Positions 1 to 64,000 of a stretch of 64,000 nucleotides of DNA are shown piece after piece. The stretch comes from Lacibacter luteus. GTDB taxonomy: Bacteria; Bacteroidota; Bacteroidia; Chitinophagales; Chitinophagaceae. The stretch spans positions 930,001 to 994,000 of the forward strand of contig NZ_SDHW01000001.1 in the NCBI RefSeq assembly GCF_004118265.1. Reading direction: 5' to 3'. The position numbers were made by a program, and so were the translations under genes. The notes beneath the pieces are model-generated. The model saw only the letters and a list, made by a program, of their open reading frames with translations. It did not search any database and was not told the DNA's origin. How positions within the stretch are numbered: the stretch's first letter is position 1; every line of letters starts with the position of its first letter.

Positions 1-1
1 G

Positions 2-133
2 GAAAAAGGCAACGATTATTTTATTGATCGTTATTACAACTGGACCAACGGATGCATTTCGTTAAAGAATACGCATATTGATGACCTTGCGCTTTATGTA
101 AAATCGGGCACAGCAGTTTACATTCAGAAATAA
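2..133 (+). CDS. L,D-transpeptidase (YkuD-type), C-terminal fragment
   Basis: Open at the left edge; only the last 43 residues and the stop are present. They contain NWTNGCISLKN, which matches the catalytic S/TxGC motif region of YkuD L,D-transpeptidases, including the nucleophilic cysteine. The short tail ending in GTAVYIQK is also typical of the family's C-terminus. These enzymes cross-link or modify peptidoglycan in the periplasm. The N-terminus, any signal peptide and the catalytic histidine lie outside the window, so the exact subfamily cannot be judged. Confidence 0.7.
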   Translation, partial: EKGNDYFIDRYYNWTNGCISLKNTHIDDLALYVKSGTAVYIQK

Positions 134-138
134 AGGGC

Positions 139-636
139 TTAATTGATATTGCAAAGATCAATTTCATCTACACCTTTTGTGCTGAGAATAACTTTATTAA
201 TGGTGCCCTTCATGTTGTAATACACGATCATGATACCAAAAGCCATTTGATACGCTTCCCAGTTGGCATCTTTTACTTTGGGGTTACCAAACTTTACAAA
301 CAGATCATCCGACTTTGCGCCAAGTATGGGCACTGTAAATTTTCCTTTGAAAGCTTCGGTGATCACTACATAATCACGCTGCACATAAAAGCAAATGCCT
401 TTATCGTCGTAATACACACCCCCACCGCAGCCCGATTCGTTTCCTTCTTTATCAAACGAAGTAAAACAAGGAAGCTTGGCTTTTATCTGTTCAGGATCGG
501 CATTGGGCTTGGCTTCATTGATCCAGCCTTTGTGTACATCAACCGTAATTAATCCGCAATCGGGTTTTGTTTTTAACTGAGCTGTTGCACCGGTAACAGC
601 AACTACAAAAGATAAAACCAGGAGGAAATGTTTCAT
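139..636 (-). CDS. Secreted hypothetical protein, tandem paralog A
   Basis: A 165-residue protein with an N-terminal signal peptide (hydrophobic stretch ending near ATAQ). It has four conserved cysteines, including CGGGV around residue 70, and a C-terminal DLCN. I do not recognise the family. It is clearly paralogous over its full length to the next gene upstream at 700-1194: both contain HKGWINEAKPNADPEQIK and WEAYQMA. The two lie head-to-tail on the minus strand with 63 bases between them. The protein probably acts in the periplasm or outside the cell; its role is unknown. Confidence 0.75.
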   Translation of the reverse strand: MKHFLLVLSFVVAVTGATAQLKTKPDCGLITVDVHKGWINEAKPNADPEQIKAKLPCFTSFDKEGNESGCGGGVYYDDKGICFYVQRDYVVITEAFKGKFTVPILGAKSDDLFVKFGNPKVKDANWEAYQMAFGIMIVYYNMKGTINKVILSTKGVDEIDLCNIN

Positions 637-699
637 AGAAAAGTTTGCGTAATACTACAAATTTTAAAAAAACAAAAATACATGCTTTCCGCTCAACAA

Positions 700-1194
700 T
701 TATTGATTACACAAATCAATATCATCTGTTGTTTTTGTGCTGATGATAATTTTATTGATTGTTGCTGCAGTATTGTAATACACCACTATTATTCCGTATG
801 CCATCTGGTAGGCTTCCCAATTGGCATCTTTCAGTTTGGGGTTGCCATACTTTGCAAACATAGCTGCTTTCTTTACACCCAATAAAGGAGAAGTAAATTT
901 GCCTTTGAATTTATCGGTAATAACAATATAATCACGTTGCGTATAAAACCGGATGCCCTTATCATCAAAAAAAACGCCGCCACCACAGGTTGAAGTCGTA
1001 CCTTCTTTTTCAAACGAAGTAAAGCAGGGCAGTTTTGTTTTTATCTGTTCCGGATCGGCATTTGGCTTTGCCTCGTTGATCCAGCCCTTGTGCACATCTA
1101 CTGTAAGCACACCACAATCGGGTTTTACTTTTAATTGAGCCGTTACCATAACCGAAACAGTAACAAGTACCAGCAGCAATATTGCTTTTTTCAT
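700..1194 (-). CDS. Secreted hypothetical protein, tandem paralog B
   Basis: A 164-residue secreted protein. I chose the ATG at 1194 because it begins MKKAILLLVLV, a normal signal peptide ending near VTAQ; the upstream in-frame start at 1221 would add nine residues before the signal. Full-length paralog of the neighbour at 139-636: the cysteines and the GKFTSPLLG and YGIIVVYYN regions are all shared. Family unknown. The pair is the product of a tandem duplication, and both reading frames are intact. Confidence 0.75.
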   Translation of the reverse strand: MKKAILLLVLVTVSVMVTAQLKVKPDCGVLTVDVHKGWINEAKPNADPEQIKTKLPCFTSFEKEGTTSTCGGGVFFDDKGIRFYTQRDYIVITDKFKGKFTSPLLGVKKAAMFAKYGNPKLKDANWEAYQMAYGIIVVYYNTAATINKIIISTKTTDDIDLCNQ

Positions 1195-1288
1195 AAATTG
1201 ATGTTTTATACCCAGCTGCAAAATCCCTGCTAAATGTTGCGTGCTGCATAAAAATTTTTCAGGCCGTGGAAATTTTTATCTTCACGCT

Positions 1289-2056
1289 ATGTTCTTCATA
1301 CTGTCGAAAGTCTTTAATTTTTTATTGTCGCCATTTAATTGGCTGTTAGTATTGGTACTGCTATGCTTTTTTGTAAAAGATGCCCGGAAAAAGAAACGCT
1401 GGATCATCATTACCTGCTGCTGGTTTTTAATATTTTCTAACCCCTACATCATTCATAAGCTTACGGTTAACTGGCAGGCCAACCAAAAAATCTTTCAGCA
1501 AAACGAGCAGTATAGTGTGGGCATTTTACTTAGCGGGTTTGTTGGTTTCGAATTTAAATCGAAACAGGGCTTTTACGGAGGAGCGGCCGACAGATTTATA
1601 CAGGCTGTGCGTTTGTATAAACTGGGCTATATCAAAAAAATTCTGATCACAGGTGGCAGCGGAAGTATAAATTCTACACGTCAGCAGTTTAAAGAAGCAG
1701 ATTTTGTAACAATACAACTGCAGGAAATGGGCGTACCGAAAGAAGATATTCTTACCGAAAATCAAAGTCGCAATACGTATGAGAATGCCTTGTTCTCAAA
1801 GAAACTGCTCGACTCAACATCGCAAAAGGGCCCCTTTCTGCTCATTACTTCAGCCATACACATGAAACGTTCGCAACAGGTATTTACAAAAGCCGGCATT
1901 GCAACTGTTGCGTATCCTTGTAATTTTAATGCAATTGATAATCCGCAGGAATTTCTCAGTTCAATTATGCCTTCGCACAACGCATTTACGGGCTGGGATA
2001 TTTATTTGAAAGAAGTTGTAGGATTATTTGTGTACAAGATGACGGGAAAAGCGTGA
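1289..2056 (+). CDS. YdcF/ElyC-like DUF218 membrane protein
   Basis: About 255 residues. The ATG at 1289 (MFFILSKVFNF) is preferred to the in-frame ATG at 1241, because it starts directly before two hydrophobic segments (about residues 5-25 and 35-55) and has a possible -7 box TATCTTCA just upstream. The rest is a DUF218 domain with a GGSGS loop, ENQSRNTYENA and ITSAIHMKRS, the hallmark blocks of YdcF/ElyC/SanA proteins. These are linked to envelope carbon-lipid or peptidoglycan homeostasis, but their biochemical activity is poorly defined. A short GTACGAA-type repeat begins five bases after the stop. Confidence 0.8.
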   Translation: MFFILSKVFNFLLSPFNWLLVLVLLCFFVKDARKKKRWIIITCCWFLIFSNPYIIHKLTVNWQANQKIFQQNEQYSVGILLSGFVGFEFKSKQGFYGGAADRFIQAVRLYKLGYIKKILITGGSGSINSTRQQFKEADFVTIQLQEMGVPKEDILTENQSRNTYENALFSKKLLDSTSQKGPFLLITSAIHMKRSQQVFTKAGIATVAYPCNFNAIDNPQEFLSSIMPSHNAFTGWDIYLKEVVGLFVYKMTGKA

Positions 2057-2060
2057 AGAA

Positions 2061-2091
2061 AAGTACGAAATACGAAGATAGAAGTACGAAG
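2061..2091 (+). repeat. GTACGAA-type dispersed repeat, copy A
   Basis: Contains GTACGAAATACGAAG followed by TAGAAGTACGAAG. It begins five bases after the stop of the YdcF-like gene and has the same orientation as that gene. Related copies are at 5961-5990 and 52040-52068, each also next to a stop codon, plus an inverted double copy inside prmC (5217-5286). Confidence 0.75.
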
Positions 2092-2110
2092 CAAACCGCA
2101 AGCGTCCATC

Positions 2111-2157
2111 TCGACTCCGCTCGATGAACTTAACAGCCCTTCGACTTCGCTCAGGAC
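2111..2157. repeat. CGACTYCGCTC repeat, two copies
   Basis: Two imperfect copies of TCGACTYCGCTC (2111-2122 and 2141-2152) sit between the YdcF-like gene and yigZ. The second copy supplies the TGA stop codon (2151-2153) of the minus-strand yigZ gene and the last codons before it. This word is a familiar type of intergenic repeat in Bacteroidota. Confidence 0.6.
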
Positions 2158-2756
2158 TTCTTCCTCACTTCCACTGTATGCATCTCGCCTAATTTAAACA
2201 GCACTTCTTCCAAACGGTTTTTAGGAATACTGATCTCTACATCGCAAAAAAGATTCTGCTCCTGCTTTACTACCGTGCAGTTGTATTGCTTCACGATCAT
2301 CATCACATCGTTCATACGTGTATAATCGTAATGCAGCAAATAGTTCACTTCAATTTGTTTTTGAATGATGGGTGTTGTTTGCAACGCCAGTGTTGTGGCT
2401 GTTTTATAGGCATTGATGAGTCCCGGTACACCTAACAATGTTCCGCCGAAATAACGCACTACCACCACCAGCACATTGGTTACCTGCTTGCTATCGATCT
2501 GTCCAAGTATAGGCCGACCTGCACTTCCCGATGGTTCACCATCATCACTTACACGATAGGTATTACCATCTGTTCCTAACCGATAAGCAAAACAATGATG
2601 CACTGCTTTTGAATGTTCTTCTTTCAGTTGCTTCAGCTTTTCTTTAAACTCATCAACCGATGCAATGGGATAAGCATAGGCAAGGAAACGACTGCCCCTG
2701 TCTTTAAACTCGGCTACAACAGATTGTGAAATGGTATAGTAAAATTCTTCGTTCAT
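2151..2756 (-). CDS. YigZ/IMPACT family protein
   Basis: A 201-residue protein of the YigZ (UPF0029/IMPACT) family. The N-terminal domain has SRFLAYAYPI, HHCFAYRLG, DDGEPSGSAGRPIL and VVVVRYFGGTLLGVPGL, which are the family's signature blocks in order; a shorter C-terminal DUF1949-like domain follows. The function is uncertain; bacterial members are small cytoplasmic proteins of about this length. It is the last gene of a minus-strand set ribD, DMT transporter, yigZ. Its final codons and stop lie in a dispersed repeat. Confidence 0.9.
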   Translation of the reverse strand: MNEEFYYTISQSVVAEFKDRGSRFLAYAYPIASVDEFKEKLKQLKEEHSKAVHHCFAYRLGTDGNTYRVSDDGEPSGSAGRPILGQIDSKQVTNVLVVVVRYFGGTLLGVPGLINAYKTATTLALQTTPIIQKQIEVNYLLHYDYTRMNDVMMIVKQYNCTVVKQEQNLFCDVEISIPKNRLEEVLFKLGEMHTVEVRKKS

Positions 2757-2803
2757 GTAGTGGAAAGGATGAGTAATGAGTGATGAATAATGAGTAGCGA
2801 ATA

Positions 2804-3679
2804 TTACCCGTATGCGATCAGGGCAATGGCAAGCACCGATAGTGCAATACCCAGCCAGTTGATCTTTGCTAATTTTTCGTTGAATAAAATAAGTGCGGCA
2901 ACTGTACTGAACAACACAATGCCTGTATTGTTGATTGGTATAATGGCCGAACTGTTTCCTGCATTGGCTTTAAGTACATGCATTAAGCACCAGATGGAAA
3001 AATAATTCGGCACGCCGATCATTAATCCCGTAAGTATCGCTTTTGCATCGAAACGCATACGATTGGTAAAGAGCAGAAACAACATACCCAGCACTCCAAA
3101 GAAAGCAGCCGACGCAAATGCTGTGATCAGGTATGCATTGTGATTCTGCTGATCGATAAAACTGATCTCCACGTATTTAATCATCGTATCAAGCAATCCG
3201 CTTGCGATGAAAATGATTACAGGTAAAAAATACCAGGTGGGGTTGATTGTTTTTTCTTTCTTGTTTGAGGCAGAAGGCCAGCAGGTAAACATCACCGCAA
3301 GTAAGGCAATAAAGATTCCCAACACTTTCAATATGGTTACAGTTTCGCTGTACAAATAAATAGAAAACACGAATGGAATAACCAGCGACAGTTTATTGGC
3401 AACCGATGCAATGGCAACACCCAGCTTTTGTGTTGTAAATGCAATGACGTTAAAAAGTGAAACAAAAATAAATCCCATTAGGAATGCCCAGCCAAACCAG
3501 GGCTCCTGTGCAGTTGCAGTATTGATGGGGAATGCGCCATTCACAAACGAACCCGTAATTACGCAACTGATATAGTTAAACACGATCGACTGAAATGTAT
3601 TTACACCCAAACGCTCCACTACTTTAAACGAAAGTGTGAGCCATGAGGTAAGAATAATACTGCCGATGAGATAGAGCAT
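2804..3679 (-). CDS. EamA/DMT-type membrane transporter
   Basis: A 291-residue integral membrane protein with about ten hydrophobic segments in two halves, the layout of drug/metabolite transporters of the EamA type. The substrate cannot be read from sequence. It lies 17 bases downstream of ribD on the minus strand, and its start codon sits in a word-like repeat (GATGTAGGATTTATGATG). Its position between ribD and yigZ suggests co-transcription, and a link to riboflavin metabolism is possible but unproven. Confidence 0.8.
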   Translation of the reverse strand: MLYLIGSIILTSWLTLSFKVVERLGVNTFQSIVFNYISCVITGSFVNGAFPINTATAQEPWFGWAFLMGFIFVSLFNVIAFTTQKLGVAIASVANKLSLVIPFVFSIYLYSETVTILKVLGIFIALLAVMFTCWPSASNKKEKTINPTWYFLPVIIFIASGLLDTMIKYVEISFIDQQNHNAYLITAFASAAFFGVLGMLFLLFTNRMRFDAKAILTGLMIGVPNYFSIWCLMHVLKANAGNSSAIIPINNTGIVLFSTVAALILFNEKLAKINWLGIALSVLAIALIAYG

Positions 3680-3680
3680 G

Positions 3681-3718
3681 ATAAACGATGTAGGATTTAT
3701 GATGTAGGATGTATGATT
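3681..3718. repeat. ATGTAGGAT word repeat
   Basis: Near-repeats of GATGTAGGAT and GATTTATGATGTAG span the ribD stop and the transporter start. The last residues of RibD (PIIHPTS) and its TAA stop are encoded by the repeat. Similar words occur at 49974-50010 and 54401-54447. Confidence 0.55.
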
Positions 3719-4773
3719 GGATTTTGCAGCTTGTTTTTATACCAACAAATTTTATCACTGCCGAGCTGTTGTATTTCTGTTTGCAATTCGTTTTGCAGCA
3801 ACGGTGCTTTTACAGCATCTGTAACAATCAATTCTTCATTGGTAATGATGCGTGCTTCATCCCACAACCCTTCGTTGATGAAATGCTGTAACAGTTCTGC
3901 ACCACCTTCCACTAATACACTGTTCAACTTGCGTTGATGCAGCGCCTGCAAAACCTGTTGCACAACAGAACCGTTTCCGCTCAGTTGTTCATACTGCACA
4001 GCTCCTTCATTTGATTGCTGCACATTGTTCAGCACAATGGTTGCAGCTTCTCCATTAAATAATTTTAATGATGAGGATAATTTTAATTGACGGTCTACAA
4101 CTAAACGAACTGGTTGTTTTGCCGCATCCCAATAACGATTGCTGAGTTGCGGATTATCTAACAAAGCTGTATTAGAACCAACAAGAATTGCTGCTTCTTC
4201 GCTTCGCCATTGATGCACCAAACGATTGGTGAATTCGTTACTGATACGCAAACGTTCTGCAGACTTGAAACCGATGATGCCATTTTTCGTTTGCGCCCAT
4301 TTCAAAATCACATAAGGGCGTTGCTGCTGATGAAATGTAAAGAAGCGTTTATTCAGTTCAACACACTCCTCTTTCAGCACATCAACGATCACTTCCAAGC
4401 CCGCTGCTTTCAGTTTTTCAATTCCCTTTCCGTTTACTTCTTCAAACGGATCACGACAACCAATAACAACTTTTGGAATTTTATGTTTGATGATAAGATC
4501 GCTGCAGGGAGGTGTTTTACCGAAATGGGCACAGGGTTCTAAAGAAACATAGAGTGTTGATTGTTGCAGGTTTCCGGTCTGGCCACTTTGAGTGGCCTGA
4601 CCTATGCAGTTCACTTCGGCATGTGCTTCGCCATAACGTTGATGCCATCCTTCGCCAATAATTTTTCCATCGTGTACCAATACTGCCCCAACCATTGGAT
4701 TAGGCGCAACAGAACCGGCTCCGTTGCGGGCCAGTTCAATACAACGTTGCATGTATTGTTCGTGGATAGTCAT
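3697..4773 (-). CDS. ribD: Bifunctional riboflavin deaminase/reductase RibD
   Basis: A 358-residue enzyme for two riboflavin steps: deamination of the diaminopyrimidine product of GTP cyclohydrolase II, then reduction of its ribosyl side chain. The N-terminal zinc deaminase domain has HAEVN (zinc ligand and catalytic Glu) and SLEPCAHFGKTPPC (two cysteine ligands). The C-terminal reductase domain starts near PYVILKWAQTKNG and contains VEGGAELL. The loop between the two zinc motifs holds the peptide GQATQSGQTG, encoded by a DNA palindrome (4576-4602). First gene of the ribD-transporter-yigZ set; a -7 box lies at 4785-4792. Confidence 0.95.
   Translation of the reverse strand: MTIHEQYMQRCIELARNGAGSVAPNPMVGAVLVHDGKIIGEGWHQRYGEAHAEVNCIGQATQSGQTGNLQQSTLYVSLEPCAHFGKTPPCSDLIIKHKIPKVVIGCRDPFEEVNGKGIEKLKAAGLEVIVDVLKEECVELNKRFFTFHQQQRPYVILKWAQTKNGIIGFKSAERLRISNEFTNRLVHQWRSEEAAILVGSNTALLDNPQLSNRYWDAAKQPVRLVVDRQLKLSSSLKLFNGEAATIVLNNVQQSNEGAVQYEQLSGNGSVVQQVLQALHQRKLNSVLVEGGAELLQHFINEGLWDEARIITNEELIVTDAVKAPLLQNELQTEIQQLGSDKICWYKNKLQNPIIHPTS
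4576..4602. repeat. In-frame palindrome inside ribD
   Basis: GGTCTGGCCACT (4576-4587) and AGTGGCCTGACC (4591-4602) form a 12-bp inverted repeat with one mismatch and a 3-base loop. It lies in a variable surface loop of the deaminase domain and is read through in frame. The intergenic element at 50338-50367 has the same layout (GGTC, CCAC, loop, GTGG, CTGACC). Confidence 0.7.
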
Positions 4774-4784
4774 CTGTAAGGCTG

Positions 4785-4792
4785 CAAAAGTA
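4785..4792 (-). promoter_or_regulatory. Bacteroidota -7 box upstream of ribD
   Basis: On the minus strand this reads TACTTTTG, a full match to TAnnTTTG, 11 bases before the ribD start codon. The short leader fits other genes in the window. Confidence 0.55.
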
Positions 4793-4888
4793 ACGGTTTC
4801 GCAGCGAGGACAAGGTATGCCAGACTTTAAGCACCTGATAAATTTGATTATAATGTCGTAAGTATGGCATATCTATCGCCAACCGAAT

Positions 4889-4896
4889 TAGCTTTG
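4889..4896 (+). promoter_or_regulatory. Bacteroidota -7 box upstream of prmC
   Basis: TAGCTTTG matches TAnnTTTG and lies five bases before the prmC ATG, implying a nearly leaderless transcript. No clear -33 TTTG is present at the usual spacing. Confidence 0.5.
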
Positions 4897-4901
4897 CAGA
4901 A

Positions 4902-5795
4902 ATGAACTGGCAGGAACAATATCAACACTTACGGGAAGCACTAACTGTTGCACACGAACCGTCTGAAGCAGAAGCTATCGCCCGTTTAGTGACTGAACAT
5001 GTTGGCAAAAAGAATTTCCGAAGTTTAGAAGCTGCAGCAGTTACCGCAGAAGAAGAAGAAGAGATCAAGTCAGTTCTTCAACAACTGCTCAAGCATCGTC
5101 CGTTGCAATATGTATTGAACGAAGCCTGGTTTTACGGATTGAAGTTTGAAGTAAACGAAAGCGTTTTGATACCAAGACCGGAAACAGAAGAACTGGTTGA
5201 TTGGATCGTGAAAGAGGTACGAGGTAAGAAGTACGAAGTACGAACCGAAATGCCTGCGTACCTCGTACCTCGTACTTCGTACTTACGTCTTCTCGATATT
5301 GGTACCGGCAGCGGCTGCATTCCGATTTCTTTAAAAAAGAATTTGCCCGATGCTAAATTATCAGCCGTTGATGTTTGCAGCGAAGCTTTGCATACAGCAA
5401 CAACCAATGCGGTGAACAATGAAACAGAGATCAACTTTCATTTGCTCGATTTTTTAGATGAAAGCAAATGGAGCCTTCTCGACAAATACGATATCATCGT
5501 AAGTAATCCGCCGTATATTAAAAACACCGAAGCAACCACTATGAGTAAGCATGTGTTGGAGTTTGAACCGCACAAAGCATTGTTTGTTCCCGATGAAGAT
5601 GCATTGTTGTTCTACCGTAAGATTGCTGATTTTGCACTGCAGCATTTGCAACCGAACGGAGCCGTGTATGTGGAGATCAATCAGCAATTGGGAAAAGAAA
5701 CTGCAGCGCTGTTTCAGCAAAAAGGATTTACTGTTGAGTTAAGGAAAGATATGAGCGGCAATGAACGGATGATAAAAGCTGTTTATGGTTTTTAG
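4902..5795 (+). CDS. prmC: Release factor glutamine methyltransferase PrmC
   Basis: A 297-residue SAM-dependent methyltransferase that methylates the Gln of the GGQ motif in translation release factors. The N-terminal helical domain is followed by IPRPETEELVDW, LLDIGTGSGCIPISL (SAM-binding glycine motif) and VSNPPYI (the NPPY substrate-Gln motif). Between IPRPETEELVDWIVKE and LLDIGTGSG there is an extra stretch of about 23 residues encoded by an inverted GTACGAA repeat (5217-5286). The frame stays open, so the insert is tolerated between the N-terminal and catalytic domains. Divergent from ribD across 128 bases. Confidence 0.93.
   Translation: MNWQEQYQHLREALTVAHEPSEAEAIARLVTEHVGKKNFRSLEAAAVTAEEEEEIKSVLQQLLKHRPLQYVLNEAWFYGLKFEVNESVLIPRPETEELVDWIVKEVRGKKYEVRTEMPAYLVPRTSYLRLLDIGTGSGCIPISLKKNLPDAKLSAVDVCSEALHTATTNAVNNETEINFHLLDFLDESKWSLLDKYDIIVSNPPYIKNTEATTMSKHVLEFEPHKALFVPDEDALLFYRKIADFALQHLQPNGAVYVEINQQLGKETAALFQQKGFTVELRKDMSGNERMIKAVYGF
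5217..5286. repeat. Inverted GTACGAA-type repeat inside prmC, copy B
   Basis: The left arm (5217-5243) is built from GTACGAGGTA and GTACGAAGTACGA. The right arm (5259-5286) is TACCTCGTACCTCGTACTTC and related words, largely its reverse complement, with a 15-base centre. It is in frame with prmC and encodes residues between the N-terminal and SAM-binding domains. The same words occur at 2061-2091, 5961-5990 and 52040-52068. Confidence 0.8.
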
Positions 5796-5828
5796 TTTTT
5801 TGTTTATAGTTAGGCTGCTTCTGTTTAA

Positions 5829-5870
5829 TACTGAACTGCAGTACAAGTGTGCGACGCCAATGCTGTTGAT
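5829..5870 (+). repeat. 42-bp dispersed repeat, copy 1
   Basis: Shares the core GTGCGACGCCAATGC and flanking bases with 22008-22049 in the same orientation; most of the 42 positions agree by eye. It lies in the intergenic space after prmC. No ORF or strong hairpin explains it. Confidence 0.7.
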
Positions 5871-5924
5871 GCCTGTTCAATTGCTCAACAACAAAAAACA
5901 ATAAACCACAAACCATAAACAAAA

Positions 5925-5954
5925 AGCCCGTCAGATGAGAACGTCTGACGGGCT
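5925..5954 (-). terminator. Terminator after the exbB-exbD pair
   Basis: An 11-bp perfect stem, AGCCCGTCAGA / TCTGACGGGCT, with an 8-base loop. On the minus strand it is followed by a T-rich run (TTTTTGTTT), so it most likely ends the ExbB-ExbD transcript. Confidence 0.75.
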
Positions 5955-5960
5955 GTATTT

Positions 5961-5990
5961 CGTACCTCGTACTTCTAACTTCGTATTTAT
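5961..5990 (-). repeat. GTACGAA-type dispersed repeat, copy C
   Basis: Read on the minus strand: TAAATACGAAGTTAGAAG then TACGAGGTACG. It directly follows the TGA stop of exbD (5990-5992), in the same orientation as that gene, and precedes the terminator hairpin at 5925-5954. Confidence 0.75.
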
Positions 5991-6400
5991 CAAAGTCCTT
6001 TCTTATCTACATTCATCACCGCTTTTACACCTAAGCGATCGGCAGCACGGAGTACCGCAGCAAAACTTTCCAGTTTGCAATTACGATCGGCGTTTACAGC
6101 AATGGTTGGTTCTTCCCCATTGGCCCGTTTTGCATTGATGATTCTTGCCAATGCACTATCCATCATCAACGGATCAACAGGTTTTGCTTCTACATAAAAA
6201 CGGTTTAACGAATCGATTGTTACAGCAACAGATTGTTTGGCTGTTGTATTGCTCTTGGCTTTTGGCAACGATGCTTTGCGCACATTGGGATTAGCCAGTG
6301 TAGATACGATCAGGAAAAACATCAGCAGGATGAACAGGATATCGTTCAACGCATCTGTAAACACCTCACTCGATTCAGCTCTTTTCTTTCTTAAATTCAT
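5990..6400 (-). CDS. exbD: ExbD/TolR-type biopolymer transport protein
   Basis: A 136-residue protein with a short cytoplasmic N-terminus, one transmembrane helix (about residues 16-36, DILFILLMFFLIVSTL, with the conserved acidic residue just at its start) and a periplasmic domain. This is the ExbD/TolR layout. With ExbB it forms a proton-driven motor in the inner membrane that energises TonB or Tol functions. It follows the exbB-like gene by 11 bases. No tonB gene is visible next to it, so the energised partner is unknown. Confidence 0.85.
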   Translation of the reverse strand: MNLRKKRAESSEVFTDALNDILFILLMFFLIVSTLANPNVRKASLPKAKSNTTAKQSVAVTIDSLNRFYVEAKPVDPLMMDSALARIINAKRANGEEPTIAVNADRNCKLESFAAVLRAADRLGVKAVMNVDKKGL

Positions 6401-6411
6401 GCTTCATCAGT

Positions 6412-7107
6412 TTAACGGGTGGGTTCCTGTAATACATCAAGAAAATCGGCAGCTGACGCTTCCATTTTATTCAACGCTTTTTCTACCTGCGTGTGCAGAA
6501 TATTGTGAAACAGGTAGGCGATCAAACCAATTACCAGACCGCTGATAGATGTGATCAGTTTTGTATAAATACCACCGGCAATTGTACTCAGTTCGTATTC
6601 GCCTGTTGCATTGATGTTAAAGAACAACTGCATCAAACCAACCAGAGTACCAACGAAACCGAAGATGGGTGCCACTTTCGAAATGACCGAAAGTACATTT
6701 ACATTACGTTCCAGTTTGTACATTTCCAGTTGCGCCACATTCTCCATACTGTTTTCAATGGAGTCGATAGGTTTACCAATACGTTGCAAACCTTTATCGA
6801 TGATGCGTCCAACGGGATTGTTGGTGTTGCGTGCAAAATTGCGGGCAGCAGTAACGTTTCCGCTAAGGATATTGTCACGGATGATGTTCATGAAATTGCC
6901 ATCTACTTCTGTTGCTTTTTTAATAGCCATCCAGCGTTCAACAAACACATACACGGTGGCAATGCTTAACAACAGCAACGGAATCATGATCCATCCTGCC
7001 TGCATCAACAGATCAATTAAATGCATTTCTTTTTTAGGAACGGCCTGAGTTGCAGCGTTGGTTAAGGTATCAACTGCATTCTGCACTTGGAGAAGAAAAA
7101 AATTCAT
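6412..7107 (-). CDS. exbB: MotA/TolQ/ExbB proton channel protein
   Basis: About 231 residues with three hydrophobic segments (near residues 30-50, 135-160 and 180-205) and the conserved channel blocks, including VAPIFGFVGTLVGLMQLFF. I use the ATG at 7107; a TTG three codons upstream is a possible alternative. The protein is the proton-conducting subunit paired with the ExbD-like product directly downstream. Whether the complex serves TonB or Tol cannot be decided here. Confidence 0.87.
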   Translation of the reverse strand: MNFFLLQVQNAVDTLTNAATQAVPKKEMHLIDLLMQAGWIMIPLLLLSIATVYVFVERWMAIKKATEVDGNFMNIIRDNILSGNVTAARNFARNTNNPVGRIIDKGLQRIGKPIDSIENSMENVAQLEMYKLERNVNVLSVISKVAPIFGFVGTLVGLMQLFFNINATGEYELSTIAGGIYTKLITSISGLVIGLIAYLFHNILHTQVEKALNKMEASAADFLDVLQEPTR

Positions 7108-7156
7108 ACTGTTCAAATGGTTTTAGTAATGCGGATACGCAAACGTTCCCGCCGGT

Positions 7157-7164
7157 CAAATGTA
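7157..7164 (-). promoter_or_regulatory. -7 box upstream of exbB
   Basis: Reads TACATTTG on the minus strand, a full TAnnTTTG match, about 50 bases before the exbB ATG. No convincing -33 element is seen. Confidence 0.45.
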
Positions 7165-7280
7165 AATCGTACAAAGCAACTTAACGTGTTGAGCTGCTGT
7201 TTATTTTCCACAGTCAAATATGCAGCCATGTTTTAACGATTTGTGTTATGGATAAGCTAAAAGAAGCCGAAAGAAATAAA

Positions 7281-7365
7281 CCGATAGCCAATAGTACGTA
7301 GTTACAAGTCATAAAAATCTGCCCTAACTACTACCAACTATTGGCTACGGGCTGTGAACTATCGG
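7281..7365. repeat. Nested inverted repeat, AGCCAATAGT family
   Basis: Several arms pair in order: AGCCAATAGT (7286-7295) with ACTATTGGCT (7337-7346), GTAGTTA (7298-7304) with TAACTAC (7325-7331), and CCGATAG (7281-7287) with CTATCGG (7359-7365). It lies between exbB and lpdA, upstream of the lpdA promoter. Confidence 0.65.
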
Positions 7366-7389
7366 CTAACATCCAGCAGCTTCTTCCCT

Positions 7390-7420
7390 TTTGCTATTTC
7401 CTTCACTTAAGTTACCTTCG
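7390..7420 (+). promoter_or_regulatory. lpdA promoter
   Basis: A -33 TTTG (7390-7393) and a -7 TACCTTCG (7413-7420) are separated by 19 bases, the standard Bacteroidota primary-sigma spacing. The leader to the ATG at 7471 is about 45 bases and A+T-rich. Confidence 0.6.
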
Positions 7421-7470
7421 CAGCCGATAATTTTCAAATTACTGCATTTTCAAATTTTCAAATTCTCTGT

Positions 7471-8877
7471 ATGGCATACGACGTTATTGTTCTTGGTAGT
7501 GGTCCTGGTGGTTATCCTGCCGCTATCCGTGCTTCTCAGCTTGGTTTTAAAGTAGCAATTGTTGAAAAAGAAAGCCTTGGTGGTGTTTGTTTAAACTGGG
7601 GTTGTATTCCTACAAAAGCGTTGCTGAAAAGTGCGCAGGTGTACGAATACATGAAGCACAGTGCCGATTATGGTATTGCCGCTTCGAGTGTACAACACGA
7701 TTTTGGCGGTGTGGTAAAACGCAGCCGTGGTGTGGCCGATAAAATGAGCAAAGGTGTTACCTTCCTCATGAAGAAAAACAAGATTGATGTAATTATGGGT
7801 TACGGAAAAATTGCCGGCAAAGGCAAGCTGGAAGTAACTGCAGCCGATGGCAGCAAAAGCATCGTTGAAGGAAAATATATTGTGATTGCAACAGGTGGCC
7901 GCAGCCGTCAGTTGCCTTCTATGCCGCAGGATGGTAAAAAGATCATTGGCTATCGTGAAGCAATGACTTTGGCCGATCAACCAAAATCAATGATCGTGGT
8001 TGGCAGTGGTGCTATTGGTGTTGAGTTTGCAGATTTCTATAACAGCATGGGTACAAAGATCACCATCGTTGAATTTATGTCACGTGTGGTTCCTGTGGAA
8101 GATGAAGACATTTCGAAAGAACTGGAAAAACAGTTCAAGAAGAAAGGCATCACCATTATGACCAGCGCCGAAGTAACAAAAGTTGATACTTCAGGTGCAG
8201 GTGTAAAAGCTACTGTTAAAACAGCTGCAGGCGAACAAGTACTTGAAGCAGATATTCTGTTAAGTGCTGCCGGTGTTGTTGCCAACATCGAAAACATCGG
8301 ACTTGAAGAAAACGGTATCAAAACTGAAAAAGGAAAGATCGTTGTAGATAAGTTCCAGCAAACATCTGTGCCCGGCATTTATGCTATCGGTGACTGTGCT
8401 CCCGGCCAGGCCCTTGCACACGTTGCAGGTAAAGAAGGTATCAATGCAGCTGAACACATGGGTTACCTCGAAAAGAAATACCACCATACTCCTGAAGCAA
8501 TGGACTACAACAACATTCCCGGTTGTACTTATTGCACGCCTGAAATTGCAAGCGTAGGTTATACCGAAAAAGCTGCGAAAGAAGCAGGTTACGAAGTAAA
8601 GGTTGGTAAGTTTCCGTTCATGGCAAGTGGTAAAGCAAGTGCTGCCGGCGCTACTGAAGGTTTTGTAAAAGTAATTTTCGATGCGAAATATGGCGAGTTC
8701 CTCGGCGCTCACATGATTGGCATGGGTGTTACAGACATGATTGCCGAAGTGGTTGTTGCACGTAAGCTGGAAACAACTTACCATGAGATCCTTAACTCAG
8801 TGCATCCGCATCCTACCATGAGTGAAGCAGTGAAAGAAGCAACTGCTGCTGCTTACGGTGAGGCGATTGATATTTAA
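7471..8877 (+). CDS. lpdA: Dihydrolipoyl dehydrogenase
   Basis: A 468-residue flavoprotein, the E3 subunit that reoxidises dihydrolipoamide in the 2-oxoacid dehydrogenase and glycine cleavage complexes. It shows the FAD-binding VLGSGPGGYPAAIRA at the N-terminus, the redox disulfide GGVCLNWGCIPTKALL near residue 40, an NAD-binding VVGSGAIGVEFADFY near residue 175, AIGDCAPGQALAHVA near 310, and the C-terminal catalytic HPHPTMSE. Length and motifs are normal. A single-gene unit with its own promoter, ended by hairpins at 8885-8911 and 8927-8950. Confidence 0.96.
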   Translation: MAYDVIVLGSGPGGYPAAIRASQLGFKVAIVEKESLGGVCLNWGCIPTKALLKSAQVYEYMKHSADYGIAASSVQHDFGGVVKRSRGVADKMSKGVTFLMKKNKIDVIMGYGKIAGKGKLEVTAADGSKSIVEGKYIVIATGGRSRQLPSMPQDGKKIIGYREAMTLADQPKSMIVVGSGAIGVEFADFYNSMGTKITIVEFMSRVVPVEDEDISKELEKQFKKKGITIMTSAEVTKVDTSGAGVKATVKTAAGEQVLEADILLSAAGVVANIENIGLEENGIKTEKGKIVVDKFQQTSVPGIYAIGDCAPGQALAHVAGKEGINAAEHMGYLEKKYHHTPEAMDYNNIPGCTYCTPEIASVGYTEKAAKEAGYEVKVGKFPFMASGKASAAGATEGFVKVIFDAKYGEFLGAHMIGMGVTDMIAEVVVARKLETTYHEILNSVHPHPTMSEAVKEATAAAYGEAIDI

Positions 8878-8926
8878 TTGTCCGAACCGTGATTATTAGG
8901 ATTTCACGGTTTTAAGAGATAAACAA

Positions 8927-8950
8927 AGCCCCGACTTTAAAATCGGGGCT
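8927..8950 (+). terminator. Terminator between lpdA and the convergent 601-residue gene
   Basis: An 8-bp stem AGCCCCGA / TCGGGGCT with an 8-base loop, followed by TTTCTTTT on the plus strand; a shorter T run exists on the minus strand. A weaker hairpin AACCGTGA / TCACGGTT (8885-8911) precedes it. It ends lpdA and may also end the convergent gene. Confidence 0.75.
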
Positions 8951-8970
8951 TTTCTTTTCCGTTGACCGAT

Positions 8971-10776
8971 TTAAATTATTTTACGATGAACAGTCATCAA
9001 TAAATCGAGTTCTTCTTCTACGCTATTCAAAGCCGCATCAAACTCCTCTCTCCCACTTACCGCAACAACAGAAAGATTACGGTAATAGTCAATCCCATCA
9101 CGCAGGTTGCTGCAGAAAGAAGTAATGTATTTTTTCTTCTTCGCATCCTGTTCAACAGTTGCTCCTTCTGCCAATTGCTCACGCAGGTAGTTCATATATA
9201 AATGCAATTCGGCAATAAACATATGCGGCCTGCTTTTATTTTCCATAATGTTTTCTCTGCCGTAAATATGATCTGTCATTGTTTGCAAAGAAACCACTTT
9301 GGAAAAATTGGCAATGTTCGGGCCGGGACAAATGGTTACGGCTTCCAACTTCTTTACAAAAGTTTGCTTATAGTTTATTGCAGCAGAATTACTGAGACCA
9401 ACACATAAACATTCTTTATCCAACACTTGCTGTGCCTGCTTTTCATACTCCGCTTGCGGCAATTGCAACAACTGTAATTGTTCCAGCTTCAACTGCTGGT
9501 ATTTTTTTGATGCAGTACAGATTGGTTCTTTTGTAAACTCGGTGTTAAACGACAAATGCTTTTCGGTGCAGGGGCTGCCGGGATTTCCTTTGTTGATCCT
9601 CGTTTCTTTTTCTTTTGCTGAACTTGTTCCTTTGAGATAATGAAAACGTACACCCAACGGCGAGTTATTGCTCAGCACCACATCGTTTTCTTTGGCTGCG
9701 CATAACAGTTGCATGGTTTCTTCATCAACCGTTGTTGCTTCGGGTACTAATAAAAACGGTGTTCCCCAGCCGGTACTTTGTATGCCGTATTGCTGATGCA
9801 GGAATTCATCTTCTTCGCTTGTACCAATGCCGCCTTGTACCGAATACACAATCGCTGGTGCTTTATCGAAACTGCGGTTGTTCTTTTTCTGTTGTGCCGC
9901 ATTATAAATTTCAAACAAAGCACTTGTCAATTCTTCTTTCTTTGTTTTAAACTCTTCGAGTATGGGCCCAAGCAAATAACCTTCTGTTGCAAATGCATGT
10001 CCTCCACAATTCAACCCCGATTCAATTCTGAACTCACTTACCCAAATACCTTTCTTGGCTAAATATTTTCCCTGTATCAATGCCGATCGGTAATCACTCA
10101 CCTTCACCACTACTTTCTTGTTAAACACGCCTTCCTCATTTGCATCCAGTTCTTTGCATTGTTCAAGATAGTTGTACAAACGTGGATTCATTCCTGCAGA
10201 AAAAATTACGGACGAATTAGCAAGATCGCTTTTTACAAATCCACGTAAGGCAGCAACAGCTTCCGAACCATCTTCCTGTAACACACCTTCTTTATTGAAA
10301 GTTTCACGATCAACCTTGGTCATGATGTTTACATCAATTGCACCAGGCACAATCTGCGAACGCAAATACTGTTCAATCTTTTCTTTTTCGTGTTGATGAC
10401 TCATCTTCATCATTTGCTTATACAGTTGCTTCAAAGCACTGTCCTCAGGCAGCATTTCAAAATACTTGATGATCTCCGAGCCTTTTTCAAATGCAGCTGT
10501 CTTCAGCTTCTCCACCTGTTGTTGCACAATGCTGTTTACAAGATTGAGATAGTCAGCAATACGTTTAGCCCTGTAATCTTCTTCATGCGTTGCAATGGGA
10601 TGATAAGGAAGATTGGCTGTTTGATAATAATGGCTACGCATCATTTCAATTAACCTGTCTTCCACAATGGAAATAACAGAAGAGATACCGAAGCGTGCAA
10701 CTTTAATGGGACTATCAACAGTGTAGGCCAATCCCATTACGGGGATATGAAACCTGTGCGGAGAAGAATAATTCAT
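8971..10776 (-). CDS. Possible FMN TIM-barrel protein (nitronate monooxygenase-like)
   Basis: A large 601-residue cytoplasmic protein with no signal peptide. Near the N-terminus it has FHIPVMGLAYTVDSPIKVA and in the middle NCGGHAFATEG, VYSVQGGIGTSEED and QSTGWGTPFLLVPEAT. The GGH and GGIGT blocks and their spacing recall the flavin-binding TIM barrel of nitronate monooxygenases and related enzymes. The protein is much longer than those (about 320-380 residues), with helical extra sequence at residues 40-140 and a C-terminal region of about 200 residues. I treat the family link as tentative. Monocistronic and convergent with lpdA. Confidence 0.45.
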   Translation of the reverse strand: MNYSSPHRFHIPVMGLAYTVDSPIKVARFGISSVISIVEDRLIEMMRSHYYQTANLPYHPIATHEEDYRAKRIADYLNLVNSIVQQQVEKLKTAAFEKGSEIIKYFEMLPEDSALKQLYKQMMKMSHQHEKEKIEQYLRSQIVPGAIDVNIMTKVDRETFNKEGVLQEDGSEAVAALRGFVKSDLANSSVIFSAGMNPRLYNYLEQCKELDANEEGVFNKKVVVKVSDYRSALIQGKYLAKKGIWVSEFRIESGLNCGGHAFATEGYLLGPILEEFKTKKEELTSALFEIYNAAQQKKNNRSFDKAPAIVYSVQGGIGTSEEDEFLHQQYGIQSTGWGTPFLLVPEATTVDEETMQLLCAAKENDVVLSNNSPLGVRFHYLKGTSSAKEKETRINKGNPGSPCTEKHLSFNTEFTKEPICTASKKYQQLKLEQLQLLQLPQAEYEKQAQQVLDKECLCVGLSNSAAINYKQTFVKKLEAVTICPGPNIANFSKVVSLQTMTDHIYGRENIMENKSRPHMFIAELHLYMNYLREQLAEGATVEQDAKKKKYITSFCSNLRDGIDYYRNLSVVAVSGREEFDAALNSVEEELDLLMTVHRKII

Positions 10777-11114
10777 GCTGCAAATAACCAGGCACTAACA
10801 AATTGCCTGTTGCGTTTGGAGTGATCAATAAAACAGTTGGTTGTTTAGAAACCTTTTTCGTTCGCAAAATTATTGCGACTTGCCAAGCTTCTGTTGTACA
10901 GTTAAATGACAGGAAACCTGTTTGCGGCTGACCTTCGTCAGTTCGGTTATGGTTTGTAAGCCAGTTGCGCAAGGGTTGCCAACCTTCATCCTTCGGCAGG
11001 CTCGGGAGTTGGCAACCCTCACCATCCAACCACTCTATCAACCGCTGCAACGAAAGCCCTGCTTTTTTTCTGTGAGTTCTTTACTTTCAGGCATAAACCA
11101 TTTAAACAACCAGT
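10777..11114. other. Intergenic region upstream of the M28 peptidase gene
   Basis: A divergent spacer of 338 bases. It contains a small hairpin ACAGG-AAA-CCTGT (10909-10921), the large inverted repeat at 10972-11019, and a possible -7 box TACTTTCA just before the peptidase gene. Minus-strand reading frames across it look non-coding. Confidence 0.5.
10972..11019. repeat. Inverted repeat AGGGTTGCCAAC
   Basis: AGGGTTGCCAAC (10972-10983) and GTTGGCAACCCT (11008-11019) are perfect reverse complements around a 24-base centre that includes CCTTCGGCAGGCTCGGGAG. Intergenic, and REP-like in appearance. Confidence 0.75.
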
Positions 11115-12683
11115 ATGAGAAAGCTTCTGTTATCGGCTTCCTTGTTGCTAAGCCTTTCGGCTCTTGCACAGGAAGAAAAAGTAGATCAGGAAATCATCAA
11201 CAAAATCATTAAAGAGGGAACAACCAATTCGCAGGTAATGAACATTGCGTTTCATTTAACCGATGTAAGTGGTCCACGTTTAACCAACTCGCCCGGCTAT
11301 TACCGTGCTGCGGACTATGCCATTGCCGAAATGAAAAAATGGGGCGTATCCAAAGCAGGCTTAGATGCATGGGGCGAATTTGGCCAGGGTTGGCAGTTGA
11401 AAAAAAGCTATGTAGCCATGACTGCACCTTATTACAAACCTATTCTTGCCTATCCAAAAACATGGACACAAAGTACAAAGGGTTTGCAAAAAGCAGAAGT
11501 AGTTGTGATTAATGTAAAAGACTCAACAGAATTACTGCAATACAAAGGCAAGCTTGCAGGCAAAGTAGTATTGGTAAATCGTACAGACGAATACAAGCAC
11601 AGTTTTAAACCAGATGCAACCCGTTATACCGAAGATGAGTTGCAAAAAATGGCAGCGTATCAAATTCCAACACAGCCACAAGGTCCACGCCAGGGTGGTA
11701 ATCCAAACATGGCACGCTTTGGAGCTGCACAACGTTTAAACACACTCATTAAAGAATTAATTACAAGCGAAGGTGCTGCAGCATTTTTAACCGCCAGCAC
11801 AGCATCGCACGACGGAACCATTTTTGTACAAAACCCCGCTGGTAACCGTGTTGATTTTGTAAACGGCAAACCATCGGTACTGGAAATTGCTGTTGCGTAT
11901 GAAGATCTGAAAACCATCAATCGTTTGGTAAACATGGGCACACCAGTGAGTATGGAATTAGATGTACAATCGGAGTTTACGGGTAAAGATGTAAAAGGTT
12001 ACAATGTTATTGGCGAAATAAAAGGAACCGATCCCAAACTGAAAGATGAAGTGGTAATGATTGGTGCACACCTCGACAGCTGGCATGGTGCAACAGGTGC
12101 AACTGATAATGCGGCCGGTTGTGCTGTAATGCTGGAAGTGATGCGCATTTTTAAAGCATTGAACCTGCAACCGAAACGCACCATCCGCATTGCATTGTGG
12201 AGCGGCGAAGAACAAGGTTTACTTGGCTCCCGTGGCTGGATCAAAAACTATGTGGGCGATCGTGTAACAAAAGAAATTAAACCTGAACAGGGAAAAATTT
12301 CTGCTTACTACAATATTGATAACGGAACAGGAAAAATAAGAGGCGTGTATTTAGAAGGTAACGCTGCCGTACAACCGATTTTTTCGAAATGGCTGGAGCC
12401 GTTTAAAGAAATGGGCGCTTCAACGCTTACACTTCAAAACACCGGCGGTACCGATCATATTTCGTTTAACGAATTAGGTATACCGGGTTTTCAGTTTATC
12501 CAGGACGAAATTGAATACGACACCAGAACACATCATACCACCATGGACAGCTACGATCATTTGGTTGCAGATGATCTTAAACAAATGGCTGTAATTGTTG
12601 CCAGCTTTGTGTACAACACAGCAATGCGTGATGGTTTATTACCACGTAAAGAAATGCCGAAACCTGTACAAACGCAACGATAA
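11115..12683 (+). CDS. Secreted M28 family metallopeptidase
   Basis: A 522-residue exported zinc peptidase. The signal peptide (residues 1-18, ending ALAQ) is followed by an N-terminal region with an inserted PA-like domain, then the M28 catalytic domain. Zinc and catalytic residues are visible in GAHLDSWHGATGATDNAAG (around residues 316-334), WSGEEQGLLGSRGW and GGTDHISF. M28 members are aminopeptidases or carboxypeptidases acting on peptides in the periplasm or outside. The substrate is unknown. Single gene, followed directly by a terminator. Confidence 0.9.
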   Translation: MRKLLLSASLLLSLSALAQEEKVDQEIINKIIKEGTTNSQVMNIAFHLTDVSGPRLTNSPGYYRAADYAIAEMKKWGVSKAGLDAWGEFGQGWQLKKSYVAMTAPYYKPILAYPKTWTQSTKGLQKAEVVVINVKDSTELLQYKGKLAGKVVLVNRTDEYKHSFKPDATRYTEDELQKMAAYQIPTQPQGPRQGGNPNMARFGAAQRLNTLIKELITSEGAAAFLTASTASHDGTIFVQNPAGNRVDFVNGKPSVLEIAVAYEDLKTINRLVNMGTPVSMELDVQSEFTGKDVKGYNVIGEIKGTDPKLKDEVVMIGAHLDSWHGATGATDNAAGCAVMLEVMRIFKALNLQPKRTIRIALWSGEEQGLLGSRGWIKNYVGDRVTKEIKPEQGKISAYYNIDNGTGKIRGVYLEGNAAVQPIFSKWLEPFKEMGASTLTLQNTGGTDHISFNELGIPGFQFIQDEIEYDTRTHHTTMDSYDHLVADDLKQMAVIVASFVYNTAMRDGLLPRKEMPKPVQTQR

Positions 12684-12700
12684 AAAATGCATTTACAAGA

Positions 12701-12731
12701 AACAGCCCCGCTTTTAGCAGGGCTGTTTTTA
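12701..12731 (+). terminator. Terminator after the M28 peptidase gene
   Basis: AACAGCCCCGC / GCAGGGCTGTT stem with one mismatch and a 5-base loop, continuing into TTTTTATTTAT on the plus strand. The convergent T9SS gene ends just beyond. Confidence 0.75.
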
Positions 12732-12763
12732 TTTATAACCATTCAAACTACTACACACTAAGA

Positions 12764-14782
12764 TCAAAGTTTTACAAACTTGTACATTTTAGCTGCAACA
12801 GCATCCTTTTGCTGCACATACAAATAATACGTACCCGGCTTAAGCAAGCTGATATTCATCTTAAGGTTGCTGCCTGAAAAAGTTGTTTGCTGCAAAACAG
12901 CACCGGACACATCGTATATAACCGCCTGTGCATTTTTAACAGGAGCTCCGGTATATAAATTCAGTTCGTGCTGTGCAGGGTTGGGATAAAAATTTAACTC
13001 ATCCGTTAATTGATTAGCTTTTATCAAAACAGAAGAAGAATATACAATTGAGTGATCTTTCATGATCACTTTTATTCTGTAGTTAAACCCAACTCCCTGC
13101 GCTGAAAGAATATCTTCAACAGCATAAACAGTTTTATGTACAACCGCATTAACTTCAGCAACCGTTACATAAATTCCATTATCTGCACTTCGTTCAACCA
13201 CAAAACTATTTGCTGAAGAAAGTATTTCAGCATCAACCTTCCAACCCACAAACGCTTTATTGCCTTTGCTGTTTCCATTTATTTCAACTTTTGCGTTGGG
13301 CAAAACTGAACAACTGCCTGTTGTATAAACAATCTGAATGGTATCAACTGCATGTACTTCACATCCGTTATACAAGCGTTGCGCAACATAGTAAATACCG
13401 GGACCGTTGATATTTACAGATGTGCCGGTTGCCGGATTGGTAGTAATACTTCCGTTGGGTGTACTCCATTCGTAAGAAGATGAACTAACAGGGTTATTAA
13501 CAAAAAGTGTACTTACAGGATTGTTAGGACACAAAGCCGGGAAATTTGAAGAAGCATTCACTGCAGAACCCGATGGCAATGCTCCAAAATCGTAAGGCCC
13601 CATAAAATCCTGCAGGTTTGATGTAAAGGAAGCCGATGATCTTGATTTAAAAAAAACAGAATTGAACAATGGTGTACATTGACCTATACCTAAAGCAGTA
13701 TACAAAGCAGGATCTAATCCTATCCTTGTTAAATTGATACCGGTTTCAACAAACTGAAGTTGATCGAAATTAGAAGACCATATCCGTTGTGTATTTGAAG
13801 AATTAAAAGTTGTTGTACCCCATGGTGTAGCATATGTAGTATCGGTAAGTGCTATGCCACTGTAGTTAGACGTACCCGCACCAAACGCTGTAGTGTTTGC
13901 ATTTGAAACAATTTGTGCGTAGCCATAACTGCCCCCCGATGGCATATCGAAATTTGCATTAAAATTAAAGAACGCCGGATTTACTGTGCTATAAGTAGAA
14001 GCTGAAATCCAGATTCTGATGTCGAGTACAGGAGCTGAGCCAGGACTAAATGTAGCTGAAATGATCATATCGCCTGTTTGAATAATCTGCCCACTTGCAT
14101 TAAACTTCCATTCGGAATGTCCTCCTTCTGTACCACCGGTAGCGAACAAACCTGTTGTTGCATTATAAACACATGATTTTTTAAAAAGCTCTATATCATA
14201 ATAGCGGGAGCCTAGTACACCCAGCGTAGTTATGCCAAAATTCATCCATAACGAGTCGCTTGCCGAACTCCCATCTCTCCGCATGTGCGCAAATCCATCA
14301 ACAAGATCATTCTTACTTGGTATTGTTTGCGTACCTACATTCCAGCCAGTATTGGGATTATCTGCATTTTTAGCTGCATTACCAAAAGTTGTACTATCGT
14401 AAGTTGTAGTGGAACCAACTGCACTACCAGTATAATCTCTTACATATAACCCGTCAATCCAAACTCTTCCATTCACAGTTGTATTATTCACAACATTCAT
14501 TCTTCGGCTGAAGGAAATGTTTTCACCGGTCATCAATCTTGTTCTGTAAGCTGAAGCACCGGTAGTGTCAATTACTCCTCTTCCTGTACCTGAATATGCT
14601 GCAGGTAAAAACCAATCATCGTTATTATATGCAAGAAGTGTTGTTGTGCCGAATTTTGCATAACCAACTTTTGTATCACCATCAATTGTAAAATTTGCAA
14701 GTGTTCCGCCATTTGCCAATTGAGCTTTAACATGCAAGCTGTTAACAGCAAGAAGAATAAGGAAGGGTACTAAATGTTTCAT
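12764..14782 (-). CDS. T9SS-exported cell-surface protein with type A sorting domain
   Basis: A 672-residue protein with an N-terminal signal peptide (ending VKAQ) and a C-terminal sorting domain: FYPNPAQHELN, YDVSGAVL and LKPGTYYLYV followed by KMYKFVKL. This is the type A T9SS signal that sends proteins across the outer membrane. The central part is beta-rich, with a PKD-like segment near residues 430-490 (SSSYEWSTPNGSI). No catalytic motif is visible, so a structural or adhesive role is likely. It is the only protein in the window with a recognisable T9SS tail, and it implies the organism has the system. Confidence 0.85.
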   Translation of the reverse strand: MKHLVPFLILLAVNSLHVKAQLANGGTLANFTIDGDTKVGYAKFGTTTLLAYNNDDWFLPAAYSGTGRGVIDTTGASAYRTRLMTGENISFSRRMNVVNNTTVNGRVWIDGLYVRDYTGSAVGSTTTYDSTTFGNAAKNADNPNTGWNVGTQTIPSKNDLVDGFAHMRRDGSSASDSLWMNFGITTLGVLGSRYYDIELFKKSCVYNATTGLFATGGTEGGHSEWKFNASGQIIQTGDMIISATFSPGSAPVLDIRIWISASTYSTVNPAFFNFNANFDMPSGGSYGYAQIVSNANTTAFGAGTSNYSGIALTDTTYATPWGTTTFNSSNTQRIWSSNFDQLQFVETGINLTRIGLDPALYTALGIGQCTPLFNSVFFKSRSSASFTSNLQDFMGPYDFGALPSGSAVNASSNFPALCPNNPVSTLFVNNPVSSSSYEWSTPNGSITTNPATGTSVNINGPGIYYVAQRLYNGCEVHAVDTIQIVYTTGSCSVLPNAKVEINGNSKGNKAFVGWKVDAEILSSANSFVVERSADNGIYVTVAEVNAVVHKTVYAVEDILSAQGVGFNYRIKVIMKDHSIVYSSSVLIKANQLTDELNFYPNPAQHELNLYTGAPVKNAQAVIYDVSGAVLQQTTFSGSNLKMNISLLKPGTYYLYVQQKDAVAAKMYKFVKL

Positions 14783-15201
14783 AAGTATAGGTTATAATTA
14801 CTAGGTTAATACGTGTTGATACGATGAGCAATTAGCGTTTTACGATTTAGTTATCGTAAACAGCCGCCTTACAGCTTGTTCATTCAAATCGAATCCCGTA
14901 AATACTTGTGAAACTGAATAAGAGAAAATACTGAAGAAATATTCATTTTCATTGGGATCGGATAATCGAAAACACTTATAATTCTAACACAAAGCTAGTA
15001 AAACTCGTAACCGGCAAAAGAGACAAATCACTTAGTAAAAATACTATTCATTATAAGTGCCTGTCTTCCTTCAACTTATTACAATAAAATATGCAATTAT
15101 TTAAATGCCCGAATACAAGAAAAGAGAATATGCTGTTTAAACACCATGTTTCCTGTTACCTTCGCTGCCATAATTAATTACTAAAGCACTGCGTATTTTT
15201 T
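14783..15201. other. Divergent intergenic region
   Basis: A 419-base A+T-rich spacer between the T9SS-cargo gene and the dCMP deaminase gene. The deaminase promoter (15136-15164) lies at its right end. I see no small ORF, RNA or repeat in the remainder. Confidence 0.5.
15136..15164 (+). promoter_or_regulatory. Promoter of the dCMP deaminase gene
   Basis: A -7 box TACCTTCG (15157-15164) with a weak -33 TTTA (15136-15139) 17 bases upstream. The leader to the ATG at 15202 is about 35 bases. Confidence 0.45.
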
Positions 15202-15699
15202 ATGAGCAAACGAGCCAATTATATTTCATGGGACGAATACTTTATGGGGGTTGCTTTACTTTCGGCAAAACGAAGTAAAGATCCTTCCACACAGGTTGGA
15301 GCGTGCATTGTAAACACAAAAAATAAAATTGTTGGCGCCGGCTACAATGGTTTACCCGCAGGTTGTAATGATGATGAATTTCCGTGGGATAAACAGGGTG
15401 CGTTTCTTGAAACAAAATATCCCTATGTATGCCATGCAGAACTAAATGCTATTCTCAACAATATTGGCATGGATCTTCATGGATGCAGAATTTACACCGC
15501 TCTTTTTCCTTGTAACGAATGCGCAAAAGCAATTATACAGGCGGGTATATCAGAAGTTATCTTTCTATCGGACAAATATGGAACAACCGATTCATCGCTT
15601 GCATCGAAACGCATGTTACAAACAGCAGGTGTTATTTACAGAAAAGTAGAAACCGACATCCAACACCTGCAACTTTCATTTAAGGAAACAGAAATATAA
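15202..15699 (+). CDS. Deoxycytidylate (dCMP) deaminase
   Basis: A 165-residue zinc deaminase converting dCMP to dUMP for thymidylate synthesis. It has [14 protein letters not shown], the long dCMP-deaminase insert before the zinc site, CHAELNAIL (His ligand and catalytic Glu) and [12 protein letters not shown] (two cysteine ligands). The length fits the ComEB/dCMP deaminase family. The next gene is a deoxyribosyltransferase-like protein, so both may serve deoxynucleotide metabolism, though a 208-base gap separates them. Confidence 0.9.
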
Positions 15700-15907
15700 C
15701 AGGCAATTATTTTCGAGCCATACGAAAAAAAACACTTCCCCATCTACCACTTATAGGTGTTAGCAAAACGAAAAAAGCGGTTGTACCTGTAAACGAAGCA
15801 GTTAAGGAAATGCATAAATTTTTCCCCATAAATGTGATTAACTTTTTATTCACTTAGGCGGGTTGGTATTCCTTTATCTTACTTTCCAAATCGTATTTTG
15901 CAGGAGT

Positions 15908-16333
15908 ATGAAAGCCTATATTTCCATCAGTTACCAAAAACGCCGCAGTTTAAACACCGCTATTACAGCTATTATGACTGTATTGGAAGAACACCAGATT
16001 GAATCGCTGGTATTTGTAGACCAACACAAGTTTGAACCCGAACAGGAACAGGAAATGATGCAGGCTGCACTTGCTTCTCTCGACCAATGCGATATTCTCA
16101 TTGCAGAAACATCGCACAAAGGCATTGGCATTGGTATTGAAGCAGGTTATGCAAAGGCAAAACAAAAGCCGGTAGTTTATTTACGTCATAAAGAATCGGA
16201 ACACTCTACTACACTTTCCGGTGTTAGTGATTACGCTGTTATTTACAAAAGTGCCGACGATCTGCAACAACAATTACACAATGTTGTAAAAGAAATTCTA
16301 CTGCAGCCCGTTGCCGTTGCCAGCAATAGCTAA
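15908..16333 (+). CDS. Nucleoside 2-deoxyribosyltransferase-like protein
   Basis: About 141 residues from the ATG at 15908 (MKAYISISYQKR); an upstream start at 15863 would add unlikely hydrophobic codons. The block DILIAETSHKGIGIGIEAGYA, followed by KPVVYL, matches the nucleotide-binding and active-site region of nucleoside 2-deoxyribosyltransferase-fold proteins, including the GIGIE segment with the catalytic Glu. The fold call is fairly safe; the substrate is not known, and some relatives are N-glycosidases. Confidence 0.65.
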   Translation: MKAYISISYQKRRSLNTAITAIMTVLEEHQIESLVFVDQHKFEPEQEQEMMQAALASLDQCDILIAETSHKGIGIGIEAGYAKAKQKPVVYLRHKESEHSTTLSGVSDYAVIYKSADDLQQQLHNVVKEILLQPVAVASNS

Positions 16334-16473
16334 GCAATATTTTATTGTTGCTGATGTTATGATTTTACAGAGAAACTTTCTACATTTCTAAACTGTTCGT
16401 ACTCCTCTGTTAACGAGCCATGCCAGCTTGCCTCTCGTAACTGCTATTATTTTTTACTCCAAAATTACCAACC

Positions 16474-17082
16474 ATGCGTAACTCCATGTATTTGCTGTGC
16501 GTTATTCTGTTGAGCATGTTTTTTATGAATGCCTGTAACGAACAGGCTCCGGAAACAAACACAGGCACCAAAGAAGTTCCTGTTAAATCGCCGGAAGAAA
16601 TGATTAAAGAAGGCGAACGTTTAGTTGCGTCACACGACTGCGAAATTTGCCATTCACCCAAACGTTTAGGACCGCAGGGTCCGGAGATCATTCCTGAACT
16701 TCGTTTCAGCGGTCATCCATCTACCAGCACATTACCTCCAACAAATGATGCAGCATTAAAATCGGGCTGGGTATTATTTGCTCCGGATTTTACTTCTGTT
16801 ATTGGGCCATGGGGACAATCGTATGCCGGAAACATCAGCAGCGATTCAACCGGTATTGGTATGTGGACAGAAGAACAGTTTAAAAAAGTTTTACGAGAAG
16901 GTAAATTCAAAGGCCTGGATAACACACGCCCCATTTTACCGCCTATGCCCTGGCAGGCATTTCAACATATGACCGATGATGAAATTAGTGCCATTTTCGC
17001 TTACCTCAAATCAACAAAACCGGTTAAGAATGTAGTACCGCAGGCAAAGATCAATGCACCACCGCCACCTGTAAAAAGTTAG
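16474..17082 (+). CDS. c-type cytochrome lipoprotein
   Basis: A 202-residue exported protein. The N-terminus is a lipoprotein signal ending in MNAC (Cys about residue 21), followed by a low-complexity linker. The haem-binding site is CEICH (Cys56, Cys59, His60). The region MPWQAFQHMTDDEISAIFAYL near the C-terminus supplies a likely axial methionine and the last helix of a class I cytochrome c fold. A probable periplasmic electron carrier anchored by lipid; no oxidase or dehydrogenase gene lies nearby to name its partner. Confidence 0.85.
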   Translation: MRNSMYLLCVILLSMFFMNACNEQAPETNTGTKEVPVKSPEEMIKEGERLVASHDCEICHSPKRLGPQGPEIIPELRFSGHPSTSTLPPTNDAALKSGWVLFAPDFTSVIGPWGQSYAGNISSDSTGIGMWTEEQFKKVLREGKFKGLDNTRPILPPMPWQAFQHMTDDEISAIFAYLKSTKPVKNVVPQAKINAPPPPVKS

Positions 17083-17092
17083 ATTATTCATT

Positions 17093-17130
17093 GTATAAAA
17101 AAAGACCACAGCTGTGGTCTTTTTTTATAC
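17093..17130. terminator. Bidirectional terminator, perfect palindrome
   Basis: A perfect 38-base palindrome: two 19-base halves, GTATAAAAAAAGACCACAG and its exact complement. It provides a stem with flanking A and T runs for both strands, between the convergent cytochrome and band-7 genes. Confidence 0.85.
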
Positions 17131-17145
17131 ATGTTGTTTGAAAAA

Positions 17146-18075
17146 TTATTTACCTGCCTGCTTCACCATTAACGCCTGTATCTGTTTCATTGTCGATTCC
17201 ATTCCGCTTGCACTGCCATCGAGGAAAATGATGTTGCCTTTGCCATACTCTGCAAAGTTCTTTACAGCTTCCGTCCACATGCTGAATAAAATTACATTGG
17301 TATCAAGATTAGCTTGTTTCATTTGTTCCGCAGCTTCCGTCATACCTTGTGCAACTTCTTTACGGAACAATGCCACACCCTGCCCTCTTAAACGTGCAGC
17401 TTCTCTTTCTGCTTCTGCTGATATTTTAATGGCATTACCTTCTGCTTCTGCCGATTTTGTTTTAGTGATCAATAACGCCTGTCCTTCGTTTTCTGCAGCA
17501 GCTTTTAAGTTGTTACTTGCTACCACACGGCTCATACTTTCCATAATAGCCTGGTCGAAAGTTATATCGTTGATCTGCAGATCCTGTAAATGATAGCCCC
17601 AATCTTCGAGCGAATGATCGATTTGATCTTTTACAAACTCCACAATTTCCCTGCGCAATGAAAGAATTTCGGCCTGGCGTTTGGTTGCCACAAAAGCACG
17701 GATGCTTCCTTCAACTGTACGTACCAATGCCTGCATCAGATCTTTATCGCTGATGAATTTAAATGCTACTTTTTTGATTGTTTCTTCATCTGAATTCTGA
17801 ACACTGTACAGCAACATGCTTTTGAAATAAACATTCGCCTGGTCTATCGTTACTGCCTGGAATTCCAGTTCTACCGAACGGTTTTGAATACTTACCCGTT
17901 TGTACACCTGTTCAATAAGTGGTATTTTAAATTTTAAACCCGGACCAACAGAGCGCTGGTATTTTCCAAACATGGTAATTACAGCCATTGTACCCTGGTT
18001 AACGGTAAACAAACCGCTAAAGACAATGATGAGGATAACGAAGACAAACCAATAGCTAACAAATAAATCTAACAT
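17146..18075 (-). CDS. SPFH/band 7 (stomatin-like) membrane protein
   Basis: About 309 residues from the ATG at 18075; a TTG seven codons further up is a weaker start. One N-terminal membrane helix (about residues 5-30) is followed by the band 7 domain, with VNQGTMAVITMFGKYQR and GPGLKFKIPLIEQVYKR. A long charged helix (AEGNAIKISAEAEREAARL) follows, typical of oligomerising stomatin/HflK-type proteins. These form rings on membranes and often modulate proteases. No partner NfeD or protease gene is adjacent, so the role is open. Confidence 0.88.
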   Translation of the reverse strand: MLDLFVSYWFVFVILIIVFSGLFTVNQGTMAVITMFGKYQRSVGPGLKFKIPLIEQVYKRVSIQNRSVELEFQAVTIDQANVYFKSMLLYSVQNSDEETIKKVAFKFISDKDLMQALVRTVEGSIRAFVATKRQAEILSLRREIVEFVKDQIDHSLEDWGYHLQDLQINDITFDQAIMESMSRVVASNNLKAAAENEGQALLITKTKSAEAEGNAIKISAEAEREAARLRGQGVALFRKEVAQGMTEAAEQMKQANLDTNVILFSMWTEAVKNFAEYGKGNIIFLDGSASGMESTMKQIQALMVKQAGK

Positions 18076-18167
18076 AGTAGTAAAATTTAAATCCAAAGTA
18101 GCACATTCCTGTTAATTAAGAGAAGGAATCTGTTTGCAGTTTTTGTATCTTTCAGGAAACTATCATC

Positions 18168-18551
18168 ATGAATCGCAGTAAGAAAATCTTCATTGGATTC
18201 CTTTCCTTTCTTCCCATTATAGCATCCGTTGTTCTTATAGGATATATGCTTATTAATTTTCTGCCGGAGATGCTTAAGTTAGAAAGGGAATATCAGGGAG
18301 ACATTCCACCCGAAATATTCTTTTTCAACATGACAGGTTTTATTATTACTGCTCTTGTACTGGGCATTATCCATCTTGGTTTACTCGTATTCTTTATTAT
18401 TCATGCAATTAACAACACCCGTGTTAAGCCAGAAGAACGCATTATCTGGGTACTGCTGTTCATTTTTGTAAACAGCATCGCTTTCCCCATCTATTGGGGG
18501 CTTCGCATTTGGCCTGCCGAAAAAACAGAAAGCAATTTTGTTCGCATGTAA
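18168..18551 (+). CDS. Small membrane protein, unknown function
   Basis: A 127-residue protein with three hydrophobic segments (about residues 7-30, 50-78 and 87-105). The last resembles the short membrane hairpin seen in PLDc_N-like proteins (WVLLFIFVNSIAFPIYWGLR), but the match is loose. It is followed after 42 bases by another membrane protein gene on the same strand. No function can be assigned. Confidence 0.65.
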   Translation: MNRSKKIFIGFLSFLPIIASVVLIGYMLINFLPEMLKLEREYQGDIPPEIFFFNMTGFIITALVLGIIHLGLLVFFIIHAINNTRVKPEERIIWVLLFIFVNSIAFPIYWGLRIWPAEKTESNFVRM

Positions 18552-18593
18552 CCAATTCAACTCATTAAATTTGTTTTATACCAAACTACGTTT

Positions 18594-19100
18594 ATGAAAA
18601 ATGTAATCCTCGCTACACTGCTAGCCATGTTCTTTGTTGCGCCTGTTTTTACAAATGCAGCAGAACCCATTTTGCCGGTAAAAACTGAACCGACAACTGT
18701 TGTAAAAAAAGAAAAACACACTTCATTTAAGAGCTTTCGTAAAGCAACAGAAAAAAAGCTGGGTCGTAAACTAGGCTTATTCGAACGCATTGGTTTATGG
18801 TATTACACCACACTTACCCCCGAACCGGAATTTGATGCGAAGAAAGCAAACAATCAGGCCTTAGCAGGATTTATATTAGGTGTATGCAGTCTTGTAATTT
18901 TTCCTTTGCTGGCTATACCGGGCTTTTTTCTTTCAAAGTCTGCAACCACAAAAGAAAAACTCGCTCCCGGCACTTTAGAACCAACCAACAAAAGCCTTGC
19001 AAAAGTTGGTTTGATCTTAAGTATTATCGGTATTGTTTACCTGTTTGTATTGATCATTTACATTGCCATTTTAATAGGAGCTTACGGGATGGGATTATAG
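18594..19100 (+). CDS. Membrane protein with DUF4190-like C-terminus
   Basis: A 168-residue protein with a signal peptide (residues 1-22, ending TNAA), a basic linker, and two hydrophobic segments near residues 88-110 and 137-162. The pattern NQALAGFILGVCSLVIFPLLA and, later, SLAKVGLILSIIGIV is typical of DUF4190-like proteins. The function is unknown. It overlaps the end of the convergent pepT gene by six bases. Confidence 0.65.
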   Translation: MKNVILATLLAMFFVAPVFTNAAEPILPVKTEPTTVVKKEKHTSFKSFRKATEKKLGRKLGLFERIGLWYYTTLTPEPEFDAKKANNQALAGFILGVCSLVIFPLLAIPGFFLSKSATTKEKLAPGTLEPTNKSLAKVGLILSIIGIVYLFVLIIYIAILIGAYGMGL

Positions 19101-20351
19101 CTGTTTGGCTTTTTCTTCCCATACTTTTACCAGTTCAATAAGCATATGGGCGCTTTGCTCCATGTCGTACACAGCTACCCATTCGTGTTTGCTGTGTATG
19201 GCCTGCATACCTGTAAACAAATTGGGGCAAGGCAAACCCATGTAACTTAAGCGGCTTCCATCGGTACCGCCACGTATAGGTTCTTTTACAACAGTTAAAC
19301 CACAACGCTCATATGCTTCCACTGCATTTGCTACAATCTGCGGATGTTGATCAAGAATCAATTTCATGTTACGGTATTGTTCTTTTACAATAAACTCCAT
19401 GCTGCAGCCAGGGTATTCTTGCATTATTTTTTCTGCAATGATTTTTAAACGGGCTTCATGCTTCTGCAAATTATCAGTTGTAAAATCACGAACAATAAAT
19501 TCGATCGTTGCCTTTTCTGCTATACCTGTAACTGCAACGGGATGTACAAAACCTTCCCGCTTCTCCGTTGTTTCAGGGCTCCACTCCTGCTTTGGTAACG
19601 CACTCACTATTTCCGCTGCAATTTTCAATGCATTTACAAGTGTATTTTTTGCATAACCCGGATGCGCTATTACACCATGCACAATAATTTTTACGCCGTC
19701 GGCACTAAAGGTTTCATCTTCTAAAGTTCCCAACTCGCCACCATCCAAAGTGTAGGCTAGATCGGCTCCTAATTTTTGCAGATCCACTTTATCTGTACCC
19801 CTTCCTACTTCTTCATCAGGTGTAAATAAAAGTTTAATAGCACCATGTTTTATTTCGGGATGCTGTTGCAGATAATTGCCCATACTCATAATAATAGCTA
19901 CACCTGCTTTATCATCGGCACCAAGCAAAGTTGTACCGCTGGCCGTAATAACATCTTTTCCAATATGCTGTTTGAGATAATTGTATTTCGCCGGACTGAT
20001 AACCTGCGATTCATCATCCGGCAATACAATATCGCCTCCATTGTAGTTTGTATGCAGAATAGGTTTTACGTTGGTTCCGCTGCAATCGGGTGCTGTATCT
20101 ACATGGCTGCAGAAACAAACAACAGGAACCTGCTTTGTGGTGTTTGATGGAATTGTAGCGTACACATAACCGTAAGCATCCATATGCGCATCGGCAATGC
20201 CCATTGCCAGCAATTCTGTTACGAGCATGGCCGATAAGTTTTTTTGCTTTTCGGTTGTTGGCGATAAATTACTTTCAGGGTCACTTTGTGTATCTACCTG
20301 TACATATCGCATTAACCGATCTGCTGTTCCATACTTGTATTCTGCTGCCAT
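19095..20351 (-). CDS. pepT: Peptidase T (tripeptide aminopeptidase)
   Basis: A 418-residue cytoplasmic zinc peptidase of family M20B that removes the N-terminal residue of tripeptides. I chose the ATG at 20351 (MAAEYKYGTADRL) over an in-frame start at 20396. Motifs: CFCSHVDTAPDCSG (metal His and Asp), TTLLGADDKAGVA (bridging Asp), FTPDEEVGRG (catalytic Glu), and C-terminal GGTDGSRLSYMGLPCPNLFTG. The length is normal for the family. Its 3' end overlaps the convergent gene by six bases. Confidence 0.93.
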   Translation of the reverse strand: MAAEYKYGTADRLMRYVQVDTQSDPESNLSPTTEKQKNLSAMLVTELLAMGIADAHMDAYGYVYATIPSNTTKQVPVVCFCSHVDTAPDCSGTNVKPILHTNYNGGDIVLPDDESQVISPAKYNYLKQHIGKDVITASGTTLLGADDKAGVAIIMSMGNYLQQHPEIKHGAIKLLFTPDEEVGRGTDKVDLQKLGADLAYTLDGGELGTLEDETFSADGVKIIVHGVIAHPGYAKNTLVNALKIAAEIVSALPKQEWSPETTEKREGFVHPVAVTGIAEKATIEFIVRDFTTDNLQKHEARLKIIAEKIMQEYPGCSMEFIVKEQYRNMKLILDQHPQIVANAVEAYERCGLTVVKEPIRGGTDGSRLSYMGLPCPNLFTGMQAIHSKHEWVAVYDMEQSAHMLIELVKVWEEKAKQL

Positions 20352-20410
20352 ACACTTATTTTTGAGAATGTAAAATAACAGCGTTTCACCGCTCAACCCA
20401 AAACTGTTCT

Positions 20411-21256
20411 ATGGATTCCACTGCTGCAATTAAAAAAAGCTGGCTCAGAGTTTTACTCTTTGTTATCTTCTTTACCATGCTAACCTATTTTGGCAGCACG
20501 CTTGTTGCTGTCTTTTTTGTTGTACTTGGTTTACCGCAAACCGATACCAGTTTGTTTTACGTTGGAACAGTACTCATTTTTCTTTCCGCTTTTTTAAGTG
20601 TATGGATTTTCAGAAAAGCAATCGACCGAAAATCGTTTGCAAGTCTCGGTTTTAAATGGAAAGGTTTTACAAACGAACGCAACACAGGTTTTTTAACCGG
20701 CATTGTTGCCATCACTATACTTGCAGCCGTATTATGGGCCATGCAGCTGCTGCAATGGTTTACTGCCGATATTAACTGGATTGAGATATTGCAGATAACG
20801 TTCATTCTCATCCTTGTAAGTTTCTCAGAAGAACTTGTGTTTCGTGGCTACATACTCAACAACCTTTTACAAGCGATGCCCAAGCTGCCTGCATTGCTTA
20901 TATCGGCGCTTTTGTTTGCAGGCTTTCATACCTTAAACCCAGGTATGTCGTTAATTGCATTTCTGAATATTTTTGTTGCTGGTGCATTAATGGGTACCAA
21001 CTATATTTTTACACGCAACCTGTGGTTTTCCATTTTCTTTCATTTCAGCTGGAATTTTTTCCAGGGACCTGTATTAGGTTTTGAAGTTAGCGGACTTGAT
21101 TTACCGGTAATGCTCGAACAAAACCTACGTGGTTCAACATTACTCACAGGCGGTGCATTTGGTCTTGAAGCATCGTGGCTTGCAACCTTTATTTTAAGTA
21201 TAACCGGCATCCTTCTCTTTGTTGTATTTCAGCGTAAGTACAAAAGCGTTGAATAA
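20411..21256 (+). CDS. CPBP family intramembrane metalloprotease
   Basis: A 281-residue protein with about seven or eight hydrophobic segments. The CPBP/Abi motifs are present in order: EELVFRGYIL, then FHTLNPG, then FFHFSWNF. The paired Glu and the histidines form the presumed metal site inside the membrane. In other bacteria relatives process prenylated peptides or act in bacteriocin self-immunity; no such partner is visible here, so the substrate is unknown. Confidence 0.85.
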   Translation: MDSTAAIKKSWLRVLLFVIFFTMLTYFGSTLVAVFFVVLGLPQTDTSLFYVGTVLIFLSAFLSVWIFRKAIDRKSFASLGFKWKGFTNERNTGFLTGIVAITILAAVLWAMQLLQWFTADINWIEILQITFILILVSFSEELVFRGYILNNLLQAMPKLPALLISALLFAGFHTLNPGMSLIAFLNIFVAGALMGTNYIFTRNLWFSIFFHFSWNFFQGPVLGFEVSGLDLPVMLEQNLRGSTLLTGGAFGLEASWLATFILSITGILLFVVFQRKYKSVE

Positions 21257-21324
21257 TTGTGTATTCAGAACTTGCGAATACTCGTTCTATTCTCTACTTT
21301 ACTGTTTCACCAAAATCAACAAAC

Positions 21325-21870
21325 ATGAAGAAGATTCTTATCGGCGGCCTTGTGGGCGGTCTTTTACTTTTTACATGGCAAACCATTTCTTTCGCAGTTG
21401 CTAATCTTCATGATAAGGGACAGGCTTACACACCTAAGCAAGACACAATTCTACAGTTCCTCAACAATTCGGGTTTGGAAGAGGGCACTTATTTTATGCC
21501 TCGTCTGCAAAACGAAAACTCATCCGAAGAAATGGAGAAGTTTATGAAAGAAGTAGATGGTAAGCCCTGGGCTCAACTAAGCTATTACAAAGCCTGGAAA
21601 ATGGATATGGGTATGAACATGGCCAGAGGTGCATTGACGAATATCATTATTGTTTGTTTACTTGCGTGGATTTTTTCAAAGATGACAGCACAAAGTTTTG
21701 GCTCTTATTTTCTTGCCAGCATATTTGTAGGTATCATTTGTTTTGCCAATGGTCCATATACGGGTCATATATGGTACCCAAAACATGATATCAATGCCTA
21801 TTTAATGGATGCTTTTGCGAGTTGGGGCCTGGTTGGTTTGTGGTTGGGCTGGTGGATGGGGAGGAAGTAG
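21325..21870 (+). CDS. Membrane protein, unknown function
   Basis: About 181 residues from the ATG at 21325 (MKKILIGGLVGGLLLFTW); earlier in-frame starts add a poor N-terminus. A first hydrophobic segment (residues 3-25) is followed by an extracytoplasmic region of about 80 residues and three further segments towards the C-terminus, ending in WLGWWMGRK. I do not recognise a named family. It lies 68 bases after the CPBP protease gene and is ended by a strong terminator at 21967-21998. Confidence 0.7.
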   Translation: MKKILIGGLVGGLLLFTWQTISFAVANLHDKGQAYTPKQDTILQFLNNSGLEEGTYFMPRLQNENSSEEMEKFMKEVDGKPWAQLSYYKAWKMDMGMNMARGALTNIIIVCLLAWIFSKMTAQSFGSYFLASIFVGIICFANGPYTGHIWYPKHDINAYLMDAFASWGLVGLWLGWWMGRK

Positions 21871-21966
21871 TTTCAAGTTTATAGTTTCTTGTTTATCGTT
21901 ACAGGCTTTTCAAACTTTGATGAACAGAAGTAATTTCATTTTTATACTTGTGGAATTCTATATAAC

Positions 21967-21998
21967 AAAAACGGTTCGCAATAATGCGAACCGTTTTT
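21967..21998 (+). terminator. Terminator after the CPBP/membrane-protein pair
   Basis: A 14-bp perfect stem AAAAACGGTTCGCA / TGCGAACCGTTTTT with a 4-base loop and flanking A and T runs. It can act on both strands. Confidence 0.8.
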
Positions 21999-22007
21999 TA
22001 TGTTGCT

Positions 22008-22049
22008 TATTGAACTTTTGTACAAGAGTGCGACGCCAATGCCGCTGAT
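22008..22049 (+). repeat. 42-bp dispersed repeat, copy 2
   Basis: Same orientation as copy 1 (5829-5870), sharing GTACAAG and GTGCGACGCCAATGC with few differences elsewhere. It lies just past a terminator in the spacer between convergent genes. Confidence 0.7.
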
Positions 22050-22087
22050 AGTAGTAGTAAAGCTTGTAACAATAAGCTATAAACTTG

Positions 22088-22540
22088 TTACGGAACAATG
22101 ATCAGTCCTTTCGAATCAATTTCTACCATTTCAATATCAAATACCAGCTCTTTACCTGCCAGCATATGATTTGCATCCAGCACAACCACCTCTTCTTTTA
22201 CTTCGGTAATGGTTACAGGAAACTGCTGACCTGCACTGTTGTTCATCATCAGCTGCATGCCAATTTCCGGCGTCATATCATCAGGAAAATTAGAAAGCGG
22301 AAAATCGATCACCATCTGGTCGTTACGTTCGCCATAAGCTTCATTTGGCGGAATATTAATTGTTTTTTTATCGCCAATGGCCATACCAACCACCGCATCA
22401 TCAAATCCTTTAATCATCATACCGGCACCAACTTCAAACTCAAGGGGTTCACGACCTGCACTTGAATCAAACTGCTCGCCCGTTGTTAATTTACCGGTGT
22501 AATGCACACGAACGGTATCGCCTTTTTTTGCTTGTTGCAT
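22088..22540 (-). CDS. SlyD-like FKBP-type peptidyl-prolyl isomerase
   Basis: A 150-residue protein without a signal peptide. VRVHYTGKLTTGEQFDSS, PLEFEVGAGMMIKGFDDAVVGM and IPPNEAYGERN are the FKBP core blocks, with the IF (insert-in-flap) domain between the two halves as in SlyD. These proteins isomerise prolyl bonds and act as folding chaperones in the cytoplasm. The histidine-rich metal-binding tail of Escherichia coli SlyD is absent. Single gene with its own -7 box. Confidence 0.92.
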   Translation of the reverse strand: MQQAKKGDTVRVHYTGKLTTGEQFDSSAGREPLEFEVGAGMMIKGFDDAVVGMAIGDKKTINIPPNEAYGERNDQMVIDFPLSNFPDDMTPEIGMQLMMNNSAGQQFPVTITEVKEEVVVLDANHMLAGKELVFDIEMVEIDSKGLIIVP

Positions 22541-22556
22541 AAATTGTAATTTGAAG

Positions 22557-22564
22557 CAAAATTA
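22557..22564 (-). promoter_or_regulatory. -7 box upstream of the SlyD-like gene
   Basis: Reads TAATTTTG on the minus strand, a full TAnnTTTG match, 16 bases before the start codon. A weak -33 (ATTGG on the minus strand) lies about 20 bases further up. Confidence 0.5.
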
Positions 22565-22643
22565 CCCGCAAACACCAACCCTGCCAATAATTTTTTTTAC
22601 CATATTATTTGTGCAAATTTGGTATACAAAACCCCAATAACAC

Positions 22644-23909
22644 ATGCGACTCACCCTGCTTTTAAGCTTTTTATTGTTAACGCTTTTTTCCGGCGCCCAA
22701 ATAAAACATAAACGCTCCGGCTACAATCGTGGTACAATGAATGGCGGAGCACTGCAAACAGGAGCAGAAAACCTGGCGCAATACATTCCGTTGCTCAGTG
22801 GCAAAACAGTTGCCGTGTTCGCTAATCAAACATCTGTTGCAGGCAGATCGCATCTGGTAGATACATTGCGCAGATTTGGCATAAACATCAAAGTAATTTT
22901 TGCACCAGAACATGGCTTTCGTGGCACTGCAGATGCTGGTGAAAAAGTTGGCAACTATACCGATCAGAAAACCGGTATTCCCGTTGTATCATTATACGGT
23001 ACAAAACGCAAACCTTCAAAAGAAGATCTTGCAGGTGTTGATGTGATGTTGTTTGATATACAGGATGTAGGTGTACGTTTTTACACATTCATTTCATCGC
23101 TTGAATATTACATTGAAGCTGCAATGGAATTTGGCAAATACCTTGTTATTCTCGACAGGCCAAACCCCAATGGACATTATGTGGATGGTCCTGTTTTGGA
23201 AGCTCCTTACAAATCGTTTGTAGGCATGCAAGCGGTGCCCGTTGTTTATGGCATGACGATTGGCGAATATGCACAAATGATTTATGAAGAAGAATGGATC
23301 GATGCACGTTATTACGAACTTGCCGGCAAGCATGGTAAATTTGAAATGACGGTGATCCCATGTAACAATTACACACATGCAACTAAATACGATTTACCTG
23401 TAAAGCCTTCGCCTAACTTACCAAACACACAATCGATCTGGCTTTACCCTTCCACTTGCTTTTTCGAAGGCACAGTACTTAGCGAAGGAAGAGGAACAAA
23501 CAAACAGTTCCAGATTTTCGGGCATCCTTCTTTACCAAAAACATTAACCTCGTTTACACCACGCAGCATGGAAGGTGCAAAAACACCAAAGCTGCAGGAT
23601 AAGCTTTGCTACGGCTGGGATGTTAGTGGAACAAAAGAAAAAGTGCTGCAAACAGTAAACAACAAAGTACAGTTGAAATGGTTGCTGGAAGCTTATCGTC
23701 TTTTCCCCAACAAAGAAGATTTCTTTTTGCCTGCAGCAAGCGGCAAACCACAGGATTTCTTTTTTAATAAACTGGCCGGCAACAGTACGCTTATGCAACA
23801 GATTAAAGATGGAAAAAGCGAAGAAGAAATACGCAAAAGCTGGGAACCTGCTTTAAGCAAATTCAAAACGTTGCGAAAAAAATATCTACTTTATAAAGAT
23901 TTTGAATAA
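22644..23909 (+). CDS. NamZ-like exo-beta-N-acetylmuramidase (DUF1343)
   Basis: A 421-residue exported protein: a signal peptide of about 18 residues, then the DUF1343 domain with VFANQTSVAGRSHLVDTL, FAPEHGFRGTADAGEKV and VDVMLFDIQDVGVRFYTF, followed by FEGTVLSEGRGT. NamZ, a characterised member of this family, removes N-acetylmuramic acid from the non-reducing ends of peptidoglycan fragments. The role is presumably cell-wall turnover or muropeptide recycling. Followed after 14 bases by a histidine kinase gene, so the two could be co-transcribed. Confidence 0.85.
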   Translation: MRLTLLLSFLLLTLFSGAQIKHKRSGYNRGTMNGGALQTGAENLAQYIPLLSGKTVAVFANQTSVAGRSHLVDTLRRFGINIKVIFAPEHGFRGTADAGEKVGNYTDQKTGIPVVSLYGTKRKPSKEDLAGVDVMLFDIQDVGVRFYTFISSLEYYIEAAMEFGKYLVILDRPNPNGHYVDGPVLEAPYKSFVGMQAVPVVYGMTIGEYAQMIYEEEWIDARYYELAGKHGKFEMTVIPCNNYTHATKYDLPVKPSPNLPNTQSIWLYPSTCFFEGTVLSEGRGTNKQFQIFGHPSLPKTLTSFTPRSMEGAKTPKLQDKLCYGWDVSGTKEKVLQTVNNKVQLKWLLEAYRLFPNKEDFFLPAASGKPQDFFFNKLAGNSTLMQQIKDGKSEEEIRKSWEPALSKFKTLRKKYLLYKDFE

Positions 23910-23923
23910 TCGATTTTTTATAA

Positions 23924-26900
23924 ATGCGGTTTTGCACATTACTACTATTCATTTTTTTTAGTGTTAACTGTTCAGCACAGTTTCCTGCTGAAATTCGTTT
24001 TACGAACTATAACCGCAGCAACGGACTTTCTGAAGAATTTGTAAACAACATTACGCAAGACAGCCGTGGTTATTTGTGGCTCGGCAGCCGTGAAGGACTT
24101 ATACGTTTTGATGGATTGTATTTTAAAACATGGTATGCCAATACCAACGATAGCACTAAATTTTACAGCAACAACATTAGTGTAATTGAAGAGTACAAGC
24201 CCGGCTGGCTGCTTTTCATAAGCGGAGCCAACCTTTGGCAAATAAATATTTTCAATCATCAATTAAAAAAGATAAGTCGTTTCTCAAGTGCCGACATTAT
24301 CGTTCATCCACACAGGCTTAACAGCACACGTTGGTATATATCTAAAAAAGATTCGTTCTATATTACAAATAATGATTTTACTGTTTTGCATTCATTTGCA
24401 ATAAACAAGTTTTATCCTGCGGGCTCGTTGGTTGATTGCTACCCACTACAAAATTCCTGGTTAATGTTGTATATACATGGTACCGATAAAAAGTATCTTG
24501 TAAATTATGAAACCAAACAGGTATTGCCCTTTAATTTAAAAAATGAGCGCCTGGATAGTCGTGCAGCATTTTATACACCTGTTTTGTACGACAATGGCAT
24601 GCAGCGCCTTTACCTTTCAACTTACTTTAATGGAAATTTTTATTGCGATCTTCAACTTCCGCAAAATACTAACTATACACCTCTCCCATTCCTGCAACAA
24701 CCCAATGGAGCTATTCGAAAAATGATGTTATTGCCCGGAAACAAAATGATCCAGGCTGGCGATTTCGGATTATACTTTGTAAGCGATACAGGCCGAAATG
24801 TTTTTAAAGCCGACGCTTTTACCGGAAACATGCAAACATCCGATGCAGTATTAAGCATCTGTAAAACAAACGAGCAACTTTATTGGATTGCCACAATGAA
24901 TGGGATCAGCCGGTTTAGCCTTGATGAACCTGTTTTTAAGTACAGCAGTCCCGAAGCAAAAGATCTGAGTATCGACGATATTAAATCAATGATCAAAACA
25001 GATGCGAATACAATTTATCTTTTAACTGAAAGAAACAGTTTATTAAAATTCAATAAGCAGGAAAAAAAGTTTACACAGGTAGAAAAAAAAATAGCGTATG
25101 CATGGACAGCAGTAAAGCTTACCGAAGACATATTAATAGGCGGTGCCGGGCAAAAATTAGCAGTTTACAACATTGCTTCCGGCAAAACAAACTACCCTGC
25201 TTTTTTACAACCCTATTACACAGCTAATACCGATCTTGTTACATTAATTTACAAAGCACGTAATGGCGACACATGGTATAGTTGTAATGGCGGTGCAGGC
25301 ATTATGCGATCTCCCGCAGGCTCATCACAACTAATACAATACAGTCGCCAATCATCACCACCTACCTTTAGCCATAGTTATGTGCACTGCGCAGCAGAAG
25401 ACAGCAATGGAAATATCTGGTGGGGCAATAATAAATCGGCACAGCTGCTTAAATGGAATACAACCACCCGGCAATTTGAAGAAAAGTTTATTGGCGCACT
25501 ATTGCCACAATACAATGGTACAAACGGCATCAATCATTTATATGTAGATGCATCGGACAACCTCTGGATTGCGCTTGATGGCGCAGGGCTTATTAAATAC
25601 AATGTAAACACAAGGCTAGGCGATTATTATGATATTAACAAAGGCTTACCTGCCGATGGTGTTACCAGCATAACAGGAGATTCGCAAAAAAGAATATGGC
25701 TGGGAACCCGTAAGGGATTGGGTTGCTATTTACCCGAAAAGAATAAGATTGTAACCTTTACCACGTACGATGGTTTACCCAACGATAATTTTGAAAGCAG
25801 AGGCGTATTATACGATAAAGAAACAAACCTCCTTTACATTGGCTCGAAAAATACATTGATATGGTTTAATCCCGATACACTGCTGAACAAAACAATTTTG
25901 CAGCAACCGAAAGTATTTATTGATGCAATGTTTGTAAACAGCAAGCCCTGGTATTTCGAAAACGAAAAAAACATTACACTTCAAGCCGATGAAAACAATA
26001 TTGAGTTTAGCTTTTCGGCCGTGGACTATGCCCGAAACAATCAATTACAGTTTCAATACAAATTAAGCGGCACGGGCAACAATTGGACAGAAACAGGCGA
26101 AAGCCGTTCCGTATCTTTTAATAATCTTCCTTACGGCAGCTACACATTATCGATTCGTTGCAAATACAAAGAAACAGATACATGGAAAGAAACAAGCTAT
26201 CCATTTACATTTACGATCCTTACTCCCTGGTATAAAAAAACCTGGTTTATGCTGTTGCTTATTGCAGCAACTGCAATTATTGCAGCACAGTTTTTACGGT
26301 TGTATTATCTGCGGCAAATGGAAAAGCAAAAAATACTGATTGAAAAAGAACTTGCAATTGAACAGGAACGTACACGTATGGCAAGGGAGCTACATGATGG
26401 TTTAGGCAGTATGCTCAGTGGCATTAAACATTCTTTCAGCGCAATGGAAAACCAAATGGATATGAATGAAACGCAGCAACAAAGATTTCAGTTTAACATA
26501 GAAAAAATAAACGAAACAATTACAGAATTACGCAGCATTTCGCATAGTATGGCAACAGACAATATGCTGAAATTTGGTTTTGTTAACTCCCTGCAGGACT
26601 ATTGCCGCAACATAAGCCAACCGGCAGGATTAAACATTTCTTTTTCAGCTATTGAAACAACCAATATCAATTTAAGCGAAGAAGTGAGTTTGCATCTGTT
26701 CAGAATTATACAGGAATTAATTCAGAACATCATTAAGCATGCAAAAGCAAACAATGCCATTGTACAGTTAAGTGGCGCTAATAACAAACTCTCCGTTACA
26801 GTTGAGGATGATGGTACCGGTTTCGACCTTAATAACATTTCGCAAAAAGAAGGTATTGGGTTAAAGAATATTGCAGCCAGGTTAAAAATAATAAAAGGGG

Positions 26901-26965
26901 TTATTGACTATAAATCTGAGAAAGGGAAAGGCACATCAGTTCTTATCGAAATACCATTAACGTAA
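23924..26965 (+). CDS. Propeller-sensor histidine kinase (HisKA_3 type)
   Basis: A 1013-residue sensor kinase. Signal peptide (1-18), a large periplasmic region of two-component-regulator propeller repeats (for example ITQDSRGYLWLGSREGLIRFDG, then similar GYLW/IWLGT blocks to about residue 650), a Y_Y_Y domain (about 690-765), one membrane helix (about 774-792), then HisKA_3 with the phospho-acceptor in RELHDGLGSMLSG (His about 824) and HATPase_c ending DDGTGF and GIGLKNI. There is no receiver or DNA-binding domain. The only response regulator nearby is encoded convergently at 27419-28045, next to a second kinase with a very similar catalytic core. Confidence 0.9.
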   Translation: MRFCTLLLFIFFSVNCSAQFPAEIRFTNYNRSNGLSEEFVNNITQDSRGYLWLGSREGLIRFDGLYFKTWYANTNDSTKFYSNNISVIEEYKPGWLLFISGANLWQINIFNHQLKKISRFSSADIIVHPHRLNSTRWYISKKDSFYITNNDFTVLHSFAINKFYPAGSLVDCYPLQNSWLMLYIHGTDKKYLVNYETKQVLPFNLKNERLDSRAAFYTPVLYDNGMQRLYLSTYFNGNFYCDLQLPQNTNYTPLPFLQQPNGAIRKMMLLPGNKMIQAGDFGLYFVSDTGRNVFKADAFTGNMQTSDAVLSICKTNEQLYWIATMNGISRFSLDEPVFKYSSPEAKDLSIDDIKSMIKTDANTIYLLTERNSLLKFNKQEKKFTQVEKKIAYAWTAVKLTEDILIGGAGQKLAVYNIASGKTNYPAFLQPYYTANTDLVTLIYKARNGDTWYSCNGGAGIMRSPAGSSQLIQYSRQSSPPTFSHSYVHCAAEDSNGNIWWGNNKSAQLLKWNTTTRQFEEKFIGALLPQYNGTNGINHLYVDASDNLWIALDGAGLIKYNVNTRLGDYYDINKGLPADGVTSITGDSQKRIWLGTRKGLGCYLPEKNKIVTFTTYDGLPNDNFESRGVLYDKETNLLYIGSKNTLIWFNPDTLLNKTILQQPKVFIDAMFVNSKPWYFENEKNITLQADENNIEFSFSAVDYARNNQLQFQYKLSGTGNNWTETGESRSVSFNNLPYGSYTLSIRCKYKETDTWKETSYPFTFTILTPWYKKTWFMLLLIAATAIIAAQFLRLYYLRQMEKQKILIEKELAIEQERTRMARELHDGLGSMLSGIKHSFSAMENQMDMNETQQQRFQFNIEKINETITELRSISHSMATDNMLKFGFVNSLQDYCRNISQPAGLNISFSAIETTNINLSEEVSLHLFRIIQELIQNIIKHAKANNAIVQLSGANNKLSVTVEDDGTGFDLNNISQKEGIGLKNIAARLKIIKGVIDYKSEKGKGTSVLIEIPLT

Positions 26966-26967
26966 AG

Positions 26968-27408
26968 CTATTTAACGTAAAAGCGAAGCAGCGAAAATTC
27001 GGCGGGTTTTAAAAGTGCATAACCCGCAACCAATACTTTTATATTTACCGCTATCTCCTGTTGAGATGTAACCTCTACGCCTGTTTTCACAAAAAAACAT
27101 TCCTCCGGTTTATTGCCGGCAAATTTGCCTGTACGATATAAACTATCAAGGTAAAAGACTGCATCTCTTTTTAAGTTAATCCATACTGTATCAGTTGATG
27201 GTTGCCCTTTATATCTGTTAACTATCGATTGCAACCTCAGCTGTATTTCATTCGCAAGAACAATTGAAGCTGATGACCTTGCAGTATTACGTTCATTAAC
27301 CATCAACTTCTTTGTTGTTCGCAGGCTGTCTTTAACCGGCAGCTGCCTAATTTGCGCCACGCCGTAACTACCTGTTACAAAAACTAAAAACAGAAAAATT
27401 AACCGCAT
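26968..27408 (-). CDS. Small secreted protein at the end of the regulator operon
   Basis: A 146-residue protein with a signal peptide (residues 1-18, ending GVAQ) and a mixed, helix-then-strand body. I do not recognise it. It follows the response regulator gene by ten bases and so probably belongs to the kinase-regulator operon. It ends two bases from the stop of the convergent propeller kinase, with no terminator between. It could be an accessory ligand-binding or sensory protein, but that is only inference from position. Confidence 0.7.
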   Translation of the reverse strand: MRLIFLFLVFVTGSYGVAQIRQLPVKDSLRTTKKLMVNERNTARSSASIVLANEIQLRLQSIVNRYKGQPSTDTVWINLKRDAVFYLDSLYRTGKFAGNKPEECFFVKTGVEVTSQQEIAVNIKVLVAGYALLKPAEFSLLRFYVK

Positions 27409-27418
27409 AAGGTCGGGA

Positions 27419-28045
27419 TTAATGATTTACAGCAATCAGTTGATGATAAAACGCCAGCTTGATTAACTCCGCAACATTCCTGGCATTCAATTTAGCAAGC
27501 AGATTTTTCCGATGCGTATCCACGGTAGTTACGCTAACAAAGAGTTTAGTTGCAATTTCGCTATTGATCATTCCTTCAGCTATAAGTTCGAGTACTTCCT
27601 TTTCCCGACGGGTAAGAATAAGATTGGCTTCCGATTTGGATTTCATTGTTTTGATGGCATCAAAACTTAAATAGGTTTTACCCTTTACAACAGTTTGCAG
27701 TGCTTCAAGTATTTCTTCTTTCGAAGCATTTTTCAGCACATATCCCGAAGCTCCGTTTTCCATCATCTTCTCAATAAAACTTTGTTGATTAAACGTGCTT
27801 AATCCAATAATAAAAACAGCCGGGTATTTCGCTTTTACTTCCTTACACAAATCAATTCCGTTTTTTTCGGGCATGTTTATATCCATCAATATAACATCGG
27901 GTAATTGCTTTTGCAGAAAAGCCAAACAGGAACCTGCATTCATAGCATGACCGGCCCACTCTATATTTTTTTCGTTCTGCAACAGAGAACGAATGCCCTC
28001 AATTACCATGTAATGATCATCTACGATAAAAACTTTTATTGCCAT
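27419..28045 (-). CDS. LuxR/NarL family response regulator
   Basis: A 208-residue regulator. The receiver domain (1-120) has VFIVDDHYMV (acidic pocket), DVILMDINMPEKNG with Asp55 as the predicted phosphorylation site, and GYVLKNASKEEI. The C-terminal LuxR-type helix-turn-helix (about 145-200) has LTRREKEVLELIAEGMINSE and VSVTTVDTHRKNLLAKL. The gene is downstream of a HisKA_3 kinase gene (18 bases apart) and is its likely partner. It may also serve the convergent propeller kinase. Candidate binding sites are the WTCC-N10-GGATA elements described separately. Confidence 0.95.
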   Translation of the reverse strand: MAIKVFIVDDHYMVIEGIRSLLQNEKNIEWAGHAMNAGSCLAFLQKQLPDVILMDINMPEKNGIDLCKEVKAKYPAVFIIGLSTFNQQSFIEKMMENGASGYVLKNASKEEILEALQTVVKGKTYLSFDAIKTMKSKSEANLILTRREKEVLELIAEGMINSEIATKLFVSVTTVDTHRKNLLAKLNARNVAELIKLAFYHQLIAVNH

Positions 28046-28063
28046 TAGGTGAGCAGTTTTTAA

Positions 28064-30019
28064 TTATGCATTCAGTTCTATATGAACAGAAGTTCCTTTA
28101 CCGGCCTCTGATCTTACATCTAATTTACCTTTTAAATACTCAATACGGCTCAGAATATTCGTCCAGCCAATACCCCGTGCAGCTTTTAATATATCGGCAT
28201 CAAAGCCCTTACCATCATCTTCAACGGTAATGGTAATTGCATCATCTGTTTTGCTTAATTGCACAATGGCATTTTTTGCAACCGCATGTTTCATTGTATT
28301 ATTAATTAACTCCTGCACAATACGATAAATAGTAATTGCAGTTGATTGTTCAAACTCTACCTCTTCAATGTTAAGCGATTGGTAACTTACCTTTAAAGCG
28401 CCCGATGCATTAATATCATTACAAAAATCTTTCAACGCTGTATCTAACCCAAATTTCACCAATGCTTCCGGCATCATGTTATGTGCTACACGGCGCATTT
28501 CCTTAATAGAACTGTCCAGCATATCCATGCTGCGTTCAAAAGCCTGTGCATTGTCAGGCGTAAGAATTAAGTTCCCTTTCATAGTATTAAATGAATATTT
28601 AATGCCGCTCAACATTCCTCCTAATCCATCGTGCAGATCTTTTGCTAATCGTGTTCGTTCCTGTTCTTCGCCTTTTAATACAGCTTCTGTTGCGGCCAAT
28701 TGTTTTTCAGTTTCCAATTCGTTAATACGCTGTTGCTGCAATTTTTGTTTATGCCTGTAGTTGCGGTACGATAAAAGAGAAATAATAAGCAGAGATGCAG
28801 CACTGCCAATTAAAATATAATTGAGTGTATTTTTACGGCTGATGGTTAACTGCTGAATTTTTTTATCATCTTCTAACCGTTGAATACGCAAAATCTTTTG
28901 CTGAGATTGATATTTGGCTTCCAGATCCAGGGCATTCCTGCGTATCTTGTCGCTCAAAATACTATCAGCTAAAACATCAGCAGCACGCAGATAAGCATAG
29001 CCGCTCTTCATATCGTGCAGAGCAAAATAAATACGGGAAAGCGTTTGCATGGTCTGTTGCTTTTCCATACGCAAGTTGTTTGTATCGGCAATGGTATAAG
29101 ATTGTAATGCATAGGCTTTTGCTGTTTCGAACTCCTTGCGGAAAAAATAATATATAGCCATGCCTCTGTAAGAAATTACCAACCCATCATCCGATTGCAA
29201 TTGTTTGTTAAGTACAACTGCTTTTTCATAAAACGGTTTTAGTTTTTCATATTCTCCTTTTTGCAAAAACACATCGGCCATATTAAGCATTGCCGACGAC
29301 TCCATTTCCACATGTGCAATACGCTTACTGATTTTTAATGTTTCATTATACACTTGCTCAGCCTCATTAAACTTTCGCTTTTTTATATAACTCAACCCAA
29401 GATTGTTTAAAGCAGTACCTAACCACATTGGCTCATCAACCGTACGGAGGTATTTTACAGCAGCCTGGCCATATTCGATGGCCTTATCATAATCTTCAAT
29501 ATTAAAATACATTAACTGTAAAATATCATACCCCTGCGCCGAAAGAAAACTATCTCCATTATCTGCAAACAACTTTCTACCCTCTTCATAAAACTTTGCA
29601 GCTTCAGCATACCTGGCCAATTGCCTGTAAGATGTGCCTGTATTAAACAATGCCTTGCCCAGCAATACAGGATCGTTCAACGTTCTTGCAATGGCAACTG
29701 ATTGTTGATTTAGCAGTAAGCCCGAATCGTACCTTGCCTGCAAATTGAGTACGAACGTGTAATTGAAAATGTAACGAACCACTCCTGCTTCGTAGTTAAT
29801 TTTTTCGCTGATAGTACCTGCTTTCCTGTAGTAATACTTAGCAAGCTCCGGTTCATTGGCTTCGTATTGCTGACCGAGATTAATGTAAAACTCTACACCT
29901 GCCGAATCCTCTTTTATAGCAGGCATTAACCTTAAAAGACTATCTCTGTTCATTACCGTTTGAGCAGTTGAAACAAACGACAAAAAGAGCAGTATAGAAA
30001 ATAGCAGCTGTTTCATCAT
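28064..30019 (-). CDS. TPR-containing histidine kinase (HisKA_3 type)
   Basis: A 651-residue kinase. Signal peptide (ending STAQ), a periplasmic block of tetratricopeptide-like repeats (about residues 50-350), a coiled linker, one membrane helix (about 398-418), then HisKA_3 with KDLHDGLGGMLSG (His about 463) and HATPase_c with VQELINNTMKHA, DDGKGF and GIGWTNI. First gene of an apparent three-gene operon with the LuxR-type regulator and a small secreted protein. It is divergent from the large secreted-protein cluster; the 157-base gap holds one candidate operator. Confidence 0.92.
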   Translation of the reverse strand: MMKQLLFSILLFLSFVSTAQTVMNRDSLLRLMPAIKEDSAGVEFYINLGQQYEANEPELAKYYYRKAGTISEKINYEAGVVRYIFNYTFVLNLQARYDSGLLLNQQSVAIARTLNDPVLLGKALFNTGTSYRQLARYAEAAKFYEEGRKLFADNGDSFLSAQGYDILQLMYFNIEDYDKAIEYGQAAVKYLRTVDEPMWLGTALNNLGLSYIKKRKFNEAEQVYNETLKISKRIAHVEMESSAMLNMADVFLQKGEYEKLKPFYEKAVVLNKQLQSDDGLVISYRGMAIYYFFRKEFETAKAYALQSYTIADTNNLRMEKQQTMQTLSRIYFALHDMKSGYAYLRAADVLADSILSDKIRRNALDLEAKYQSQQKILRIQRLEDDKKIQQLTISRKNTLNYILIGSAASLLIISLLSYRNYRHKQKLQQQRINELETEKQLAATEAVLKGEEQERTRLAKDLHDGLGGMLSGIKYSFNTMKGNLILTPDNAQAFERSMDMLDSSIKEMRRVAHNMMPEALVKFGLDTALKDFCNDINASGALKVSYQSLNIEEVEFEQSTAITIYRIVQELINNTMKHAVAKNAIVQLSKTDDAITITVEDDGKGFDADILKAARGIGWTNILSRIEYLKGKLDVRSEAGKGTSVHIELNA

Positions 30020-30108
30020 ATAAACTTAATTCAACAGATTACAAATAAAATCAACATGGTGCAGGTAATTCCTCCCCTTTTTACATGATTTTTTAAGGCA
30101 CACAAAAT

Positions 30109-30127
30109 ATCCTTCTTTTAAGGGATA
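30109..30127. promoter_or_regulatory. Candidate operator 1, ATCC-N10-GGATA
   Basis: ATCC, ten T-rich bases, then GGATA. A second shared half, TTTTAGGCAA, follows at 30134-30143. It sits 49 bases before the ATG at 30177, in the divergent region between the kinase operon and the secreted-protein cluster. Copies 2 and 3 are at 39011-39029 and 40483-40501. Confidence 0.55.
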
Positions 30128-30176
30128 GATTTCTTTTAGGCAAGTCATCATTTTTACGTCAATAAAAATCACAGAC

Positions 30177-31445
30177 ATGAAAAAATTAATTTGCCTTCTT
30201 GTATGCATTGCTACATCCCATCTACTACTGGCGCAAGCCGGCCGTATTCGTGTTTCGTTTGCAGGTTTTGATTGCATTCGTGAAACCTGGGATGATATTC
30301 TACACGCAGATGGAAAGGGCGATGAAGTCTATTTTACTTTTTCCTTTTTACTTGGCGATAAAAACGGAACCACAAAACTCAACTATGAAAAAAGAACGCC
30401 TGTTTATGGAGATGCTACAGGGCAGTTTTCGAACCGCATCAGTGTTGGCTCTTGGGTGGATGTGTTTGGCAACAATCGTGGAGGCATAAAAGCCGGTGAT
30501 AATTACAGAGGCAACCTGTTACTTGGTGAGTACGATGTAGCCAATGACGACATCTTAACGATTGTACCTACTGCATGGGAGCAGGATCCCATTGCAGATA
30601 ACCAGGCTGGCTTTAGTTCTACTATTCAAAGTATGGCTTACAGCATTAATCAGAAGATAGCTCCTGTTGTTTTAGGCATCGGCATACTAACTATGAATCC
30701 CACTTCAATTATTTTTGGTGCAGGGCAGTTAGGCATTCCAAAAATAAAAGCTGGTGGTGAGCAGGGGGAGTTAGGCAAACCCGGAACAAGACCAATTGGA
30801 ATGGAAAAATATGGTGATTTTTCTCCAAAATTTGTTGGACTTAAATCGAGCGATCTTGCATTTCTAAGTAATAGTGATATGGGGTATGGCAAAGGTGTTA
30901 TTCCAGTTCACTACGATGAAACTGCAGTTGGTAACCTGCGTGACCATGGCATTTATACTGTTTTACTGAAAGTAGAATTCTTTCCTTCGCAAACACAAAG
31001 TACAACAACAACGCAACCATCAAACACGGGCAATGGTACAACTACTACCACAACAGTTACAAAAACTACTGCACCATCAACAATTAAAACAGTAAACACA
31101 GGCACAACAACAAGCACATCTACTGTTGCAGGAATCTGGAAAGGAACCTATGGAACGGGCAGCAGCAATAACACAACTTTTTATTCTTTTCAATTGAACC
31201 CTGATGGCACTATGAATGTACTGGATGCTTCAGGAAAAAGTATTGCTGCAGGCACTTATAATCTTAACAACAATCAGCTAACTGGGATTTACAGATATAC
31301 CGGAAATAATAATGCGTTTTCATTTGCGGCTTCAGTTAAAGGTTCGCAAATGGAAGGCACTTGGGGCTCAGGTTCAAACGTAAGCGGCGGAGGCAGATGG
31401 ATGATGACGAAAGCGGCAACAGGAGCAACAACCAACATCAGGTAA
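30177..31445 (+). CDS. Secreted two-domain protein, unknown function
   Basis: A 422-residue exported protein. Signal peptide (ending LLAQ), then an N-terminal domain beginning GRIRVSFAGFDCIRETWDD with HADGKGDEVYF, a pattern I associate loosely with secreted proteins of soil bacteria. A Thr/Ser-rich linker (about residues 275-320) leads to a C-terminal beta-barrel-like module of about 95 residues (GIWKGTYG, FQLNPDGTM, GTWGSG). No catalytic motif is seen. First gene of the plus-strand cluster, directly behind operator 1. Confidence 0.7.
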   Translation: MKKLICLLVCIATSHLLLAQAGRIRVSFAGFDCIRETWDDILHADGKGDEVYFTFSFLLGDKNGTTKLNYEKRTPVYGDATGQFSNRISVGSWVDVFGNNRGGIKAGDNYRGNLLLGEYDVANDDILTIVPTAWEQDPIADNQAGFSSTIQSMAYSINQKIAPVVLGIGILTMNPTSIIFGAGQLGIPKIKAGGEQGELGKPGTRPIGMEKYGDFSPKFVGLKSSDLAFLSNSDMGYGKGVIPVHYDETAVGNLRDHGIYTVLLKVEFFPSQTQSTTTTQPSNTGNGTTTTTTVTKTTAPSTIKTVNTGTTTSTSTVAGIWKGTYGTGSSNNTTFYSFQLNPDGTMNVLDASGKSIAAGTYNLNNNQLTGIYRYTGNNNAFSFAASVKGSQMEGTWGSGSNVSGGGRWMMTKAATGATTNIR

Positions 31446-31497
31446 ACGCTATTCAATCAGGTATTACTTATTTCATTCTGTCTCTAAAAATAAAATC

Positions 31498-32814
31498 ATG
31501 AAACAGTTGGCTTCAATAACAATTCTCCTTGCTTCTCTAAATAGCTATGCCCAATACCCAATTAGTACAAAAACACAAATACAGCAAGGCAATAACGTCA
31601 CTATCGCAAACAAAATACTCCCTTCAAAAACCTACGATTTCAGTAATATGAAAATTTGTGTGGACCGTCCGCTACTTAATCAATCATTACCGGAAAGGGA
31701 TTTTTCATTGGTAACCGCACCGCCACGTATCAACAGCGATGGAAGCATTTCAACCATAGCGGTAAAACACCAACCACTTGCAGGCGAAACATTAAAAATG
31801 TGGAGCCCCGGCGAAACCATTAAAGTTTTTTTGAGTACCACCAATGGTTCAGATGCCATACGTGAGCAGATAAAACTTATTGTAAAAGAATGGGAGCGAA
31901 TTGCCAACATCAACTTTCAGTTTGTAACAAGCAAATCAGATGCAAAAATTAAAGTATGGTTTGCATCCAATAAAAAATATTGGAGTTGGATTGGAAGGGA
32001 TGTGCTGTTTAACCCATTTGATGCGTACACAATGAATCTCGGTTTTATAAATTCAGGCATAACAACAACTGATGTACGTGCCATTGTACTTCACGAATTT
32101 GGACATGCATTAGGGTTTATTCATGAACATCAGTCGCCTGCATCGGGCATCCAATGGGATAAGGAAAAAGTATATGCTTTCTTTGCAGAAGAACCAAACA
32201 AATGGAGTCGTGCAGAAGTAGACCTCAATGTGTTTAACCGGTATGCAAGAACAACTACTAATTACTCCGCTTATGACCCCGCCTCTATCATGCATTACGA
32301 AATACCGGCGGAGTTAACCACTACTAATACAGGCACCACTTACAACACAAATTTCTCCTACATAGATATGCAGTATGCAAGAGCATTGTATCCGTTTCCG
32401 GTTTATAACAGTGGTGCTACAGGCACATTACGCACAGGCGATGATTGTGATTTGATTGATTTTCGTGTTGATTATAATGTTGTACCTAAAGATAAAATTG
32501 AATTTATTTTAGAGCTGGGCACCAATAGTTCTGGCAGAAATATAACCTGGTGGAAACAAATTGCTGTGCCGCTAAAGAACGGAACAGAAGCAATGAACTG
32601 GGTTCAAAACCATTCACTCATTGCAAGCGAAAACAGAACTTCTTATACCATCCAGGTAAATGCAGCAGATATAGACCGAACAAAAGGGATCAGTTTCTGG
32701 AAAGCTAAGCTACTGGGAGTACATACACTGCTTCCCTATAAATGGCCGGTATTAGAAGCCCTGACCGGCGGATGCAGGGTAAAGCTTACATGGAAGAATG
32801 ATAAATGTGGTTAA
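31498..32814 (+). CDS. Secreted astacin-like zinc metalloprotease
   Basis: A 438-residue exported protein (signal peptide ending SYAQ). The zinc site is HEFGHALGFIHEHQSP: His199, Glu200, His203 and His209 match HExxHxxGxxH, and the following EHQSP resembles the astacin/M12A extension. The Met-turn is SIMHY (Met265). The catalytic domain covers about residues 85-300, and a C-terminal domain of about 130 residues follows. It starts 52 bases after the preceding gene. Likely a secreted endopeptidase; the target is unknown. Confidence 0.88.
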   Translation: MKQLASITILLASLNSYAQYPISTKTQIQQGNNVTIANKILPSKTYDFSNMKICVDRPLLNQSLPERDFSLVTAPPRINSDGSISTIAVKHQPLAGETLKMWSPGETIKVFLSTTNGSDAIREQIKLIVKEWERIANINFQFVTSKSDAKIKVWFASNKKYWSWIGRDVLFNPFDAYTMNLGFINSGITTTDVRAIVLHEFGHALGFIHEHQSPASGIQWDKEKVYAFFAEEPNKWSRAEVDLNVFNRYARTTTNYSAYDPASIMHYEIPAELTTTNTGTTYNTNFSYIDMQYARALYPFPVYNSGATGTLRTGDDCDLIDFRVDYNVVPKDKIEFILELGTNSSGRNITWWKQIAVPLKNGTEAMNWVQNHSLIASENRTSYTIQVNAADIDRTKGISFWKAKLLGVHTLLPYKWPVLEALTGGCRVKLTWKNDKCG

Positions 32815-32867
32815 AGCCGAATGAGTAAACATTCTCAGTATTTATTACAATTATTAATCACAACAGC

Positions 32868-35210
32868 ATGTTACGAATTACATATACCATCATCTTATTG
32901 CTATTATGCTTTGTGTGCACGGCACAACAACCCAAGAAACCCGTAAAGCCGCAGGAGAAACCTCCTACGCAAAGTGAAATGGATAAAATGATGAAGGAAA
33001 TGGAGGACATGTTAAAGAATATGACTCCGGAAGAAAAAAGAATATACGACAGCCTGGGTATTAAACTTCCCAACATAAAGAATATGCCAAAGATGACGGA
33101 TCAACAATTGGCTGATGCATGGGAAGATGAAAGCAGAGTTGTACCCGCAAGAAAAACAGCAATCATTAATACACTTCCCAAAACAATTTTTTCGAAAGAG
33201 CAACTACTGGCATTTGTAAAAAAAACCAATGTATCTATCCTGTCTGTTATTAAGCCGGAAGCAAAGCAAATGGCAGATAAAATAAATGAGCAATTTAAAA
33301 ATGATCCTTATTACGGATACATGATTGCTTCAGCAGCCAATGGTATGTGGATGATGGGTTACAAAGAATCTGCCACTTACCTTATGGGAAAGGCGGCAGA
33401 AGTAATTCCCAATGCTGACCATCTCAACAACTTTGCATCTTATTTAACAATGGGTGGTGCGGCGCATATAGCTATTCCTATTCTTGAAAAGTTAAACAGC
33501 GTACATAAAAACAACAGCACGATACTTAACAACTTAGGACAGGCCTGGTTGCAACTTGGTGAAGAAATAAAAGCAGAAAAATATTTAGACAGTGCGATCC
33601 GTGTTTATACTTATCATCCGCAGGCGAACTATACAAAATGCCTGCTGCTAAAATCAAGAGGGAAAAAAGCTGAAGCGATTGCTGCACTGCATCGCTCTTT
33701 AAAACACAGCATCACTACGCCAAAAACAAACCTGTTAAAAGAATTGGAAGGTAATCAATACAAGCCCGTAAAGTTTTATGCACCAAGAGTGTACTATTCC
33801 ACCACGTTTAACTTACATGAATATGCAGCATTGGTTCCCAAAACTTATGCAACTGCTTTGGGAAGCAATGTAGAATTACAATGGAGTGAATTCAGAAAAT
33901 ACATTAAATCAGAACTGGAAAAGATTAATAAACAAATGGAGATGGTGAGCAAAAATGCAAGTATTGCTGAACAAGCATTTTTTAAAAAAGCACAGTCAAA
34001 CAAATTTAATATTCATTCACCTTATCATACTAAAGCTGTCGAACGTTATAACAATTATACAAAAGATTTTGATCGCCGCTTAAAACAACACACCGAAAAA
34101 CTCCTGCTTTTTATAACAGAAAAAAACAAAATAAAAGAAAAGTTCAATGTAGCTTATAAAAAAGAACAAGAACGTTTTAGTGAAGAAATCAAAAGAGGCG
34201 CAAACAAACAGGTGAATTGCGAGGGTCAATTACCCATCATTAATGAATTTCTGAAACAAACAAATGAGCTGAACATAAAATCCAATGAGCTATCCGTTTC
34301 ATTCTGGCTTACTGAATTTTATAACATGTATTATTATTACCCCTCTACTGCTAATACAGATGCAACCGCTCAATTAATTGTTTTGAATTTACGGGCAGGA
34401 TTCCTGGAAAAACTACATGAATTATTTCACGAAAGTGATTTAGGTTATCCCTGCAGCTCAGATGAACAGAAAAAAACAGAATACAGCATATTAAAACCAT
34501 TGAATGACTATGATGAGGTAAACTGTAAAATTTTCAACTGGATTTATACGCCCGGCTTAGGTGCTATTGTTATGCGCTGCAATACAATGAGTGTTCATTT
34601 AAACCCGATTTTTCTTCCGTTTGATGCAAGCTTAAGAGCAAATTTTGATGGCTTTGTTGAGCAGGCATCCATTGCAATTCAGGTAAAGTCTGTAAAAATA
34701 AAAGCAGGTGCAGAGTTTGATGAAAAAGGAAATTTCGAAAAAGCTACAGGAGGTCTTGAAACAAAAATTATGAAGGATGTTAAAATAAGCCTTGAGGGAC
34801 AAATAACATTTGATGAAAACGGATTTAAAAAAGGCAGTATTGAACTTGAGCTTGAAAATGAATTAAAGCTTTTACCAAAAAGTTTAGAAGAAGAAGCACC
34901 GGTGGATATAGGAATGAAAAACAAGATGGGCGTTGGAATGGAATTAAACAAAGACAAAGATGGAAATCTGATTTCAGACTTTGTTGTTAAGGATAAAGCA
35001 GAAATAGAATTTGGCAGTAAGCTTGAAGTTGACAACGAAGTTGAAATTAGCCCGGGTATGATTTCTAAAGCAGGAAAAGTAACTGAACCTGAAACAGTGA
35101 AGCTTGGTTTACCTGCTGCACCATCAGTAAACGTAAGTGCAGACAGCCGCTGGAGCGTAAACAGTGGTTATAGTGCTAAAGGTGAAAGTTCATTTTCAAA
35201 ATTAAAATAA
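32868..35210 (+). CDS. Large secreted TPR-region protein, unknown function
   Basis: A 780-residue exported protein. Signal peptide (ending CTAQ), a proline/lysine-rich and helical start (MDKMMKEMEDMLKNMTPEE), then a helical repeat region of TPR type near residues 160-280 (NNLGQAWLQLGEEIKAEKYL). A long helical middle follows, and a lysine/glutamate-rich C-terminal part (about 600-780) of alternating beta-like segments (VKSVKIKAGAEFDEKGNFEKA). I cannot name a family. 53 bases after the astacin-like gene and five bases before the next. Confidence 0.7.
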   Translation: MLRITYTIILLLLCFVCTAQQPKKPVKPQEKPPTQSEMDKMMKEMEDMLKNMTPEEKRIYDSLGIKLPNIKNMPKMTDQQLADAWEDESRVVPARKTAIINTLPKTIFSKEQLLAFVKKTNVSILSVIKPEAKQMADKINEQFKNDPYYGYMIASAANGMWMMGYKESATYLMGKAAEVIPNADHLNNFASYLTMGGAAHIAIPILEKLNSVHKNNSTILNNLGQAWLQLGEEIKAEKYLDSAIRVYTYHPQANYTKCLLLKSRGKKAEAIAALHRSLKHSITTPKTNLLKELEGNQYKPVKFYAPRVYYSTTFNLHEYAALVPKTYATALGSNVELQWSEFRKYIKSELEKINKQMEMVSKNASIAEQAFFKKAQSNKFNIHSPYHTKAVERYNNYTKDFDRRLKQHTEKLLLFITEKNKIKEKFNVAYKKEQERFSEEIKRGANKQVNCEGQLPIINEFLKQTNELNIKSNELSVSFWLTEFYNMYYYYPSTANTDATAQLIVLNLRAGFLEKLHELFHESDLGYPCSSDEQKKTEYSILKPLNDYDEVNCKIFNWIYTPGLGAIVMRCNTMSVHLNPIFLPFDASLRANFDGFVEQASIAIQVKSVKIKAGAEFDEKGNFEKATGGLETKIMKDVKISLEGQITFDENGFKKGSIELELENELKLLPKSLEEEAPVDIGMKNKMGVGMELNKDKDGNLISDFVVKDKAEIEFGSKLEVDNEVEISPGMISKAGKVTEPETVKLGLPAAPSVNVSADSRWSVNSGYSAKGESSFSKLK

Positions 35211-35215
35211 CCACC

Positions 35216-37153
35216 ATGAAGAGGATAACGGCATTAATGCTTTTTACTTTTTTTCTAATCAATCATTTAACTGCACAATTAACAGCAGAGCAACGCATAC
35301 AGGATAGTGTAATTGGCTGGTGGAATAACAACCGCTTTGATAACAAAATAAAACCAACCGCCGACCCGGTTCAAAAAAGAAGAGTTCAAATTTGTGACAG
35401 CATTGCAAGCTGGGTAAAAAAAAGTTATACGCCTGTAGCAAGTTTAGGAACGTTTACACGATATAACGGAGACCTCTCATACGGCGTTTCATTTGATGCA
35501 TGGAATGTGAGTCATGATAAAAAATGGACAGATGAAAAAGGGCGTTTCAAACCAATACCTGAAGAAAACACAACTTTTGCACTGGAAGTAAATACACTCC
35601 CGGCAGTTACGCCTGTTGATTTCCTGAATCATGAAAAAGACTTTTACTTTTTGCTGGAGCCGGATGAGTATATGACAGAGCAAACTGCTAACAGAAGAAA
35701 AGGAATTGATTTTAAAAACAACTCCAATATTCGCAGGTTTATTACCCGTATTACCAATGGCCAGAATTGGGTGATGCTAGCTCCCGGGAATATCTCCCCG
35801 TTTGTGCAGGTAACAATCGGCGAGTTCCTGGATAAAGCAGAAGCATCAATAGCAAAAGAAAAAATAAAGGAAAAAGAAATTGTTGACCGTACATTTTCCG
35901 GAAACGGCGAAAGAGATAAACAAAGCCGCCTACAAGCCTGGTCACATAAGGAAAAACAATTTGAAATTGTATTGGCACGTATCAACAAATGGAGACAGGT
36001 TCATAAAAACAGGTTGCAGGAACCCGCTACATTCAGAGCAAGTCAACAGTCTGTTTTAACCGGTTTTAATACTGATGATATTGACCCCTTTAGCTTAAGA
36101 GAAATAGAAAAGCAACGGAAACAATACCAAATTGTTTATAAAATAACAAAAGAGGTAGTTGAGAAATGCAAAGCTGACAAGCCTCAATGGATAACAGCAT
36201 GGTGGTCTTTTGCCGGAGCTGCAGATGGCGTAAAAGATTTTGAATTGAGTACTGCTATGATGGAAAACATTAATTACGAATACATCTATAACTATTTTTT
36301 TAGCCCCGAAAAAATAAATGGCATTTCTTACAAGCCGGCTAATGAAGAGCAACTACAGCAAAGACTTAATGCATACAGAACAAAATACAGAAACAGTGCT
36401 ATTGAAGTTCCAAATACTAAACCCGCAGCGTCCGGTGCATTTTTCTTTGACGATTTTAGCACAGGAACTATTGGTACTACACCCCGTAACTGGTATCATG
36501 AAAAAGGGGGAGTGGAGCCGTTTACTTTAAATAAAGTAAACGGCTTTGATGGCAACTGGTTAAAATTAAGTTATGGCAGAAGAATAAGCCCGAGCTTTTT
36601 GAAAAACCCACTTCCGCAAAACTTTAAAATGGAATTTGATGTAGTTACCGACCCAAATTTCACTACAAGAACCGGTGGCAACGTAGAACTGATACTAAAT
36701 ACCGAAAAAATAAATCAAACAAATCAAAACCAGGAAAGCAGGCTTTTTACCAATGGCACCGTTTTAAAAATTGAAATTCACTCTGGAAATGATGCGGATG
36801 CTGACAATAATAATTATCGTGGTTTGATAAAAGCAAGCATCAACTCCTCTCCTACTGTTAATCGGGAAAATTTTGAAGAAGGTATTTATGCTGAACGACC
36901 ATTAAGAGCATTTAACGGCAAAAAAAACAAAGTGCACATCAGCATCCTGGTAAAAGATGGGAAGGTTACCATTCTTGCAAACGAACAACCTGTTATTCAG
37001 CCGGCAGATTTTAAAATGAAATACGGCGGTGCCTGTGTATTGTGCGGCGTACCAACCGGCAGAAGTTTTAATTTTTTAGCGTTTAACAATATTACCAACA
37101 ATGCAAAAGAAACAGGTGTGTACATCAGTAATATTAAAATTACAAAAGAATAA
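35216..37153 (+). CDS. Secreted protein with C-terminal FFDDFS domain, paralog 1
   Basis: A 645-residue exported protein (signal peptide ending LTAQ). The N-terminal part of about 400 residues is unrecognised but shared with the next gene: PFVQVTIGE, KADKPQWI, YEYIYNYFFSPEKINGISYK. A C-terminal beta-sandwich-like domain starts at FFFDDFSTGTIG (about residue 410) and ends in YISNIKITKE; similar DDFS domains occur before OmpA domains in Bacteroidota. Two bases separate it from its paralog downstream, so the two are surely co-transcribed. Confidence 0.72.
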   Translation: MKRITALMLFTFFLINHLTAQLTAEQRIQDSVIGWWNNNRFDNKIKPTADPVQKRRVQICDSIASWVKKSYTPVASLGTFTRYNGDLSYGVSFDAWNVSHDKKWTDEKGRFKPIPEENTTFALEVNTLPAVTPVDFLNHEKDFYFLLEPDEYMTEQTANRRKGIDFKNNSNIRRFITRITNGQNWVMLAPGNISPFVQVTIGEFLDKAEASIAKEKIKEKEIVDRTFSGNGERDKQSRLQAWSHKEKQFEIVLARINKWRQVHKNRLQEPATFRASQQSVLTGFNTDDIDPFSLREIEKQRKQYQIVYKITKEVVEKCKADKPQWITAWWSFAGAADGVKDFELSTAMMENINYEYIYNYFFSPEKINGISYKPANEEQLQQRLNAYRTKYRNSAIEVPNTKPAASGAFFFDDFSTGTIGTTPRNWYHEKGGVEPFTLNKVNGFDGNWLKLSYGRRISPSFLKNPLPQNFKMEFDVVTDPNFTTRTGGNVELILNTEKINQTNQNQESRLFTNGTVLKIEIHSGNDADADNNNYRGLIKASINSSPTVNRENFEEGIYAERPLRAFNGKKNKVHISILVKDGKVTILANEQPVIQPADFKMKYGGACVLCGVPTGRSFNFLAFNNITNNAKETGVYISNIKITKE

Positions 37154-37155
37154 GC

Positions 37156-39006
37156 ATGAAATTTTTTACTATTACAGCTATTGTCCTCTGTCACTGTTAT
37201 ACATCGGTTGCACAGTATAACTATGATGAGTATAAGCAAATGTATGTGGGCTGGATAAAAATCTACAACTACAAAGGCGCTTTAAACCCTGTAACTGTTG
37301 AAAATAAAACCTATTCAAAAGCACAGTTATCCATTGTTGATTCGTTTGGCAACTGGATGCAGGCCAGTTATACGCCCAAAGGTTCGTTGGGCGATATGAA
37401 GAAATACCTGTCACCTAAAACAGGAATGTATAATGATGATGTGTACAACAAAGTGCTGCCGCATAGTTTTGGTGTAAGAGCCGTTAGCTATGTTTTTCTT
37501 AAAAAAGTAAACAACAACTACACACCGGTTAACAACCTCGGTAATCACTGGGCCATAAGCGCCAATGAAATCCCCCTGAACTACCGGCTTGTTGATTATT
37601 GTACTGATAAAGCATTGTACTTCACGCTTCCTTCCTATAATCTGAAACACGATGATGAACGGCAAGAGCTTGCATTATACGATGTACCATCTCACTCATC
37701 AGCCGCAAAATACAATCATAATGTAGTTCCAAGAGTAGGTCAATTCTTACGTATAAACCAGGTGTTGTTAAGCAAAAACAATATTTCGCCTTTTGTGCAA
37801 ATTACAATTGGCGAAGCATTGAACCACCTGGAAACTGTTTTGCCATTTAAGATGGAAGAAATGCTGGCAATCATTAGGGGTAATAATATTGGAAGACCAC
37901 AGGAAATAGCGATACAATCAGAACAAGTGAGAAAAAGATTTGATAAAGCAAAAGCAACTTTAAACTTGCTTAAAGAAAAATACAGGAACAGGAGAAATGA
38001 ATTGGCGTTTTCAAAAAGCTACCTCATTTCAGATCTTGAAAACGACTATGATATTTTCTCCGGTTTAAAAATAGATGAACCCGGCACCTATGGAACATTA
38101 GACCCCATTTTAAAAATAAAACCGGAGTTTGAAAAACTATGCAGTACAGATAAACCGCAATGGATTGTTGTAAGATGGTGGGGAGGCGAGTTAAATAATG
38201 AAGCATTCAAACACATGCATGAATCCATTATTAACAATTTTGATTTTGATTATCTGTATCAATTCTTTTTTGAACCTGAAAAATTAAATGGCAGAAAATA
38301 CAAACCACTTCGCTCGCCTGTTTATGAAGCTCCGGTAATAACAAAAGAAAAATCATCAGCCACAAAACGAATGGAAACAGACCCTTCTGTTTTTTATTTT
38401 GACGATTTTTCCACTACGCAGCAGGGAAGCACACCTACCGGATGGAACTCTGACTTAAATGCAATATCAAAAAAAGCAGTTGTAAAAACACCGGCAGGCG
38501 AAACCGGCAACTGGTTTGAAATCATCGGGCAAAATGTGCAGGTGAATGAGCTTGGCAAAAATCTTCCGCAAAATTTTACCATGAGTTTTGATGCTTGTGT
38601 TCGAAAAGATTTTCAATGGGGTGTGCCGGGTTTGGAATTATTTATTGTGGGTAATAAAAAATCAAGGACAGTTTATGAAAATAAAATCAGGGTGAGAATA
38701 AGACCCGGTTTTAGCGGAAGAGATGGTTGGGCAGTTACCAATATTGAAACAGCAACCAAAAACGAATTTCCAAAAGAAGTTGCTATTCCCGGTTTTTCTA
38801 ATGATAAACTCATTAACAAAGTACAGGTAGTAATTCGTAAACAAGGAACACAGCTAACAGTATGGGTTGAAAACAACAAACTGTTTGATATAAATGATGC
38901 ACTGCCTGCTAATACTGTTTTTAATCACTTTTATTTTTCTAATGGGCGAAAGGGTTGGGAAGTGGAAGAGTTTTACATCAGCAATATCAAAATCAAAAAA
39001 GAATAA
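37156..39006 (+). CDS. Secreted protein with C-terminal FYFDDFS domain, paralog 2
   Basis: A 616-residue exported protein (signal peptide ending SVAQ), paralogous to its upstream neighbour along the whole length. Shared blocks are PFVQITIGE, STDKPQWI, FDYLYQFFFEPEKLNGRKYK and, at the C-terminal domain, FYFDDFSTTQQG through FYISNIKIKKE. The N-terminal halves have diverged more than the C-terminal ones. No enzyme motif is visible; carbohydrate or protein binding by the C-terminal sandwich is possible. Confidence 0.72.
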   Translation: MKFFTITAIVLCHCYTSVAQYNYDEYKQMYVGWIKIYNYKGALNPVTVENKTYSKAQLSIVDSFGNWMQASYTPKGSLGDMKKYLSPKTGMYNDDVYNKVLPHSFGVRAVSYVFLKKVNNNYTPVNNLGNHWAISANEIPLNYRLVDYCTDKALYFTLPSYNLKHDDERQELALYDVPSHSSAAKYNHNVVPRVGQFLRINQVLLSKNNISPFVQITIGEALNHLETVLPFKMEEMLAIIRGNNIGRPQEIAIQSEQVRKRFDKAKATLNLLKEKYRNRRNELAFSKSYLISDLENDYDIFSGLKIDEPGTYGTLDPILKIKPEFEKLCSTDKPQWIVVRWWGGELNNEAFKHMHESIINNFDFDYLYQFFFEPEKLNGRKYKPLRSPVYEAPVITKEKSSATKRMETDPSVFYFDDFSTTQQGSTPTGWNSDLNAISKKAVVKTPAGETGNWFEIIGQNVQVNELGKNLPQNFTMSFDACVRKDFQWGVPGLELFIVGNKKSRTVYENKIRVRIRPGFSGRDGWAVTNIETATKNEFPKEVAIPGFSNDKLINKVQVVIRKQGTQLTVWVENNKLFDINDALPANTVFNHFYFSNGRKGWEVEEFYISNIKIKKE

Positions 39007-39010
39007 ATAA

Positions 39011-39029
39011 TTCCTTTTTTTCTGGGATA
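39011..39029. promoter_or_regulatory. Candidate operator 3, TTCC-N10-GGATA
   Basis: TTCC, ten T-rich bases, GGATA, then a -7 box TACATTTG at 39051-39058 and the ATG at 39072. The element overlaps the place where a -33 box would lie, and no TTTG -33 is present. Confidence 0.55.
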
Positions 39030-39071
39030 AGAAAAACATTACAGCAGAAATACATTTGAAAAAATAATTTT

Positions 39072-40448
39072 ATGCGCCGCTATCATTTCATACTGCTCTG
39101 CACATTTTTATTGATGCTTGCAGTTAACCACACATCAGCCCAATCGAAAGTAGCTGAGGTAAAACAATCGTCCTTAACAGGACTTGCATTACCTGGCGGA
39201 AGCAAGCAGGATAAACGTTTTCTTTCAATCACTGCGGCCAAAAGCGTATTGGAAATGGTGAGTAAAAAAGCAGGCACTACCATTAAAACCACAGAAGTGC
39301 TTTCGCTGCTTCCTGTTGCTGCCAACAACTTCAACATGCAATTATTAAAAAATAATTTACAGCAAAGCGGATGGAATGTTACTGATGTTGCCGGTGAACC
39401 ACAATACTTATGGCTGCAACAAAATGGTAAACATGTATTGCTGTATTTATCAAACGATAAACAACAAACCAATCTTTATTTTGGCGAAGTAAGCAATGCA
39501 CCCGTCACTATGCAACCAACTTATGGCAACACACAGCAACCAACACAAACTGAGCAGCAACAACAACCAATTCAACAGGAACAAACTACGCAACCTGCAA
39601 ACACGGGTTATCATTTTACCAGTACCAATTTTGATGATGGATGGACAAGTGTTGAACAATCTGATTGGGTGGAAGTAAGTAAACCGGGAATAAAAATTTT
39701 GATTCATTATCCCAACCAGGCTGTTGATGCATACAATACCGATAAATCACAAAGTGATAACAATGCCTGGAATACACTGGTGGCGCAACGTTACAGCAAC
39801 ATCAGTAATTTATTCGACAGGGGTATCCAGGATTACCAATCCATTACATTCTTTACTGCAGATGCCATAAATGCGCAAGGTAAACTGGTGCACGTTGTAT
39901 TGTATAAAAAGAAGTATGATACCGGTGTTGGCCGCTACATGGAAATAGTGACAGATGACAAACAAACATTTGAACGGGAGTTTGGCAACAACTACATCAA
40001 TCGTTCAGACTGGAGTTATATGGACCAGATTAAATCATGGGATAAGCTGGCCAACATGCAATGGAGAAATAAGTTTGCCATTGCCCCTACTGATTTGCTG
40101 GGTAAATGGGGCGCCAACAATTATGCATCACTTACTTATTATTATGTAAGCAGCGGTGGTTATGCAGGTGCAACAGCTACATCAACGTCTGATGAGTTTA
40201 CTTTCTTATCCGGCAACAGTTATCAAAGCGACCATGCAGGTGCATCGGGCGTTGTAGGTAATCAACAATTTTCAAGACAGGCATATAAAGGAAATTCAAC
40301 TGTTACAGACTGGACTATTTCACTCACCAATCGTTTTCAAAATCAATCAGAAACATACAACAGCTATTTTGAAGCTGTAAAAGGCGGCCGTTTGCTAATC
40401 ATCACCGACAGACTTGGAACAACACTTACGCTGGCGAAGACACATTAA
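39072..40448 (+). CDS. Secreted lipocalin-like protein, paralog 1
   Basis: A 458-residue exported protein (signal peptide ending TSAQ). N-terminal domain of about 130 residues (LTGLALPGGSKQDKRFL, VLEMVSKKAGTTIK, LWLQQNGKHVLLYL), a Gln/Thr-rich linker (about residues 150-178), then a C-terminal half starting FTSTNFDDGWTSVEQSDWVEV, with a final barrel-like module around WGANNYASLTYYYVSSGG and FEAVKGGRLLII. I do not recognise a function. It has its own -7 box and a copy of the candidate operator, so it can be transcribed separately from the genes before it. Confidence 0.72.
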   Translation: MRRYHFILLCTFLLMLAVNHTSAQSKVAEVKQSSLTGLALPGGSKQDKRFLSITAAKSVLEMVSKKAGTTIKTTEVLSLLPVAANNFNMQLLKNNLQQSGWNVTDVAGEPQYLWLQQNGKHVLLYLSNDKQQTNLYFGEVSNAPVTMQPTYGNTQQPTQTEQQQQPIQQEQTTQPANTGYHFTSTNFDDGWTSVEQSDWVEVSKPGIKILIHYPNQAVDAYNTDKSQSDNNAWNTLVAQRYSNISNLFDRGIQDYQSITFFTADAINAQGKLVHVVLYKKKYDTGVGRYMEIVTDDKQTFEREFGNNYINRSDWSYMDQIKSWDKLANMQWRNKFAIAPTDLLGKWGANNYASLTYYYVSSGGYAGATATSTSDEFTFLSGNSYQSDHAGASGVVGNQQFSRQAYKGNSTVTDWTISLTNRFQNQSETYNSYFEAVKGGRLLIITDRLGTTLTLAKTH

Positions 40449-40482
40449 ATGCAGCCTGATCTTTTTTACAACACTACCCAAA

Positions 40483-40501
40483 ATCCTCTTTTTACAGGAT
40501 A
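40483..40501. promoter_or_regulatory. Candidate operator 2, ATCC-N10-GGATA
   Basis: ATCC, TCTTTTTACA, GGATA, followed by GCTTTAAGCAA at the same spacing as in copy 1. A -7-like TAGTATTG lies at 40523-40530 and the ATG at 40546. Confidence 0.55.
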
Positions 40502-40545
40502 GAACAGCTTTAAGCAATCAATTAGTATTGTATAAACATAAAAAG

Positions 40546-42030
40546 ATGAAAATCAGTTTTAAACAACCGGCACTTTTCATTATCATATGCAGTTTATGGT
40601 TAGGTGCAAATGCACAGGCAAAACTTACGGAAGTAAAACAATCAACGGTAACAGGTCTTGCTTTACCAGATGGCAGCAAGCAGGATAAGCGCATGTTGAG
40701 TATTGGTGGAGCTAAATTATTACTGGAGATGGTGAGCAAGAAAGCAGGTGTTACCTTGAAAAATACAGAAGTACTTTACCTGTTACCCGTAAACATCAAC
40801 AACTTTACAAATGAAACGTTGAAAACGCAAATGCAGCAATTGGGTTGGAATATACACCTTGTTGATGGAGAACCCGAATATTTATGGCTGGAACAAAACG
40901 GCAGGTTTGTTCTCGCATATTATCTCACTAATAAAAAGGAAACCAATCTTTATTTTGCTGATGCGAACCAGGCTCCCGGCAATATTGTTATGGGAGGAGG
41001 TACTATACAGCAACAGCCTGAACCTGTAAATCAAACCATCAATCCCCAGGAGCAAACAACTACACAGCAACAAACATTTCCCGAACAACAACAAACGGTT
41101 ACAATACAACAAACGAATAATGTAAATTCAGGGTACGCTTTTAATACCACCAACTTTGATGATGGGTGGACAAGTACCATTCACGAAGACTGGGTGGAAG
41201 TAACCAAAGGAAACATTAAAGTGTTGTTACACTATCCAAAGGATGGAACTGTTTTTCCTGCAGCACCTGATCAAGTGATTGCTGCCGCCTGGAATATTTT
41301 AGTAGCACCACGCTACTCACAGCTTACAAATTATAAAAATGCGTATGTAGAAATCAATAACCGTCCGTATTTCGGAATGGGTTCTGTAACAGAAGCATCA
41401 TCCGGCAATACATTTTTTGTTGTGCTCTTTCGCAGAGGTGGCGGATGGATGGAAGTGATTACTCCGGATGTAAAAACCTTTACTTCCGAATTTGGTTTTA
41501 ATCCTGAAACGATACGCTGGGCAAAAGTTACTGATTACTCCGGTGGTTATGTAGTTGATAACAGTATGGGCCAAACTGTATTGGCCGATGAGGCGCAACT
41601 CTACAATAAATTAGAAAACATGATGGGCAGAAACAAGTTTGCAGTAGCTGCATCTGACTTAGATAATACCGGCCGCTGGAATGCGAACTATAACAGCAAC
41701 ACATTTTATTATAACTATTACACCGGTAACTCAGCCGGCATGAGTACGTTCTCTGCATCTGAGTGGTATGATTTTAAAGGCGGTAATAACTATCACTGGG
41801 AAGCAGTTATGACCAATACAGGTGGAGGAAATATGAATGCTGCACAATCAAAAAGTGATGGTTCATTTAAATCGCCCAACAACTGGCAACTATATTTTTC
41901 AAATATTGGAGGAAACGATAAAACATTTGATGTGTATTTCTCAGCCATAAAAGGCGGAAGAATTTTATGGGTAAACGATGCAAACCATCCCGGTAGTGGA
42001 ATTTTTACAGGATTAACCAGGAAAAAATAA
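40546..42030 (+). CDS. Secreted lipocalin-like protein, paralog 2
   Basis: A 494-residue exported protein; I chose the ATG at 40546 (MKISFKQPALFII), which gives a normal signal peptide ending ANAQ and leaves room for the promoter. It is paralogous to the upstream gene: LTGLALP and GSKQDKR, LEMVSKKAGVTLK, a Gln-rich linker (about residues 160-200), FNTTNFDDGWTSTIHEDWVEV, NKFAVAASDL and FSAIKGGRILWV. Function unknown. A candidate operator and -7-like box lie between the two paralogs. Confidence 0.72.
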   Translation: MKISFKQPALFIIICSLWLGANAQAKLTEVKQSTVTGLALPDGSKQDKRMLSIGGAKLLLEMVSKKAGVTLKNTEVLYLLPVNINNFTNETLKTQMQQLGWNIHLVDGEPEYLWLEQNGRFVLAYYLTNKKETNLYFADANQAPGNIVMGGGTIQQQPEPVNQTINPQEQTTTQQQTFPEQQQTVTIQQTNNVNSGYAFNTTNFDDGWTSTIHEDWVEVTKGNIKVLLHYPKDGTVFPAAPDQVIAAAWNILVAPRYSQLTNYKNAYVEINNRPYFGMGSVTEASSGNTFFVVLFRRGGGWMEVITPDVKTFTSEFGFNPETIRWAKVTDYSGGYVVDNSMGQTVLADEAQLYNKLENMMGRNKFAVAASDLDNTGRWNANYNSNTFYYNYYTGNSAGMSTFSASEWYDFKGGNNYHWEAVMTNTGGGNMNAAQSKSDGSFKSPNNWQLYFSNIGGNDKTFDVYFSAIKGGRILWVNDANHPGSGIFTGLTRKK

Positions 42031-42076
42031 TTACGCTACTAAAGTATAAATCAAAATAAATTATAAAAGCAATATC

Positions 42077-42448
42077 ATGCAAACAGAAAACATAAACACA
42101 AACAATTCTGCATTAGATGGAAAATCCATTGCCATCATCAGCTATCTTACCATCATTGGCTGGATCATCGCTTACGTTATGCACAATAACAGCAAAACAC
42201 AGCTGGGAGCATTTCATTTACGGCAATCGTTGTTTTTGATGCTTACAGGGTTTGCAACAGCTATTGCACAATCGCTGTTTCTCTTTATTCCCATTTTGGG
42301 ATGGCTCATCTCTATCCTCCTCTATTTAGTTTTACTCGGATTGTTTGTACTATGGATCCTTGGTTTAATAGCGGCCATTAACGGCGAGGAGAAAAAAGTT
42401 CCTGTTCTTGGAGACAAAGCACAAGAAATTCTGAAAGGAATTCAATAA
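42077..42448 (+). CDS. DUF4870/Tic20-like small membrane protein
   Basis: A 123-residue protein with three hydrophobic segments (about residues 17-35, 50-72 and 76-102). The blocks SIAIISYLTIIGWIIAYVMH and GAFHLRQSLFLM are typical of DUF4870/Tic20-like proteins, which are common and of unknown function. It lies 46 bases after the lipocalin-like gene and before a lipoprotein gene, and may be part of the same transcript. Confidence 0.75.
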   Translation: MQTENINTNNSALDGKSIAIISYLTIIGWIIAYVMHNNSKTQLGAFHLRQSLFLMLTGFATAIAQSLFLFIPILGWLISILLYLVLLGLFVLWILGLIAAINGEEKKVPVLGDKAQEILKGIQ

Positions 42449-42474
42449 ATCTCACCTAACCACAAACACTATAC

Positions 42475-42963
42475 ATGAAACAAGTTATTTATTTCCTGTC
42501 GGTGCTGTTGCTTGCAGCATGCGGCGGTGGCAGTTTCAGCAAAGGCGTAAAAAAAGATATAACAACGGGGCTTTCCAGCAGCTACAATGGTTTTTCTGTA
42601 GATGACATTTATCTCTCCGATGACAAAGGAAATAAACTGAGCAGCAACAAAGTTGCATTAGGCAGTGCGTTATTATTGGTTGCAAGCGGAGTAGAAAACT
42701 ATAAACTGGTAAACGGAAAAGCCTACCCCGGCTGCACCATCATTCTTACAGATAAAAACAAAAAAGAACTACTCAATCTTCCCGATGCGTTTGCCTCTTT
42801 AAGCGATGGTTTACCTGCAGCAGAAGCAACCGAATTAAAAGCTACGCTAACAACCGGCGCACCTATGCAGGCAGGCGAAACCTATGAACTCTATGTTCAC
42901 TTTTACGATAAGCAGAATGTAACATCGGGTATTACTTCAACTGTGAAACTTTTGGCCCTGTAA
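42475..42963 (+). CDS. Lipoprotein, unknown function
   Basis: A 162-residue lipoprotein: a signal ending LLAAC (Cys about residue 16) followed by GGGSF. The body is beta-rich without recognised motifs (YNGFSVDDIYLSDDKGN, NGKAYPGCTIILTDKN). Last gene of the plus-strand cluster; a strong terminator follows at 42987-43020. Confidence 0.7.
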   Translation: MKQVIYFLSVLLLAACGGGSFSKGVKKDITTGLSSSYNGFSVDDIYLSDDKGNKLSSNKVALGSALLLVASGVENYKLVNGKAYPGCTIILTDKNKKELLNLPDAFASLSDGLPAAEATELKATLTTGAPMQAGETYELYVHFYDKQNVTSGITSTVKLLAL

Positions 42964-42986
42964 ACCGGCCAATTTTTGGTTAATAC

Positions 42987-43020
42987 GCAGCGGTGATTCT
43001 TCATCGCTGCTTTTCTTTTT
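42987..43020 (+). terminator. Terminator closing the secreted-protein cluster
   Basis: GCAGCGGTGA / TCATCGCTGC, a 10-bp stem with one wobble pair and a 4-base loop, followed by TTTTCTTTTT. It marks the end of the transcript that carries the lipoprotein gene. Confidence 0.8.
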
Positions 43021-43041
43021 AACAGCTCGGTTAAATCTTAT

Positions 43042-43049
43042 TACCTTCG
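43042..43049 (+). promoter_or_regulatory. -7 box upstream of ppa
   Basis: TACCTTCG, 24 bases before the ppa ATG and directly after the cluster's terminator. The -33 region overlaps the terminator T run and has no clear TTTG. Confidence 0.5.
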
Positions 43050-43073
43050 GCCCTGAATTCTTATTTAACTGAT

Positions 43074-43619
43074 ATGATTACTGTACTTCATCCCTGGCAT
43101 GGAGCCCATTATGGCTCAAAATCACCTGAAACGGTAAATGCGTTGATTGAAATTTCGCAAGGCAGCCGCAGCAAATACGAAATTGATAAAGACACAGGCT
43201 TACTTAAACTCGACCGTGTAATTTTCTCTTCGTTCATCTATCCCGTTAACTATGGTTTTATTCCACAAACGTTAGGACACGATGGAGATCCGCTTGATAT
43301 TTTAGTCATCTGTTCGCAAGCCATCCAGCCTTTATGTTTGGTTGAAGCAAATGTAATCGGCAATATGCAGATGATCGATCAGGGTGAGCACGACGATAAG
43401 ATCATTGCTGTTGCAAGTAATGACCCTACTGTTAAACATATTAAAGATATTGAAGAATTGCCCGAACACTTTTTCCATGAATTGAAACATTATTTTGAAG
43501 AGTACAAAAAACTGGAGAATAAAGTGGTGGAGATCGACAATTTCCAAAGCAAATCTGAAGCGTTTGCAATTATTGAAGAAGCAATTGGATTATACAAAGA
43601 CAAGTTCAGAGATAAGTAG
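43074..43619 (+). CDS. ppa: Inorganic pyrophosphatase
   Basis: A 181-residue family I pyrophosphatase that hydrolyses pyrophosphate to phosphate in the cytoplasm. It has IEISQGSRSKYEID, VIFSSFIYPVNYGFIPQTLG and DGDPLDILV, with the metal-binding aspartates, followed by MIDQGEHDDKIIAV. Length and order are normal. Own promoter; a hairpin at 43734-43782 may end the transcript. Confidence 0.95.
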   Translation: MITVLHPWHGAHYGSKSPETVNALIEISQGSRSKYEIDKDTGLLKLDRVIFSSFIYPVNYGFIPQTLGHDGDPLDILVICSQAIQPLCLVEANVIGNMQMIDQGEHDDKIIAVASNDPTVKHIKDIEELPEHFFHELKHYFEEYKKLENKVVEIDNFQSKSEAFAIIEEAIGLYKDKFRDK

Positions 43620-43733
43620 TGGATGTTTATTCTCAGAAATGGATGTGACTCTCAAATTGAAAAAATCCATTTTTGGTAGCAACCGGATTTTTTCCAAAAT
43701 ACTAAATGTCATAATGTTTCATGTTATTTCTTT

Positions 43734-43782
43734 AATTATTTCACTGTAAAGAGACTTCACCTGCCTTTACAGTGAAATAATT
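43734..43782. terminator. Long inverted repeat downstream of ppa
   Basis: An exact 18-bp inverted repeat, AATTATTTCACTGTAAAG (43734-43751) and its complement (43765-43782), around a 13-base loop. It lacks a T run immediately after the stem, so it is either a terminator of modest strength or a repeat or protein-binding site. The rest of the 291-base gap (43620-43910) shows nothing else. Confidence 0.55.
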
Positions 43783-43910
43783 AGCATAATCAAATATTAC
43801 AAAAATTCAGGCTCCGTGTAAAATTTTATAGTGGACGAATTATCGGAATGGCCGTATTTTCTAATAAGCAATAACTGTATTAATTCAATTTATACGTAAC
43901 CTACTCAACC

Positions 43911-44477
43911 ATGAAAAAACTCACACTGATCATATGCTTATTTGCTTGTATTTACAAAGTCAATGCTCAAAACGACTCACTGTCTCAACCAGAAATAGGC
44001 CCTTTATTTCATAACATTACACTTAATAAAGAATATGAAGTATGGATTGAGGAATTAAAAAAACAACAAGAGAACTTTTCTGATACAACATTTACGGGGA
44101 AAAATGTACGAGCGGCTTTTATAATAAAAAACCTCAACCCTTACCTTGACTTTTCAAATTATATTATAACCGGATATATAATTGTTGGAGTTTATACTTA
44201 TGATAAAACAAAAAAAGTGCAATACGTCGCAGTTAGACTAAAAACAAAAACTGGCACAACTAAAGAACAAGCACAGGATGCATATGATAAGATCTGCGCA
44301 AAAATGGCTCCCTTATTTAAACACGCTCTTACAGGAACACCAAAGAAATATACAATAAAGCATTTTTCGCAACAATGGCCGCCCGAAGAAATTACTCCGT
44401 TTGAGGTTGGTTACGGCTATGATAAACAACAAAGATCATGGTATGTGCTACTAGCCATAAAAAAGCCAATTGCATAA
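43911..44477 (+). CDS. Secreted hypothetical protein
   Basis: A 188-residue protein with a signal peptide (residues 1-19, ending VNAQ). The mature part has a helical start and a mixed alpha/beta core (YIIVGVYTYDKTKKVQYVAVRL, then an amphipathic helix AQDAYDKICAKMAPLFKH). I see no known motif. Monocistronic and convergent with the NlpC/P60 gene; 11 bases separate the stops. Confidence 0.65.
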   Translation: MKKLTLIICLFACIYKVNAQNDSLSQPEIGPLFHNITLNKEYEVWIEELKKQQENFSDTTFTGKNVRAAFIIKNLNPYLDFSNYIITGYIIVGVYTYDKTKKVQYVAVRLKTKTGTTKEQAQDAYDKICAKMAPLFKHALTGTPKKYTIKHFSQQWPPEEITPFEVGYGYDKQQRSWYVLLAIKKPIA

Positions 44478-44488
44478 CCTGACATCTC

Positions 44489-45253
44489 TCATAAACGTTT
44501 TATTGTACGTAATCTGTGCGTTCGTTCTCCCGAACGACGATGAATGATTCCTGCAGTATCAATATGATCGATGCGTACTTTTCCTGCAGCATGTACAATT
44601 TCATGATCGTTGAGTAACAATCCTACATGTATGATCTTTCCATCTTCATTATCGAAATAAGCAAGATCGCCACAACGTGCTTCCTGCAAAAAGCCAACAT
44701 CTTCTCCTACCATTGCCTGGTTCGATGCATCACGTGGCAATTTCTTTCCAAAAAAACGCATCAGGTTTTGCGTAAACCCACTGCAGTCGATACCAAAAAC
44801 CGAACGCCCGCCCCACAGGTAAGTTGTGTTTAAAAACGAGAAAGCAATCTGTCGTATACTTTCTTCATCAAACACATAAGCTCCTTCCATTACAAGTTTG
44901 CTGCTGCTTTTGATCCATTGATCGTTCCATACGGCTTCGCCGTTTTGCAAGCCCGGCACAGCACTGCCAAAAGGCACATGCATGGGCACATCGTTTACCA
45001 TCATAACACCACTCCATGTATTTACAAGCGGCACCTGGTCCATCAATGCAATTGCTTCATCAACCTCCACCAACTGGTTGCGCATGCAATACCCGGTGTA
45101 CCCATCGTACAAACAAAGCAGTTCCACCCAATCGCCATGGGCAGCCAGTAATTCAACGGCTTCTCCAAACAACAGCTGCGATGTCATTTCTGCTTCATGC
45201 CTTGGCTCCTTACGGAGAGTGGCAACCGGAACAATACACAATGCATTATTCAT
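44489..45253 (-). CDS. NlpC/P60 (C40) cell-wall peptidase with SH3-like domain
   Basis: About 254 residues from the ATG at 45253 (MNNALCIVPVATLRKEP); earlier in-frame starts look spurious. Two SH3b-like segments lead to the NlpC/P60 domain with YLWGGRSVFGIDCSGFTQ (catalytic Cys), then DGKIIHVGLLL (catalytic His). Enzymes of this type cut gamma-D-Glu-meso-Dap bonds in murein peptides; the YkfC subgroup, which also has SH3 domains, works on recycled murein peptides in the cytoplasm. No signal peptide is evident, which fits that subgroup. Confidence 0.85.
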   Translation of the reverse strand: MNNALCIVPVATLRKEPRHEAEMTSQLLFGEAVELLAAHGDWVELLCLYDGYTGYCMRNQLVEVDEAIALMDQVPLVNTWSGVMMVNDVPMHVPFGSAVPGLQNGEAVWNDQWIKSSSKLVMEGAYVFDEESIRQIAFSFLNTTYLWGGRSVFGIDCSGFTQNLMRFFGKKLPRDASNQAMVGEDVGFLQEARCGDLAYFDNEDGKIIHVGLLLNDHEIVHAAGKVRIDHIDTAGIIHRRSGERTHRLRTIKRL

Positions 45254-45345
45254 ACTGTAAAAAATCGTTTCCATGAATATATGGAATTTCCATTGCCTGC
45301 GCATCTCAGAGGTAAAATAACTAACTTGTTCCCCGAAACCTGTTT

Positions 45346-45915
45346 GTGAATTCATCTTACTCTACCATACCCGATCAGGAATTACTCAACCGCTTTTATT
45401 CCGATGGCGATAACAGATGGCTTGGCATTTTGTTCCAACGCTATACCCTGCTGCTGTTTGGTGTATGTATGAAGTATTTGAAAAACGAAGAGGAAGCAAA
45501 GGATGCCGTGCAACAGGTATTTGAAAAAGCCATTAAAGAACTGGGCAAATACAAAGTAGACTATTTTAAAAGCTGGCTGTACATGGTGGCAAAAAATTAT
45601 TGCCTTATGCAGCTGCGGGATAAAGGCAAACTGCCGAAAGAATTAAGTGAACAGATGCTGGCAACGCCTGCAGAAGAGGCCAATAAAACCGAACTGCTGC
45701 AGAAAGATGAGTTACTTGAAAAACTCAGCATTGCCGTAACCGAACTAATACCCGAACAACGCACCTGCATTGAATTGTTTTACCTGCAAAAGAAAAGCTA
45801 TACCGAAATTGCCGATGACACCGGCTTTACACTGATGCAGGTGAAAAGCTATATTCAGAACGGAAAGCGTAACTTGAAAATGATTTTGCTGAAACAACAG
45901 AAACATGGGCGATAA
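45346..45915 (+). CDS. ECF-type RNA polymerase sigma factor
   Basis: A 189-residue sigma-70 family factor of the ECF group with a GTG start at 45346. Region 2 (about residues 25-90) includes NEEEAKDAVQQVFEKAIKEL and KSWLYMVAKNYCLMQLRD; region 4 (about 125-180) includes LIPEQRTCIELFYLQKKSYTEIAD and a helix-turn-helix ending VKSYIQNGKRNLK. A near -7 box TAACTTGT lies at 45322-45329. It overlaps the next gene by 11 bases, which probably encodes its membrane partner. Confidence 0.9.
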   Translation: MNSSYSTIPDQELLNRFYSDGDNRWLGILFQRYTLLLFGVCMKYLKNEEEAKDAVQQVFEKAIKELGKYKVDYFKSWLYMVAKNYCLMQLRDKGKLPKELSEQMLATPAEEANKTELLQKDELLEKLSIAVTELIPEQRTCIELFYLQKKSYTEIADDTGFTLMQVKSYIQNGKRNLKMILLKQQKHGR

Positions 45916-46264
45916 CCTGCTCGACATATTAAAACAGCGTGACGACCTCACTGAACAGGAATTGCTGCAATACCTGCAGGGCGATCTTACACCCGAAGAA
46001 CGCCGTGCCGTAGAAGAAAAACTGGCCGACAGTGAAATGATGAGTGATGCAGAAGAAGGTTTGCGAATGGCCGATACTGCAAAAACAAACTTCGCAGTAA
46101 ACGATATTAACCGAAAGCTTGCACAACAATTGCAGCAACAACGCCGCAAACGCAAACAAAAACCTGTGCCCAACCAATCGTTGGTAATCGTTGCAACTTT
46201 TTTAATACTGGTATTGATTGTATTGGCGTACCTGGTGATTTATAAGATACGAAGCGGGCAGTAA
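45905..46264 (+). CDS. Putative anti-sigma membrane protein
   Basis: A 119-residue protein with a cytoplasmic N-terminal region (LTEQELLQYLQGDLTPEERRAVEE, a pattern found at the start of anti-sigma factors), a basic Gln-rich stretch, and one membrane helix near residues 92-113. It lacks the zinc HxxxCxxC motif. It overlaps the sigma gene by 11 bases, so translational coupling is likely. The role as anti-sigma factor is inferred from position and layout. Confidence 0.65.
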   Translation: MGDNLLDILKQRDDLTEQELLQYLQGDLTPEERRAVEEKLADSEMMSDAEEGLRMADTAKTNFAVNDINRKLAQQLQQQRRKRKQKPVPNQSLVIVATFLILVLIVLAYLVIYKIRSGQ

Positions 46265-46265
46265 A

Positions 46266-46646
46266 ATGACGAGATTCCTTAACATTATCACGAGTTATAT
46301 ACTATCAATAGCAAGCCGAGCGCTTAACAATTATTTACATGGCTTGTCCTATTTATCGATCTGCATAGTTTTATTTACAGCGTCATTAATCAAGCTGCTA
46401 ATCTCCCGTTTTGCTCCGTCATTTTTGGCAAATACATATCTAAAAGGATTCTTCCAGTTATCAATCTTTCTTTTCATCCCACTATTTCTTTTCTTTGTTT
46501 TCAAAAAGAATAAAAAGAGACCTATTCCATACAACCTTTCAAGATTAACCAGCATAATTATTTTTACTATTCTTTCTATTATACTCCTTTTCCTCTTTAC
46601 TTACTTGCTTTTGTTTGAATCACAAATCATGATTCGAAGACTATAA
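46266..46646 (+). CDS. Small polytopic membrane protein, unknown function
   Basis: A 126-residue, very hydrophobic protein with three membrane segments (about residues 28-48, 63-83 and 95-118). It starts one base after the stop of the putative anti-sigma gene, so it probably belongs to the sigma factor operon. No recognised family. Confidence 0.55.
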   Translation: MTRFLNIITSYILSIASRALNNYLHGLSYLSICIVLFTASLIKLLISRFAPSFLANTYLKGFFQLSIFLFIPLFLFFVFKKNKKRPIPYNLSRLTSIIIFTILSIILLFLFTYLLLFESQIMIRRL

Positions 46647-46688
46647 ATTTGCAACAGTTATTTGGAATAATAAATATTCCCATTTTTT

Positions 46689-47165
46689 ATGAACTTTCTT
46701 TTCCAACGTAACCACCAATACGAAACCCACACTTCCATTGAAGATATCCGAAGCAGGATAAAAGAATTACGAAAAACAAGCTGGCATGATATTGCTGTTA
46801 ACCTTACCGGGAAAGTAGAAGAAGACGACAGTTTTCAACTTTCACGCAAACTTGGTTTCACGGGCTTCACGAAAGGCTTGCCAAAGAACTTTGTTTTAAT
46901 TGACGGGCAGCTTACTGAAGACAATACTGCAACTACCATCAATATCACTGTTCGATGCAACTACTTACTGTTATTTTACTTTTATGCTGCCTCTGCATTC
47001 CTTGCGTACGATCTTTACTGTTTACTTGAAAGCAATTTCACAATAGATTATGTACGACCAGTAGTGCTTTCGCTAATACTTCTCTACTTTATTTTTTTCA
47101 CTCGCTCTCAACTCAATCGAATTACAAACAGTTTTGAAAGTTACCTACGGGTGGGCAAAAGATAA
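46689..47165 (+). CDS. Membrane protein, unknown function
   Basis: A 158-residue protein with a soluble N-terminal part of about 95 residues (YETHTSIEDIRSRIKELRK, FTGFTKGLPKNFVLIDGQL) and two adjacent membrane helices (about 98-116 and 124-142). I cannot name the family. It follows the preceding small membrane gene by 42 bases on the same strand. Confidence 0.6.
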   Translation: MNFLFQRNHQYETHTSIEDIRSRIKELRKTSWHDIAVNLTGKVEEDDSFQLSRKLGFTGFTKGLPKNFVLIDGQLTEDNTATTINITVRCNYLLLFYFYAASAFLAYDLYCLLESNFTIDYVRPVVLSLILLYFIFFTRSQLNRITNSFESYLRVGKR

Positions 47166-47235
47166 GTTTTAACAAAACAGCCTATCATGTAAATGCTTTC
47201 AATGATGTACTTTCATTACAGTAATCACGTTTTGA

Positions 47236-47814
47236 ATGAACAACAACATCAACATTCTCCAAACAGACATCCTTTCTAACAATTGGTATATCCTGAAAAA
47301 AGTAACCTACGAGTATCGCATGAAAGATGGCAGCGTGCAGGTACAGCAACGTGAGGCATACGATCGGGGCAATGGTGCGGCTATTCTGCTGTACAATACT
47401 AATCAGCAAACGATTATTCTCACAAGGCAATTTCGTTTACCAACCTATATCAACGGCAATGAAACAGGCATGCTCATTGAAGTATGTGCGGGCTTGCTTG
47501 ATGCAGACAACCCTGAAGATTGCATTCGCCGGGAAACAGAAGAGGAAACTGGCTACAAAGTAAGCGAGGTTAAGAAAGTGTATGAAGTTTACATGTCGCC
47601 GGGATCAGTTACAGAAAAGCTGTATCTCTTTATTGCAGCATACGAACCGCAGATGAAAATTAACGATGGCGGCGGTTTGGAACATGAACAGGAAAATATT
47701 GAAGTACTTGAATTGCCATTTGAAAAAGCCTTTCAAATGATACCAACGGGAGAAATACAAGATGCAAAAACGATTATGCTTTTACAATATCTGCGTTTGA
47801 ACAGCATTTTATAA
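47236..47814 (+). CDS. NUDIX hydrolase, NudK-like
   Basis: A 192-residue NUDIX hydrolase. The NUDIX box is spread over GLLDADNPEDCIRRETEEETG, with the REtxEE core. The N-terminal dimerisation strand region and PGSVTEKLYLFIAAYEP fit the NudK/ADP-ribose pyrophosphatase group, which cleaves GDP-mannose or other sugar nucleotides. The exact substrate is not readable. Convergent with the cupin gene, with three bases between them. Confidence 0.88.
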   Translation: MNNNINILQTDILSNNWYILKKVTYEYRMKDGSVQVQQREAYDRGNGAAILLYNTNQQTIILTRQFRLPTYINGNETGMLIEVCAGLLDADNPEDCIRRETEEETGYKVSEVKKVYEVYMSPGSVTEKLYLFIAAYEPQMKINDGGGLEHEQENIEVLELPFEKAFQMIPTGEIQDAKTIMLLQYLRLNSIL

Positions 47815-47817
47815 CAA

Positions 47818-48321
47818 CTATCTGCACAACCGTTCTATCCATTCTTTATGCTGCGGATATTCATTTAACAACTCCTCCCTCTTCGCCATTTCAAAATCAT
47901 CAAAATCAAAACCCGGCGATACAGTACAACCAACTAATGCATAACTGTTTTCATCCACCGTTTTCGAAGCAAACCAACAACCGGCTTTTACCAGCTGCTG
48001 AAAAGAAAAACCTTCGTTCAGCTTATTCCCCAGCTTCAGCAACTCCCCTTCTCCGTTTGGATGAATAACATAAATTTCCAATCCTTCGCCTTCGTAAAAA
48101 TGCCAAAGCTCATCGCTCTTTATCCGGTGAAAAGCTGAAAAATCTGTACCACTCAGTAAAAAATAAATAGCCGTTGAAAAACGACGACTTGCGGCAAAAC
48201 GTTCGGGCAATGCATTGGCCGCCACCTGTTCACTGCTGGCGTAAGTTTGTTTATAAAATCCACCTTCGGGGTGTGGATGTAATTGCAATTGCTGAACATA
48301 CTGCTGAACTCTGGAATGCAT
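47818..48321 (-). CDS. DUF985 cupin protein
   Basis: About 167 residues from the ATG at 48321 (MHSRVQQYVQQL); upstream in-frame starts would run through the terminator hairpin at 48370-48395. DUF985 signatures are HPHPEGGFYKQTYAS, AIYFLLSGTDFSAFHRI and LWHFYEGEGLEIYVI, then VSPGFDFDDFEMA at the C-terminus. This is a cupin barrel of unknown substrate. Confidence 0.85.
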   Translation of the reverse strand: MHSRVQQYVQQLQLHPHPEGGFYKQTYASSEQVAANALPERFAASRRFSTAIYFLLSGTDFSAFHRIKSDELWHFYEGEGLEIYVIHPNGEGELLKLGNKLNEGFSFQQLVKAGCWFASKTVDENSYALVGCTVSPGFDFDDFEMAKREELLNEYPQHKEWIERLCR

Positions 48322-48369
48322 GCGCTGCTGTTTAATGCATGCAAAATAGCAAACAACAGTCAACAAAAA

Positions 48370-48395
48370 AGCCCCCGACGATTCTGTCGGGGGCT
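48370..48395 (-). terminator. Terminator of the LEA-like gene
   Basis: A perfect 10-bp stem AGCCCCCGAC / GTCGGGGGCT with a 6-base loop, followed on the minus strand by TTTTTTGTTG. It lies just past the stop of the small helical repeat gene. Confidence 0.8.
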
Positions 48396-48415
48396 TATAG
48401 AAATCTGCAACAGGA

Positions 48416-48691
48416 TTATTTTTTGGCGGGTTCATCATCGCCGTCAAACTTGTCTTTTACTTTATCCCAAAGTCCGGAAGCTTTTTCTTTCAGATCATCA
48501 ACAACATCTTCGGCTTTGTCTTTAAACTCTTCAAACTTGTCTTCCGCTTTATCTTTCAATTCTTCCAGTTTGTCTTCAGCCTTATCGGCATACTCCGATG
48601 CTTTTGCTTTCAGCTCCTGTAATTTATCTTCGGCTTTATCTTTCCAGCTTTGTTGATCGTTGGCAGGTTGCGTGTTTTTGTTTTCTTCCAT
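48416..48691 (-). CDS. Helical 11-residue repeat protein (LEA/apolipoprotein-like)
   Basis: A 91-residue protein starting at the ATG at 48691 (MEENKNTQPAND). After a short start it consists of 11-residue repeats such as DKAEDKLEELK, DKAEDKFEEFK and DKAEDVVDDLK, highly charged and lacking cysteine. This is the pattern of group 3 LEA-like or apolipoprotein-like amphipathic helices, often linked to stress or membrane association. Function here is inference. Divergent from recF; own terminator. Confidence 0.75.
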   Translation of the reverse strand: MEENKNTQPANDQQSWKDKAEDKLQELKAKASEYADKAEDKLEELKDKAEDKFEEFKDKAEDVVDDLKEKASGLWDKVKDKFDGDDEPAKK

Positions 48692-48802
48692 TACTGTAAG
48701 TTTTAAGGTGAAAAAAATAGAATGAGTAAGATAAAACAAATTACTGGCCACAGATATGATTTTTTTATGAAGAAAGCTTTTTGAAACAGCAGCGGCAGGA
48801 GT

Positions 48803-48830
48803 TTTGCAAACTGCCCTTTTCTTATCTTGC
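48803..48830 (+). promoter_or_regulatory. Possible recF promoter
   Basis: A -33 TTTG (48803-48806) and a -7-like TATCTTGC (48823-48830), 16 bases apart. The ATG follows three bases later. Confidence 0.4.
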
Positions 48831-48833
48831 GGC

Positions 48834-49919
48834 ATGCTTTTTCTGCAATCGCTGCAATTGATCCAGTTTAAAAACTACAACCAGGAAACGTTCCGGTTTC
48901 AAGGGGCTGTAACAGCAATTACAGGAGCAAACGGTATTGGCAAAACCAATGTGCTCGATGCTATCCATTACCTCAGTTTCACGAAAAGTTATTTTCAATC
49001 GGGCGATGGCTTAAATGTGCAGCACGGTATGCAGGGCTTTCGCATCAACGGCACATTTACACTTTCGGACGAAGAACTTTCGGTAAGTATTGTTTTGCGT
49101 GAAAACGGAAAAAAAGAAGTGAACTGCAACGGTGCCCCTTATGAAAAATTCTCGCATCATATCGGCCGTTTTCCCTGTGTAATGATTGCACCCGACGATG
49201 TGGAGCTGATCATTGGCGGCAGTGAAATGCGTCGCTCCTTTCTTGATACTGTTCTGTCGCAGATCGACGCCGTTTATCTTCAACAACTGATCACTTACAA
49301 TAAAGTAGTACAGCAACGCAACAGCTTTTTAAAATCCTGCGCACAAACACAAACCCGTAATGATGCATTGCTCGATGTACTCGATGATCAACTGATAGCA
49401 GCAGGCAATTATATTTTTACAACACGCAACGGATTTCTGCCCGGCTTTAACGAACAGGTGCTGCAGTTTTACAGCTCAATTGCAGGTAAGGCCGAACCTG
49501 TTGCTGTTACTTACGAAAGTAAATTGCTGGAGCAGCCGTTCGAGTTGTTGTTGCAACAAGCAAGAGAAAAAGATTACCTGTTGCAGCGTACCAGCAACGG
49601 TGTTCACAGAGATGATCTTTATTTTTCGATGAATGATGAGCCTTTTAAACAAACAGCATCACAAGGACAGCGAAAGAGTTTATTGTTTAGTTTAAAACTT
49701 GCAGAAGCAGAAGTAATAAAAAAACAGAAAGGCTTCGCTCCGCTGTTATTACTGGATGATGTATTTGAAAAGCTTGATGCAGAACGTATGCATAACTTGT
49801 TAAATTATGTTTGTTCGCAATTTGGCGGACAGGTTTTCTTAACCGACACACATCCGCAACGGATGAAAACGGCTTTTGCAGAAATGAATATTCCGCTGCA
49901 GCTGATAGAGTTAGGTTAA
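48834..49919 (+). CDS. recF: DNA replication and repair protein RecF
   Basis: A 361-residue SMC-like ATPase that helps load RecA at single-strand gaps. I use the ATG at 48834 (MLFLQSLQLIQFKNY), the usual RecF beginning. Walker A is TGANGIGKTNVLDAI (near residue 33), the signature region is around ASQGQRKSLLFSLKLAEAE, and Walker B is PLLLLDDVFEKLD. Length normal. It is followed after about 108 bases by a DUF721 gene, a frequent neighbour of recF. Confidence 0.94.
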   Translation: MLFLQSLQLIQFKNYNQETFRFQGAVTAITGANGIGKTNVLDAIHYLSFTKSYFQSGDGLNVQHGMQGFRINGTFTLSDEELSVSIVLRENGKKEVNCNGAPYEKFSHHIGRFPCVMIAPDDVELIIGGSEMRRSFLDTVLSQIDAVYLQQLITYNKVVQQRNSFLKSCAQTQTRNDALLDVLDDQLIAAGNYIFTTRNGFLPGFNEQVLQFYSSIAGKAEPVAVTYESKLLEQPFELLLQQAREKDYLLQRTSNGVHRDDLYFSMNDEPFKQTASQGQRKSLLFSLKLAEAEVIKKQKGFAPLLLLDDVFEKLDAERMHNLLNYVCSQFGGQVFLTDTHPQRMKTAFAEMNIPLQLIELG

Positions 49920-49973
49920 TCAGTTGAGTTTATGTTTCTGGTTTTTAGTTTCTGGTTAAAGCCGGTATTTTCT

Positions 49974-50010
49974 TCCTACATCATAAATCACAAATCAGAC
50001 ATCCCTCATT
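49974..50010. repeat. ATGTAGGAT word repeat
   Basis: Contains CCTACATCATAAATCACAAA and CAGACATCCC, the reverse complement of the words found at 3681-3718. It is in the recF to DUF721 spacer, just upstream of the -7 box at 50016. Confidence 0.5.
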
Positions 50011-50015
50011 CTTCC

Positions 50016-50023
50016 TACCTTCG
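50016..50023 (+). promoter_or_regulatory. -7 box upstream of the DUF721 gene
   Basis: TACCTTCG, only four bases before the ATG at 50028, implying a nearly leaderless transcript. Confidence 0.5.
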
Positions 50024-50027
50024 CAAC

Positions 50028-50309
50028 ATGGGCGAAATGAGTATACAGCAGGCAATGGAAAAATTCCTCACACAGAGCAAACTCAAACAACGAGTGCGTG
50101 CTTTGGAAATTACCGACGTATGGGAAGAGCTCATGGGCAAAACCATTGCCAAATACACCGACGAAATTAAGCTCATTAACCAGCAGCTCATCATCAGCAC
50201 CAGCGTTGCCCCACTGAAACAGGAATTACTTTTTCAAAAAGAAAAGATCCGCAACCGCATTAACGAACTGTTTAATGAACATGCGGTAAAAGAAGTGATC
50301 ATTAAATAA
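50028..50309 (+). CDS. DUF721 (DciA-like) protein
   Basis: A 93-residue cytoplasmic protein, MGEMSIQQAMEKFLTQS onwards, with VWEELMGKTIAKYTDEIKL and LIISTSVAPLKQELLFQKEKI. These fit the DUF721/DciA family, whose characterised members help load the replicative helicase DnaB in bacteria lacking DnaC. I chose the ATG at 50028 because the -7 box is directly upstream; starts further up would include repeat DNA. Its position after recF is common. Confidence 0.82.
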   Translation: MGEMSIQQAMEKFLTQSKLKQRVRALEITDVWEELMGKTIAKYTDEIKLINQQLIISTSVAPLKQELLFQKEKIRNRINELFNEHAVKEVIIK

Positions 50310-50337
50310 GCAACATCTTACTAATAATCAACATCGA

Positions 50338-50367
50338 GGTCGGCCCACGCCTTAGCGTGGTCTGACC
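50338..50367. repeat. Intergenic palindrome related to the ribD element
   Basis: GGTC (50338-50341), CCACGC (50345-50350), a four-base loop, GCGTGG (50355-50360) and GACC (50364-50367) pair in order. The GGTC, CCAC, GTGG, CTGACC layout matches the palindrome inside ribD (4576-4602). Confidence 0.6.
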
Positions 50368-50505
50368 GGCACGCTCACTTTCAGCATTCATTCACAGCCC
50401 TGAGTACTCTCATCTTTTTTGCTAACGCTCATCATCCTTTTTTCAGCTGTATTGAAGAAACTTTGAAACTGTCATTCAGATTTCAAACATCTAAATTAGT
50501 TTGCC

Positions 50506-50886
50506 ATGAGCTATACTACTGTTGCCCATTGCGGCACCGACCACCAGGAATGGTTAAAAGCAATTGATTTTTACGATAACGAACTGGATATACTGGAAGA
50601 GCGCTTAGCAGAGGTTGCAAAGAAAAACACAGGAGAAGAAGTGATGAAAGGTGTTGAACATTTCCAGAACCAGTTTATTATACAACGCAACACAATCGAC
50701 GAACTACGGCATTACATTCATGAACACGAAGGCAAAGTATTGAGAGATGTACAAATCCATGCCGGCCATATTGAAACACAACAGGTAGTTGGTCATAATG
50801 CTTTGAAAGAAGAGTTCAGTGGCTTTGAAAAAGTAATCAACGAATTAAGAGATGAGTTCAAACGCTATCTCAGCAAATGGATGTAG
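50506..50886 (+). CDS. Helical hypothetical protein
   Basis: A 126-residue cytoplasmic protein, almost entirely helical and charged, with many histidines (HCGTDHQEW, HYIHEHEG, IHAGHIETQQVVGHN) and a coiled-coil-like heptad pattern. It resembles small four-helix-bundle proteins but shows no clear metal-site signature. Single gene ended by a GC-rich hairpin at 50940-50961. Function unknown. Confidence 0.6.
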   Translation: MSYTTVAHCGTDHQEWLKAIDFYDNELDILEERLAEVAKKNTGEEVMKGVEHFQNQFIIQRNTIDELRHYIHEHEGKVLRDVQIHAGHIETQQVVGHNALKEEFSGFEKVINELRDEFKRYLSKWM

Positions 50887-50939
50887 ATCCATAAACTTAC
50901 TGGCTGTGCAATCGGCCAGCTGTTAATCTTTAAATAATC

Positions 50940-50961
50940 GAGCCGCCTTTCCAGGCGGCTC
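50940..50961 (+). terminator. Hairpin after the helical hypothetical gene
   Basis: A 9-bp stem GAGCCGCCT / AGGCGGCTC with a 4-base loop; the following bases (TTGGTTTTAT) are a weak T tract. Confidence 0.6.
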
Positions 50962-50979
50962 TTGGTTTTATAGCATGTG

Positions 50980-51996
50980 TTACATTTTTCCTTCGTCTAC
51001 ATCTTTAATAAATGCTATAACACCACTCATAAACACCTGCTGATCGTCCCACATCGCTAAATGACTTCCATTAGGGCAATAGAGATAACGACCTTTCTGC
51101 ACCAGCTTACTTTGTTCTTCCATTGCAGCAGGATCCATGGTATCATGTTTTGCTCCGATCATGAGTGTGGGTATTTTAATTTCTTTCAGTCGAGCTTTAA
51201 TATCCCAGTTTATTAAACGGCCACCTACACCAAATTCACTTGGTCCCTGCATCATGGTATATATCTCTCCGTTTACATGTTTCATGGCACGGTTAAATCC
51301 ATCGGGCCATTCTTCGAGTCTGCATAAATGCTGTTTATAAAAATTAGGCAGCAACAATTCCATGTAACGTGGATTTGCAAAATCACTTTTTGCTTCTATT
51401 GCCCGTACTTCGGCCAACACAGCCGAATCCATTTGCTTTGCCAATACTTCCTGTGCATAACGGCCATACGCAGGTGCACTTGCCATCATGTTGGCAACAA
51501 TCAAGGCTTTCATGTTGTGTTGATATTTCAACGCATACTCCATACCCAATATGCCGCCCCACGAATTTCCGAGTATGTAAAAATTTGTGCTGTCTGCTCT
51601 AATGGCTTTTCGCACCTGTTCCACCTCTTCAACAAAACGTTCGGTGGTCCAAAGGCTGCTGTCTTTCGGTTGATCGCTGTAATACGAACCAAGTTGATCG
51701 TATTCATAAAACTCAAAACCTTCTTTTGGAAAGAAGCTTTCAAAACATTCCATGTATTCATGTGTCATTGCCGGACCGCCATGCAATAACAATATTTTGA
51801 TGCGGGGATTATTACCAAAACGTTTGGTCCATACTTTAAAAGTTCCAACAGGCGTTTGAATGGGAATCATTTTGATGCCTGCCGATTGCACACCGCTATC
51901 GCCATAGTTAAAATAGTCTGCAACAGTTGGCGTTGTTGATTTTTCCTTGCAGGAAAAAAACACACCTGTAATGAAGATGAAAAGAAGCAGTCGCAT
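50980..51996 (-). CDS. Proline iminopeptidase-like alpha/beta hydrolase, lipoprotein
   Basis: A 338-residue alpha/beta hydrolase with a lipoprotein signal ending VFFSC (Cys about residue 16). Motifs of peptidase family S33 are LLLHGGPAMTHEY (oxyanion hole), YILGNSWGGILGM (nucleophile Ser), the catalytic Asp in GAKHDTMDP and the His in NGSHLAMWDD. S33 enzymes often release N-terminal proline. The lipid anchor places it in the envelope, unlike cytoplasmic proline iminopeptidases. Single gene. Confidence 0.85.
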   Translation of the reverse strand: MRLLLFIFITGVFFSCKEKSTTPTVADYFNYGDSGVQSAGIKMIPIQTPVGTFKVWTKRFGNNPRIKILLLHGGPAMTHEYMECFESFFPKEGFEFYEYDQLGSYYSDQPKDSSLWTTERFVEEVEQVRKAIRADSTNFYILGNSWGGILGMEYALKYQHNMKALIVANMMASAPAYGRYAQEVLAKQMDSAVLAEVRAIEAKSDFANPRYMELLLPNFYKQHLCRLEEWPDGFNRAMKHVNGEIYTMMQGPSEFGVGGRLINWDIKARLKEIKIPTLMIGAKHDTMDPAAMEEQSKLVQKGRYLYCPNGSHLAMWDDQQVFMSGVIAFIKDVDEGKM

Positions 51997-52039
51997 ATAG
52001 TTGTAGTTTTATTTGACTCATAAAATCCATCCGACGGTG

Positions 52040-52068
52040 CGTACTTCTAGCTTCGTATTTCGTACTTA
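52040..52068 (-). repeat. GTACGAA-type dispersed repeat, copy D
   Basis: On the minus strand it reads AAGTACGAAATACGAAG then CTAGAAGTAC. It begins three bases after the TGA stop of the ABC permease gene (52071-52073), in the same orientation as that gene. Confidence 0.75.
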
Positions 52069-52070
52069 TG

Positions 52071-53120
52071 TCAAGCTACTCTCACTCTCGGATCAACCAC
52101 ACCGTACAACAGATCGGCAAGTATATTGATCACCACAAAAATAAATGCACTCAACAACACACTCCCCATCACCACCGGGTAATCCAGTTTTTCCAAAGCA
52201 TCTACTGTTACTTTACCAATTCCTTTCCAGCCAAAAATATATTCCACAAAAAAAGCACCTGCAAGCAACTCGGCAAACCAACCCGTAACAGCAGTAATAA
52301 CCGGATTCAATGCATTACGCAATGCATGTTTCCAGATAACTGTTGTACGACTCAGCCCTTTTGCATAAGCAGTGCGTACATAATCCTGGTTCAACACATC
52401 GAGCATGGAACTACGTGTAAGCTGTGTAATGATTGCCAATGGACGAATGCCCAATGTAAGAGCAGGTAACAACAGGTTTTGCAACGTATAATAATGTTCG
52501 CCTGTTTTTACATCAATATCAAACCAACTGCCGGTCATGTTTAAGCCGGTGTATTTGCTAATAACAAAGCCAAAGAAATAAGCAATGAGAATGCCCATGA
52601 AAAAAGAAGGAGCTGATATACCAACGATGCTGCTGAACACTGCAGATGTATCCATCCATGTATCTTTTTTTACCGCAGCTATTACACCAAGAAAAACGCC
52701 GAGTACTGTTGCGACTAACATAGCTGCAATCGCTAACATAATGGTACCGGGCAGAGCTTCCATCAACAACTCTCCTACTTGTTTTTTTGTTTGGTAACTT
52801 CTGCGCAGATATGGCCATTTGATCGCCAGTTTGTTTTCACCACCAATGAACACCCCTTTCAACTGTTTTTTTTCAATTTCTGTTTGCGAATGAACTGCAA
52901 TGGGCGATACATCATTTACATACAATGTAAACTGTTTCCATTTCGGCTGATCGAGGTATAATTCTTTTTTGATGTTGTTGATGGTGGCACTGTCACCGGT
53001 TTGCCCCATCACCAAACGTGCAGGATCGCCAAAGCCCTGGAACATCCAGAACACAACGGTAACCACGCCCATTAATACGAGCAATCCATAAAACAGTTTG
53101 CGGAGAAAATAAGTTGCCAC
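52071..53120 (-). CDS. DppB-like ABC transporter permease
   Basis: A 349-residue inner-membrane permease of the dipeptide/oligopeptide type. About six hydrophobic segments; an N-terminal helix, then a soluble loop (about residues 35-115), then the permease domain, with the conserved cytoplasmic loop YVRTAYAKGLSRTTVIWKHALRNA giving the EAA-type contact for the ATPase. It stands alone: no second permease, ATPase or substrate-binding gene is adjacent. The substrate is therefore unknown. Confidence 0.88.
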   Translation of the reverse strand: MATYFLRKLFYGLLVLMGVVTVVFWMFQGFGDPARLVMGQTGDSATINNIKKELYLDQPKWKQFTLYVNDVSPIAVHSQTEIEKKQLKGVFIGGENKLAIKWPYLRRSYQTKKQVGELLMEALPGTIMLAIAAMLVATVLGVFLGVIAAVKKDTWMDTSAVFSSIVGISAPSFFMGILIAYFFGFVISKYTGLNMTGSWFDIDVKTGEHYYTLQNLLLPALTLGIRPLAIITQLTRSSMLDVLNQDYVRTAYAKGLSRTTVIWKHALRNALNPVITAVTGWFAELLAGAFFVEYIFGWKGIGKVTVDALEKLDYPVVMGSVLLSAFIFVVINILADLLYGVVDPRVRVA

Positions 53121-53238
53121 CTTTTAAAGATCGGTTATTTTATTTTTTGGAGTAAACAATGCAGCCCATCACTTTTAAAAGTCCACTCTGCGCTTAACTT
53201 CCTTTCTCATATTCTCTGCGACGAAAGAAAAAGCAGCG

Positions 53239-54348
53239 TTATTTTACTTTATTAAAATCGGCAGCACTCCATTTACCTTCCACTACCGGGCCGTTCATTT
53301 TGTAAAGTGTTGGTATGGCACGAGCCGCAGTTTTAATAGCAGTAACATCGCAAACCAATAACTGCATCTGGCCAAGAATAATATCCGATGCCATAAAATC
53401 TTTTGCAACATCGGGCACACTTGTAATAATAATCAGCTTGCTCTTTTTAGCAAGACTGCTCATTTGTTTTACCCACGCATCGGAAGTTTTAAGATCATTA
53501 AATTGCTGTACAAATAACAAATAGTAAGTTCCTTTCTGTTCAAGTACTTCGCTTGTAACATCAACTCCGTCGGGATTCTTCAAATCAAAATCCTTGATCT
53601 TCGGTTCGTTGTTTTTTCCTTTGGCTACCAGCGTTTGTTTACGGTCAACAAATTTCCAGGTACTGTCGGGAAGGTTGGTCATAGCAAACGATTGTTGCTT
53701 CCCATCTTTTTCATAAATAAACTGGTATTCGTATTTATCGGGTACAGCATCTGCAGGAAGTTTGCGTAACTCAACAAGATTGTTTCCCTGTTTAAACGGC
53801 AAACAGTCTACAATGGGTAAATGCTTTAACGTGTACCACTGTAACCCAAATGCAAATACAACAGCTGCAGCTACCTTTAACACATTCAGCCATGCTGTTT
53901 TAAACAACGGTTTAATTTTTTTACTGTTGAAGAAAATAAACCCGATCAATACAAGCAATAAAAGATCTTTTAAGAATGATTGTACCGGTGTTAATGGCAA
54001 ACAATCGCCGAAGCAACCACAAGAAGCAAACTTGGGCATTCCATCCGGATTTTTTGCCAGCCATGCATAACCTGTAAGAAAAGTAAAGAAGATAATGAGT
54101 AACAGCAGCAACCAGCTGAACAAACGCATACGCCAGCCAACGATCACAGCTACACCTGCAATAATTTCAAAGGCATTCATTAACACAGACATTGCAAGTG
54201 TATAATCGTGAAAGCCATTGATGCTCCACGCTTCAAAAAACTCCTGCATTTTGTAACTTAATCCTAACGGATCGTTGGCCTTTACCAATCCTGAGAAAAT
54301 AAAAAGGATGCCAACAAACCAACGGACTACTGTAAGCGATTTATTCAT
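53239..54348 (-). CDS. DoxX-like membrane protein with thioredoxin-like C-terminus
   Basis: A 369-residue protein. The N-terminal third has four membrane helices of the DoxX/MauE type (VRWFVGILFIFSGLVKANDPLGL, VAVIVGWRMRLFSWLLLLLIIFF, then FASCGCFGDCLPLTPVQSFLKDLLLL). The C-terminal part (about residues 230-369) resembles a thioredoxin-fold region without a CXXC pair. This BT_3928-type architecture is common in Bacteroidota next to DUF1599 and folP, as here. Proposed roles involve envelope redox balance. Confidence 0.78.
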   Translation of the reverse strand: MNKSLTVVRWFVGILFIFSGLVKANDPLGLSYKMQEFFEAWSINGFHDYTLAMSVLMNAFEIIAGVAVIVGWRMRLFSWLLLLLIIFFTFLTGYAWLAKNPDGMPKFASCGCFGDCLPLTPVQSFLKDLLLLVLIGFIFFNSKKIKPLFKTAWLNVLKVAAAVVFAFGLQWYTLKHLPIVDCLPFKQGNNLVELRKLPADAVPDKYEYQFIYEKDGKQQSFAMTNLPDSTWKFVDRKQTLVAKGKNNEPKIKDFDLKNPDGVDVTSEVLEQKGTYYLLFVQQFNDLKTSDAWVKQMSSLAKKSKLIIITSVPDVAKDFMASDIILGQMQLLVCDVTAIKTAARAIPTLYKMNGPVVEGKWSAADFNKVK

Positions 54349-54400
54349 ATGGTGAATTGTGAATGGTTAATGGTGAGTAGTCAACAGTTACTTCTTACCT

Positions 54401-54447
54401 TCTACATCAGAAACCTACATCAGATATTCTGCATCCTACATCTTATG
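54401..54447. repeat. ATGTAGGAT word repeat
   Basis: On the minus strand the words ATGTAGGATG and CTGATGTAG are repeated. They begin at the end of the DUF1599 gene and supply its TAG stop (54436-54438). Confidence 0.55.
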
Positions 54448-54984
54448 CTTTCCTTCCTCAATCAAGATCAAACCAAACACAGCATAGTTGATGATATCGT
54501 AATAGTTTGCATCAATCCCTTCGCTGATAAGCGTTTTTCCTTCGTTCACTAATATCTGGCGAATACGTTGCAGCTTGGCAAGGATGAGATCAACAAAACT
54601 TTCCTGGCTCATTTCACGCCATGCTTCACCGTAATCATGGTTCTTATCAAGCATCAATGCTTTCGCATTAGTTACTTTTTGCTCATACAGGCTCATCACC
54701 TGTTCCACACTCAACTCCTCACCTTCGCTTGGCGGCAATTCCAACTGAATTAACCCCATGATGCCATAGTTCAAAATACCTTTAAATTCCGATGCAATTG
54801 TATCGCCGATCTTCTGTTGTTGCTTTTCCTGTATGGTGCGTATGCGCTTTGCTTTAATGTATATCTGGTCAACAATAGAAATGGTGCGGTACACACGCCA
54901 GGAAGTGCCATAATCGCTCGTCTTCTTCTTAAACACATCCATACACTCCTGCACGGCCCTGCTATATTGCTCAATTGTATTCAT
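54436..54984 (-). CDS. DUF1599 protein
   Basis: A 182-residue cytoplasmic protein of the DUF1599 family. It contains two copies of the same unit: SDYGTSWRVYRTISIVDQI with LNYGIMGLIQLEL in the first half, and HDYGEAWREMSQESFVDLI with INYAVFGLILIEE in the second. The fold is predicted to be all-helical, and the repeated D-Y-G-W pattern recalls all-alpha NTP pyrophosphohydrolase-like proteins, but that is a guess. Divergent from folP, upstream of the DoxX-like gene. Confidence 0.85.
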   Translation of the reverse strand: MNTIEQYSRAVQECMDVFKKKTSDYGTSWRVYRTISIVDQIYIKAKRIRTIQEKQQQKIGDTIASEFKGILNYGIMGLIQLELPPSEGEELSVEQVMSLYEQKVTNAKALMLDKNHDYGEAWREMSQESFVDLILAKLQRIRQILVNEGKTLISEGIDANYYDIINYAVFGLILIEEGKHKM

Positions 54985-55041
54985 GAAAGGTTGAAAATTG
55001 TTTCGTTAATTCGTACTTCTATCAAAGTTCTCAAAAATAAG

Positions 55042-55872
55042 ATGTACACGCTCAATTGCAAAGGAAGATTATTAACCATTGATGAACCGTTGGTAATGGG
55101 TATCCTCAACGCTACTCCCGACTCGTTTTACAGCAGCAGCCGAGTACAGCAAACAGATGAGGTATTGCAAAAGGCATCAGCAATGATTGCTGATGGAGCT
55201 GCAATACTCGATATTGGCGGACAAAGCACCCGCCCCGGCAGCACACGCATTTCGGCCCAAGAAGAAACAACAAGAGTTGTTCCGGTTATTAAAACAATAA
55301 AAGAGCAGTTTCCTGAAATTTTTATTTCTGTTGACACGTACTATTCAACAGTAGCAAAAGACGCTGCATTGGCAGGTGCAGATATTGTAAACGACATCAG
55401 CGCAGGTGATCTCGATGAAGCCATGCTTTCAACAATAGCAGATCTAAAGATTCCGTTTATTGCTATGCATATGCAGGGTAACCCAGACACGATGCAGCAA
55501 AACCCACAGTATGAAAATATTGCAAAAGAAGTAGTTGATTACTTCATAAAAAAAGTTGAGCAATGCAAACGAGCAAGCATCAATGATATTATACTCGACC
55601 CCGGGTTTGGCTTTGGCAAAACCATTACCCATAATTTTCAATTGCTGAAGCAAATGGAAGCATTACAAATGTTTAACCTACCGGTGCTGGCAGGGCTTAG
55701 CCGTAAATCAACTGTTTGGCGCACATTAAACAGTTCAGCAGACGAAGCATTAAACGGTACCACTGTACTTAACACAATTGCATTAACAAAAGGTGCTTCC
55801 ATACTTCGGGTACACGACGTAAAAGAAGCTGTGGAGGCAGTAAAACTATTTACCGCCTACCGAAAAGCATAA
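55042..55872 (+). CDS. folP: Dihydropteroate synthase
   Basis: A 276-residue enzyme joining p-aminobenzoate with the pterin diphosphate in folate synthesis. I chose the ATG at 55042 (MYTLNCKGRLL); starts further up overlap the divergent gene. Motifs: VMGILNATPDSFYSSS, ILDIGGQSTRPGS, DIVNDISAGDLDEA, MHMQGNPDTMQ, ILDPGFGFGKTITHNFQLL and LAGLSRKS, in the normal order. A strong hairpin at 55897-55928 follows. Confidence 0.95.
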   Translation: MYTLNCKGRLLTIDEPLVMGILNATPDSFYSSSRVQQTDEVLQKASAMIADGAAILDIGGQSTRPGSTRISAQEETTRVVPVIKTIKEQFPEIFISVDTYYSTVAKDAALAGADIVNDISAGDLDEAMLSTIADLKIPFIAMHMQGNPDTMQQNPQYENIAKEVVDYFIKKVEQCKRASINDIILDPGFGFGKTITHNFQLLKQMEALQMFNLPVLAGLSRKSTVWRTLNSSADEALNGTTVLNTIALTKGASILRVHDVKEAVEAVKLFTAYRKA

Positions 55873-55896
55873 CAACACATCACTTGTACTAAAAAC

Positions 55897-55928
55897 AAAA
55901 GCCGCAAACATTTTTGTTTGCGGCTTTT
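55897..55928. terminator. Bidirectional terminator between folP and the FKBP gene
   Basis: A perfect 14-bp stem AAAAGCCGCAAACA / TGTTTGCGGCTTTT with a 4-base T loop, flanked by A and T runs on both sides. It separates convergent genes. Confidence 0.85.
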
Positions 55929-55947
55929 TATAGCGAATAACTGTTGC

Positions 55948-56910
55948 TTATTGTTTACCACCTTGTGGTGCTGGAGGTGCAGTTGGCTGAGGTTTCGGAG
56001 TTGTAATATCGATCAACTCAATTTCAAACATCAGAATTTCGTTTGCCTTGATACGGGGAGGTGAACCTTGTGCGCCGTATGCAAGTGCCGAAGGAATATA
56101 TGCTTTGATTTTTCCACCTTTTGCAGTTTGCTTAATTGCATCTTCAAAACCGGGAATACTTCCTTGCTGACCGATTACAAATGTATAAGGATCGATGTGA
56201 CCAAAGCTTGTATCAACGTTTGAATCAAACTTTTTGCCTTCGAGGTTCATACCTGTATACTTTACAGAAACCTGCTGACCTACTGCCGGTTTTTCACCAA
56301 CGCCAGGAGCAATTGTTTCTACATAAACACCCAATGCAGTTTTTGATGCAGTGATCTTGTTTTTTGTAAGGAATTCAGCAATCAACTTATCATCTTTCTT
56401 TGTTTGCTCAATACCACGGATAGAGTCTCTTGTTCTAGCTCTTTCCATAATAGCAATGTTTGCTTTTTCAGCATCTTCTTTTGTATCTAATACATCCAAT
56501 ACTTTAAATGAGCTTACTATAAAACCACCTTTCTTTATAAAAGCCGGCACATTGCCTTGGCTGCTTTTGATAATACTGTCAGCAGATTGACGGATGATGA
56601 TACTGTCACCTTTTCTGATCTGAGCAAAAATTGCATAATAATCAGGAGGCAATTGCATAGAATCGAGCGGTACAATCTGGCTCATCACATTTTCAGGATC
56701 AGACAACAAGGTATCTTTTCCTGCACCTGTAAACTTTGTTTCACCAAACTGGAGTTCGAAAAATTTGCCATGTCCAATCTTCTTTCCCTTATCGTCGGAA
56801 ATAATTTTGTACAGCAAGCCACCCTTTGTTTTTTTGAAAGAGCCGCCACCGCAACTCCCCAGGATCGCAACCGCCATCAGGGCAGCAAAAATGGTTTTAA
56901 TTGTCTTCAT
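55948..56910 (-). CDS. FKBP-type peptidyl-prolyl isomerase lipoprotein
   Basis: A 320-residue lipoprotein (signal ending LGSC, Cys about residue 20). A degenerate FKBP-like domain (about residues 30-145) precedes a charged helical linker and a complete C-terminal FKBP domain (about 195-300) with VSVKYTGMNLEGKKFDSN, GSIPGFEDAIKQT and IPSALAYGAQG. The tail is proline-rich. The two-FKBP layout and its position beside a DHH phosphoesterase resemble gliding-associated GldI-type genes of Bacteroidota; that identity is tentative. It starts nine bases after the DHH gene. Confidence 0.85.
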   Translation of the reverse strand: MKTIKTIFAALMAVAILGSCGGGSFKKTKGGLLYKIISDDKGKKIGHGKFFELQFGETKFTGAGKDTLLSDPENVMSQIVPLDSMQLPPDYYAIFAQIRKGDSIIIRQSADSIIKSSQGNVPAFIKKGGFIVSSFKVLDVLDTKEDAEKANIAIMERARTRDSIRGIEQTKKDDKLIAEFLTKNKITASKTALGVYVETIAPGVGEKPAVGQQVSVKYTGMNLEGKKFDSNVDTSFGHIDPYTFVIGQQGSIPGFEDAIKQTAKGGKIKAYIPSALAYGAQGSPPRIKANEILMFEIELIDITTPKPQPTAPPAPQGGKQ

Positions 56911-56919
56911 TGTTTGTAT

Positions 56920-57933
56920 TTAAATCGTTTCTAATTGTTCTTTATAAAGCTGAATTACTTTTTTAAACTGTCTTACCGTTGTATCAAGACTGTCGTCGGT
57001 TTCACCTCCGGCAGCATTAAAATGCCCGCCACCATTAAAATAAGTCCGGGCAAATGTATTGCAATCAAAGTCTCCTTTGCTGCGGAAACTCCATTTTCTT
57101 TTTTCGTCCCTGTCTATCACAATACATGCAAGTTTTATACCCTGTATGCCTAACGGATAATTAACCAAACCTTCAGTATCGCCGGTTTTGATCTGGTAAC
57201 GCAGCAGGTCCTGCTTGGTTACCCAAATAAGTGCTGTGTTTAATTGGTAATCGATTTCCATTCGGTTGCTGAGTACGTGACCGATAAAACGGAAACGGTT
57301 CTCCAGGAAATTATCGTAAATGTTTTCGTGTATACCGGTATGCTCCAGTCCTCTGCGTTTAAAATCGGCCACCATTTCAAATACACTTGCCGAAGCCGAT
57401 GCAAAACGAAAACTTCCTGTATCACCAATTAACCCTGCATAGAGGCATTGCATCATATCCATGTTCAACTTATCTGCGTTGCCACTTTTTACAATAAAAT
57501 CGTAAATCATTTCGCAGGTAGAGCTCTTGGTTACATCACTTACACCATAAGCAAACACTTCTGTTTGCGGCTCACGGTGATGATCGATAAGCACCCGTTT
57601 GGCTTTTGCCTCGCCTACTACCTGTCCCATTTTTTTCAAACGGTTCAACGCATTAAAATCCAGGCAAAAAATCCAATCGGCATTTTGAATGATGGTATTG
57701 CTCTTATCAATGGTGACTTCGTAATTAAGCACTTTATCGCAACCGGGCATCCAGTCGAGAAAGGCAGCCCAGTTGGTTGGCGAAATTACCTGCACGGTAT
57801 GCCCGAGCTGTACCAATAAATGGTAAAGCCCAAGCGATGAACCCATTGCGTCGGGGTCGGGCTTTTGGTGGGTTGTAATAACCACATTGGCCGGAGTACT
57901 GAGTAAGGGGTATAATTCGTTAATTGCTTGCAT
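56920..57933 (-). CDS. DHH/DHHA1 phosphoesterase (NrnA-like)
   Basis: A 337-residue cytoplasmic enzyme. Start at ATG 57933 (MQAINELYPLL); upstream in-frame starts would extend into the promoter region and are unlikely. The DHH domain has TTHQKPDPDAMGSS, FCLDFN and LIDHHREP; the DHHA1 domain at the end has FNAAGGETDDS. Related NrnA proteins degrade very short RNAs and hydrolyse pAp; others act on cyclic dinucleotide products. Expected to be co-transcribed with the FKBP lipoprotein. Confidence 0.9.
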   Translation of the reverse strand: MQAINELYPLLSTPANVVITTHQKPDPDAMGSSLGLYHLLVQLGHTVQVISPTNWAAFLDWMPGCDKVLNYEVTIDKSNTIIQNADWIFCLDFNALNRLKKMGQVVGEAKAKRVLIDHHREPQTEVFAYGVSDVTKSSTCEMIYDFIVKSGNADKLNMDMMQCLYAGLIGDTGSFRFASASASVFEMVADFKRRGLEHTGIHENIYDNFLENRFRFIGHVLSNRMEIDYQLNTALIWVTKQDLLRYQIKTGDTEGLVNYPLGIQGIKLACIVIDRDEKRKWSFRSKGDFDCNTFARTYFNGGGHFNAAGGETDDSLDTTVRQFKKVIQLYKEQLETI

Positions 57934-57945
57934 AAAAGGCGGTTG

Positions 57946-57979
57946 CAAATGTAGGGGAAAACAGGCATTTGAAGGCAAA
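57946..57979 (-). promoter_or_regulatory. Promoter of the DHH-FKBP pair
   Basis: On the minus strand a -7 box TACATTTG (57946-57953) and a -33 TTTG (57976-57979) lie 22 bases apart, 12 bases before the ATG. Confidence 0.55.
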
Positions 57980-58121
57980 GGGTTTAGGGCCGGAGGTTTA
58001 GACTGATGGCATGCTGAAAGGCGTCTGTGCTTTGATTCCAAAACCAAGCCCAACACCGGAAAACCAGGAGTTCCCCAATTACTTAATCCAAATTCCCGCA
58101 GCCTACTTGCCCCTCCTTTCC

Positions 58122-58129
58122 TATCTTTG
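58122..58129 (+). promoter_or_regulatory. -7 box upstream of ndk
   Basis: TATCTTTG, a full TAnnTTTG match, 21 bases before the ndk ATG at 58151. Confidence 0.55.
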
Positions 58130-58150
58130 CGGCCCAAAAAGGAAAAAACA

Positions 58151-58567
58151 ATGAGCAATCGTACGTTTACAATGATCAAGCCCGATGCGATGAAGAACGG
58201 TCATGCCGGTGCTATTTTAGACAAAATTATTAAAGCAGGTTTCCGTGTTGTTGCATTAAAGCAAACAAAACTTACAACTGAAACTGCCGGTGAATTCTAT
58301 GCAATTCACAAAGCACGCCCTTTCTTTGGCGAACTGGTTGAGTTTATGAGCAGTGGTGTTATTATCGCAGCTATCCTTGAAAAAGACAATGCTGTAGCCG
58401 ATTTCCGCACACTTATCGGAGCAACTGATCCTGCAAAAGCAGATGAAGGAACAATTCGTAAACTGTATGCAACATCTGTTGGCGAAAATGCAGTACACGG
58501 AAGTGATAGTGATGACAACGCAAAAATTGAAGGAAACTTTTTCTTCAGTGGTCTTGAGCAATATTAA
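58151..58567 (+). CDS. ndk: Nucleoside diphosphate kinase
   Basis: A 138-residue enzyme that moves the gamma-phosphate between nucleoside di- and triphosphates through a phosphohistidine. ATG at 58151 ([15 protein letters not shown]). Blocks: [50 protein letters not shown], and the active-site [12 protein letters not shown]. Length is normal. It has its own promoter and terminator. Confidence 0.95.
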
Positions 58568-58591
58568 TAAGTGAAATATCACACTAAGAGG

Positions 58592-58626
58592 TCCCTCTTA
58601 TTCCTGAGAATAAGAGGGATTTTTTT
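58592..58626 (+). terminator. ndk terminator
   Basis: A perfect 12-bp stem TCCCTCTTATTC / GAATAAGAGGGA with a 4-base loop, followed by a run of eight T. Confidence 0.9.
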
Positions 58627-58690
58627 ATATAAAAAATGAACGTATATGCTGATTGTGTTTTAAACTTGTATACCACAAAAACACATCAAT

Positions 58691-60610
58691 ATGAGAAGCA
58701 TTGTTGTAATGCTGTTGCTGATTGCATTTTCCACCGCCACTTCAGCCCAGAAAATTCCATCGTTCGGTAAAATTGATAAAGAAGAGCTTGCAAAAAAAGA
58801 ATGCAGCTACGATAAAGAATCGATTGCTGAATATTTGATTGACATGGCTGAAGTACGTTATTATTTTGCCGGCAACGATTTCATTTATGAAACCACAAAA
58901 CGTATCCGTATAAAAATTCTGAACGAAAAAGCGTTAGAGCTTGCCGATGTACGTCTTGGATTTTACAGTAAAAACAACCGCCAGAATATCCGATCCATCG
59001 AAGGTTATACTTACAACCTCAATGCAAACGGAGAAGTAGAAGAAACCAAACTTGAAAAAAAATCGGTAATAACACAACGTGTTGATGAGAATGTTGAAAT
59101 GATGGTTTTTTCTATGCCTAATGTAAAAGTCGGAAGTGTTATAGAATACCGTTACGAACATAGTAAACGTAATTACTTCGAAATTGAAGATTGGGTATTT
59201 CAACGTCCGCATCCTGTTCGTTACAGCGAGTACAATGTTGAAACACCTTCTGCTCTCGAGTTTACCTATCTCATGCGTCGCACATTACCTGTTAAAGAAA
59301 CAAAGGAAGGCATCAGGAGTATTCAGCGATTTGTAATGACAGATATTCCCGGTCTTGATAAAGAACCTTTCATGAGCAGTTCAAAAGATTATCTGCAACG
59401 TATCGACTTTCAACTCCGTGCAATTAACGGTACTCCTGTTATGACTACCTGGGAAAAATTAATTGAAATTCTTACCGAAGAAGAATCGTTTGGCTTGCAG
59501 ATAAAAAAGAATGTTTTTAAAAACACCGACTTGCCTGACATACTGAAGAAAATACCCCGCCAGCAAGATCAGCTGAATAAAATTGTAAGCTATGTAAAAA
59601 AAGAAGTAGCGTGGAATGGAATTTCTTCAAAATGGTCGCAGGAAGGCATTAAAAATGCAATTGACAAACATGTTGGCAACAGCGCCGATATTAATCTGCT
59701 AATCATTAGTCTTTTAAGAGATGCCGGTTTTAAAGCTTATCCGCTGCTCATCAGCACAAGAAACAACGGAAAAGTAAATACCACCTATCCGTTCCTCGAC
59801 CAGTTTAACGACGTGTATGTTTATACGGAAATAGACAGTCAACCTTATATCATTGACGGATCGAATTACACAAACCCGATTTCGCAGGTACCTTGGGATG
59901 TTCAATTTACCGAAGGGCTTTTAGTTGACAAACAATTGGCCCAGTTTATAAACATCGGTGATATTAAACATCGCTTCAAACTGATTACTTCTGTTTTATG
60001 TGATATTACAACAGATGGAAAATTAACCGGATCGGCTAATATTCTTGCATACGAATATGCAAAAGACGAGCGCCTGAGATCATTACGACAAAGTGAGAAA
60101 AAATATCTTTCGGATTACTTTAATGGGCCTCACCCCGATTTTAAATTTGATTCACTGAAATACAAAAACAAAGACATTGACTCTTTGCCATTAGATAATA
60201 TTATCCAATTCAGCGGCACATTAAACAGCAGTGGCGACTACCTATTTTACTCGCCCAACTTTTTAATGGAGCTGGAGAAAAACGAATTTATTTCGGATAA
60301 ACGCTTTACCGATGTTGAGTTTGGTTACACACAGTATTACAACATGTATACTACAGTGCGCTTTCCTGAAACTTTTGAACTGGAAGAGTTACCAAAGAAC
60401 ATTAAAATAATCATGCCCGACACCAGCATTATTCTGCAACGCTTTGTAAGCAAAACAGAAAACACCATTGCCATGCGTTATTCCATGGAAATTAAACGGC
60501 CTACATTTTATGCCGATGAATATGATTTCTTCAAAGAGTTTTATACCAAGCTTTATGAAATACTGAACGAGCAGATCGTTTTCAAGAAAAAAGCAACACC
60601 CAAGCCATGA
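58691..60610 (+). CDS. Secreted DUF3857 protein with inactive transglutaminase-like domain
   Basis: A 639-residue exported protein (signal peptide ending TSAQ). A DUF3857 beta domain (about residues 50-220), then a transglutaminase-like core (about 285-400), then a C-terminal beta domain. At the place where the paralog downstream has the catalytic GDC and FNH, this protein has GNS (Ser331) and FND (Asp374), so the enzymatic centre seems lost. It overlaps the next gene by four bases (ATGA), so the two are translated together. Confidence 0.82.
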   Translation: MRSIVVMLLLIAFSTATSAQKIPSFGKIDKEELAKKECSYDKESIAEYLIDMAEVRYYFAGNDFIYETTKRIRIKILNEKALELADVRLGFYSKNNRQNIRSIEGYTYNLNANGEVEETKLEKKSVITQRVDENVEMMVFSMPNVKVGSVIEYRYEHSKRNYFEIEDWVFQRPHPVRYSEYNVETPSALEFTYLMRRTLPVKETKEGIRSIQRFVMTDIPGLDKEPFMSSSKDYLQRIDFQLRAINGTPVMTTWEKLIEILTEEESFGLQIKKNVFKNTDLPDILKKIPRQQDQLNKIVSYVKKEVAWNGISSKWSQEGIKNAIDKHVGNSADINLLIISLLRDAGFKAYPLLISTRNNGKVNTTYPFLDQFNDVYVYTEIDSQPYIIDGSNYTNPISQVPWDVQFTEGLLVDKQLAQFINIGDIKHRFKLITSVLCDITTDGKLTGSANILAYEYAKDERLRSLRQSEKKYLSDYFNGPHPDFKFDSLKYKNKDIDSLPLDNIIQFSGTLNSSGDYLFYSPNFLMELEKNEFISDKRFTDVEFGYTQYYNMYTTVRFPETFELEELPKNIKIIMPDTSIILQRFVSKTENTIAMRYSMEIKRPTFYADEYDFFKEFYTKLYEILNEQIVFKKKATPKP

Positions 60611-62508
60611 GAAAACTGATAGTCTCTCTTTTAACTATTTGTGCAGCTGCAAATCTAAATGCGCAAAGCCTTTTTAACTATTCCTCACTTTCACTGCCGG
60701 ATAGTTTAAAAAAAGATGCCGATGCCGTTTATCACCTGAATGAAAGTATCGTTGAAATAGAATCGCCGTCCCGAATGAGAATCAAGTCGCATACAGTTGT
60801 TACGGTACTCACAAAAGCGGCATTGCATCATGCAAGACAACGTATTGCTGTAGACAAACTCCGAAAGCTTGATGATATTAAAATAAAAATTTACAACGAA
60901 CTGGGCATTGAAGTTGAAAAGTACAATAAAAAAGATGGAAGCCTGCAAGGCATGTTTGATGGCATGACACTCGCTTCCGATATTAAAATCTTCGAACTCG
61001 ATTTTCCGGTACCAGGATTACCCTGTACAATAGAAACAGAATACGAATTGGATTTTAACGGATTTATCGACATCCCTTTATGGTTTTTTAGCGGAAGTAC
61101 TGAAGCGTACAGGAAAAGCAGGTATATCGTAAAATCGGCAATTCCTGTTAAATACAAAGCGTACAATTTTAAAGATGAGCCTGTTATTACCACCGAAGCT
61201 GATAAAAAAATATACAGCTGGGAACTCAACAACAAAGCAGTACAGGTAAGAGAGAATAATTCCTACGGTGCAAAAATTTCGCTGCCCTGGATCGATGTGT
61301 CGCCTTTACAATTCAGTTATGATGGGTATGCAGGATCGCTTGAAAGCTGGAAGGAATTTGGCAAATGGAGTTTCCCTTTTTACGAAGAGAAAACCGGGTT
61401 TACCCCTGAACGCTCTGCCTTTTTTCAATCGTTGGTGAAAGATGCAAAAACCGAACAGGAAAAGATCTCCATCCTGTATCGTTACATGCAAAAAGAAATG
61501 CGTTATGTTGGTATCCAGTTTGGCATCGGCGGTTTTAAACCCTTTCCTCTTTCGTTTGCCGAACAAAAAAAATATGGCGATTGTAAAGGACTTACACACT
61601 ACATGAAACAGATCTTAAGCACTGTTGGCATTAAGTCATTACCGGCGCTTATTAACTCAGGCATCAATCAATATCCTGTAGATCCTGTATTTGCATCAAA
61701 CACATTCAATCATGTTATTTTATGCGTGCCTTTGAAAAATGATACTGTCTGGCTTGAGTGTACCAGCAAGCAAAATATTTCCGGTGTATTGGGTCCGGCT
61801 ACCGAAAACAGAAATGCGCTGCTTATTACCGAAGCTGGAGGTGTATTGGCAAAAACTCCAACCAGCAACAGCATAGATAATCAATGGCGGTCGGAAACCG
61901 TTGCTGAGCTGTTCGATGATGGTAGTGCTATCCTTAACAGCAGGGTTTATGTTAGCGGCGAATTTTGGGACTACGTGTACGCTTATCTCAACGGCCAAAC
62001 AAAAGAACAAATGAAAAAAGCACTGGCAGATGCTTTTGGCTATAAAGTACCAAATGATTTAATGGTAAGTATTTTAAACGACTCGGCAAACGGACATTTA
62101 GTGGAGATTAAACTTGCCTATAACCAGTATTATGATTTTAAAGCCGGCAGCAAACTTTTTTATCCTGTACGCCAATACAAATTGAACGACGAGCCTATAA
62201 AACCAGCTGAAAAACGAAAATTCGATTACCTGTTCAATTACCCGTACTTAAAAACCGATAAGATTACCTACAAACTGCCAACGGGTTTTGTAACAGAAAC
62301 ACTGCCCCAACCCAAAGAAGTAAAAAGCAGCATTGTAACTTATAACAGCAAAACAGAACTGAATGAAAGCAAAACGGAATTAACGGTATACACCGAACTG
62401 CAATTATTGAAACACCTTGTACCTGCCGTACAATATAACGAAGTTGCCAACAGTTTTGAAGCAATTAAAAAAGACGAAACTCAAAAAATAGTTTTAAAGA
62501 AAGGATAA
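60607..62508 (+). CDS. Secreted DUF3857 and transglutaminase-domain protein
   Basis: A 633-residue exported protein (signal peptide ending LNAQ) with the same layout as its upstream paralog: DUF3857 domain, transglutaminase core, C-terminal beta domain. Here the catalytic candidates are kept: YGDCKGLTHYM (Cys326) and NTFNHVILCV (His369), with WLECTSK in the place of the third residue. Members are common in Bacteroidota and may act as proteases or cross-linking enzymes in the periplasm; the substrate is unknown. Confidence 0.85.
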   Translation: MRKLIVSLLTICAAANLNAQSLFNYSSLSLPDSLKKDADAVYHLNESIVEIESPSRMRIKSHTVVTVLTKAALHHARQRIAVDKLRKLDDIKIKIYNELGIEVEKYNKKDGSLQGMFDGMTLASDIKIFELDFPVPGLPCTIETEYELDFNGFIDIPLWFFSGSTEAYRKSRYIVKSAIPVKYKAYNFKDEPVITTEADKKIYSWELNNKAVQVRENNSYGAKISLPWIDVSPLQFSYDGYAGSLESWKEFGKWSFPFYEEKTGFTPERSAFFQSLVKDAKTEQEKISILYRYMQKEMRYVGIQFGIGGFKPFPLSFAEQKKYGDCKGLTHYMKQILSTVGIKSLPALINSGINQYPVDPVFASNTFNHVILCVPLKNDTVWLECTSKQNISGVLGPATENRNALLITEAGGVLAKTPTSNSIDNQWRSETVAELFDDGSAILNSRVYVSGEFWDYVYAYLNGQTKEQMKKALADAFGYKVPNDLMVSILNDSANGHLVEIKLAYNQYYDFKAGSKLFYPVRQYKLNDEPIKPAEKRKFDYLFNYPYLKTDKITYKLPTGFVTETLPQPKEVKSSIVTYNSKTELNESKTELTVYTELQLLKHLVPAVQYNEVANSFEAIKKDETQKIVLKKG

Positions 62509-62512
62509 GAAA

Positions 62513-62533
62513 AAAGCCCCGTTAAGGGGCTTT
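62513..62533 (+). terminator. Terminator of the DUF3857 pair
   Basis: AAAGCCCC / GGGGCTTT stem with a 5-base loop, followed by ACTTTTTGG. It begins a few bases after the stop. Confidence 0.75.
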
Positions 62534-62565
62534 ACTTTTTGGACAAGAATACCAAAGTCTTCTAA

Positions 62566-62679
62566 TTAATATTTTACAACTACAGTCAAAATTGCAATCA
62601 CTAAAAAGGATACAATAAAGAGCGCCAGGGGTACATCTTTACGACTATAGGGCGGAATGGTTTTTTCAAAGCGTTTCAT
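62566..62679 (-). CDS. 37-residue single-pass membrane microprotein
   Basis: A short minus-strand frame from ATG 62679 to TAA 62566, encoding MKRFEKTIPPYSRKDVP followed by a membrane helix (about residues 18-35, LALFIVSFLVIAILTVVV) and KY. The charged start, Pro-Pro motif, single well-formed helix and isolated position argue that it is real, not chance. No family recognised. It may be a small subunit or regulator of a membrane complex. Confidence 0.55.
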   Translation of the reverse strand: MKRFEKTIPPYSRKDVPLALFIVSFLVIAILTVVVKY

Positions 62680-62789
62680 AGTAATATGATTTTTAAACGT
62701 GAAAAGAGTCTACAATATAACGATTTTTGCCTTTACTCATTGCATTCTAACCAAAAAAAATTGCCAAAAAGCAGCTACCACAGCGGTTT

Positions 62790-63305
62790 TCAGAGGATCT
62801 TCTTCATTAAACAGTCTGTTTGCAGATCGGTTCCCAGCAGAAATTTATGCTCATCAAACTTCTTAAATCCCCACTTTTCGTAAAACGAAATAGCCCTGCT
62901 GTTCTTTTCCCATACACCCAGCCAAACGGCTTTCATCTGCATTTCTTCTGCTATCTGCAGGCAGCTTTGCATTAACGCTTTACCAACGCCTTTGCCAATT
63001 GCTTTATCCAACGCATAAATACGGGCAATTTCAATTGCAGATTCATCTTTCAGTTTATTCTCAACACGCATACGGGCATAGCCTAAAGCTTCGTGGTTGT
63101 GGTTAGCCAACAAAAAAATACCATTGCCCTCTTCTACTTCTTTCATCAACATTTCTTTTGTGAACTGCTCGTTCATAAACATCTCCATATCGGCCGCAGT
63201 ATTATCCTTTGCGAATGTTTGGTAAAAGGCAGTGCGGCTCAGATCGGCTATCAACTCAGCATCAGTTGCTGAAGCACGTGATACAGTAACTTCAAATTCG
63301 TTCAT
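62790..63305 (-). CDS. GNAT family N-acetyltransferase
   Basis: A 171-residue acetyltransferase. The acetyl-CoA binding motif is near IARIYALDKAIGKGVGKALMQ, followed by WLGVWEKNSRAISFYEKWGFKKF, the typical fourth motif. The substrate cannot be read; this length and ending fit small-molecule or protein N-acetyltransferases. Divergent from the methyltransferase gene. Confidence 0.88.
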   Translation of the reverse strand: MNEFEVTVSRASATDAELIADLSRTAFYQTFAKDNTAADMEMFMNEQFTKEMLMKEVEEGNGIFLLANHNHEALGYARMRVENKLKDESAIEIARIYALDKAIGKGVGKALMQSCLQIAEEMQMKAVWLGVWEKNSRAISFYEKWGFKKFDEHKFLLGTDLQTDCLMKKIL

Positions 63306-63391
63306 TGTACAATTTTTATCGGAAGTATAAATTTCCTGAAATGTTTTACAATAATTAAAATTTATCTTTAGAACGACGATTAATTTAAACT

Positions 63392-64000
63392 ATGGACAGA
63401 CAGTATTGGGAACGTATTGCGCCTAACTACAACGAAGAAATTTTTGACGTACTTCAAAACGATAAAAGCGGAAAAATTATTCATGCCATTGAAACAGCAG
63501 CATCGAAAGACAAGACAGTAATGGATATTGGTTGTGCAATTGGCAAATGGATACCCTTGCTTGCTACTGCTTTTAAATACGTGGTAGCCACCGACATTTC
63601 TGCCATTAATCTCGACATTGCAAAAGAACGATGCAAAGACTATCCTAATGTAGATTATCAGCGGATGGATATGAGTGCTTACTCATTAACAGTAACCCCT
63701 TGCGATGTGGCTGTGTGCATTAATGCTATTTTAACCGACAATCTGAAGAAACGCATCAACTTCTTTCAATCGCTCGATCTCTGTTTAAACAAAGGAGGCT
63801 CACTTATACTGGTTGTTCCATCGCTTGAATCGAAACTGTACGCCAACATTATTGCTAACCGTTGGAATGTGGATGAGGAAAACAAAGAAAAAATAGCATC
63901 GGAAGAGAAAGCGTATGCTTTGGCAAAGAACATAAAGCAGGGTGTAACCGATATAGACAATGTGCCTACCAAACATTACCTGAAAGAAGAACTGGAGTTG
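63392..64000 (+). CDS. Class I SAM-dependent methyltransferase, truncated by the window edge
   Basis: Starts at ATG 63392 (MDRQYWERIAPNYNEEIFD) and runs open to the right edge, 203 codons so far. The SAM-binding motif is VMDIGCAIGKWIPLL, with VVATDISAINLDIAK for the acidic motif II and DVAVCINAIL for motif IV. This is a generic UbiE-like small-molecule methyltransferase fold; the substrate is unknown. A possible -7 box TATCTTTA lies at 63363-63370. Confidence 0.85.
   Translation, partial: MDRQYWERIAPNYNEEIFDVLQNDKSGKIIHAIETAASKDKTVMDIGCAIGKWIPLLATAFKYVVATDISAINLDIAKERCKDYPNVDYQRMDMSAYSLTVTPCDVAVCINAILTDNLKKRINFFQSLDLCLNKGGSLILVVPSLESKLYANIIANRWNVDEENKEKIASEEKAYALAKNIKQGVTDIDNVPTKHYLKEELEL

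Follow-up and report, generated by a model that had tools for sequence, protein, structure and literature searches.

The prmC gene of Lacibacter luteus (positions 4902–5795, + strand, of the 64 000-nt stretch analysed here, the window) contains an inverted run of heptamers within its coding sequence, and this raises the question of whether a mobile palindrome landed there once, in frame, or whether the site holds another kind of repeat. The best-known cases of repeats inserted in frame into housekeeping genes are those of Rickettsia and Wolbachia. The gene encodes a peptide chain release factor N(5)-glutamine methyltransferase of 297 residues, which scores 237.8 bits against TIGR03534 (cutoff 199.1). 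The insert (5217–5285) is in frame between IPRPETEEL and LLDIGTGSG, and the reading frame is open throughout, as a preliminary description of this DNA had proposed. It is composed of a left arm of four heptamers, GTACGAG, GTAAGAA, GTACGAA and GTACGAA (5217–5244, + strand), a 12-nt spacer read as CCGAAATGCCTG (5245–5256, + strand), and a right arm, CGTAC, CTCGTAC, CTCGTAC, TTCGTAC and TTA (5257–5285, − strand), which is an inverted run of heptamers of the left-arm type. The insert is a period-7 array whose unit is a degenerate heptamer (GTACGAR type), not a fixed palindrome.

The encoded peptide, VRGKKYEVRTEMPAYLVPRTSYLR, corresponds to residues 106–128 of PrmC. The 23 residues earlier taken as extra are all encoded by the insert, but the median linker length is 18 residues (132 distinct prmC genes) and this linker has 33, so that the net gain is ∼ 15 residues, not 23. 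In an AlphaFold2 model of PrmC (twelve sequences, mean pLDDT 84.9), residues 111–124, within the insert, have pLDDT values below 50, and the flanking helix (93–108) and strand (129–133) are kept; the insert is thus predicted to be an unstructured loop.

The two arms are complementary at 23 of 30 positions, whereas the best of 2000 random pairs drawn outside the insert reached 19 (the maximum is 24 if the insert is not excluded from the draw). As RNA, the window copy folds with −33 kcal/mol (z −4.33), a value equalled by none of 200 shuffles. Such a strong hairpin, and the location of intergenic arrays very close to gene edges, could be expected of a selected regulatory element, whose hairpin or heptamers would have a role in binding, pausing or termination at the level of mRNA or DNA and would be kept by prmC for control. 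However, the corresponding insert of Lacibacter cauensis has no hairpin (z +1.98; 197 of 200 shuffles fold equally well or better), the related locus L105 has a single arm, and most prmC genes carry no array, so we consider regulation highly improbable as the reason for the insert. A conserved RNA hairpin was rejected on the same comparison of z −4.33 for the window copy with z +1.98 for L. cauensis.

L. cauensis (L106) is the nearest named relative that we found (80% identity in prmC). The left arm is nearly identical in L105 and in L. cauensis, that is, in three separately sequenced genomes, and an assembly artefact was rejected on this ground. At this site the heptamers change from one close relative to the next: L105 has the single GTACGAR arm only, L. 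cauensis combines GTACGAR with a (CACTCAC)n run in place of the right arm, L107 and L108 carry GAAAGTG, and L109 and L110 carry GTACGAT with ACCATTC. Conservation does not extend to the palindrome, since L. cauensis shares only the left arm, its right arm being different and no hairpin forming. The left arm predates the genus split, and the right arm differs between L105 and L. cauensis. The refuting condition set in the preliminary description gave a mixed outcome: part of the residues is common to relatives without palindromy, yet further copies are numerous in the genome (see below). At this site, farther genera have GCGAGTA with AACTCAC, GAAAATC, AAATACG, AAGTCAA, GGTTACA together with its inverse, and further units; two complementary arms are also present in prmC of G013 (L070). 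Because other genera carry other heptamers here, the prmC linker is a recurrent site of arrays and not the scene of one landing event.

This recurrence was measured across the family. A prmC match was present in 144 of 147 family genomes, 126 of which were fetched; 141 prmC loci were read, and subtraction of four without a linker match and five duplicates left 132 distinct genes. A strong array, defined as a period-7 match of at least 17/21, occurs in the linker of 18 of the 132 genes and in other parts of the gene in three. The control lags 4, 5, 8, 10, 11 and 13 gave none in the 132 genes, in the linker or elsewhere, and lag 14 gave 12 in the linker and two elsewhere, as expected from a period-7 signal. 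Of the 18 linkers, ten are from the family draw (122 genes) and eight from 10 distinct extra loci, a biased set, found by similarity with one search peptide that touches the linker edge. In the 21 linkers of at least 22 residues, peaks stand at lags 7, 14 and 21 (0.43, 0.39 and 0.37; other lags 0.23–0.32). A strong array is absent from at least 108 of the 132 linkers, some long ones among them. Beyond the family, three Flavobacterium loci and L323, from another genome of the class, have arrays at the prmC linker. L323 is the sole linker with at least 17/21 among the 26 readable in a draw over the phylum (28 loci, two of them without a linker match and three repeating family genomes already counted). 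In G149 the prmC linker holds the only strong period-7 array within the 80 kb read. L323 has a second period-7 array in prmC, with the unit CTTTCAC, shortly 5′ of the NPPY motif. The prmC of G145 (L087) has a 53-residue, G+C-rich linker without a strong period-7 array, another type of insert at the same place.

The heptamers of the insert are widespread in the source genome. An exact two-unit pattern, GTACGARGTACGA, has 24 matches in 5.07 Mb and its reversed control has none; a three-unit pattern with up to three mismatches has 116 matches versus none for the reversed control, neighbouring registers being counted separately. Further copies, whose absence the preliminary description had named as refuting a mobile insertion, are thus numerous. 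In the window there are five period-7 arrays of at least 17/21 and none of periods 4, 5, 8, 10, 11 or 13; three of the five lie outside the mechanically called open reading frames, in 9% of the window. Tandem 7-nt units enriched between genes, the mark of heptameric simple sequence repeats, are seen both in these arrays and in the lag-7 signal. A control over 295 loci (L055–L349) gave 124 arrays of period 7, 14 of period 8 (in eight loci), one each of periods 11 and 13 and none of periods 5 and 10.

The loci examined contain 31 distinct GTACGAR arrays, a subset of those in the genome: 20 lie between genes and 11 inside an open frame. Seven genes named by NCBIfam or Pfam contain an array in frame (prmC, trmN6, pyrD, cysS, lnt, metH and lptE), and two further array-bearing frames (L013 and L033) are doubtful. 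The proposal that a genome-wide repeat is tolerated in frame, in prmC at a domain junction, is borne out by the 24 matches without a control match and by these seven genes. Within the window, a GTACGAR array on the − strand (5953–5989) directly follows the stop codon of the minus-strand gene at 5990–6400, and a diverged GTACGAA-type repeat (2061–2088, + strand) matches 52040–52067 in inverted orientation with 96% identity, the inverted repeat itself spanning 52040–52068 (− strand). Positions 5780–5921 hold a two-armed period-7 element of a GTTTATG-type heptamer, with no strand assigned, whose inverted 32-nt arms are 84% complementary; its left arm overlaps the prmC stop codon and its right arm is also called as a period-7 array. 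A 52-nt core is found at 5819–5870, between these inverted arms, and again at 21998–22049 (79% identity).

The intergenic arrays have a marked orientation. With gene edges taken from mechanical open reading frames, the 5′ one of the two ends of an intergenic GTACGAR array is closer to a gene in 19 of the 20 arrays from the source genome and in 15 of the 16 from L. cauensis (20 stretches covered, of which L317 has no array by that pattern); many intergenic loci are common to the two genomes. That an array always comes after a stop codon was rejected as a rule: in the source genome 13 of 20 begin over a same-strand stop or no more than 6 nt past it, but only four of 16 lie within 7 nt of a same-strand stop in L. 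cauensis, where 11 of 16 stand 7–42 nt from the start of an opposite-strand gene. The orientation fits arms of a two-armed element that face inward from gene edges. The complete two-armed form is present in prmC, in L015 and, with another heptamer, at 5780–5921 downstream of prmC.

Facing arms are what would be expected of genuine mobility, with a transposase moving a two-armed palindromic element whole (as RAYT does REPs), and the element landing in frame and then decaying to single or mismatched arms. The pairs of complementary arms in prmC of the window and of G013, in L015 and in the intergenic element, and the presence of one Y1 transposase gene (PF01797) in the source genome, would agree with it. 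However, the copies follow no fixed consensus, arms often stand singly, the two arms in L. cauensis are unlike and form no hairpin, and no period-7 array of at least 16/21 lies within 3.3 kb around the Y1 transposase gene; we regard transposition of a palindrome as unlikely. REPs are described as short palindromic repeats of 20–40 bp with a tagged consensus, located at gene edges and served by RAYT transposases (PMC3733652). The arrays share the gene-edge position with REPs as there described, but have no such consensus and no array near the one Y1 gene (PMC3733652). Indeed, the arrays form no fixed palindrome of 20–40 bp, and the locus around the PF01797 gene (L349) is devoid of period-7 arrays. 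At that locus (C21:35283–35624) the Y1 transposase gene has CCCTGGCCTTCAGGCCAGGG-like, REP-like palindromes beside it, for which no relation to the heptamers was seen.

Loops of other enzymes were read in the same way. The PyrD loop 5′ of GGNIGKNK reaches at least 17/21 in 10 of 29 genomes with a match, and its units include GTACGAA, CATCACT (seven exact copies in L198), AAATCGA, AATCGTC and GGCAATG; PyrD of G151 and G152 has a short loop and no array. In TrmN6, four of 29 loci reach at least 17/21 and the source genome's own copy scores 16; there the peptide AEEVRGKKYEVRS immediately precedes ILDIGAGTG (L023:1479–1520). For CysS, one of 30 rows (one row being a fragment) attains the threshold, and seven more, including the own copy, score 14–16. 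Thus the loops of pyrD, trmN6 and, more weakly, cysS behave like the prmC linker. The metH array adds no net length relative to the profile and is therefore not an insertion. TrmN6, CysS and MetH fall below or above different curated cutoffs, each family being the top one for its protein. The arrays in trmN6, pyrD, metH and cysS are common to the source genome and L. cauensis. In the lptE homologue (PF04390; L001:1405–1560, C11 near 110858) the two arms of one GTACGAR element encode the N-terminal region. The region encoded by these arms includes a hydrophobic stretch ending in LSSC, which resembles a lipoprotein signal peptide. PrmC and TrmN6, two different methyltransferases, have a nearly identical 12-residue repeat peptide 5′ of the SAM-binding motif. 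The pyrD of G100 (L204) has a second period-7 array at another loop, with the peptide LSQQSEVRSQK before IGAGGLSG.

Heptamers tend to be shared within genomes more than between them. Among fifteen genomes, GTACGAR matches number 24 in the source genome, 31 in G147, 24 in L. cauensis, nine in G068 and 0–2 in the eleven others; AAAGTCA has 46 matches in G016, 17 in G068 and 0–2 elsewhere; and the reversed controls of these and the following counts gave single matches in a few genomes. ACCATTC is spread over 11 of the fifteen and GAAAGTG is rare even in genomes whose prmC carries it, so not every heptamer is a genome-wide dialect. GAAAGTGGAAAGTG has five matches in the 15 genomes, three of which are prmC. 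For the heptamers of four genes, the mean distance is 1.97 within genomes (30 pairs) versus 2.87 between genomes (441 pairs), a figure that leaves out two unparsed cysS loci and the own cysS array, which is below the threshold of the test. This agreement was matched by none of 2000 label shuffles, which covered all genomes jointly, and the Lacibacter clade carries much of it; outside the clade the values are 2.36 (11 pairs) versus 2.95 (147 pairs).

These distances bear on a local origin, in which polymerase slippage would turn a tolerant linker into period-7 repeats whose heptamers then diverge by mutation and homogenization in place, without transfer between loci. Among long simple repeats, heptanucleotides are reported to be the most frequent type in most genomes, and a 7-nt slippage has been proposed (Mrazek et al., 2007, as cited in PMC4679880); the stepwise change of heptamers at the site in relatives (e.g. 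GTACGAR, GTACGAT) and the metH array, which lies over native length, would also suit such an origin. Drift in place does not lead one to expect GTACGAR in seven genes and many intergenic sites of the source genome and its sister species but nearly nowhere slightly farther out, nor the within-genome agreement of heptamers (1.97 versus 2.87), and we consider a purely local origin improbable.

The account that we lean towards, and hold to be somewhat probable, is that lineage-specific heptamer arrays are copied between loci, resized by slippage and survive in tolerant loops of genes. The prmC insert would be one copy of a class of short period-7 arrays for which each lineage has its own heptamers, usually as a single arm, or as one arm opposite an inverted one, at the edge of a gene. 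Copying and slippage are the steps that we infer, and the loop recurrence, the turnover of heptamers, the genome-wide copies, the open frame and the predicted loop are direct readings. New arrays may be seeded from other loci, with short homologies guiding template switching or gene conversion, and would then grow, shrink and be homogenized by slippage in 7-nt steps. Within a gene, an array would survive only where the loop is tolerant and the array as a whole neither shifts the frame nor introduces a stop codon. One such tolerant site would be the PrmC loop that joins the helix following IPRPETEEL to the initial strand of the methyltransferase domain, and for this reason it would be filled repeatedly with the heptamers of the lineage.

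The comparison with Rickettsia made in the preliminary description holds for the way the repeat works in frame inside genes, but not for a fixed palindromic family, the unit being a degenerate heptamer. RPE are described as repeats of 100–150 bp in named sequence families of obligate intracellular bacteria (PMC3767692, PMC10969869), and for RPE-4/6/7 relatives carry different repeat groups at one site, with a hot spot and a diverged common insert both discussed (PMC3767692). The arrays resemble RPE as so described, above all RPE-4/6/7, and the WPE of Wolbachia in being in frame in unrelated housekeeping genes, at solvent-exposed sites and with different repeats at an orthologous site (PMC3767692, PMC10969869). 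In-frame location in unrelated functional genes is seen here in the seven named genes, and a solvent-exposed position is indicated for one gene, PrmC, by the predicted low-confidence loop 111–124. Unlike RPE, the unit here is 7 nt, the insert ∼ 70 nt, the heptamers vary from genus to genus, and the host bacteria belong to the Bacteroidota and have genomes of ∼ 3–7 Mb. With a 7-nt unit, a ∼ 70-nt insert and genus-specific heptamers there is no family of 100–150 bp with its own consensus, and we therefore do not file the arrays as RPE.

The arrays belong, loosely, to the heptameric simple repeats. TAACTGA repeats are described from Beggiatoaceae, cyanobacteria and five Bacteroidetes, with one set of two inside purC near its end (PMC4679880), and GGGAATC repeats from Xanthomonas and Nostoc (PMC4692102). 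Tandem 7-nt units at many, mostly intergenic, loci are common to those repeats and ours; unlike those studies, each of which as described deals with one fixed heptamer, we find recurrence at enzyme loops and turnover of heptamers at an orthologous site (PMC4679880, PMC4692102). PARCEL are described as amphipathic repeat domains in intragenic tandem arrays, encoded in frame by palindromic DNA (PMC2996958); palindromic coding DNA in frame is common to PARCEL and the insert, but here it forms 7-nt arrays in enzyme loops (PMC2996958). A literature search, covering few subscription journals, found no paper on heptamer arrays in frame in genes of Bacteroidota.

More broadly, we tentatively propose, as a possibility a little short of an even chance, that Bacteroidota have coding-tolerant repeats that form a class by their period, not their sequence. 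The heptamer dialects of each lineage would be copied between sites inside and outside genes, with no dedicated transposase, and would re-colonize loops of PrmC, PyrD, TrmN6 and CysS, so that some linkers would be written by the dialect of the genome. The data suggest that spreading repeat DNA keeps rewriting harmless protein loops. Behaviour like that of the Rickettsia repeats is now seen in Bacteroidota with genomes of this size, at predictable sites and with natural replicates in many genera, and this makes the spread of heptamers between loci, and the conversion of repeat DNA into protein sequence, testable. Differences in linkers between orthologues in Bacteroidota should be read with caution, since they may be repeat DNA and not adaptation. 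Elsewhere in the window, positions 148–447 and 706–1005 are 300-nt direct copies with 70% identity, 558 nt apart.
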